Below the pieces are notes generated by a model. It did not search any database. It saw nothing but the letters and a program-made list of their open reading frames with translations, and was not told the DNA's origin. From positions 1 through 36,592 of the forward strand of contig WJMN01000037.1 of the NCBI GenBank assembly GCA_014727925.1: a stretch of 36,592 bases of DNA, read 5' to 3'. Within the stretch, counting starts at the first letter, position 1, and each line of letters begins with the position of its first letter. Of the stretch, positions 1 to 36,592 are shown one piece after another. Made by a program: the position numbers and the translations under genes. This DNA comes from Microcaldota archaeon. GTDB taxonomy: Archaea; Micrarchaeota; Micrarchaeia; Anstonellales; Bilamarchaeaceae.

Positions 1-32
1 GCGGAATTCCTTGAGGTTAGCAGAGAAGATTA

Positions 33-1772
33 TTAGTCATTTAATGCCCGGCTGTAAATCCAGGCCACAAGACCATTTTTTGAAAGGGTGCGCAGTGTTT
101 TTTTCCAGGAGAATTCTATATTCTGTCGCGTAGTGCTGCCGCGTCTCCGGGCTATCTCCGCATATCCCTGCTCTTCCATCTCTTCTCCGTGCTCATTCCT
201 CATTCCGCATACTGACCGCACGATATTCTGCTGCTTTGATGTTAGGCCCAGGACTGCAAAATTAACCATGAATGCAACCTTCTGGCGCTCCTTTGCAATT
301 AGCAGCTCTTCAGGGTTTAGGGGGATTGAATCGGTAGTGTGCATAAACGTTTCTGCATTTATTTGCTGGAGCCGGACCCCTGCTTCCGTATTGCATTTGG
401 GGATATGGCTGGTTTTGCGCAGGAAAACCCCTGTATCCCTGGGATTGAATTTCGGGAACAAATCCGGAAAGGATTCGTATGCTATTTCGTGCATGGCATC
501 AACCAGCTTTTCCGAAGCAAAATCCCGGAAGCTCCCGCTCCCATCCCAATAGGCAGCAGCCCGGAAAAGCTCAAAAAATGCAGTGTGTACTGCCCATTCC
601 GGGAACTCCCTCAGGGAATCAACCCCTTCCTCCTTTTCAAAAACTGAATGGGGCAGAATCCTGTCTCCGTAGATGCCAAACATTGCAGAGATTATATCCA
701 TATTCTGCTCCGCAAGCTCAAGCGCTTCAGGAACGCTGCGGAATGCGCCTTTCCTCTTGCGGTTGCGGGGGTAATTTGGCTTTTTGCGCTGCCTCTTTCT
801 GGGCTTTGGGGCAGGAAACTCCTTTTCCCAGCCCCTACATGTTCCCTCATTTTTGTGGATGAACAGGAGGGCATCTGCAAGCACGGAAGACGGAATCCCT
901 TCGCTTTCACCAATCAGCCCAAGCAAGGAGAGCTGTTTCCTTACCCGCTTTACTCCACGGTGGACGCGGTTAATTAAAGTGCTCTTGTTTACGCCCAGCT
1001 CTTCTGAAAGCTCGGCAAAAGTGCGCTTATTGGGGTCTCCTTCCAGGCAAAAGTATCTGCATACTGCCTCCCTGTTGTTTGGTGGAAGGCGGTTTATTGA
1101 GGCCCAGAGGGCTCTGGCGAACTTGGCGCAGCCTGCACTGTATTCAGGAGTCTGACCCATCTCCTCTCTTGCCTCCTTTGCAAGGGCAGATGGGTGTATC
1201 TCTGAAACAGGGCCAGGGGCATCGTGCAATGGCTTCCCGTTGCCTGTTATGCCATTCAGGGATTTTCTGTTTCCTGTGGGGCCGGATGCAAAAGCGGCAT
1301 CTTCAATGGTTTTTGCCCTGCGGATCCCGACTCCCATTTTTTCTGCAAAATCAGAAAGAGGCGCAGAGGGGTCGCTGGTCCTCCATTCCCAATACTGGCG
1401 GACATGCCTTCTTGCGCTTTTTGTATTTATCAGAACTTCCCGCTCCGCATCCCGGTAGGCGCTTTTTGCGTGTTTCCAGGCAAAATCCTTGAAAGAGAGT
1501 TCCTCCGGGTTCCACTTCTTTGCATTTCTAAAAAGATTGAGTTTGACCATTTGCACAGCATCCTCAAATTCCATTCCCTCCAAGCGGTCAAGGCGAAGGC
1601 GCCTGACTATGCTTTGCGCAAGATGAGGGTGCTTCTGCACAATTCCCCAGCAGGTTGCATCATCCCGCTCATTGTTTTTATGACGGGAAAGCCTTGGATG
1701 CTTATCCGGGAATTTGGGGGGGTTTCCCTTTTGCAGCGGAGGGGATTTTTTTGCAAGTGCCCTGACTCCCAT
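33..1772 (-). CDS. Sigma-70-like protein with two tandem sigma2/sigma4-like modules (579 aa)
   Basis: Module 1: region-2-like 'GMEFEDAVQMVKLNLFRNAKKWNPEELSFKDFAWKHAKSAYRDAEREV' (compare bacterial '[42 protein letters not shown]') and region-4-like 'LPPNNREAVCRYFCLEGDPNKRTFAELSEELGVNKSTLINRVHRGVKRVRKQL'. Module 2: 'GVDSLREFPEWAVHTAFFELFRAAAYWDGSGSFRDFASEKLVDAMHEI' and 'LTSKQQNIVRSVCGMRNEHGEEMEEQGYAEIARRRGSTTRQNIEFSWKKTLRTL'. Confidence 0.75.
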   Translation of the reverse strand: MGVRALAKKSPPLQKGNPPKFPDKHPRLSRHKNNERDDATCWGIVQKHPHLAQSIVRRLRLDRLEGMEFEDAVQMVKLNLFRNAKKWNPEELSFKDFAWKHAKSAYRDAEREVLINTKSARRHVRQYWEWRTSDPSAPLSDFAEKMGVGIRRAKTIEDAAFASGPTGNRKSLNGITGNGKPLHDAPGPVSEIHPSALAKEAREEMGQTPEYSAGCAKFARALWASINRLPPNNREAVCRYFCLEGDPNKRTFAELSEELGVNKSTLINRVHRGVKRVRKQLSLLGLIGESEGIPSSVLADALLFIHKNEGTCRGWEKEFPAPKPRKRQRKKPNYPRNRKRKGAFRSVPEALELAEQNMDIISAMFGIYGDRILPHSVFEKEEGVDSLREFPEWAVHTAFFELFRAAAYWDGSGSFRDFASEKLVDAMHEIAYESFPDLFPKFNPRDTGVFLRKTSHIPKCNTEAGVRLQQINAETFMHTTDSIPLNPEELLIAKERQKVAFMVNFAVLGLTSKQQNIVRSVCGMRNEHGEEMEEQGYAEIARRRGSTTRQNIEFSWKKTLRTLSKNGLVAWIYSRALND

Positions 1773-1777
1773 GCAAT

Positions 1778-2710
1778 TCAGAGCTCCATATTAATTCGCC
1801 TTAAGCGGGGATCTTTTTCAAGCATCTCCAGGGCCGTTTTCACTACAGTGTGGGCACGCTGCTTCGTAAAACCGAACCTTTCTGCGATTTCCCTGAGTTC
1901 GCGCATCCTCTTGTACCCGTTCATGCCAAAGCGCATGGATATCACTTTTCCCATCGGGACCCTGTTACTTTTTTTAATATCTAGTTTCCTTAGGGCAGAT
2001 TTAAGGGCGGACGAAAGAGCGTTATGGAATACTGCCTGCTCTGGAGGGAGAAGTTCGGTGCCATTATTGAAACCAGAATCCCCCTTATCCATTTCACGCA
2101 TAATTGTTTTTGCTTCCCATCTTTCCCCTTCATCACTTGATGAAAAAGAATTGAATGCTGTTTCACCGTGGAGCGGGAAGTGTGCCCTTTTCATTCTCCT
2201 GATTCCATCTTCAATGCTTGCAGGTGTGCACTTTTTGGATTCTGCCAGGAAAATGAAGTCGTTGCTGGCAAAAAAATCCTCCCGGGTTTTTCCGGGATTG
2301 CTTTCTAGCCACTTGTTCATGAATTCCAAAGCTTCCCGCATATAGTATGGAATGTGCACAGTTTCTATGTATGGATAAACCTCCCTCCAGCAGCTCCGCA
2401 TATTGTCAAGCGCGTATTTGGAAAAACTGGTTTTTTCGGAAGGGTCCCACTTCATCGCGCTCTCCACTGCAGAAATCCTTGCAAGCTGCAGTGCATCTTC
2501 GCTGGGGATAAACTTGTCAAGGTGCCATCGCCTGACTCCCTTGTGGCAGAGTCCCTCTTTCTCTTCTGCATCCATCACCATTTTCCATGCAGTTTCACTG
2601 CTACGCAGGCGCTCCTGCGGCGCAGGGCCCTTTCTTGCAAATGGACGCGGTTTCTGGTCTCGGGAATTTTTTCTGGCTTTGGATGGATTAGTAGGAAGTT
2701 CTCGCTGCAT
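1778..2710 (-). CDS. Sigma-70-like protein (regions 2, 3.0 and 4)
   Basis: 'KWDPSEKTSFSKYALDNMRSCWREVYPYIETVHIPYYMREALEFMNKW' parallels sigma70 '[46 protein letters not shown]'. C-terminal 'VISMRFGMNGYKRMRELREIAERFGFTKQRAHTVVKTALEML' is region-4-like. Start moved from 2728 (GTG) to ATG 2710 because a TATA-like 'CTATATTTTTAATATG' lies about 25-30 nt upstream. Confidence 0.8.
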   Translation of the reverse strand: MQRELPTNPSKARKNSRDQKPRPFARKGPAPQERLRSSETAWKMVMDAEEKEGLCHKGVRRWHLDKFIPSEDALQLARISAVESAMKWDPSEKTSFSKYALDNMRSCWREVYPYIETVHIPYYMREALEFMNKWLESNPGKTREDFFASNDFIFLAESKKCTPASIEDGIRRMKRAHFPLHGETAFNSFSSSDEGERWEAKTIMREMDKGDSGFNNGTELLPPEQAVFHNALSSALKSALRKLDIKKSNRVPMGKVISMRFGMNGYKRMRELREIAERFGFTKQRAHTVVKTALEMLEKDPRLRRINMEL

Positions 2711-2787
2711 AAGTTCATATTTGACCACAAAACATATTAAAAATATAGTGCAGAACCCCTGGTGTTTTTTTGCACTGGGGCGTTCAA

Positions 2788-3123
2788 ATGATAGAAAAAT
2801 ACGGGTTTGGAAAAATTGTGGTTGATGGGGATGAATATACCGAAGATATCATCCTGGTTGGGGAAAAGGTGTACCCTAAATGGTGGAGGGAAAGAGGGCA
2901 TTTGCTTCAGAAAAGAGACCTTGGGCCCATCCTTGATGCAGAGCTGGACACCCTTGTTGTGGGTACCGGCCATGATGGGAGAATGGAGGTGGGAGATGAT
3001 GTTAGGGAATACTGCAGAGAGAATGGAATTCGGCTTATTGAGCTTAAAAGCGGGAAAGCCGTAGATGAGTATAATGCAATGGAAAATAAAGGGTCGGCGC
3101 TTGCAATCCATTTAACCTGTTAA
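2788..3123 (+). CDS. MTH938-like (DUF498/AAMDC-type) domain protein
   Basis: 'IEKYGFGKIVVDGDEYTEDIILVGEKVYPKWWRERGH...LDTLVVGTGHDGRMEVGDDVREYCRENGIRLIELKSGKAVDEYN' matches the family pattern. ATG at 2788 preferred over the TTG at 2770 in the ORF track. Confidence 0.75.
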   Translation: MIEKYGFGKIVVDGDEYTEDIILVGEKVYPKWWRERGHLLQKRDLGPILDAELDTLVVGTGHDGRMEVGDDVREYCRENGIRLIELKSGKAVDEYNAMENKGSALAIHLTC

Positions 3124-3124
3124 A

Positions 3125-3991
3125 TTACCCCATTTCCTCAAGAAGATCCTTCAGTGGTTCCGCATATTCACTTTCCCTGATTTGATTAAAAGCATCCTGC
3201 TGAATCTGCCTTATGCGTTCCCTGCTAAGTGAAAATTTATCGCCTATTTCCTGCAGAGTATGTTCCTCATACCCATTTAGCCCAAAGCGCATTTCAAGGA
3301 GTTCGCGGTGGCTAGGTGGCAGTGAGTAGATGGCGCGGGTAATAACTGATAAAAGGTCGTTTGAAGTGAGGGATTTCTCCTGGACTGGTGGTGAAAAAGC
3401 ATTTATAATTGCTGAAACTCCAAGCTGGCGGGAATCCTTATGGGGTGAATTAGCATAGAGGAGGGGGCCGGAATCAGGAGAATCCTCGGCATGTATGAAC
3501 ACCGGCAGGAGAAGGCGCAGCGTATGTTTTGAGCGTTCCGATAGTCCCATCTTCTCCATTGCATCCTCAAAGCCCGCATTGTTATCCTTCATTGCCTTGA
3601 TAACACCAAATATCTTTCTCTGTTGGCTCTGGGTAAGAGACACTTCCCCAGAAAGCTTAAACACATCTTTTATGCATCTCCTTGCATCAGAAAGAAAATA
3701 AGTTGAAAAACTTGCTTTTGAACAGTCGTACCTCTGGGATGCATAAAAAAGTGAAAACAGCAGAATGCTGTCCACATCCTCCCTTTCGCATCTTGGGCTC
3801 CGTGAATAGAGTTCGTGTTTTTTGGCAGCTATGGAAATAAGCCTAATATTTTTCAATACAAGCTCCCACGCTTTACTATTGTTCCTCCTAACCAAGGGGG
3901 GCTGATTTGTCCTCTTTTTTTGGAAATGCGGCCTTCGCCTGGCTTTGCCAGAGCCCATATGGGGATTGCCAATTTTCCTGGTCTTACGCAT
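3125..3991 (-). CDS. RNA polymerase sigma-70-like factor, the most bacteria-like of the three
   Basis: C-terminal 'LPPSHRELLEMRFGLNGYEEHTLQEIGDKFSLSRERIRQIQQDAFNQIRESEYAEPLKDLLEEMG' is nearly the canonical RpoD region 4. N-terminal 'DVDSILLFSLFYASQRYDCSKASFSTYFLSDARRCIKDVF' is region-2-like. TATA-like 'CTTTTTAATCC' about 26 nt upstream of the ATG. Confidence 0.9.
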   Translation of the reverse strand: MRKTRKIGNPHMGSGKARRRPHFQKKRTNQPPLVRRNNSKAWELVLKNIRLISIAAKKHELYSRSPRCEREDVDSILLFSLFYASQRYDCSKASFSTYFLSDARRCIKDVFKLSGEVSLTQSQQRKIFGVIKAMKDNNAGFEDAMEKMGLSERSKHTLRLLLPVFIHAEDSPDSGPLLYANSPHKDSRQLGVSAIINAFSPPVQEKSLTSNDLLSVITRAIYSLPPSHRELLEMRFGLNGYEEHTLQEIGDKFSLSRERIRQIQQDAFNQIRESEYAEPLKDLLEEMG

Positions 3992-4095
3992 AATTACATT
4001 TTAAACCAAACAGGATTAAAAAGATGCGTATTTGCCAGAGTTACGGAAAACAGGCATCAAAATATTTAAAATATAGAATAGGGTAACCTGAATAG

Positions 4096-5274
4096 GTGCA
4101 AAACTTGGAACTGACGGAAAAAGAAGAAAGGATGCTTGTGGGTGAAGAGGGGGAAGCCAAGCAGAAAGCGATGGAGATCCTTGTTGCGCTGGGAAAAATC
4201 TACCATGCAGAGCGCATGGTCAGAGTCAGCTCTGCGCAGATTGCAGGAGTTTCCTACAAAACAATAGGGGATGCGGGGCTGGAATACCTGAAGCACATGG
4301 CTGCGCTCGGGGGAAGAGTGGAAATACCTTCCTTTCTGAACCCGGCGGGAATGGACACATGCCAATGGAGGCAGATGGGGTTCCCTGAGGAATTTGCAAA
4401 AAAGCAGCTTCAGATACTTGATGCATATTCAACTATGGGGATTACCACGAGCTGCACCTGCACGCCCTACTTAAATGGAGTAAGGCCTGTAGAGGGGGAG
4501 CATATTGCATGGAGTGAAAGCTCCGCGGTTTCCTTTGCAAACTCGGTACTGGGAGCGCGCACAAACAGGGAAGGTGGCCCTTCCGCGCTCTGCGCTGCGC
4601 TTTGCGGGGTAACACCTCTATATGGGCTGCACCTTGAGGAAAACAGGGTTGCGGATATCATTGTGAATGTGGAGGGAACACTTGAAAACCGCACTGAATA
4701 TGGATTGCTGGGCCTGCTTGTGGGAAAAGAAGCTAGGGGGAAGCTTCCTGCATTCAGGGGAATAAACCCGGACCAGGATATGCTAAAGTACCTTGGAGCA
4801 GCAATGGCTGCATCTGGCTCTGTACCGCTTTACTTTGTTGCGGGGGTAACTCCGGAATGGAATCTGGGAGAAAGCCCCGAGGAAATTACAATAACCAAAA
4901 AAGAGATTGAAGCACTTAAGGAAAAGCTGAACGAGGCCGGGCATGCGGATCTCGTCACCGTTGGGTGCCCGCATGCTTCACTTGATGAGCTTGAGGAGAT
5001 TGCACAAAAACTTGAGAAAAAGCCAGTTGAAAAGCCCTTCTGGATTTGCCTGGGCAGGGGGGTAAAAAAAGAGGCGGAGCAGAAGGGAATTGCCCGGAGA
5101 ATTGAGGAAAATGGGGGTAGGCTGGTTGCTGATACCTGCATGGTTGTTGCCCCCCTAGAAGAAATGGGCTTTGGGACAACTGCGGTGGATTCGGGAAAAG
5201 CTGCAACTTACCTGCCCACCATGTGCAAGCAGAAACTGGTTTTCGGAAAACTAGAGGAGATACTATGGAAATAA
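4096..5274 (+). CDS. Aconitase X catalytic (large) subunit, putative mevalonate-5-phosphate dehydratase large subunit
   Basis: 'MDTCQWRQMGFPEEFAKKQLQILDAYSTMGITTSCTCTPYLNGVRPVEGEHIAWSESSAVSFANSVLGARTNREGGPSALCAALCGVTPLYGLH' is characteristic of the AcnX family; followed by the swivel-domain subunit. GTG start with TATA 'atatttaaaatata' upstream. Confidence 0.92.
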   Translation: MQNLELTEKEERMLVGEEGEAKQKAMEILVALGKIYHAERMVRVSSAQIAGVSYKTIGDAGLEYLKHMAALGGRVEIPSFLNPAGMDTCQWRQMGFPEEFAKKQLQILDAYSTMGITTSCTCTPYLNGVRPVEGEHIAWSESSAVSFANSVLGARTNREGGPSALCAALCGVTPLYGLHLEENRVADIIVNVEGTLENRTEYGLLGLLVGKEARGKLPAFRGINPDQDMLKYLGAAMAASGSVPLYFVAGVTPEWNLGESPEEITITKKEIEALKEKLNEAGHADLVTVGCPHASLDELEEIAQKLEKKPVEKPFWICLGRGVKKEAEQKGIARRIEENGGRLVADTCMVVAPLEEMGFGTTAVDSGKAATYLPTMCKQKLVFGKLEEILWK

Positions 5275-5666
5275 TTGCAAGAGTGATATCCAAGGGGAGA
5301 GCAAAGGGCGAGGTGCTGCTGAGCAGGGACCCGATTTCCTTCCTGGGGGGAGTGGATCCAAAAACAGGGATTGTGCAGGAGAGGGGGCATGTACTTCAAG
5401 GAAAGAGCGTGGCCGGGAAGGTACTGGTTTTTCCCAGGGGAAAGGGCTCAACAGTGGGGAGTTATGTGATTCTTGGGATGAAAAAAAACGGGGTGGCGCC
5501 TGCAGCAATTGTGAACCTGGAGGCAGAAACAATTATTGCGGTTGGTGCAATCATTTCAGGGATTCCGATGCTGGACAAGCCGGAAACAGACGTCCTAGAA
5601 GCACTGGAGAGTGGAATGGAAGCAGAGATTGATGCAGAAGCGGGGAAAATTCTGGTGGAAGAATAA
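5265..5666 (+). CDS. Aconitase X swivel-domain (DUF126, small) subunit
   Basis: 'RAKGEVLLSRDPISFLGGVDPKTGIVQERGHVLQGKSVAGKVLVFPRGKGSTVGSYVILGMKKNGVAPAAIVNLEAETIIAVGAIISGIPMLD' is typical. ATG 5265 overlaps the end of the large-subunit gene. Confidence 0.92.
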   Translation: MEIIARVISKGRAKGEVLLSRDPISFLGGVDPKTGIVQERGHVLQGKSVAGKVLVFPRGKGSTVGSYVILGMKKNGVAPAAIVNLEAETIIAVGAIISGIPMLDKPETDVLEALESGMEAEIDAEAGKILVEE

Positions 5667-6112
5667 TGGTAAAAACATACCATAAGGGCGCGCGTGCGGA
5701 AAGGGAACTAATCAGATTTTTCTCTGAGCGCGGATTCATGGTGATAAGGGGGGCCGGGAGCGGAACATCGGGGCTGAGCCCGGACCTGCTCGCTTTTCGT
5801 GGAATACAGCAGTATGTGGTTGAGGCAAAATCATTTGAATCAGAGCATCTGGCCCTGGATCGGGACCAGTTTGAAAACCTGAAAAAATGGCAGGAAACCA
5901 CAGGAATGGAAACATATGTGGCGTGGAGGAGGAAAAAACAAAAGGTTGTGAAGGGGGATGATTCTGCACTTGCAGTAATGAGAAAGGGAGTTGGAATGCA
6001 GTATAGGTGGAAATTCATTCCGGTTGCATTCTTCAATGAGAATCCAAAATCATACTCTGTTTCCTGGAAAATAGCGGAAAAATACGGAAAAGATCTCTCA
6101 GACTTAGTATAA
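5666..6112 (+). CDS. hjc: Archaeal Holliday junction resolvase Hjc
   Basis: 'MVKTYHKGARAERELIRFFSERGFMVIRGAGSGTSGLSPDLLAFRGIQQYVVEAKSFESEHLALDRDQFENLKKWQETTGMETYVAWR' matches Hjc-type resolvases. Confidence 0.9.
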   Translation: MVKTYHKGARAERELIRFFSERGFMVIRGAGSGTSGLSPDLLAFRGIQQYVVEAKSFESEHLALDRDQFENLKKWQETTGMETYVAWRRKKQKVVKGDDSALAVMRKGVGMQYRWKFIPVAFFNENPKSYSVSWKIAEKYGKDLSDLV

Positions 6113-6172
6113 TGCCGGGAAATCTGTGGAAACTCCGCAACTTTTTAAAACCTCCCCTTATATTCTGCACCT

Positions 6173-6751
6173 ATGAAGAGGTTAATACTTGCGATGCTGC
6201 TGATGGGATTCGTGTTTTCACTTGCAAATCCCTCTGCAGTATACTGTGAAGAATTAGGGTATGAGTACAAGACTGTGGAAGGCCCTGATGGAGAAGAGGG
6301 AGTGTGCAAACTCCCGAGCGGGCAGGAAGTAAATGCCTGGTCCTTCTTCCAGGGAAAAGTCGCTGTGCAATATAGCTACTGCACCCAGCAGGGTTATGGA
6401 ATGACTACAGTCACTGAAGATGAGGGCAACTGGACCTCAGAATACGGCGCATGCATCCTCTCAAATGGGACCGCAGTCTCAGTAAGTGAACTAATGGGCC
6501 TAGAAACAGGCGGAATGGTTCCTGAAGAAGGTGCGGGAAACGAAACCATGGAAGAAGGCACTGAAGAGCCTGAAGAGGAGGGAGCTGAAGAGCCTGAAGA
6601 AGAACCGGCTCCGGCAGAGGAAGAACCTGCTACAGCTGAAGAGCCTGAAGAAGAACCGGCTCCGGAAGAAGGAGGGTTCCCTCTCATCCCTGCAATAATA
6701 GCAATTATTGTAGTTGTTGTGCTCGCTTACTGGTTCATGCTGAAAGAGTAG
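6173..6751 (+). CDS. Secreted, membrane-anchored protein with DUF333-like Cys-rich repeats, Glu/Pro linker and C-terminal TM helix
   Basis: N-terminal signal peptide 'LILAMLLMGFVFSLANPSAVYC'; two Cys-containing units ('GVCKLPSGQEVNAWSFFQGKVAVQYSYCTQQG' and 'YGACILSNGTAVSVSELM'); EPEEE linker; 'FPLIPAIIAIIVVVVLAYWFML' TM; TATA 'ctttttaaaacc' upstream. Confidence 0.7.
   Translation: MKRLILAMLLMGFVFSLANPSAVYCEELGYEYKTVEGPDGEEGVCKLPSGQEVNAWSFFQGKVAVQYSYCTQQGYGMTTVTEDEGNWTSEYGACILSNGTAVSVSELMGLETGGMVPEEGAGNETMEEGTEEPEEEGAEEPEEEPAPAEEEPATAEEPEEEPAPEEGGFPLIPAIIAIIVVVVLAYWFMLKE
6583..6665 (+). repeat. 32-bp exact direct repeat (6583-6614 and 6634-6665, 51-bp period) encoding the Glu/Pro linker
   Basis: 'agctgaagagcctgaagaagaaccggctccgg' occurs twice, in frame (17-codon offset). 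Confidence 0.9.
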
Positions 6752-6760
6752 GCAACCCTG

Positions 6761-6783
6761 CCTTCTTTTCTTTTTTTATTTTA
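6761..6783 (+). terminator. T-rich archaeal-type transcription terminator
   Basis: 'ccttcttttctttttttatttta' directly downstream of the DUF333-like gene. Confidence 0.5.
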
Positions 6784-6819
6784 CCTTTCCGCAATTCTTT
6801 TATTCCTGCACATATAGAT

Positions 6820-7125
6820 ATGATCATGGGCGGGACAATGGCAAAGAAACCAGCTAAAAAGGGTAAGAAAAAACATGGGCCCAAAACAGAGAACCAATTT
6901 CTTGTTCCAAGAAATCCTGGTGCTGAGCGGGAAAATAGGGGGCACGTTAAAGCAGTTCCCGTAAAGATAACTCCTCCTGAAGAAAAGGAAGAACCCCCAA
7001 AATACTCGCGGGGAAGAAAAGTTAGGGGCCCTGGGCCAAAGGGAAGTATGGATGACAGGATTAGCCGGCTTGGAACTGAATGGGGAAGAAGGAAAAGAAA
7101 ACCTAAAAAGAAAAAGAAGGGCTAA
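6820..7125 (+). CDS. Small highly basic protein of unknown function
   Basis: 101 aa, Lys/Arg/Pro-rich ('MAKKPAKKGKKKHGPKTENQFLVPRNPGAERENRGH...GRRKRKPKKKKKG'); fits between neighbours. Confidence 0.6.
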   Translation: MIMGGTMAKKPAKKGKKKHGPKTENQFLVPRNPGAERENRGHVKAVPVKITPPEEKEEPPKYSRGRKVRGPGPKGSMDDRISRLGTEWGRRKRKPKKKKKG

Positions 7126-9248
7126 TTCCCCAAGAGCTTTTCTGCAATTAGCCGGCCACTCTCCTTGTTTAGAAAACGGTTATCGTTTCCGCACATCGGA
7201 TCTAAAATGCACCTGGGGCATCCCTTTTCGCAGGGGCATTTCTCCAGGCGATTCCTGCTCATTTTAACAATTTTCTCAAACTTTCCGAAAACCACCTGAG
7301 TAACACCGTTTCCATCCTCAACAGAATCATAAACATACATTCTTCCTGAGGGATAGGAAATTCCTCCAAGCTCCTTGGGGTCTGCTCCGGTAATTGCGGG
7401 CATCATGGAGATGGAAACGTGCTCAAATGCATGCAGTCCGTCTCCGAACTCAGGAACATCATATACAAAATCCTCCAGGTCCAGCCAGAGCGCATAAGTA
7501 TCATACTCATAAATATAGGGGGTTTCAAAGGTGTGCTCTGCAATTTTTGTGCTGCCAAACATATCTTTTACAATGAATCCGTACACTTCCTCGGTTATGT
7601 GCACTTTCCCAAAGGAAAGTGTATGACCCAGGCATTCGCGGGAAGCAAGCTCCTGCACAACCTCTGCACTCTTGTTGCTGAGGGCGGAGGTGTACTCCTC
7701 CACCTGCCCGTGCATCTGCTCAACCCAGGCCTCCATCTTGTCCAGGTCCAGTTTTTGTGATAGATAGGGGTGGCCTCCGTGCAGATAAATTGCCCCCTCA
7801 AAAAGCTCCTTTATTGCCATTCCTATTCCCCTTTCCCCAAGGTGCCTGCCTGTTTCAGAATTGTAGATTTTTACCGAAGTGCCTGCAGAGCGGAGGTTTA
7901 TGCTGCGGGCGCGCTTTGAGCCCTCCCGGGTAATGCTGTAGAAATTGCCCCATTTTTTCACGAGCTCTTCCTCTTCAAGAGAATCGATTATTTCCAGGGT
8001 TTTGTTGTCCAGTTCCTCAGGAGAAAACATCAGGTCCTTTGCAGCAGAAAGAATGTGGAGGCGGCGAACGTTCTCGTTTTTTGGGTTTATGTAGCAGTTT
8101 TCGGGCTCCCCATGCAGATATTCGCCTGGGTTTTCAAAATAGTATTGGTCTAGGGGGCTTTCTTTTGCTACAAACACTCCATAGCCGGTCTGGCCTTTGC
8201 GGCCGCAGCGCCCTATGCGCTGGCGCACTCTGGTAATTGTACCTGGAAAACCTGCAAGAACTACCACATCCGTATTGCCCACATCTATTCCCAGCTCCAG
8301 GGCGGAAGTGGTTGCAAGATACTTTATCCTGCCCTCCTTGAAATCAGACTCTATTCTCCTGCGCTCGTCCTGGCGCAGCCCTGCCCTGTAAACTCCCAGG
8401 GGAATATTCATCCTGGAAGCCATCAGCCCCATCCGCTCAACTAGGGAATGGGAATTTCCGAATATCAGGGCTTTCCTTCCTATTTCATCCGCGATGCGCA
8501 GGGCAGCAACCGAATAGCTTTCCGGAGGAGAGATCAGGAGATGATGGAACTCTGAGCGTGGGGATGAATTGCCTTCCACAAGAACAAAATCCTCTCCACA
8601 GAGTCCTTCGGAAAATTCTTTTGCATTTCCAACTGTTGCAGAGGTTGCGATAAACTGGATATCGCGCTTGAACTTTTTTTTCATAAGTCGCTTTAGCCTC
8701 CAGAGAACATTTGAGGCATGGGCCCCAAAAATACCTGAGTATATGTGGACCTCGTCTAGAACAACATACTTGAGGTTCTCAAAGAATTTTGTAAAGAGGC
8801 GGTTGTTTAGGAGAACAAAGTGGAGCATGTCCATGTTGGAAACCAGGATTTGTGGGGGCCGGGCGCGGATTTTTTCCCTCCTTCCCTGCGGCGTGTCCCC
8901 GTCATAATTCTCTGTGCGAACCCCATATAATGCAAATTCCGAGAACCTCAGCTGCTGGTCCCTGGCAAGTGCCTTGGTTGGATATAGAAGAAGGGTGTTG
9001 TCCCCATTTATTGCAGACTCAACTGCAGGAACCAGGAAAACCTCGCTTTTCCCCCCTGCTGTTGGGGCCACAACCACTACGTTCTTCCCCTGCTTTACAT
9101 ATTCTATTCCATCTGCCTGGTGGCGGTAGAGATGGGTTATTCCCCTTCCTGAAAACACATTTTTTATTATTGGGGAAAGAAAATAATTTGCATACTGGGC
9201 TTCGCGGGCAGGCGCAATTTCTTCCACCGGGTTGTATTCTTCAAGCAT
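7122..9248 (-). CDS. DEAD/DEAH-box helicase with C-terminal DUF1998-type Cys cluster (MrfA/YprA/Hrq1-like)
   Basis: 'VVVAPTAGGKSEVFLVPAVE', 'LLYPTKALARDQ', 'VLDEVHIYSG', 'TSATVGN', 'ATSALELGIDVGNTDVVVLAGFPGTITRVRQRIGRCGRKGQ', and C-terminal 'CPCEKGCPRCILDPMCGN'. Confidence 0.92.
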   Translation of the reverse strand: MLEEYNPVEEIAPAREAQYANYFLSPIIKNVFSGRGITHLYRHQADGIEYVKQGKNVVVVAPTAGGKSEVFLVPAVESAINGDNTLLLYPTKALARDQQLRFSEFALYGVRTENYDGDTPQGRREKIRARPPQILVSNMDMLHFVLLNNRLFTKFFENLKYVVLDEVHIYSGIFGAHASNVLWRLKRLMKKKFKRDIQFIATSATVGNAKEFSEGLCGEDFVLVEGNSSPRSEFHHLLISPPESYSVAALRIADEIGRKALIFGNSHSLVERMGLMASRMNIPLGVYRAGLRQDERRRIESDFKEGRIKYLATTSALELGIDVGNTDVVVLAGFPGTITRVRQRIGRCGRKGQTGYGVFVAKESPLDQYYFENPGEYLHGEPENCYINPKNENVRRLHILSAAKDLMFSPEELDNKTLEIIDSLEEEELVKKWGNFYSITREGSKRARSINLRSAGTSVKIYNSETGRHLGERGIGMAIKELFEGAIYLHGGHPYLSQKLDLDKMEAWVEQMHGQVEEYTSALSNKSAEVVQELASRECLGHTLSFGKVHITEEVYGFIVKDMFGSTKIAEHTFETPYIYEYDTYALWLDLEDFVYDVPEFGDGLHAFEHVSISMMPAITGADPKELGGISYPSGRMYVYDSVEDGNGVTQVVFGKFEKIVKMSRNRLEKCPCEKGCPRCILDPMCGNDNRFLNKESGRLIAEKLLGN

Positions 9249-9253
9249 AATAA

Positions 9254-10930
9254 TCAGCAGGAATAGATGAAGCGGAGGGGTTCTTTTGAATCCAGCCTGC
9301 AGAATCCATACCTCTCAAATTGAACCATGGCACCAGGCTCCAGCCCAAGCACTGCCTTTTCCGCATATCCCTTTTCAACATCCATGCTCTCGGGGTTGTA
9401 TTCTCCATTGAGGAAAAGGTCCCCGGGTTTCCATATCTCGCAGGCAAGTGGCTCGGAAACCCACTGGAGCTTTTTTCCTTCCCTGAGCTCTTCTCCAGCA
9501 TATCCGGCCTTTAATTCGTCCATATTCTCAATTATCCGCACGTTGTAAAGGTCCTTGAGCCGAAAGACCTCGCCTTCCTTCATTCCTTCTATTTCTGCGC
9601 GGGGAAGATAGAAAGTTTCGCTTACTGGGTATTCTCTGTGTTCATCCTTGTTTGGGTGCACCTTCATTTTTGCGGTGCGCTTTGGGGCGCCCTCAACCAT
9701 AACCTTCACCGGGTTGGGCACGAAAAAGTAATGCGGGGCAACCGGGTCCAGGAGCTTGCGGTTCTCAGTAAGAAGCCTGGACCAGCCCGGCTCGCTCTCG
9801 CTTTTCTTGAGCCCAAAAGAGAGTACGAAGTTCCGGATTGCATCGGGGAGGATTCCCCTGCGCCTAAGGCCCCGGAGCGTTGGAAGGCGGGGGTCATCCC
9901 ATCCGTGGACCAGCCCCCCCTTAACAAGAGGGATTATATGGCGCTTGCCCACTTTTGTGTTTTTTATAGAGAGCCTGGCAAACTCAACAAGCTCAGGCTC
10001 CCTGAGCCCCAGGTCCCGGAGGATTGCAAAATATAGGGGTTTCCGGAGCTCATACTCCTTTGTGCGCAATGCATGGGTAACCCCCTCAGTTGAATCCATT
10101 ATGGGGCCTGCAAAATCATAGGAGGGCCAGACGCGAAACTGCTCGCCCTGCCTGTAGTGCGCAAAAAGGATTATGCGAAACAGGGTAGGATCGCGCAGCG
10201 CAGTATTTGCAGATGCAAGGTCCCCCATATAGCGCAAAACTGCTTCTCCCCCTCCATAACTGCCTTCTAGCATCTTTTTCCAGCGGGACTTTTGCTCTTC
10301 GGGGATGAGGGCGCGGCAGGCGCAGGGCCTTCCATGCTCCCTGCCCTCCTTAACTTTTTCAGAGGGGCAGGTGCACACGTATGCTTTTCCTGCCGCAATC
10401 AGATTTTCCGCATAAGAATAGAATTTCTCCATGTTATCTGAAGTGTAGGTTGGTTCGCCGTCACAGGAAATCCCGAGCCACTCCAGCCCCTCTTTTATTG
10501 CATCCACGTATTCGGGCTTTTCCTTTTCCGGATTTGTATCATCAAAGCGGAGGAGCATCCTTCCTCCGTATCTCTTTGCAAGCTCATAATCAAGGAAAGC
10601 TGCTTTTGCATGCCCTATGTGCGGGTATCCTGAAGGTTCGGGAGGGAAGCGCGTAACAACCTTCCCCTCCTCTGCATTGGGGATCACCAGCCCCCTCTCC
10701 TCCTTCTTTTTCTCCTCAAAAGTGTATTTTGAAAGCTCTTCTTCCAATTCTTCTTCTGAAAGCGCATTCACCTCTTCACAAATGCGGGCGGCCTCGCCCA
10801 TTGTTGTTTTCATGTCTTTTTTTGCATCAGGAAAGTCTGCAATCACCTTTCCCACTATGGATCTGGGGTTGGTGGCTCCATACTGCTTCCTGTTTCTGAG
10901 CGCGTGTTTTCGGATAATTTCGGTGAGCAT
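9254..10930 (-). CDS. gltX: Glutamate--tRNA ligase, archaeal type
   Basis: 'TRFPPEPSGYPHIGHAKAAFLDYELAKRYGGRMLLRFDDTNPEKEKPEYVDAIKEGLEWLGI' class I signature; archaeal/eukaryotic GluRS body. TATA 'CCTTTTTAAG' about 25 nt upstream of the ATG. Confidence 0.95.
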   Translation of the reverse strand: MLTEIIRKHALRNRKQYGATNPRSIVGKVIADFPDAKKDMKTTMGEAARICEEVNALSEEELEEELSKYTFEEKKKEERGLVIPNAEEGKVVTRFPPEPSGYPHIGHAKAAFLDYELAKRYGGRMLLRFDDTNPEKEKPEYVDAIKEGLEWLGISCDGEPTYTSDNMEKFYSYAENLIAAGKAYVCTCPSEKVKEGREHGRPCACRALIPEEQKSRWKKMLEGSYGGGEAVLRYMGDLASANTALRDPTLFRIILFAHYRQGEQFRVWPSYDFAGPIMDSTEGVTHALRTKEYELRKPLYFAILRDLGLREPELVEFARLSIKNTKVGKRHIIPLVKGGLVHGWDDPRLPTLRGLRRRGILPDAIRNFVLSFGLKKSESEPGWSRLLTENRKLLDPVAPHYFFVPNPVKVMVEGAPKRTAKMKVHPNKDEHREYPVSETFYLPRAEIEGMKEGEVFRLKDLYNVRIIENMDELKAGYAGEELREGKKLQWVSEPLACEIWKPGDLFLNGEYNPESMDVEKGYAEKAVLGLEPGAMVQFERYGFCRLDSKEPLRFIYSC

Positions 10931-10979
10931 GAGGAGGATTTAGCTATAAATCACTTAAAAAGGTAAGGGGAGTGGCTTT

Positions 10980-11076
10980 CCGGTGCGTGCGCGACAGCGG
11001 CACCTAGCGCACCGGGAAAACATTGGCGTTCCGGTATTGCAGAAAACAAAAAGACTAGCCTAACACGGTGTTTTTT
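10980..11076 (+). ncRNA. Candidate small structured RNA (speculative)
   Basis: Perfect 8-bp inverted repeat ccggtgcg (10980-10987)/cgcaccgg (11008-11015), TATA-like 'acttaaaaagg' about 20-25 nt upstream, and 'aaca cgg tgtt tttt' hairpin plus T-run at 11062-11076. Confidence 0.25.
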
Positions 11077-11173
11077 GACAATCCTGGACACATACCCAAG
11101 AAAAGAAATCGAAGTTTTATCAGGGTTTTCTCAGAATTTTGCTCCGGAGTATGAGGGATATAAAAGTTGAATT

Positions 11174-11245
11174 GGGACCGCCGAGATTCGAACTCAGATA
11201 ACAAGCACCCGAAGCTTGCAGCTTACCAGGTTGGCTCACGGTCCC
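11174..11245 (-). tRNA. tRNA-Pro (CGG anticodon)
   Basis: Reverse complement GGGACCGTGAGCCAACCTGGTAAGCTGCAAGCTTCGGGTGCTTGTTATCTGAGTTCGAATCTCGGCGGTCCC folds as a cloverleaf: 7-bp acceptor GGGACCG/CGGTCCC, anticodon arm CAAGC-TTCGGGT-GCTTG, T arm CTGAG-TTCGAAT-CTCGG. A73 discriminator, no encoded CCA. TATA 'gcctttttaag' about 30 nt upstream. Confidence 0.9.
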
Positions 11246-11448
11246 GAATTTTATGGAAAGAATTTGTGAATGAACTGCTTAAAAAGGCTACTGTATTACC
11301 CAAAATAATATGTCATACTCGTTTTTCTTTGGGAGAACCGAACCTTTCTCCGTGGGATTTGCTCACGGGAAGAAATCGAATCGGGAACGATGTTCACGAG
11401 AAGAAAGTGAAGCTTTCTCAGAGATTTCTCAGATTTTTGAAAAAGAAA

Positions 11449-11474
11449 GGGACGACAGGTTGGCTCACGGTCCC
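11449..11474 (-). pseudogene. Internally deleted tRNA-Pro duplicate
   Basis: Reverse complement GGGACCGTGAGCCAACCTGTCGTCCC. The first 20 nt plus one flanking base match the intact tRNA exactly (11456-11475 equals 11227-11246), followed directly by a near-copy of the 3' acceptor strand. Confidence 0.6.
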
Positions 11475-11604
11475 GGAAAAGATGAAAAAAATTAAGGTTG
11501 TAGTCCTTATAAAGGATATAGTTATCGGCCTTGGCAGATGATGGGCACGCACAATCAAATTGCCAAGCAAAATGAATTTATATGGGTTCCACCTAAATCT
11601 GATT

Positions 11605-12573
11605 ATGCAAGGCAGAGCTGATATGAATATCCGGGGAAGTCCCAGGAGAGTTGGCGGCCAGGACACACCTCACAGGATACATGAGGATATTCTTTTTGCA
11701 AGGGGCAATGCTCCTTCTGAGAGGATAAGTGGCAGGGACCTAGAAAAGGGAAGAAAGCTGCTTTCTAATTTATCAAAAATAAAATATAAAATGAGAGAAA
11801 GAGCCAGGATTGCCTACCTTAATCCTGAAAAAGAAGAGACGGAAATGAAAAAGCTGGCATACGGACTTGCAGTGCTTGATTTTGTTGAAGCAGTAAACAA
11901 GCACGCAGAAAAATCAACCGAGGCAACTTCAGGAGACTATGAGATATTCTGCAATTCTGTTGCCATCTTCACAGATTTTCTGAAAGATAAATATTTTTCC
12001 GCAGAATTTGATAAAATAGAGCTCGCACTTTACATGATGGAATCTGCCCTGGAAGCATGTTCAGAAATATATGGTATGGGGCCTCTCCTGTTTGAAGATA
12101 CCAGCAGGAGATACACGGAAAAGGCAAGGGAGTTTTTTGAAGATTCCAAAAAACACGATTCAGAACTGAGGGCATTTGTTGCGTTAAGGGTGAAAAAACT
12201 TGAGGAAAACCTGAAAGAAGGCAAGGGAGCCCTGAAAACCGAAATAACAGAAAAAATCCTGAAAGCTTTGGAAACCCCTGGCTCAAGAGGCGTGAAATAC
12301 CAGATAAACAACAGGAAATATGATGGGGCATCCATGCATGAGCCCACAGAAGAATTTCTGCTTTTTTCAAAGGGGGACACTGAGGAGGTACAGCTGAAAA
12401 AACTCGATTCGGCAGGAGAACATTACCTGGAGCTGCTAAAACATGAGCTTGGTTTCCTAAAAGGCATGAGGGGCAAGTTCAGGAATGAACTTCCCATAAC
12501 AGCTGCAGAAAGGGAGAACATTTCAGAGATTCGTTCAGGAAAACATGAAAAGCGGATAACCATAATTGGTTAG
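11605..12573 (+). CDS. Hypothetical predominantly helical protein
   Basis: Long ORF. ATG 11605 lies about 25-30 nt after TATA 'aatttatatg' (ORF track starts at 11560). No recognised domain. Confidence 0.65.
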   Translation: MQGRADMNIRGSPRRVGGQDTPHRIHEDILFARGNAPSERISGRDLEKGRKLLSNLSKIKYKMRERARIAYLNPEKEETEMKKLAYGLAVLDFVEAVNKHAEKSTEATSGDYEIFCNSVAIFTDFLKDKYFSAEFDKIELALYMMESALEACSEIYGMGPLLFEDTSRRYTEKAREFFEDSKKHDSELRAFVALRVKKLEENLKEGKGALKTEITEKILKALETPGSRGVKYQINNRKYDGASMHEPTEEFLLFSKGDTEEVQLKKLDSAGEHYLELLKHELGFLKGMRGKFRNELPITAAERENISEIRSGKHEKRITIIG

Positions 12574-12624
12574 AATGTGTTAATTTGAACTAAAGCTTAA
12601 ATATATGTACTTCGTTTTTATTTT

Positions 12625-12885
12625 ATGGGTCTCGATGACAGGATTGTGAAGCTGGACAAAAAAACAAAAAGACAGGTTGCAAAGAGCCTGAAATCAATCA
12701 ACATTGCACTGAAGCTTAATTCTGCAAAACTCAGGGGAAAAAAGGTGCCAAAAAGATTCCAGAAGCTAATGAAATGGAAAAACGAGCTTGAACGGTGGCA
12801 GCAGAATTACGGCGAGGCAAATGACCTTATGGTGATTGCAGAAGGACTTGGCGCATTCAACGAAATCTGCACACGCCTAGGGTGA
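12625..12885 (+). CDS. Small basic hypothetical protein
   Basis: 86 aa, 'MGLDDRIVKLDKKTKRQVAKSLKSINIALKLNSAKLRGKKVPKRFQKLMKWKNELERWQQNYGEANDLMVIAEGLGAFNEICTRLG'; 6 nt before the giant ORF. Confidence 0.6.
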   Translation: MGLDDRIVKLDKKTKRQVAKSLKSINIALKLNSAKLRGKKVPKRFQKLMKWKNELERWQQNYGEANDLMVIAEGLGAFNEICTRLG

Positions 12886-12891
12886 ATAAAG

Positions 12892-15800
12892 GTGCCTGCA
12901 AGGAAACAGAGCCGTGCAGAAGAAATCGAAGAAGTCAGCCTAGAGGCTGAAGGAGAAGCAGAAAAAAGGGCGAGGGAGCTCCGGAATTCCATACCAAACA
13001 TAGTTTCTACCAGCGACCAGGCAGTAGCAGAAGCACTTGGACAGAGAGGAGAAAGCCGGGAAGTTTCAGCAGAAATTGAAGAAACAGCAGTCGCTGCAGA
13101 AGAAGAAGCTGAAGCAGGCATTGGAGAGCTTCAGCAGATGCAGTTTAGGCAAAGCCTGGAAATGGGAGTGCATATGCTGTATGCTGATGGGAGGCAGATT
13201 AAAGAATCGGCCGGAAATGAAATTGTTCTGGGATTTGCAGAAAAAGCAAAAGATGCATATGAAGCAGAATCATACGAATTGTGCGCAAAATACCTTGCAT
13301 ATGGGGAAGCTGCAATTTACGGGGCCATGGGTGCTGCAGAAGACGGTTCAGCATTGGAAAAGATAAATAAGGAAGGCCAAGAGCTGCTGGAAAATCCCGC
13401 GCTGATGGAAAAAAAAGAGAACCTGGAGTTGCTCGCACAGGCACAGCTGGAGATACAGCTGTATTCCGCAGAAAAAACTGCTGCGGGAATTGAAAATGCG
13501 CTGGGGAGCGCGGCATTGGGCAGGAAGGAAAGGGAGTTTGTGCAAAAGCAGCTAAATAAAGCGCGGCTTGAATATATGGATGCCAGGGGGGAGCTTGCCC
13601 GGGGAAGAACAAAAAAAGCAGCAGAGCTGGCAGGCAAATGCAGCCAGAGGGCCAACGCACTTCAAAGCTATATTGAAGGAGTATATGAGCAGAAGGCCAT
13701 GGGGGCCGCCCACAGGAGAATCAGAGTAACTGTTGAAATTAGTGGTGAAAAGAAAAAAACCACCATGGGAAAAATTGTTGAGCAGCAGATTTCAAAAATG
13801 CAGGAAGCTGTTGAGAAAGCAGATGCCGAATCTGCAGGTGAGCTTCTGGGGGGAGTCAGATATTACCGCGCTTACAGCGAACTGCAGAGATTCCGGAACT
13901 CAAGCAGAGGATATGCCGGAAAGGCCGGAAGCCGCTTGGCATTTGTCGGGGAAACTGCAGAAAAGCTTATGACGAGGGGGATGTTCCCGGAAGCACTGGG
14001 TGTTCTCAATATTGGATATAATTACAAGGCAACTTTTGAGAAAAGCACATATGTGGGCTTTGCAAAAAGCAGTGAAACTCTTATTGAAGCTGAAAGAAGG
14101 ATAAGAGGGGATGCCGGCCTGAAAATATCAGAAGACAGCCTTGCCCAGGCAAGGAAGTCCCTGGGAAGGGCGATAGATTCTCTTGATCCTAAGCTGGTTG
14201 AAGAAAGGAGAAGAAAGGGGCTCCGACCCATAGATATGGAAAGGGAACTAAGGAAAGCCGGGATGCATTCGGAGATGGCCATGGGTATGGGGGCAGCACT
14301 GGAGATAAACAAGAAAAGGGCCAGGGAAACGGCAGGGAGAATTTTCCAGAAAGCAAGCAAAGAGGAAGCGGAAAAAGCAGCAGAAGAGGAAATGCCCCGC
14401 GCATATGCAAGCCTTAAAAGAATGGAGGGTGCCGCGCTCGGAGGAAAGCCTGAAGAGATGGAAACAGCATCACTCTCCTTTTCACAAAATCTTGAAGTTG
14501 AGAGGGAAGAGTGGATTGCGCGGCTTGAGCGGCCCCATGTGCTTGCTGCATTTCAGCATGGGCAGGAAACCCTAGAGAGTATAAGGGACCAGGCTGCTGA
14601 TGAAAGTAAAGGGCTTGGAAATGCTGCAGACAGCATAGAGGAATTGGCTGTTGGAAGAGAAGAAGTGGAAGGGAATGCCAGAATAGTTGCAATAAACATC
14701 AGAAAAGGTGCAAAAGCTGCTGGGGAACTGAGCAACCGCGCCGCTGATGAACTTGAAAGAGAAGGCAGGGAGGAAGCCGGATTCAGCTTTAACGGTGAAG
14801 TAGGCAGAGGGAGAATAATTTCTCCTGGGCAGGAAAAAGCAGAAGTAGAAATTATGAGGGCAGCAGTAGCAAGGCAGGAAGAGATAATGGAGGATGCTGC
14901 AGGTATTTCCCAGAGAACCTCGGGACTGGGGATTTTGAGCCAGCAGGTCATTGGGAGCCTTGCAGGCTATCGCTCAGGAAACATGAGCGCTTTCAGGGGT
15001 TCAGATATTGAAAGGGGAATGGCGCAGGTCAGGTTCAGGGGGGCTATTGCAGAATATGCACAGGCATCAAGATACCTGGCTAACTTTGGGAGCGGGGATG
15101 TGCAGCTCGGCAAGGACATGAAAAATGCACATGATAACCTAGGTGACGGGCTGGAGGATGAAGCAGCTGCAGTCTCGCTTATGACTGGTGAGATGGTAGG
15201 CCATGAGCATGGTGAGGAAGTAAGGCAAAGGATAGAGGGAATATATGTGGGCCCGAGGCTTGCAGAATTTGAAATAAGCACAGGCATGCGGGAAGCAGAA
15301 GAAGGAGAGGGGCTTAGGGTGAGGCGGGAAATTGTAGCGAGTTCTTTAGTGAAGCAGCAGGCAATTGCGGGAACTCATGCTTTTGTTGGAAACGAAGGAA
15401 AAAGAATCTGGAAAATGGTGGAGAACACGGAAAGGATAAAGGATGGGAAAACAAGTGGAGTGGAGCAGCGGATTGCCCTTTCGGAAGTCAGAGTCCAGTC
15501 AGATGAAATGGATTTTGACAGGGAACAGGCCGCCACTATAGAAGGCGGTGTGCATTTCCTTAAAGCGTTTGTGCCGGTTGTTGGCCAGGCCTTTATCGCA
15601 ACAGATGTGCTGCATGGGGCTTCAAATGAAATTGAAATGGCAGGAGAAGTGAGCTGGGGGACTGTAGGGATGGGGGCACTCGTTGCAGCCCCCTATGTAG
15701 GCAAGGGGGCCCAGATGTTCCGGGCATCCCATGGAATCCAGAGGGCAATAGGTTTTGCCCATACAGGATTGGTTATAGGGATGACCGGGCATGGGGCATA

Positions 15801-18800
15801 CCATGGATATGAAGCATTCAAGCAAGGCCATTATGGGGCAGGCATACTCTCAGCAGCTCAAACGCTCCCGATGGCTTTCCATGGTGGCACAGGCATGCCA
15901 AAACTTAATAGGATGCTCAAGGCAAAAGTCGGGGCATCATTTGCGCTGCTTGGGGCCGGAATTGCATCCGGCGCAGGAAGAGCACGGGCAAGCAGGGGAG
16001 CTGCAAAATCCCCCAAGCCAACTTCCGAGCGGGCTTTGTCCGGGCTTGAAGAACTGGGAATCACAGAGCCATCAAGAATACGGGGTATTGAGCAGCGCAT
16101 TGGAGTCCGGGGGGCAGAACAACGGGCCAATGCACTTAAGAGGGCCTTTAGGGGAATAGAGAGGACTGGGAGGGAAGTTGTAGAAAAAAGTCCAGAACTC
16201 TTCACAAAGCCACAGGCCGAATTTGAAGCAGACATAACCAGATTCAAAAAAACACGGAACGCAGTAGAGCACCTAAAAGAAACAGCAGAAAAACATGGCC
16301 TTAGGCCGGCTAGGGGAATGGAAAGTGATGCAAGGCCATACCTAGATGTTGGATTCAGGGAGAATGTGGCCGGATATCTTGCTCGCAGAAAAGTGGAAGG
16401 CATGGAGCTGAGGACACCAGAATATCTAAAAAGCCAGGTAGAAAGCAGGGGGCTGCCAAAAAAAGCAGAATACAGTAATAGGGCAGAGAGGCAGTCTGCA
16501 GCTTTCAGGAAAAGAAATAGCCCAGAATGGGCTGAGAAAACAGTCCGGGAAAACCAGCCTTCAATGGGAGAAACGGTGGAAAATCAGCGATTGCGATACC
16601 TGGCCCTAAACAGAATTGCAGGGGAACCCCCGGAAACAAGGCAGCGAATAAAGGATAGAATATATGAGGGAATAAGTGAAGAAAACAAGCCAATACTTGA
16701 TATGGAATGGAAAATATACGTGGAGGGTTCAGTTCCTGGGCTCAACAAATACCGTCCGGTTTTGGAAGTGCCGGGTTTTGAGGCTCTTCCTGCCAAATCT
16801 CTGGCTCCGGAAACAAAACCAGATGTCAGCACTTTCCTGAAAAAAGCTGAAGGGGCAAATGCCCACGGAATTAGTGCAGAAAAGGGGGGCCACCAACGTT
16901 TTACAGATGTAATAATTAAAGGAGAGATAGGTGAAAATGCCTGGGTTGGGCCATTGAAGAAAGGGCCAGGCATGGACCGTTCTGTTTCCTCTGCATACCA
17001 TGGCCCCTTCTGGGTTGTCCTGGAAGGAAAAGCGGGTGCAGGAAAGGGACCAATAACTTCCAGGGAACACCTGGCATATGTGTGTCCTTCGGAAAAATAT
17101 TTGCTTCGGACATCACATGCAGTAAAGCAGGCTTACTCAAGAGGGCTTCTCACCAGGGCAGAAGCTTCTGATGCCATTTCAAGGCTAATGACAGCAGGCG
17201 AAGCCAAAAAAGCCCCTTCATCTGCATTTGAATCCAGTTCCAGGTGGGATAATGCGGCGAGGGAATTCTGGGGTGAGAGAAAAGCCTTGGCTGAAGCAGA
17301 ACTAAAATCTTTTGAAAGAGTCCACAGAAGAGGAATAATTGAGGCTGCACAGCCTGAAAAAACTGTAATTGAAAGAATGGAAGAACTGCGGGCCGAACAA
17401 AAAAGAACAGGTGTGCCCAGCGCAGAACTTGCAAGGCTGAAAAGAATCGTGAAAGAAAATCCTGAAATAAGGGAAGCTGTAAAAAGGGTCAGGCGTGCCA
17501 GAAGAAGGCTAAAAAACGCAGAAAGCGGAAGACAGATAGGCGCAATTGGGGATGTGGAGGGAACACGGAAGGAGCACGTGGCCCGTGCCAAAAAGCAACT
17601 TGAAGAAGCAGAAGGGCATCTGCTTGAAATTGAAAAAATAGCTGTTCAGGAAGGGAAGAGGACCGGAGTAGTGAAACGAGTGTTTGAAAGGCTGAGGGCG
17701 CTTGGAAAAAAGAGAAGAGAACAGGCGGAAATGGTGTTGGACCCCAAAGGGGAAAAAACAGAAGTGCCACAAGAAAGGGCAAAAAGCCCCACCAGGAGGG
17801 TACGGGACACGATATTCAGGTCCGCGATAGTAGACGCAGGAATGAGGAGGGCTATAGGCTTGGAGAGGGGAAGGGCACTGGCTGAGAGTGCATGGGCAGA
17901 TGTTTATAGGGGAGAGCCCGAGCCCACATTCAGAAACAGACTGGAGAAGGATGCCTATTCTGCCATGAAAGGCCAGGTTGAAGCAAGGTTTAGTCAGGTG
18001 GTGGAATACGCCTGGAAAGACATTGTCAGGGAAAAGACCAAATCAAAGAAGACAAAGGAGCCGCACAGGATAAATGAGGCAGAAATGCCTGTGTACCTGC
18101 GAACAAAAAGAATATTCAGTGCAATATGGGAAGCAAACCTAAAGCGAAGGGGAATGAATAAAAAAAGAGTACGGGGGATGATAGACCCCCAGGAAATTGC
18201 GGCAGACTACAGAGGGTACCTGCAAAGGGGCGCCGGAATGCCTAAAGAGATGCTTGCAAAAGTGCGGGAGATGGGGATAGAAACCACCATCACATATGAT
18301 AGCAAATACGTAACCAAAGTCAAAAACCCCTCTGCTGAAATCACAATCGGGGACATGCACGGAGACCATGTTACAGTTGTCACAGGATTCAAGGAAGCGG
18401 GATTCATAATTGATACCCGGCCGGACCTTCCAGTGGGTGACAAAAGCGTACTCCCTGCAGACCGGTACATAGTCAACAGAGAAATAGGGCAGGGCACACA
18501 ATTCATATTCCTCGGGGACTACATAGACAGAGGGCCGCACAGCCTCTATGCTGTGGATTTTGTGCAGTGGTTCAGGGGAGAAGTATCAGATTTAGGCAAT
18601 GGCTCGCGGGTGCACACACTAAGGGGCAACCATGAAGCAATTTTCAGCAGGGTTTTCAATAGATACAAGGGAAAAACCACTGCTGAGGTGCGGGAACTAA
18701 TAGCTGAAATTGAGCGATATCACACTCTGAAATCAAGGGGAAGAAATGCGGAAGCGCTGGACACTTCAGAAACCGGCAGGCTGGGAGAATTCAAAAGGGA

Positions 18801-20190
18801 AGGTGTTGCACTGGAGAGAGTCGGGACTGAAACCCTGCTTAGGAATATCCTGGAGAGATATGGAACGTGGGAATCTGCAGTAGTGGAAATGCAGAAAGAA
18901 GGGGGACTCATGCATTTTATTGAAAACACAAAGGCAGTTGCGATAATGGAAAGCGGGGAAGGCAGGCACATGTTTACTCATGCAGGGCCCGTAACCAAAA
19001 CCGCGGCAAGGGAGGCAGACGGAACACCTGTGAAAACACTTTCCGGAGATATAGTGTATGATGAGATAAGGAACGTGGATATGTTAAACAGGCATTATGA
19101 GAAATTTTTTGAAAATGACCTAAACTCTTGGGCCCAAAATGACGTCCCAACAGACCCAACGATGTATGGCCGCTATGTGAGGGAATACCGGGAAGCTGCT
19201 TATTCGGGAGATTACTCTTCCGCATATGCAGGGCTTCCGGAAAACCAGGGAGGGTGGAAGCCGGATTCTGCCACTTCAAAGGTAGGAGATAACCTGAGGC
19301 TTCTTTATGAAAACCTCGGCCTGGTAAGCATAAACGTGGGGCACCACGCAGGCCCGGAAACACGTGCAGTAAGCTTTCTTAAGTTCGGGGAAAGGCCGAT
19401 GGAGATAATATGTAATGATTCTTCATTAAGTGAAGTATACCTTGGCAGGTATTCTGCCTGGAAAGGCGGAATACAGTACAAAAGGGCGTGGGGGCTAGAA
19501 AGGAGCCTAGTCATAAGGGGTAGAAAAGAGGCAGCAGGAAAAGCAGAGAAAACACCCAAAATGGAAGAATTTGTTTCTCCTATTGAAATGGAAAATCCTT
19601 ATTCAAAGGCATGGGCAGAAACAGAAGGGGCAAGGCTTTCGGCAATAGAAGCAGGAGAAACCACGGCAACTATTCCTACCCTGCAGATTAAAACAGATGC
19701 CCATGTGCCTGTGCGCAGGGCTGGGCACGTCCCCCCCGTAAGAGGGATACAGCCAAAAAGGCCAAAGCCAAAAAAGCCGGTAAGGGCCCCGCCCAAAACG
19801 GAGGAAACAGAACCCTCTGGAGAAAGAATACGGGAACCATACCCTGAAATACCTGACAGGTTTGAAAAGTGGACTGACCCGGAAACAGGGCTAAGCGGAA
19901 GCAGGCTAAAAAGTTACATGGAAAAGGGAACGTATACAAAGGAGTTTGTTGTCCCTGTAAGAATAAAGGGAGAAACAGGAAGATGGCTTGTGAGAATAGA
20001 GGGTGTTATCCCTGACAGGAGAGGCGAGAGATACTGGTACAGTGTATCAGGATGGCCTGAAAACATAGAATACGCCCCTGGGGAAACAACAGGGTCTATT
20101 GTTTTGAAAAAAGGTGAAAGCCTGAAGGCAAGGATAATAGATAACATACAAAGAAGTTTTGCAAAAACAGGCTCAAGAAAAAAGAGATAG
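12892..20190 (+). CDS. Giant (2432 aa) coiled-coil protein with central hydrophobic Gly/Ala-rich segment and PPP-family (calcineurin-like) phosphatase domain
   Basis: Uninterrupted 7.3-kb ORF, GTG start. PPP motifs in order: 'GDMHGDH', 'FLGDYIDRG', 'LRGNHEAIF', 'FTHAGPV', 'NVGHHAGPE' (about 18340-19360). N-terminal ~870 aa Ala/Glu/Lys-rich helices. Central 'FVPVVGQAFIATDVLHGASNEIEMAGEVSWGTVGMGALVAAPYVG...ALLGAGIASGAG'. Confidence 0.85.
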   Translation: MPARKQSRAEEIEEVSLEAEGEAEKRARELRNSIPNIVSTSDQAVAEALGQRGESREVSAEIEETAVAAEEEAEAGIGELQQMQFRQSLEMGVHMLYADGRQIKESAGNEIVLGFAEKAKDAYEAESYELCAKYLAYGEAAIYGAMGAAEDGSALEKINKEGQELLENPALMEKKENLELLAQAQLEIQLYSAEKTAAGIENALGSAALGRKEREFVQKQLNKARLEYMDARGELARGRTKKAAELAGKCSQRANALQSYIEGVYEQKAMGAAHRRIRVTVEISGEKKKTTMGKIVEQQISKMQEAVEKADAESAGELLGGVRYYRAYSELQRFRNSSRGYAGKAGSRLAFVGETAEKLMTRGMFPEALGVLNIGYNYKATFEKSTYVGFAKSSETLIEAERRIRGDAGLKISEDSLAQARKSLGRAIDSLDPKLVEERRRKGLRPIDMERELRKAGMHSEMAMGMGAALEINKKRARETAGRIFQKASKEEAEKAAEEEMPRAYASLKRMEGAALGGKPEEMETASLSFSQNLEVEREEWIARLERPHVLAAFQHGQETLESIRDQAADESKGLGNAADSIEELAVGREEVEGNARIVAINIRKGAKAAGELSNRAADELEREGREEAGFSFNGEVGRGRIISPGQEKAEVEIMRAAVARQEEIMEDAAGISQRTSGLGILSQQVIGSLAGYRSGNMSAFRGSDIERGMAQVRFRGAIAEYAQASRYLANFGSGDVQLGKDMKNAHDNLGDGLEDEAAAVSLMTGEMVGHEHGEEVRQRIEGIYVGPRLAEFEISTGMREAEEGEGLRVRREIVASSLVKQQAIAGTHAFVGNEGKRIWKMVENTERIKDGKTSGVEQRIALSEVRVQSDEMDFDREQAATIEGGVHFLKAFVPVVGQAFIATDVLHGASNEIEMAGEVSWGTVGMGALVAAPYVGKGAQMFRASHGIQRAIGFAHTGLVIGMTGHGAYHGYEAFKQGHYGAGILSAAQTLPMAFHGGTGMPKLNRMLKAKVGASFALLGAGIASGAGRARASRGAAKSPKPTSERALSGLEELGITEPSRIRGIEQRIGVRGAEQRANALKRAFRGIERTGREVVEKSPELFTKPQAEFEADITRFKKTRNAVEHLKETAEKHGLRPARGMESDARPYLDVGFRENVAGYLARRKVEGMELRTPEYLKSQVESRGLPKKAEYSNRAERQSAAFRKRNSPEWAEKTVRENQPSMGETVENQRLRYLALNRIAGEPPETRQRIKDRIYEGISEENKPILDMEWKIYVEGSVPGLNKYRPVLEVPGFEALPAKSLAPETKPDVSTFLKKAEGANAHGISAEKGGHQRFTDVIIKGEIGENAWVGPLKKGPGMDRSVSSAYHGPFWVVLEGKAGAGKGPITSREHLAYVCPSEKYLLRTSHAVKQAYSRGLLTRAEASDAISRLMTAGEAKKAPSSAFESSSRWDNAAREFWGERKALAEAELKSFERVHRRGIIEAAQPEKTVIERMEELRAEQKRTGVPSAELARLKRIVKENPEIREAVKRVRRARRRLKNAESGRQIGAIGDVEGTRKEHVARAKKQLEEAEGHLLEIEKIAVQEGKRTGVVKRVFERLRALGKKRREQAEMVLDPKGEKTEVPQERAKSPTRRVRDTIFRSAIVDAGMRRAIGLERGRALAESAWADVYRGEPEPTFRNRLEKDAYSAMKGQVEARFSQVVEYAWKDIVREKTKSKKTKEPHRINEAEMPVYLRTKRIFSAIWEANLKRRGMNKKRVRGMIDPQEIAADYRGYLQRGAGMPKEMLAKVREMGIETTITYDSKYVTKVKNPSAEITIGDMHGDHVTVVTGFKEAGFIIDTRPDLPVGDKSVLPADRYIVNREIGQGTQFIFLGDYIDRGPHSLYAVDFVQWFRGEVSDLGNGSRVHTLRGNHEAIFSRVFNRYKGKTTAEVRELIAEIERYHTLKSRGRNAEALDTSETGRLGEFKREGVALERVGTETLLRNILERYGTWESAVVEMQKEGGLMHFIENTKAVAIMESGEGRHMFTHAGPVTKTAAREADGTPVKTLSGDIVYDEIRNVDMLNRHYEKFFENDLNSWAQNDVPTDPTMYGRYVREYREAAYSGDYSSAYAGLPENQGGWKPDSATSKVGDNLRLLYENLGLVSINVGHHAGPETRAVSFLKFGERPMEIICNDSSLSEVYLGRYSAWKGGIQYKRAWGLERSLVIRGRKEAAGKAEKTPKMEEFVSPIEMENPYSKAWAETEGARLSAIEAGETTATIPTLQIKTDAHVPVRRAGHVPPVRGIQPKRPKPKKPVRAPPKTEETEPSGERIREPYPEIPDRFEKWTDPETGLSGSRLKSYMEKGTYTKEFVVPVRIKGETGRWLVRIEGVIPDRRGERYWYSVSGWPENIEYAPGETTGSIVLKKGESLKARIIDNIQRSFAKTGSRKKR

Positions 20191-20195
20191 ACGAA

Positions 20196-20723
20196 CTACT
20201 TCTCTATTGTGTTGAACCGCTTTTTGTAATCCTTCACATCTCCAATATCCCGGAGTATTCTCTGTTCTTCATCAGAAACGGGGACTTGCTGAAAATACCT
20301 TCTCTTCATTTCAAGAAGAAAACTAAATTCAGATTCGGCATTGGCCAGGCAGAAATTTGCAATTGCATCCATCTTCATTTCCCGCATTTCAGGTTCTTCG
20401 CCTGATGCAACATATACATATGGGGCAGCAGCAAGATATTCCAGCTTTTTCCTGTCGCCATATTCCACAGCAGTGACCTCTTTGTTATCAAAAAGAGAGC
20501 GCATAACTGTTTTAATTTCATTTCTGAATAATTCCCCTCTGTTGTCCAGTCTTTTTTTAAGGAATGCAAACCTGGAAAGCAGGGAAGCTGCGAGTTTCTC
20601 CGATATATATCTCTTTCCATTCCGTATTTGAAAATTGCCTGATTCGGAATTTACCCTTGGAAGGCCTTTAAGGACCCTTGGGCGGGGAGTATTGGGGCCT
20701 CTGCTTATCTCCTTTGCTGGCAT
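20196..20723 (-). CDS. Hypothetical protein
   Basis: ORF track starts at 20777. ATG 20723 (MPAKEISRG...) preferred because TATA 'CTTTAAATATAATC' is about 25 nt upstream, which also removes overlap with the divergent gene. Confidence 0.6.
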   Translation of the reverse strand: MPAKEISRGPNTPRPRVLKGLPRVNSESGNFQIRNGKRYISEKLAASLLSRFAFLKKRLDNRGELFRNEIKTVMRSLFDNKEVTAVEYGDRKKLEYLAAAPYVYVASGEEPEMREMKMDAIANFCLANAESEFSFLLEMKRRYFQQVPVSDEEQRILRDIGDVKDYKKRFNTIEK

Positions 20724-20832
20724 AGGGGTAATTAGCGCAGAGATTATATTTAAAGGTTCTGGAGGGAGGCTGGGCAACCTTTTTAAAGAACACGTTTATA
20801 AACATTTTGCAACATATTATGTTCTGTGTGAG

Positions 20833-22092
20833 GTGCAAAATTTGGGCAGAGAAGGAAAAAAGCCAAAAGCGGTTTCCCGGCCCATAATGGTTGCACCGGA
20901 AAAAAGGGGGGCCAATTGTGCATTCAAAACCGTGTGTCGCAGAAAATGCATCACGCCTCAAAGGCCTGTGATTGAAAAAAAGGCAAAAAGGCTTGTTCGG
21001 AAGAGAGTAAAGGACCTGGTCAAAAAAATAAACAGAATCACGGATTCGTGCCTGGATGAAAAAACCCTTGAAAAAAAGATTTCCCTTGCAAAAGAACTTG
21101 TTTTCATTCTTGAAGGCGTAGCAATTCCAAGAAAAAATGGGGGCACTGAATATGCTGTGTGTGGGCAGGGGAAAGGAAATGGGATGCAAGTTATGCAGAT
21201 GTTCAGCTATGAGGAACTGGGGGAAATTCTCCAGGGGATTTCGCTGCAGATTGACCTTGCGGGAGGATATATGGGAGCATCTGAAAAGGCCGCCCCATCC
21301 GGCTTGTATTTTGCATTTTCACACCTGCTTGCGCACAGGAGCGCAATTGAGCTTCCAGAAAGGCAGGATGCTATTGGGAAACTCATAATAGACGGGGGAA
21401 TGGAAGGGATTCGCATGGTTTCAAGGATGGCAGGTGAGCCAGCCATTTCACTTGAAAAAAGAAAAGAATACCTGAAAGCACTTAGCTGGGTTATCTCCTG
21501 TGCCGAGTTTTCAGGAGGGGAACCCACAATAAATAAAAAAGATTACCTGCTCGCCGCTTCTCTCTCAAGATTCATGCCTATTGAGAGTATTGGGGAACTG
21601 GAAGGAGGTGTGGAAACTGTGGATTTTTACCATATGGAAAGCCCGGGACCAGGAACAGAAATTAACATTGGTTTCCTTAAACAGATGGTTGAACTTGCAG
21701 TTTCTGAATTGTTTATGGGGCTGGTGGATACCTCTGCAAGAATGAACGCTATTTTTTCATCCTCCCCTGAGCAGATTGAGAACTACTATGCTCTTGGAGA
21801 GGAATATTACCATGCACTTGAATTTGGTACAAAACTGCTCGCGGGGAAAGGGGCGCCAAACAGGGAAATCCTGCTGCACGTTTGCAAAAGCAAAAAGGAT
21901 GGCATGTCAGGAATGGAGCAGAGAGACATTGCAATGCTAAACCATATTTTGCATAAGCTCAACAGCGAGGGGGTGCTGGACCAGAGTGCGGCAGAGAGCC
22001 TTTTTTCTTCGCTAGGAAATAACAATGAAAATCTGCAGGAAGAACTCACAAGAATTCATTTTTACCCTGGAACTCGGTTAAAACCCGAGTGA
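20833..22092 (+). CDS. Hypothetical protein
   Basis: Long ORF (track start 20635 probably too early). GTG 20833 or ATG 20887 downstream of TATA-like 'ctttttaaagaac'/'tttataaac'. No recognised domain. Confidence 0.6.
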   Translation: MQNLGREGKKPKAVSRPIMVAPEKRGANCAFKTVCRRKCITPQRPVIEKKAKRLVRKRVKDLVKKINRITDSCLDEKTLEKKISLAKELVFILEGVAIPRKNGGTEYAVCGQGKGNGMQVMQMFSYEELGEILQGISLQIDLAGGYMGASEKAAPSGLYFAFSHLLAHRSAIELPERQDAIGKLIIDGGMEGIRMVSRMAGEPAISLEKRKEYLKALSWVISCAEFSGGEPTINKKDYLLAASLSRFMPIESIGELEGGVETVDFYHMESPGPGTEINIGFLKQMVELAVSELFMGLVDTSARMNAIFSSSPEQIENYYALGEEYYHALEFGTKLLAGKGAPNREILLHVCKSKKDGMSGMEQRDIAMLNHILHKLNSEGVLDQSAAESLFSSLGNNNENLQEELTRIHFYPGTRLKPE

Positions 22093-22974
22093 AGCAAGAA
22101 GCAGGGAAAGAAGCCCGCAGAACAGTGCTGCAAGTGAATACTTCCTTACTGTGGGGAAGGTCTTGTCTGCCCTTGCATAAAGCAGATACAGGGAAAGTAT
22201 TAGAATAGAGATGTCTGCAAGAAAGAGGAAAAATCCGGATGCGAAATGAAGGGAAAGCCGGAACATAAAGGGCACAACCGTGAGCGGGATAAACAGGAGG
22301 AAAAGCATGGATGCTATGAACAGGGAAGGCCCCTTGCCTATGACCATGGGGAGGGTTCTGGACTTTCTTGCCTTAAGGTCTCCTTCCATATCCTCCACTG
22401 ATTTTACTATTTCACGGGCAAGCCCGGCCAGGAAACCCAGGAAAGCAATGTCCCATATTATTTCAGGCGGAGCCTGCACATACACATAAGCTCCGAAAAG
22501 GAAGGGAACTGCCATGGTGGTTGCAATGAACAGGTTTCCGCAGACTGCAACGTCCTTCAGCTTCACATTGTAGAGGATTGCGAACAGGTTGAAGAAAAGG
22601 GCAATTGCAAATGCTGATTCGTTTATGAGGTAACCTGCAATTATGGAAACCGCAAAAGAGACCACGGCAATTGCAAGCGCGGTGGATGGCTGGACCGTTC
22701 CCTTTACAAGGGGGCGCTCGAGCATGCCGTTTATCCGGTCTGCCTCCACATCCATGTAATCATTTAGAGCAAAAGAGCCGATCTCCGAGAATATGGGGAC
22801 AAGCATTGAAAGAAAGAAAACGGTTTCAATTGGAGGAATTTCCCCGAGAACAACAATTTCTGCAATAAGAACAGCAATGGCCAGCATGATTGCGTGCTCA
22901 AAGCGGACCAGCCGATAGTATTCACGGAACTTCGCTAGGACATCCCAGAGGGTGATATCCTTCTCCGGAAGCAT
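22078..22974 (-). CDS. UbiA-family prenyltransferase, probable digeranylgeranylglyceryl phosphate synthase
   Basis: 'NDYMDVEADRINGMLERPLVKGTV' and 'DMEGDLKARKSRTLPMVIGKG' UbiA motifs, multiple TM helices. Confidence 0.85.
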   Translation of the reverse strand: MLPEKDITLWDVLAKFREYYRLVRFEHAIMLAIAVLIAEIVVLGEIPPIETVFFLSMLVPIFSEIGSFALNDYMDVEADRINGMLERPLVKGTVQPSTALAIAVVSFAVSIIAGYLINESAFAIALFFNLFAILYNVKLKDVAVCGNLFIATTMAVPFLFGAYVYVQAPPEIIWDIAFLGFLAGLAREIVKSVEDMEGDLKARKSRTLPMVIGKGPSLFIASMLFLLFIPLTVVPFMFRLSLHFASGFFLFLADISILILSLYLLYARADKTFPTVRKYSLAALFCGLLSLLLASLGF

Positions 22975-23026
22975 GATTTGATAACACAGGAAAGCAATTT
23001 AAACTCTGCGCAGGCAAGAAAAACAT

Positions 23027-23887
23027 ATGGAGCTTCAGTTTCTTGAAAGGAATGCCGGGTTTGATTCTGCAGATGCCTGCATACTCCCCGTACCGTATGA
23101 AGGCACTGTGTGCTTCAGGGGAGGGGCTGCAAATGGCCCGGAGGCAATACTCAATGCAAGCGTGGAAGTTGAGGAATATGATATTGAACTCGGCTTTGAA
23201 ACAATCGGGGACGGGCTTCCCGGAGGCTTTCATGTAATGGAGCCTGTGGAGGCAGACAAAAAGAAAGCATCTGAGATTGATAGGGAAGTTTATTCTGCAG
23301 TTTCCAGGATGATGGGGGCAGATAAATTCCCAATTGTACTTGGGGGAGAGCACAGCATCTCTTCGGGTGCGGTAAGGGCGGTTGCGGAAAAATTCCCGAA
23401 AGTTTCGGTTTTGCAGATTGATGCACATGCGGATTTACGGAATGAATTCCAGGGAGAAAAATATTCGCATGCGTGCGCAATGCGGCGGATGATGGAATAT
23501 GCAGGAAAGAGTGCGCAGGTGGGGGTGCGCAGCATGAGCTCAGAGTGCGCAGAATACTTAAGCAGGAACCCTGAACTCAAGAGCTGGGGAAGCGAATTTA
23601 AAACAGAGGATGTACTGGGCGCGCTTGGGGAACACGTGTACATTTCAATTGACCTGGACGGGTTTGACCCATCAGAAATGCCCGGGGTGGGGACTCCCTG
23701 CCCCGGAGGCGTATCCTGGAAAAAAGGCCTTTCCCTGCTGAGGGAGGTTGCAAAAAAGAAAAAAATAGTGGGATTTGATGTGGTGGAGCTGTCTCCAATT
23801 GAGGGAGAAGTGGTGAGCGAGATTTTTGCGGCAAACCTTGTGTACAAAGTTGCCGGATACTCATTGTTCCCCGGAAGACTCGGATAA
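23027..23887 (+). CDS. Ureohydrolase family protein (agmatinase-like)
   Basis: Metal-binding motifs 'GGEHSISSGAV', 'QIDAHADLRNEFQGEKYSHACAM', 'SIDLDGFDPSEMPGVGTPCPGGVSW'. Confidence 0.9.
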   Translation: MELQFLERNAGFDSADACILPVPYEGTVCFRGGAANGPEAILNASVEVEEYDIELGFETIGDGLPGGFHVMEPVEADKKKASEIDREVYSAVSRMMGADKFPIVLGGEHSISSGAVRAVAEKFPKVSVLQIDAHADLRNEFQGEKYSHACAMRRMMEYAGKSAQVGVRSMSSECAEYLSRNPELKSWGSEFKTEDVLGALGEHVYISIDLDGFDPSEMPGVGTPCPGGVSWKKGLSLLREVAKKKKIVGFDVVELSPIEGEVVSEIFAANLVYKVAGYSLFPGRLG

Positions 23888-24643
23888 ATCCAGGTGTTCC
23901 CGAAAATATTCGATAACGTGCTCCTGGAACTGCCTGAAAGAACCATAGCCGAATTTGCTGTGGAGGCGCAGCATGAACGGGTGGGGAGAAAAGTGGGGCA
24001 CAGAAACAACATACCCTTCAAGGTCTGCAGAAGCAAAAAGGCTGCGCACATTTCCCCTTTTTCCGTAAATCTTCTTCACATAGGAAGACTGCATTGCCTG
24101 CTCCTTGGAAATGATTCTCCCTTTCATTCCCCTGTGGAAAAAATTGAACCTTATTCTTCTTTTCTCGGTTTTTCCACTGACCATGTTCTTGAGCAGTTTT
24201 TCAGTATCCACTGAAACCTTCAGGTCTTTTCCATCGTATGCGACAGAATACTTGTTTTTGGGAAAATGGGAAAAAAGGAAGCTGGAAAGGAAGGGCCTGC
24301 CCGCTTCCTGCCCCACTGTTTTTGAAAACACCACAAGGGTGCTTCCGGAAAAGAAAACGGAGCGGGTTGCCCCATGGGCAAAATGATTTCCCATCTTTTC
24401 CCCGTCTAAAAACAGGGGCTGGAAATAATTATGTGGAACGGCAAACGCGGCTCTTGCCTCAAAAAGCGGCTTGGAAAGCTTTGTAGGCCATTTAAGGGAA
24501 GTATAGAGATTTTGGGAGAGAGAGGGGAACTTCTCCAGGAATTCCTTGGTAGTTTCAAGGCGGTGGATGTCCTCCTCCTGCATCTTCTCCAAAAGAGAAA
24601 GGTATTCCGAATCCGAAGAAGCGGCCTCGCAGATTTTGCACAT
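23861..24643 (-). CDS. Hypothetical protein with N-terminal CxxC
   Basis: 260-aa ORF beginning 'MCKICEAASSDSEYLSLLEKM'; convergent 27-bp tail overlap with the upstream ureohydrolase gene. Confidence 0.6.
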   Translation of the reverse strand: MCKICEAASSDSEYLSLLEKMQEEDIHRLETTKEFLEKFPSLSQNLYTSLKWPTKLSKPLFEARAAFAVPHNYFQPLFLDGEKMGNHFAHGATRSVFFSGSTLVVFSKTVGQEAGRPFLSSFLFSHFPKNKYSVAYDGKDLKVSVDTEKLLKNMVSGKTEKRRIRFNFFHRGMKGRIISKEQAMQSSYVKKIYGKRGNVRSLFASADLEGYVVSVPHFSPHPFMLRLHSKFGYGSFRQFQEHVIEYFREHLDLSESSGEQ

Positions 24644-24644
24644 T

Positions 24645-25292
24645 CTACTCTTCCTTCAGGTCCACCTTCTTTATGCCTGGGATTTTTGAGCGGAGCGTCA
24701 TCAGGAGCATTGCCTTGTGCAGCTCATACTCTTTATCATCTTTCTTCTTCAGATTCACTGTAAGTTCCCCATCATCCTTAAGGCTGAAATCGCCTTCCAG
24801 CCCGAGATAATCAATCAATGCCCGGATTTTTTCATCCTTTTCAGTATATATTTCGTTTAGCTTGAGGTGGTAGTCCACTTCCTGGCCGGCTATTGGATGG
24901 TTAAAATCCACCATTACCCTGCCTGCATTCACACTTTTCACGGTGCCGTAGAGCCGGCCGGTATCCGTGTCAACATGCACCACCAGGCCCGGCTCGGGAT
25001 TTACATTATGCTTCTTGAATTCCGCATTGGACATTATCTTGAGCATATCCTTTTTCCTGTGGCCAAACGCCTCTTCAATCGAAAGATGGACGTCCTTTTC
25101 CTCTCCCTTCTTCATGCCTTTTAGCGCATCATATATGCCGCTAATAAGCTTGTCCATACCGAAAACAACCAGGAGGGGGCCCTCCTTTCCATGGAGCTTT
25201 TTAGCAACTTCTCCCTTTGTGGAATCAAACACACTGCCTTCCTGGCCCTTTCCTTCAAGCTCTATCAGAATGAAATCTCCTTTTTCTACCAT
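24645..25292 (-). CDS. FKBP-type (SlyD-like) peptidyl-prolyl cis-trans isomerase
   Basis: 'GDFILIELEGKGQEGSVFDST', 'LLVVFGMDKLISGIYDALKGMKKGEEKDVHLSIEEAFGHRKKDMLKIM', 'VMVDFNHPIAGQEVDYHLKLNEI'. ATG at 25292 preferred over track start 25484. Confidence 0.9.
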   Translation of the reverse strand: MVEKGDFILIELEGKGQEGSVFDSTKGEVAKKLHGKEGPLLVVFGMDKLISGIYDALKGMKKGEEKDVHLSIEEAFGHRKKDMLKIMSNAEFKKHNVNPEPGLVVHVDTDTGRLYGTVKSVNAGRVMVDFNHPIAGQEVDYHLKLNEIYTEKDEKIRALIDYLGLEGDFSLKDDGELTVNLKKKDDKEYELHKAMLLMTLRSKIPGIKKVDLKEE

Positions 25293-25377
25293 TCGTAACA
25301 CCAAACAAAAGAATTGAGTGTTATTAGGCCTATGCTCTTTAAAATTGTTTTCACACCAATCTATTCCGGTGCTTTTG

Positions 25378-26472
25378 ATGGATAAAGGCCTTATAGTGAA
25401 AGTATTAGTTGTATTTTTTGCACTTTTGTTCCTCCTCCAGCCCTTTGCAATGAGCATACAGAACTGGAGCGGGGAAGGAAACAATGGAAATTCTGATGTT
25501 TATCAGGGAACTGCAAACGTAAATGTTACCATATACTCTTATGGGGCGTTCCTTTATGCAGAAGGGCTCACCGAAGACCAGAAAGGGCAGGTGACGGCAA
25601 ATCCCGAAGTGCTCAGCATAGAGAACATTGGAGAAGAAGGAGAAGAAGTGCTGAGGATAACCCTTAGGGACTCTTCCAAAACCAGGGAGGTGTATTCCGG
25701 CCTTAAAAACCTGGGGATAGGAACCATGGCCGTTGCCCAGATAGGGCTTCCTGAAAAATACACTGTTTCGCTTGAAAACGGCACGCAGATGGAAATACAC
25801 GGGGGATACACCCAGATGCTTATGGAGCCCCTGATGAAAACGGGCAGGGAAATAAGCTATGTGCTTGTTGTGCAGACAGATGGATCAAGCACTTATGGTG
25901 TTGTTGAGGCCCGGAGCTATTCTTCCGAAGTTGAGCTGGAGGGCGAGACAGAGATAGTTAGTGCAAATGCAAGCGCTTACCTGTTCACAATAGCCTGGGA
26001 GAACAGGACACTGGACACTTCCGCGCTCAAAAGCGATTATGGGGAAGGGAATGTTACATACAACCAGAAAGACTACATAACATTTGACCCTCCTCTTTCC
26101 GCGGAGGAAACCGTGCTGTACAAGGCCAGCTATGTTACATATATATCCTCGGCGAGCGCAAGCGTTCTCGCAAACTTCACAAACAGGAGCAGGGCTGAAG
26201 CGGATTTTGCCGGAAAGGCAGTTTTCCCGGACTCCGTGCTCCAGGTAAATGCAGCTGCTCCCCCAAACCTCAGCTTTGAGCAGGAGCAGGTAAAAACATA
26301 CCGCGTCAGCTTCCCTGAAAAGATTGAGGGGTATGTGCTGGAGGCAGAAGAGCTGGATATTCCCTCAGAACTTGATTTCAGCAAAGGGGAAAACGCAACC
26401 GTTGTTTTCAATGCAACTGTCACAGGAAACATGATTCTGGGGATAAAAGAGATACACCTTGTAAAGAACTAA
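25378..26472 (+). CDS. Secreted or membrane-anchored protein of unknown function
   Basis: ATG 25378 gives signal/TM 'MDKGLIVKVLVVFFALLFLLQPFAMSIQ'; extracellular-like composition with many N-x-S/T sites. Confidence 0.65.
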   Translation: MDKGLIVKVLVVFFALLFLLQPFAMSIQNWSGEGNNGNSDVYQGTANVNVTIYSYGAFLYAEGLTEDQKGQVTANPEVLSIENIGEEGEEVLRITLRDSSKTREVYSGLKNLGIGTMAVAQIGLPEKYTVSLENGTQMEIHGGYTQMLMEPLMKTGREISYVLVVQTDGSSTYGVVEARSYSSEVELEGETEIVSANASAYLFTIAWENRTLDTSALKSDYGEGNVTYNQKDYITFDPPLSAEETVLYKASYVTYISSASASVLANFTNRSRAEADFAGKAVFPDSVLQVNAAAPPNLSFEQEQVKTYRVSFPEKIEGYVLEAEELDIPSELDFSKGENATVVFNATVTGNMILGIKEIHLVKN

Positions 26473-29400
26473 GGGGATTTGCCTGGCTCAGGGGCAGTTT
26501 CCTGTTGCTTTTCCAGCTTTACCCCTACTATTTTTGAAACCCCCTCAACCCTGCTTACTCCAAGGACTGCACTAGCCATGCTCATCATGATGTCATTATG
26601 GCTGACCACCAGGAACTGGGACTGGGGGGCAAGCTCCTTGAGGAGCTTTGCAAGATTCTTTGTGTTTACCTTGTCCAAGGGTGCATCCACCTCATCCAAT
26701 ACATAGAAAGGAGAGGGCTTGTAGAACTGGAGGGCAAAAACAAACATCAGGGCAACCAGGCTCTTCTCCCCCCCTGAAAGCGATTCAAGCGAATGCTCCC
26801 GGCCATTCCGCTTAACCTTGATGTGGAGGCCAGACTCAAACGGGGTAGAAGGCTTGTCTAGGTAGAGGTGGCCTTCTCCTATATTTATAAGCGTGAAAAG
26901 CCGGCGGAACTCCTTGTCCACACCATGAAAGGTTTCAAAAAATGCCTGTTTTTTCCTTTCCTCTATCCCTGAAATCATGTCTATTACTGCGTTCTTTTCT
27001 ATCCTGAGCTTCTCTATCTTCTCTTCCATTTCCTGGATTTCCCTGTTTTTCTCCTCATACATTTCAGGGGCAGCCAGATTAACCTGTCCAAGCTGGGAAA
27101 GTGTTGCCTCTGCTGAGCGCATCTTGCTCCGGAGCTCCTCCTTGTTCCCTTCAATCGGCTCTGTTTCCACGTACTCCTCAAATTCCACAGAAAGGTCTGA
27201 AATCCGGGTTTCAATGTTCCTCAGCTCAACCTCTGAAACGGTAATGGTTTTTTCATGGGAAGCCAGCTTTGAGTGAAGCTCTCCCCTCTTTCCGCCCAGC
27301 TCCTGGAGCTTCTCCTCAAATTCCCGCATCCTCTCCATGAGCATTTTTATTGCGCGGTCTGAGGCACCGAGCTTGCCGCTTACCTTCTCAAGGTCATCTT
27401 CCCTGCGGGAAATCTGCAAATCCAGCTGTTTTGCCCTGAACTTAAGCTGCTCCTTCTCTTCCCCAAGCCGCTTGATCCGTGCATTCTTGTCCTTAAGCCC
27501 TTCCCTGCGCACCTCCGCTTCCCTGCGCTTTGAATCTGCCTGGGCCCTGAGCGAGGAATACATCTTTACCTTATCTTCCCTCTCCTTCTCTAGAGTTTCC
27601 CTCTGGCTTACCTCTGCTTCTATTGCTTGCCTCAGCTTTTCCTCCGCTTTCGCTATCTCCAAATCAAGGGAAGTGACCCTTTTTTCATAAGATAAAAGCT
27701 TTTCTTTGGAAAGAGAGACTGTCTTCTCCAGCTCCAAAATCCCCTTCCTCATTGAGCTTATGCGATGGGCCTTTTTCTCAGACTCACATATCTTTTCTTT
27801 CAGGGAATCCAGCTCAACCTCCTTTTTCCTGAGTGAAACCTCAACATCCGACTTTTCCCGCCTAAGGGAGCCCATCTCCTCCCTTATTGCAGTAAGGTCG
27901 CCCATGATTCCTGATTTTCTCTGCTTTGCCGAGTCTAGTTCCCCTTCCAGTTTGGAAAGCTGGGCTGCTGAGGCGGCTCCTCCCCTTGCCTTCCCCCCGG
28001 TTATTATGCCTGATTTCTCAAAAAGGTCGCCATCCAGGGTAACCATCCTCTCCCTTGTTATTCCTATTTTCTTTGCTTCTTTTGAATCCTTTAGCAAGAG
28101 GGTGCCGCCAAAAACAAAATCAATTGCTTTTTTGTGGGCAGGGCGGAAACTGATGAAATCTGAGATTCTCCCCATTCCCCCATTTGAACCTGTAGGCTGC
28201 GGGGAAACCTCCTTTAATGGAAGGAAAGTTGCCCTTCCCCTGCCCGCGCGCTTGAGCTTTGATATTGCCCTGGTTGCGATATCCGCAGAATCCACCACAA
28301 CATAAAGGAGCCTTCCTCCCCCTGCCGCATCAACTGCCTTTGAGTATTCAGATGAGAATTCTATGAGCTCGGCAACCGTTCCGTGTATCCCTTCCACCTC
28401 TCCGCTCTCCCTGAGCTCATTTATGTACTGGAGCGCGGGGTTGCGTATGGAAGCTGAAACCTGGGCGCGGAGGGTTGCACATTTTTCTCTGAGGAGAAGC
28501 AGGTTGCGGTCCAGGGAGGCATTCTCCGCATTGAGCTCTTTCTCCTTTGCAAACAGCCGGTCCTGGGCATCAACTATCTCCCTGAGGCTCTCTTTGAGCT
28601 TCTCCTTTCCGGATTCCAGCTCCTCAAGCCCCATTATTTCCGTGTTTCCGCTTTCCTCCAGTATGCTCTTTTTCTCATTTATTATTGATTCAGTTTTCTC
28701 TATTTCGCCCCTTAGCACCAGCAGCTGCTCGCGGACCTTTGTTCGCTCATCCTCAAGCTCTTCTAGGGAGTTCCGAAGCCCTGAAACCTGTGCACTTTCG
28801 CTTGTCTCAAGCTTTAGGTCCTCCAGCGGGGCCATCTTTTTCCTTAGTTCCTTTTCCTGCTCCGAGAGCTCTTCTAGAGTATCTTTCTGCTGCACTATGT
28901 CTTTCTCCAGCGAGGAAACAGAATCTTCTAGCTCCTTGGCCTTTTCTCTTGAATCAGAAAGGAGTTCCTTCTTGGATGCAATTTCTGCCTTTGCCTTTTC
29001 CATCTCCCGAAGCAGCCTCTCCCTCTCTTCTTTTGCCCCTATCTCCGCACTAACCTTTGCCTTCTTTTCCTCCTCTCTTTTCAGTTCCTGCTCCATGCCC
29101 TTAATCTCAGCAGAGATTTGTGCAGAGGCATCCCTTGCTTTCTCAAGCTCCTTTCCAAGTGTGGCCTTCCTCTTTTCTGCACCTTCCAGCTCCAGGCGGA
29201 GCAGGGATGCCTTTGAGCGCTTTACTGTTTTAGATGCAGAAGAATACTGCATGGCCTTTTCTTTCTCGGATTCTAGTTCCTTAAGAAATGATTTGCGCTC
29301 CCCGAGCACCAGGTTTGCATCCCTCATCCTGCCTTCCACAACCTCTAGCTCCCGGAGAGCTTCCTTCTTCTTTGCCTCAAAATCCGCAATACCTGCAACC

Positions 29401-29843
29401 GCATCCACGATTGTGCGGCGCTCCTTCCCACTTATTTCAACTATTTTCTGGACTTCACCTTGGGCAATGATGTTTCTTCCGCTCTTGTCCAGGTTGTATT
29501 TCTTTAGCAGCTCAAGTATGGTGTTCCGGGTGGTCTTCTTCCCGTTCATGATGTAGGATGCCTTGCCCTCCTCGTTTATTGCCCTCTTAAGCTCATACTT
29601 TTTGTCATCCTGGAAACAAAGGGCAACCTCTGCATATTTGGAATTATGGCAGATGAGGTCTTTTGCCCTTCTTGCGCGCAGGGATTTTAGGGAAATCTCG
29701 CCAAGAGCAAAGCGCACTGCATCCAGCACATTTGTCTTGCCGCTTCCATTTGGGCCTGCAAGGCAGATGAAATCGGGCGGAAGCTCAATCTCTGCTTTTT
29801 TGAATGACTTAAAACCTTTGAGCTTTATGCTGGAGATATGCAT
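26469..29843 (-). CDS. smc: Chromosome segregation protein SMC
   Basis: Walker A 'LAGPNGSGKTNVLDAVRFALGE', long coiled coils, hinge 'IHGTVAELIEFSSEYSKAVDAAGGGRLLYVVVDSADIATRAISKLKRAGRGRATFLPL', signature 'LSGGEKSLVALMFVFAL', Walker B 'PFYVLDEVDAPLD'. Confidence 0.97.
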   Translation of the reverse strand: MHISSIKLKGFKSFKKAEIELPPDFICLAGPNGSGKTNVLDAVRFALGEISLKSLRARRAKDLICHNSKYAEVALCFQDDKKYELKRAINEEGKASYIMNGKKTTRNTILELLKKYNLDKSGRNIIAQGEVQKIVEISGKERRTIVDAVAGIADFEAKKKEALRELEVVEGRMRDANLVLGERKSFLKELESEKEKAMQYSSASKTVKRSKASLLRLELEGAEKRKATLGKELEKARDASAQISAEIKGMEQELKREEEKKAKVSAEIGAKEERERLLREMEKAKAEIASKKELLSDSREKAKELEDSVSSLEKDIVQQKDTLEELSEQEKELRKKMAPLEDLKLETSESAQVSGLRNSLEELEDERTKVREQLLVLRGEIEKTESIINEKKSILEESGNTEIMGLEELESGKEKLKESLREIVDAQDRLFAKEKELNAENASLDRNLLLLREKCATLRAQVSASIRNPALQYINELRESGEVEGIHGTVAELIEFSSEYSKAVDAAGGGRLLYVVVDSADIATRAISKLKRAGRGRATFLPLKEVSPQPTGSNGGMGRISDFISFRPAHKKAIDFVFGGTLLLKDSKEAKKIGITRERMVTLDGDLFEKSGIITGGKARGGAASAAQLSKLEGELDSAKQRKSGIMGDLTAIREEMGSLRREKSDVEVSLRKKEVELDSLKEKICESEKKAHRISSMRKGILELEKTVSLSKEKLLSYEKRVTSLDLEIAKAEEKLRQAIEAEVSQRETLEKEREDKVKMYSSLRAQADSKRREAEVRREGLKDKNARIKRLGEEKEQLKFRAKQLDLQISRREDDLEKVSGKLGASDRAIKMLMERMREFEEKLQELGGKRGELHSKLASHEKTITVSEVELRNIETRISDLSVEFEEYVETEPIEGNKEELRSKMRSAEATLSQLGQVNLAAPEMYEEKNREIQEMEEKIEKLRIEKNAVIDMISGIEERKKQAFFETFHGVDKEFRRLFTLINIGEGHLYLDKPSTPFESGLHIKVKRNGREHSLESLSGGEKSLVALMFVFALQFYKPSPFYVLDEVDAPLDKVNTKNLAKLLKELAPQSQFLVVSHNDIMMSMASAVLGVSRVEGVSKIVGVKLEKQQETAPEPGKSP

Positions 29844-30040
29844 GGCGCCTTACCCTTATACGTCAGTGTATTCGGCATTTTAGTTTAAAAAGCCTTCGGA
29901 GGGGCCTCCTCGAATAGAGTGTAAAGAAAGGGGATAGTGTGGAAAGTTTGCTACCAAATTATTTGTAGCTAGGGTTAAAAACCCAAATAATGAAATAGCT
30001 ATGTTTGGTGCTGTTCAGTCTGGGTCAGGCAAAATGTGCC

Positions 30041-30059
30041 GGTTCCTGATACAGGAACC
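30041..30059 (+). promoter_or_regulatory. Perfect 8-bp hairpin in the 5' leader of the PfkB-like gene
   Basis: ggttcctg-ata-caggaacc, followed by SD-like 'aaagggtga' and ATG 30075. Confidence 0.4.
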
Positions 30060-30074
30060 AGAAAGGGTGATCAG

Positions 30075-30785
30075 ATGAAAAAATTTTATATTGCCGGATG
30101 CTTTGCTGACAGCATAATTGTTGACCGGGACCAGGACAGGATAGAAAAGAAGGAGGGGGGACCCGCATATTTCATAAAAAATGTGCTTGAGGACCTTGGG
30201 GAAGGCTACTCGCTTGCAAAGGCCAAAAAGGGAATAATTGAAGTGCATATACAGGGGGGAAAAGAAGTGGGGAGATTCCCCCGCACTTCCTCCATAAGCA
30301 CCACTGCCCCAATAACTTCTCCCATCGTGCTCGCATATTCAATCTCCGGTGAGATATGCCTTGATAGTATCAGGGGAAATTTTAGAGAGATATATGCAGA
30401 CAGCAGGGGATTTGTACGGGACCCGGAGAACTTCGGGAAGAAAAGGGAATGGAAAGTGAATAATTTTGAAAAAATAACTGTGCTAAAAACAACCCCGGGA
30501 GAAATGGAATACCTTCCGGGCCCGCTGCTTTCCCACATCCGCAGGAATGGTGTTCTTGTTGTGATGAGGGATGAGGGAAAAGTGGAGGTTGTGGAAAAAG
30601 GCCAATCCAGGGAATACTCGCTCGGGAACTTTCCTGCATCCGAAGCATTCGGAATGAGAGAAGTCTTCTTCGCTGCATTCTCTTCTGAATACTCGCGTTC
30701 CCGGAATGCAGGGAAGGCAGCTGAATTTGCAATTGACTATTCCCTGAAATACATTTCAGGTGCGGATGAAAATGGGGAAAAGTAG
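30075..30785 (+). CDS. Divergent PfkB/ribokinase-like protein
   Basis: N-terminal 'GGPAYFIKNVLEDLG' and C-terminal helix pattern 'EAFGMREVFFAAFSSEYSRSRNAGKAAEFAIDYSLKYI' resemble PfkB signature regions. Start set at ATG 30075 (track 30036). Confidence 0.5.
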   Translation: MKKFYIAGCFADSIIVDRDQDRIEKKEGGPAYFIKNVLEDLGEGYSLAKAKKGIIEVHIQGGKEVGRFPRTSSISTTAPITSPIVLAYSISGEICLDSIRGNFREIYADSRGFVRDPENFGKKREWKVNNFEKITVLKTTPGEMEYLPGPLLSHIRRNGVLVVMRDEGKVEVVEKGQSREYSLGNFPASEAFGMREVFFAAFSSEYSRSRNAGKAAEFAIDYSLKYISGADENGEK

Positions 30786-31251
30786 CCTGTTTCTTGTTTT
30801 TATTGTTTCCCTGGGATTTGCCCAGGGCTTCTTTGTTTCTTCAGATGGAAGTTATGAAGTGCAGAAAGCGGTTTACAACTCCCGCATCTCCGATGCCCCC
30901 TCCACCCTGAGATTTCTTTTCAGCGGGGAAAGGGCAAACCTGGAGGTTTCCGGGGTTGGGGATTTCCGTGTGCTTTTTGGAGACAGGGGAGAAGTGCTGG
31001 AAATCCTTCCGGGCTCCTGGGAAAAACCCTCCCTTGAAATTGGGCTCGGGAAAAGCACGCTTGTTGCGCTCAATTCCGGGCAGCTGGACCTGGAAGATGC
31101 AGTGGAATATGGGATGCTGCAGCTTACCGCCCGCAACATAATTGTGCTGGTCAAGCTGCAGATTGCCCAGGGTTTCATAAGCGCCGGGGGGGCGTGGGGC
31201 TCGTTTTTTGGTCCAGGACTCGACAGGTTATTTTCTTCCCTTCCTTTCTGA
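30766..31251 (+). CDS. Small secreted protein of unknown function
   Basis: Signal peptide-like 'KSSLFLVFIVSLGFAQGFFVSSDG'; start overlaps the end of the preceding gene. Confidence 0.5.
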   Translation: MKMGKSSLFLVFIVSLGFAQGFFVSSDGSYEVQKAVYNSRISDAPSTLRFLFSGERANLEVSGVGDFRVLFGDRGEVLEILPGSWEKPSLEIGLGKSTLVALNSGQLDLEDAVEYGMLQLTARNIIVLVKLQIAQGFISAGGAWGSFFGPGLDRLFSSLPF

Positions 31252-31254
31252 GGA

Positions 31255-32199
31255 TTAGTAGGATTTCCTGGTCCTTGTGGCATCCCATACTCTTGCGCTG
31301 GTCCTGCTGGAGATGGTGATGTCCTTTGCCTTCTGGATTTTATTGAGTATCTTCTCAAAAACCGGGTTCACGTGCCTCCGCCTGTGCTTTGAATCAACAA
31401 TGAACCTGAGCCGCAGCTCAATCCAGTTGTCTGTGGGAATTACATAAACAGTGGGCATTACGTCCCTCGGCTCAAAAAGATACTTGTAGGTCATTTTCTT
31501 AAGCTGTTTTTCGCTGTCTTCTATGAACTTTTCAGTAACCTCGTTTGCCGCATCCTCCATTACCTTCCTTGCCTTCTTCAGGTTGCTGCTGTATGTTATG
31601 GGTATTGCCATTTCCTCCCATATAAAATTGAAGTCCCCCGAATAATTGCTTATCGTCTTTTCCATTACGAATGCGTTGGGAATCTCCTTTATTTTTCCGG
31701 TGAACTGGTCATAATTGCTGTCTCCTCCTATCTCCATTATCTTTGTGTACATGAGTTGAATATCTATTACATCTCCTCTTTCCTGCCCGATTTCAATCCT
31801 GTGGCCCACCTCATACGGCCTTATTGTAATCAGCACCAGGAACCCCACCAGGTTCATCAGGGGGCGCTGGAGGGCAATTGCAATTCCTGCACCTATGAAG
31901 CCCATCGCAACTACCAGGCTCTGCGTCTGCTCTATCCAGATGCCCATCCCTATTACCAGGGCAATTATGTATATTATGTAGCTGGAGATTTTTGAAAGGA
32001 AGTATCTCAGCTTGTAGAGCTTTACCCTGGAAACTACCCCCCCAACCAGTGAGTCTAGCAGGAGGGCAAGCGAAAGCACCCCAAGCGTCTGGGCTGCCTT
32101 AAGCAGCAGCGGCTGCTCGGGGTAATAAATGGGAATGTATTCTGAAGAAACCAGAAATAAGAGGAACATCAAGGCAAGCACTATCTGCTTAAGCATCAT
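31255..32199 (-). CDS. Mechanosensitive ion channel (MscS family)
   Basis: N-terminal TM helices, then 'VVAMGFIGAGIAIALQRPLMNLVGFLVLITIRPYEVGHRIEIGQERGDVIDIQLMYTKIMEIGG...GKIKEIPNAFVMEKTISNYS'. Confidence 0.9.
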   Translation of the reverse strand: MMLKQIVLALMFLLFLVSSEYIPIYYPEQPLLLKAAQTLGVLSLALLLDSLVGGVVSRVKLYKLRYFLSKISSYIIYIIALVIGMGIWIEQTQSLVVAMGFIGAGIAIALQRPLMNLVGFLVLITIRPYEVGHRIEIGQERGDVIDIQLMYTKIMEIGGDSNYDQFTGKIKEIPNAFVMEKTISNYSGDFNFIWEEMAIPITYSSNLKKARKVMEDAANEVTEKFIEDSEKQLKKMTYKYLFEPRDVMPTVYVIPTDNWIELRLRFIVDSKHRRRHVNPVFEKILNKIQKAKDITISSRTSARVWDATRTRKSY

Positions 32200-32228
32200 A
32201 GGAGAAAAGAAGGGAAAAAATAAAAGGG

Positions 32229-33812
32229 TTATGTGCTCCTTTCCAGCCTGAGCTCATTGGCTGTCCTTGCAAGAGCTTCAAGATATGCTGCGCGCAGCCT
32301 TCTGTTGTCCGGGTCCCGAAGGGCTTCAAAGGCCACCTTCTTCTTTTCTCCGTTTTCCGGGTCTTCCAGGTATGCTGTCACTGCTGATTCAGGTGTCTGG
32401 GCTTCCCCCTCTTCAGGGGGTGAAAAGATTACTTCGCCCCTTGTGGCCTCAGCCGCAGTATCTATGAAGTTTGCTGATACCCTTGCCTTCATAACCTGCG
32501 GGGTTATCCTGACTCCTTCTGCCCCATTGTCCTTTATTACCTCCAGCGGGTCGGAGAAAAACGGGCCTACCCAGTTTCCTGCTCCGGGTGGAACCTCCAG
32601 TGGTGCGGTTTTCAGCATTGCAGTATATACTTCGGGGTCCTGCTGGAGCTTGTTTTTCACATCGTTTATGGGCGTTCCAGTACTCAGTTCCTCCCCAAGC
32701 TCCTTTTCTATAGCTTCTCTGAGGCTTTTGGGCAGATCAGCCGCAAAAAGGTTGTCTCCTGAATTTTCCCGTGCATTCTCCTCCCATTCCTTGAGCTCTT
32801 CTAGCATATTCTCAATATCCTCTTCCTGCTGCTGCTCATCAAGCCAGAGATCCAGTATGTCCCTTTCCCAGAGGAATGCTTCCGGAGAAACCTCTACAGC
32901 ATCCCCGTCTTCTTCCAGCATATCCATGGTGATGGACTGCTCTGTTATGAGGAAATTAAGTCCTGCATTCTCCATTACTGTTGTATATTCAGTATAGGTT
33001 TCCGCATTGCTTGCTTCTATATATGCTCCCTTGTCATGCAATTCAGAGCGGTGGTCCGCAATATCTATGAAAATGTTGAGTTTGTCCAATAATTCAGGGC
33101 TGATTTCATAACCGTCTTTTTTGGCTTTAGTAAGGAACACCTTCAATTCCTGCTCCCTTGCATCCTTCTGCTGCTTTTCTATTTCGTCCATGCTCAACCC
33201 AGCAGCAACTCCCTCATCCATAATTCTAGCTTCGGTTGCTGCCCTAAGGTCCATGAATGCGTCTATTCTTTCCTTTGGAATGTTTGTTTTGTTCTGCAGG
33301 TCCCGATACATTGAATGGTTCTCTGCAATAACCCCTGCGCGCATTCTTGCCTGCTCTGCAAGTTCCTTGTTTTCCGGGTCTTTATTCTGCTGCCCTGCCA
33401 CAGAAACGAAAGAGTCAATCTGCTTCTGCCAGGGAGCAGTTAGCTTAATTTCTTTTGTTTTCTTCAGGAGGTCTATTCCTGCACTCAGGGTTGCGCTTGC
33501 CTGCCTCGCCGCTTTCCCTGTTTTGGTTCTTGCTGTTTCAAAGAGGTTGAGGAGCTGTGGCACGAATTCCTTGTTTTCCATTTCTGGATTCTGGAGTGCG
33601 TTTAGATCTGCTTCAAGGTTTTGGCTTGCTTGCTCTACTGGAGGTTCTATATATCTCTCACTTGCATAAAGCTGCCTTTCTTGTTCTCCTTGGCCTTCAG
33701 GTGCCATCTGCCCCAGATCGCGGGACAATCTTGTTTCAGCTGTTTTTTTTACTCCTTCTTCTGCTTTAACCTTACTACTTTCATCTATATTTCTGGATAA
33801 GCTGCCCATCAT
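32229..33812 (-). CDS. Hypothetical protein, paralogue A of the 35311-36516 gene, with a C-terminal extension
   Basis: Shares 'ENKEFVPQLLNLFETARTKTGKAARQA', 'NIPKERIDAFMDLRAATEARIMDEGVAAGLSMDEIEKQQKDAREQE', 'KFNIFIDIADHRSELHD-GAYIEASNAETYT'-type blocks with the other copy. Start placed by promoter alignment (track start 33827). Confidence 0.75.
   Translation of the reverse strand: MMGSLSRNIDESSKVKAEEGVKKTAETRLSRDLGQMAPEGQGEQERQLYASERYIEPPVEQASQNLEADLNALQNPEMENKEFVPQLLNLFETARTKTGKAARQASATLSAGIDLLKKTKEIKLTAPWQKQIDSFVSVAGQQNKDPENKELAEQARMRAGVIAENHSMYRDLQNKTNIPKERIDAFMDLRAATEARIMDEGVAAGLSMDEIEKQQKDAREQELKVFLTKAKKDGYEISPELLDKLNIFIDIADHRSELHDKGAYIEASNAETYTEYTTVMENAGLNFLITEQSITMDMLEEDGDAVEVSPEAFLWERDILDLWLDEQQQEEDIENMLEELKEWEENARENSGDNLFAADLPKSLREAIEKELGEELSTGTPINDVKNKLQQDPEVYTAMLKTAPLEVPPGAGNWVGPFFSDPLEVIKDNGAEGVRITPQVMKARVSANFIDTAAEATRGEVIFSPPEEGEAQTPESAVTAYLEDPENGEKKKVAFEALRDPDNRRLRAAYLEALARTANELRLERST
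33496..33578. repeat. 83-bp near-identical patch shared with 36212-36294 (2 mismatches)
   Basis: 'cttgcctgcctcgccgctttccctgttttggttcttgctgtttcaaagaggttgaggagctgtggcacgaattccttgttttc' versus the downstream copy. Confidence 0.9.
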
Positions 33813-33830
33813 AATCACTGGAAGCACATT

Positions 33831-33849
33831 CTCAGAATAAATTTAAAAA
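33831..33849 (-). promoter_or_regulatory. TATA/BRE promoter of paralogue A
   Basis: 19-nt 'ctcagaataaatttaaaaa' identical to 36538-36556, at the same distance from the proposed start of the second paralogue. Confidence 0.7.
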
Positions 33850-33867
33850 GAAAGCAGAACGATGGAA

Positions 33868-34722
33868 CTAACGCATCGCAATTTCCTTTGTTTTTCCTAG
33901 AGCCACATTCGGTCCCATATACTTGAAGAACGTTCCTCCAGAAGTGCCATCAGTTAGTAGCGATGCCATCGTAATGGTATCTCCCGGCTGGAGATTCACA
34001 GGAGCATTCACCACGTCCACTGCTCCATCCTTTGCTATTTCAAATCCTGTTTTAATAGCTACTTCCCGCATCCTTCCTTTTTCAAGAGGTACTCCCCTGG
34101 TTTCATGCCTGTTTTCCTTCTTGTTGAAGTACTGGAAGTACACCGTTCCACTATCAGCAAATACGATGAGCTTGCCTTTTATATATGGATTGGACTCGGG
34201 CACATCTATTACCAAAACGTTTACTTCCGGCAAAGGAGCTACCAAGGCAACTCCAAATGTTTCCTTAGATCCATCTACTTTGACCTCAAAGTCAACTCCA
34301 GACCCCGACTTATCTACAGAAACCAGGTATGGCCCAATTTTCTTTTGTTCACCGAGCTTGAAGTTCACAAACCTGCCTTCAGCATTCTTGAAGTAACTAT
34401 CAAGTACTTCCGGGTCAGAGATAGTTTGGTATTCAACTTCGGATTTCTCTTTTTTCTTGCTTGGGGAAGCTTCTTTTGGGCTTCTGAGAGTTTTATCGTT
34501 GGCAAGGCTTGGTGCGCATGCAGTCATCACCCCAAGCCCAAGCAGTGCTGCCATGGACTTGAGTGCTCCCCTTCTGGAAACTTTTGATTCAGCACGGACT
34601 GCAGCTGCTTTCGCTTCTGCACGGCTTTCAAAGAATTTAGAAGTGAAACTGGAAAGCCTGCTTCTAACTGGTGAAGTCGGCATTTCTCTTTGTTTTTGGG
34701 TTTTTGATGTGCGCACCATCAT
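33868..34722 (-). CDS. Predicted Tat-exported lipoprotein of unknown function
   Basis: 'KVSRRGALKSMAALLGLGVMTACAPS': twin-arginine motif, hydrophobic stretch, lipobox-like Cys. TATA 'CCTTTATATATAACG' upstream of ATG 34722. Confidence 0.65.
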   Translation of the reverse strand: MMVRTSKTQKQREMPTSPVRSRLSSFTSKFFESRAEAKAAAVRAESKVSRRGALKSMAALLGLGVMTACAPSLANDKTLRSPKEASPSKKKEKSEVEYQTISDPEVLDSYFKNAEGRFVNFKLGEQKKIGPYLVSVDKSGSGVDFEVKVDGSKETFGVALVAPLPEVNVLVIDVPESNPYIKGKLIVFADSGTVYFQYFNKKENRHETRGVPLEKGRMREVAIKTGFEIAKDGAVDVVNAPVNLQPGDTITMASLLTDGTSGGTFFKYMGPNVALGKTKEIAMR

Positions 34723-34812
34723 TACCACCGGTTAAATTAGGAACGCGCGTTATATATAAAGGTTTGCCTTTTGGTGTTTTATTGTGGGGAAACCAAAAAA
34801 AGAGAGTTTTTA

Positions 34813-35298
34813 TCACTTTTCTGGTGCAAAGCGTTCCAAAACAGAAACAAGCTTGTCCAAAGAACCCGACATATGCTCTAATTGTTCGGATATTTTGCCA
34901 TACTTCGTATCCACGACATCAAAACGGGAAGATGTGCTATCGGAAAACGAATCGATCTTTGTAGATACTTGCCTCAAATAAAATGCAGCTTCATCCAGCC
35001 TTTCCGACTGCTCTTTTGAGAGGTCCCCCCGCTTTATGTCAAATTCTTCAAACGGTTCACTTTCCACTTCCTCCCGAATAATCTCCTTCACATGGATTGG
35101 ATATTCAGAAACATTTACCTTTTCTATGAATTTTTCAAGTATTTGCTTATCCTCATGCTGGGCAATTATTTCCACGCTTCCATCTTCTAGGTTTTTTACC
35201 TGGCCCCTAATTCCCAGAGCATAAGCTGTTTCATCAACAAAATTCCTATACCCTGCTCTCTGTACACGCCCCTTCACAATAATCTTCAGTGACTTCAT
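34813..35298 (-). CDS. Acylphosphatase domain fused to a C-terminal coiled coil
   Basis: 'KIIVKGRVQRAGYRNFVDETAYALGIRGQVKNLEDGSVEIIAQ' matches acylphosphatase with the catalytic Arg and Asn. C-terminal 'LDEAAFYLRQVSTKIDSFSDSTSSRFDVVDTKYGKISEQLEHMSGSLDKLVSVLERF' is coiled-coil-like. Confidence 0.85.
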   Translation of the reverse strand: MKSLKIIVKGRVQRAGYRNFVDETAYALGIRGQVKNLEDGSVEIIAQHEDKQILEKFIEKVNVSEYPIHVKEIIREEVESEPFEEFDIKRGDLSKEQSERLDEAAFYLRQVSTKIDSFSDSTSSRFDVVDTKYGKISEQLEHMSGSLDKLVSVLERFAPEK

Positions 35299-35310
35299 TG
35301 CTAATTTCCC

Positions 35311-36516
35311 TCAACATGAGTTTATATACTTTACTAGGGCAGGTTTCCCCTGCCTTCCTGGAGTTATTGCAGGCACAATCCTTTCCCTTTTTTCTGCTTC
35401 ATTTATTGTCTTGTCCTGCTCTACTCCGAGCTTTTCCAGCCTCTCCTTCATTTCATCATTCAGGTCTGCAACCTTGGTTTCCTCGCCGGATTCCTCCGCC
35501 TTCTCCATAAGGTCTTCAATAATCTTCTTTGCCTCATCTGCGCGCTCCTGGTCTTCCCTTGCCATGTCCTGGATGTCGCGCATAAGCTGGGCCTGGGCGG
35601 CTGCCTCTGCTCCCGGGGCTTCTTCCGCTTCTCCTAAGGAATCCATGGAAAGAGCAGCAGAGCCTATAAGAAATGCAAGCCCTGCAGCATCCATTATTTT
35701 GGTATAATCAGTATAGGTTTCCGCATTGCTGGCTTCTATATATGCGCCCGCATCATGCAATTCAGAGCGGTGGTCCGCAATATCTATGAAAATGTTGAAT
35801 TTATCCAAGACTTCCGGGGTAATCTCATACCCGTCCTGCTTAGCTGCAGTAACGAATTCCTTTGCTTCCTGCTCCCTTGCCGCTTTCTGCTCCTTTTCTA
35901 TTTCATCCATGCTTTTTCCTGCAGCAAGCCCATCATCCATAATTCTAGCTTCGGTTGCTGCCCGTTTGTCCATAAATGCATCAATTCTTTCTTTTGGGAT
36001 ACCTGTTTTTTGCAGGTCCAGGTACATTGAATGGTTTTCGGAAATTGTATCCAGGCGCATTCTTGCCTTTTCTGCAATTTCCTTGTTTTCCGGGTCTTTT
36101 ACCTGCTGCCTAAGCAGTGGAACGGCTCCGTCCACTTGCTCCTGCCACAGAGGGCTTAACGCTGCCCCTGCACTTGCTTTAAGGAGCTTTATTCCCGAGC
36201 CCAGGCTTTCCCTTGCCTGCCTCGCCGCTTCCCCTGTTTTGGTTCTTGCTGTTTCAAAGAGGTTGAGGAGCTGTGGCACGAATTCCGTGTTTTCTACTTT
36301 GGGTTTTAGTTCGTTTAAATCCGTTTCCAGGTTCGCTTGTGCTTGTTCTATTGATGGGTCAGTATATCTTTCCCTTGCAATTGCTTCAGTTTGTCCCGTC
36401 GACATGGATAGCGTTCTGGTCAAATCTTGTTGTTGAGTTAGTTCTGCACCCTGAGCTTGACCCGCTTCTGTACCTGCAATTTTTCCACTTTTTGCTCCAC
36501 CGCCAAAGGTAGGCAT
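35311..36516 (-). CDS. Hypothetical protein, paralogue B of the 32229-33812 gene
   Basis: Extended protein and patchy nucleotide identity with paralogue A. Start ATG 36516 (MPTFGGG...) placed by promoter spacing (track start 36537). Confidence 0.75.
   Translation of the reverse strand: MPTFGGGAKSGKIAGTEAGQAQGAELTQQQDLTRTLSMSTGQTEAIARERYTDPSIEQAQANLETDLNELKPKVENTEFVPQLLNLFETARTKTGEAARQARESLGSGIKLLKASAGAALSPLWQEQVDGAVPLLRQQVKDPENKEIAEKARMRLDTISENHSMYLDLQKTGIPKERIDAFMDKRAATEARIMDDGLAAGKSMDEIEKEQKAAREQEAKEFVTAAKQDGYEITPEVLDKFNIFIDIADHRSELHDAGAYIEASNAETYTDYTKIMDAAGLAFLIGSAALSMDSLGEAEEAPGAEAAAQAQLMRDIQDMAREDQERADEAKKIIEDLMEKAEESGEETKVADLNDEMKERLEKLGVEQDKTINEAEKRERIVPAITPGRQGKPALVKYINSC
36212..36294. 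repeat. Second copy of the 83-bp near-identical paralogue patch
   Basis: Two mismatches to 33496-33578. Confidence 0.9.
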
Positions 36517-36537
36517 AAATATCACTCCAGTTAGCAT

Positions 36538-36556
36538 CTCAGAATAAATTTAAAAA
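36538..36556 (-). promoter_or_regulatory. TATA/BRE promoter of paralogue B
   Basis: 'ctcagaataaatttaaaaa' identical to 33831-33849; TATA about 25-30 nt upstream of ATG 36516. Confidence 0.7.
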
Positions 36557-36592
36557 TAAGAGTGCGGCTAGCGCAGAGCAACTGTATCTGAC

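Follow-up and report, generated by a model that had tools for sequence, protein, structure and literature searches.

The window we analyzed (contig C22 in its entirety, 36,592 bases, from a 1.0-Mb, 88%-complete assembly of 59 contigs) contains three tandem minus-strand ORFs matching sigma-70 models (S1, S2 and S3; Table 1), and sigma-like genes are found at the same genome spot, beside DUF498 and/or AcnX, in all six sampled genomes of this Micrarchaeota genus, in varying number and architecture. S3 retains the residues that contact the -35 element in bacterial sigma-70, and no -35 signal is seen among the TATA-type promoters of the genome. The reading we favor, with modest confidence, is that S1–S3 belong to a lineage-specific, fast-evolving family derived from sigma-70, carried as a variable array at a constant position in the genomes of one genus and acting as transcription regulators beside TBP/TFB.

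Table 1. Features of the window and of the corresponding arrays in the genus (window positions, unless a locus is named)
Feature	Position	Strand	Description
S1	33-1772	minus	579 aa; sigma module in first half (region 2, 1446-1640; region 4, 936-1097; Pfam/NCBIfam)
S1 second half		minus	Degenerate second module, weakly supported
S1 second region-2-like stretch	483-803	minus	Family model 13.5 bits; hhalign probability 91%
S2	1778-2728	minus	Sigma-70-like, 316 aa; region 4, 1820-1948; region 2, 2408-2521
DUF498 (Mth938-like) gene	2770-3123	plus	Conserved array flank
S3	3125-3991	minus	Sigma-70-like, 288 aa; region 2 and region 4
S3 region 4	3137-3373	minus	Residues 207-285; aligned to E. coli RpoD 534-612
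S3 codons R257-Q262	3206-3223	minus	Encode R, E, R and Q at the -35 contacts
S3 region 2	3662-3865	minus	Residues 43-110; TIGR02937 match 43-273
TTTAAA	4065-4070	plus	TATA-like box 5' of AcnX
AcnX large subunit gene	4096-5274	plus	Conserved flank on the opposite array side, divergent from S3
Helicase	7122-9248		DEAD-box, with MrfA Zn-binding domain
2432-aa protein	12892-20190		Metallophosphoesterase domain, residues 1866-1926
G000 array			S1-S3
G001 array			698 + 327 aa
G002 array			594 + 1010 aa; adjoins AcnX, DUF498 not found there
G003			Fragment beside DUF498, at contig end
G004 array			992 aa + 368-aa repeat protein
G005 array	L047:7852-15136		Seven tandem genes, 304-361 aa
~1000-aa proteins	L042:8059-11091 (G002); L046:6727-9705 (G004)		About 8-10 region-4-like repeats, several weak
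~50-60 aa repeats	L039:189-2285; L042:6278-8062; L046:9841-10947		Fused to or beside sigma modules

Sigma-70 homology and the contact residues

S3 and the first module of S1 score above the Pfam cut-off for sigma-70 region 4 (Sigma70_r4, E=1.9e-16 for S3), and S2 scores below it (17.7 vs 24.1 bits); TIGR02937, which covers both regions, likewise matches S1 and S3 above cut-off (1.1e-14 for S3) and S2 below. Region 2 is matched by Pfam alone only weakly, below cut-off, and a model built for the family scores 88.6 bits against E. coli RpoD 373–612. Foldseek matches of the S3 structure model are sigma factors (TM-scores 0.2–0.3); given the low confidence of that model (pLDDT 58), these are supporting evidence at most. 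The second half of S1 is only weakly sigma-like: it has no match in Pfam or NCBIfam, its structure model is uninformative (pLDDT 41), and the family model finds there, besides the region-2-like stretch of Table 1, a region-4-like stretch of 0.2 bits.

Region 4 of S3 aligns to that of MG1655 RpoD without gaps (phmmer), so that R257, E258, R261 and Q262 correspond exactly to R584, E585, R588 and Q589; the initial annotation had claimed these four equivalents, and the alignment confirms them. Every peptide quoted there is present. Overall identity in region 4 is 26/79, and the recognition helix is identical from R584 through I590. Retaining all four contacts by luck has a probability of ~0.01 (hypergeometric estimate at 26/79), a value that overstates the significance because recognition helices are generally conserved better than the rest. 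Out of 16 residues listed as interacting with the -35 box (PMC4943231), S3 retains nine and is changed at R554, D570, Y571, E574, T583 (to S), K593 and R596, with three basic residues (R554, K593, R596) gone. The S3 recognition helix is of the bacterial primary sigma factor type.

The other modules differ at the four positions, as had been noted: S2 has K,Q,H,T, the first half of S1 has K,S followed by N,R (the latter pair by eye), and the second half of S1 has R,Q,E,F (model alignment). S2 thus carries Q at E585 and H at R588, two substitutions for which a relaxed specificity at -33 has been reported in E. coli (PMC2613000). Since the contact residues differ, distinct DNA targets for the S1 and S2 modules, also proposed in the initial annotation, are plausible. 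Its statement that only one factor keeps the full set holds within the window and, among the factors found, within the genome; a fourth factor, on contig C9, comes close, with three of the four retained (R,E,R,S), and two sister species have relatives of it (62% and 42% identity).

Region 2 of S3 retains FSTY and the D403 equivalent and, in the RpoD alignment, lacks W433, W434, Q437 and T440. PMC2613000 describes what Q437, T440 and the aromatics of region 2.3 do, and with these residues gone the bacterial apparatus for reading and melting the -10 element is mostly missing even in S3. The same holds across the family: W433, W434 and T440 are missing in 16/16 members and Q437 in 14/16, and F427 and the D403 equivalent are retained in most of the 16. 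Set against a primary (group 1) sigma factor, S3 alone in the window has the -35 contacts, and it lacks the -10 residues.

TATA-type promoters and the search for TTGACA

Upstream sequences were taken from 513 genes with an upstream gap of at least 45 bases; gene and start calls came from a simple script covering 97.7% of the assembly, and positions are therefore blurred. TTTAAA is strongly enriched upstream of genes (190 copies vs 75 expected, z=16), as is TTTATA (z=11), and the TATA hexamers are most frequent at -35 to -26 relative to the start codon, a distance that fits largely leaderless archaeal transcription. TTGACA is not enriched in the same sequences, whether counted exactly (2 vs 9 expected), with up to one mismatch (144 vs 236), or upstream of TATA-less genes (2 vs 4.3); it is found zero times at -70 to -20 across the 513 genes, and is no denser in intergenic than in coding DNA (0.25 vs 0.31 per kb). 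As its rank among words of the same composition is unremarkable (17th lowest of 180), we claim no enrichment, not avoidance. A loose two-part test (TTGACA with up to two mismatches, TATAAT with up to one) gave z=2.3, which we attribute to TATA enrichment; under stricter two-part criteria z was -1.0 and -2.5, and the -35/-10 promoters that would accompany a primary sigma factor were not found in the genome. One other word, TTCCGG, was enriched relative to shuffles and was dropped when coding DNA proved equally dense in it.

At the divergent promoter between S3 and AcnX, no conserved -35-like site was found, only TATA. Five genomes of the genus have a TATA-type AcnX promoter, and TTTAAA is the core of the sole motif common to these five.

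S3 defines no genome-wide promoter class, and the use of a TTGACA-like element, as proposed for one module, is not borne out, including upstream of TATA-less genes. S3 might still be a working bacterial-type sigma factor that steers the polymerase of this archaeon to a small regulon with TTGACA-like promoters, and tests of this kind would miss a handful of S3 sites. The four retained contacts speak for it, as does the presence of exactly one module with R,E,R,Q in three of the six genus genomes; we nevertheless consider it quite improbable given the lost -10 residues, the TTGACA counts, and the fact that the three R,E,R,Q modules (S3, one from G001 and one from G002) fall in three different clades and are not orthologs, the sister of S3 having R,Q,N,Q. 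Binding of TTGACA-like DNA by S3 is a reasonable biochemical prediction to which the genomic counts lend no support, and no regulon was found in the genome upstream-motif tests.

TBP was found in the genome. TFB was not found in this 88%-complete assembly (no TFIIB match), and it is present in 37/40 genomes searched; every searched relative that is at least 90% complete has it, and the idea that this archaeon has lost TFB was rejected on that ground.

A variable array at a fixed spot

All six genomes of the genus contain family members, as do 23/84 genomes of the order. S3 shares 33% identity with its counterpart, as compared to 73–88% for most flanking genes (same species pair and others), and the array evolves far faster than its neighbors. 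In the tree, the sister of S3 is the G001 gene at the same place (support 98/96), and the next clade comprises six of the seven G005 genes (support 90/90), which indicates local amplification of the S3 lineage. Conservation of the recognition helix is not seen in this eight-member clade: S3 alone keeps the full R,E,R,Q set, contact positions 588 and 589 rank 5th and 19th of 77 columns, toward the variable end, and positions 584 and 585 show average variability. S3 has atypical coding statistics (lowest 1.4% among long genes) and low GC (about the 8th percentile), as would a sigma gene that is decaying or was acquired recently, has no present role and carries a leftover helix; we regard this as very unlikely, as the ORF is intact and the sister gene is kept at the same place in another species.

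Some arrays include proteins of ~1000 aa, an unusual architecture for sigma-derived proteins, in which Pfam recognizes region 2 solely in the G002 protein. We also note the ~50–60 aa repeats ('RSRTxL..xLxxxLxRRGLL'-like), which have a distant look of the DNA-binding repeats of homing endonuclease type; the 368-aa protein made only of such repeats has no Pfam match.

The array proteins could be DNA-binding only, reusing the sigma helix-turn-helix with no polymerase involved, as repressors or in conflict/defence, with the many-repeat proteins binding long DNA modularly. The many region-4-like stretches of the ~1000-aa relatives, several of them individually weak, would fit, as would the fast evolution and variable copy number at a fixed spot, and NCBIfam gives MzaA, a sigma-like protein linked to anti-phage systems, as the top match for region 4 of S3 (64 bits). 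We hold this to be unlikely, since the family retains region 2, most members with the D403 equivalent, and a pure DNA binder would have no need of it; nothing else of the MZA system was noticed in the window in a non-systematic look.

Under the favored reading, as transcription regulators, the array proteins would act as accessory or alternative factors atop the ordinary TBP/TFB machinery: region 2 may touch the clamp of the archaeal RNA polymerase, region 4 may touch a short DNA site, with each paralog having its own target, and S3, with the ancestral contact set kept, may recognize TTGAC-like DNA, at only a few sites. The partial retention of core-binding residues in S3 region 4 (3/6) counts against it. 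A bolder version, in which diversifying sigma-derived initiation factors (up to ~10 region-4-like repeats) give the archaeal RNA polymerase changing promoter or DNA specificities beside TBP/TFB, seems to us doubtful.

Read against the archaeal mevalonate pathway, Pfam matches around the arrays suggest an isoprenoid gene neighborhood, with AcnX here and genes of UbiD-like and amino-acid-kinase-family type close to the G005 array. The helicase gene adjoins the array and is strongly conserved (77–88%), and the metallophosphoesterase domain is the sole one recognized in the 2432-aa protein. A mis-binned bacterial contig is unlikely, as AcnX, an archaeal Hjc and other genes recur at the same spot across the genus. 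No viral relatives of the N-terminal part of S3 were found.

Comparison with known systems

A genus with a variable array and one keeper of the -35 contacts offers a compact protein set in which to ask if sigma factors are able to function with the RNA polymerase of an archaeon, and how sigma DNA specificity drifts while TBP and TFB do the main job. Sigma factors in archaea were reportedly first described by Rinke et al. 2013. In DPANN archaea, with stress on Woesearchaeota, sigma-70 family proteins (fam00359) are already known from PMC8204110, which resemble the present case in occurring alongside TBP/TFB; the passage concerned gives no mechanism and has no arrays, fixed genome spot or region-4 repeat proteins. 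No description of such arrays or repeat proteins in Micrarchaeota was found in the literature searched (subscription papers lay outside the search).

Regions 2 and 4 of E. coli RpoD are homologous to those of the array proteins; unlike RpoD, S3 begins with a short basic stretch and has no RpoD-type region 1, and the array proteins belong to an archaeal genome with TATA promoters. For MzaA (MZA anti-phage system), the match is confined to region 4 and lies far below the 800-bit family cut-off, with no MZA neighbors noticed in the same non-systematic look at the window. A common origin has been proposed for TFB and sigma (PMC4802759). Archaeal TFB is, like a sigma factor, an initiation factor with a helix-turn-helix, whereas S1–S3 match sigma models, and related genomes carry TFB as a separate gene.
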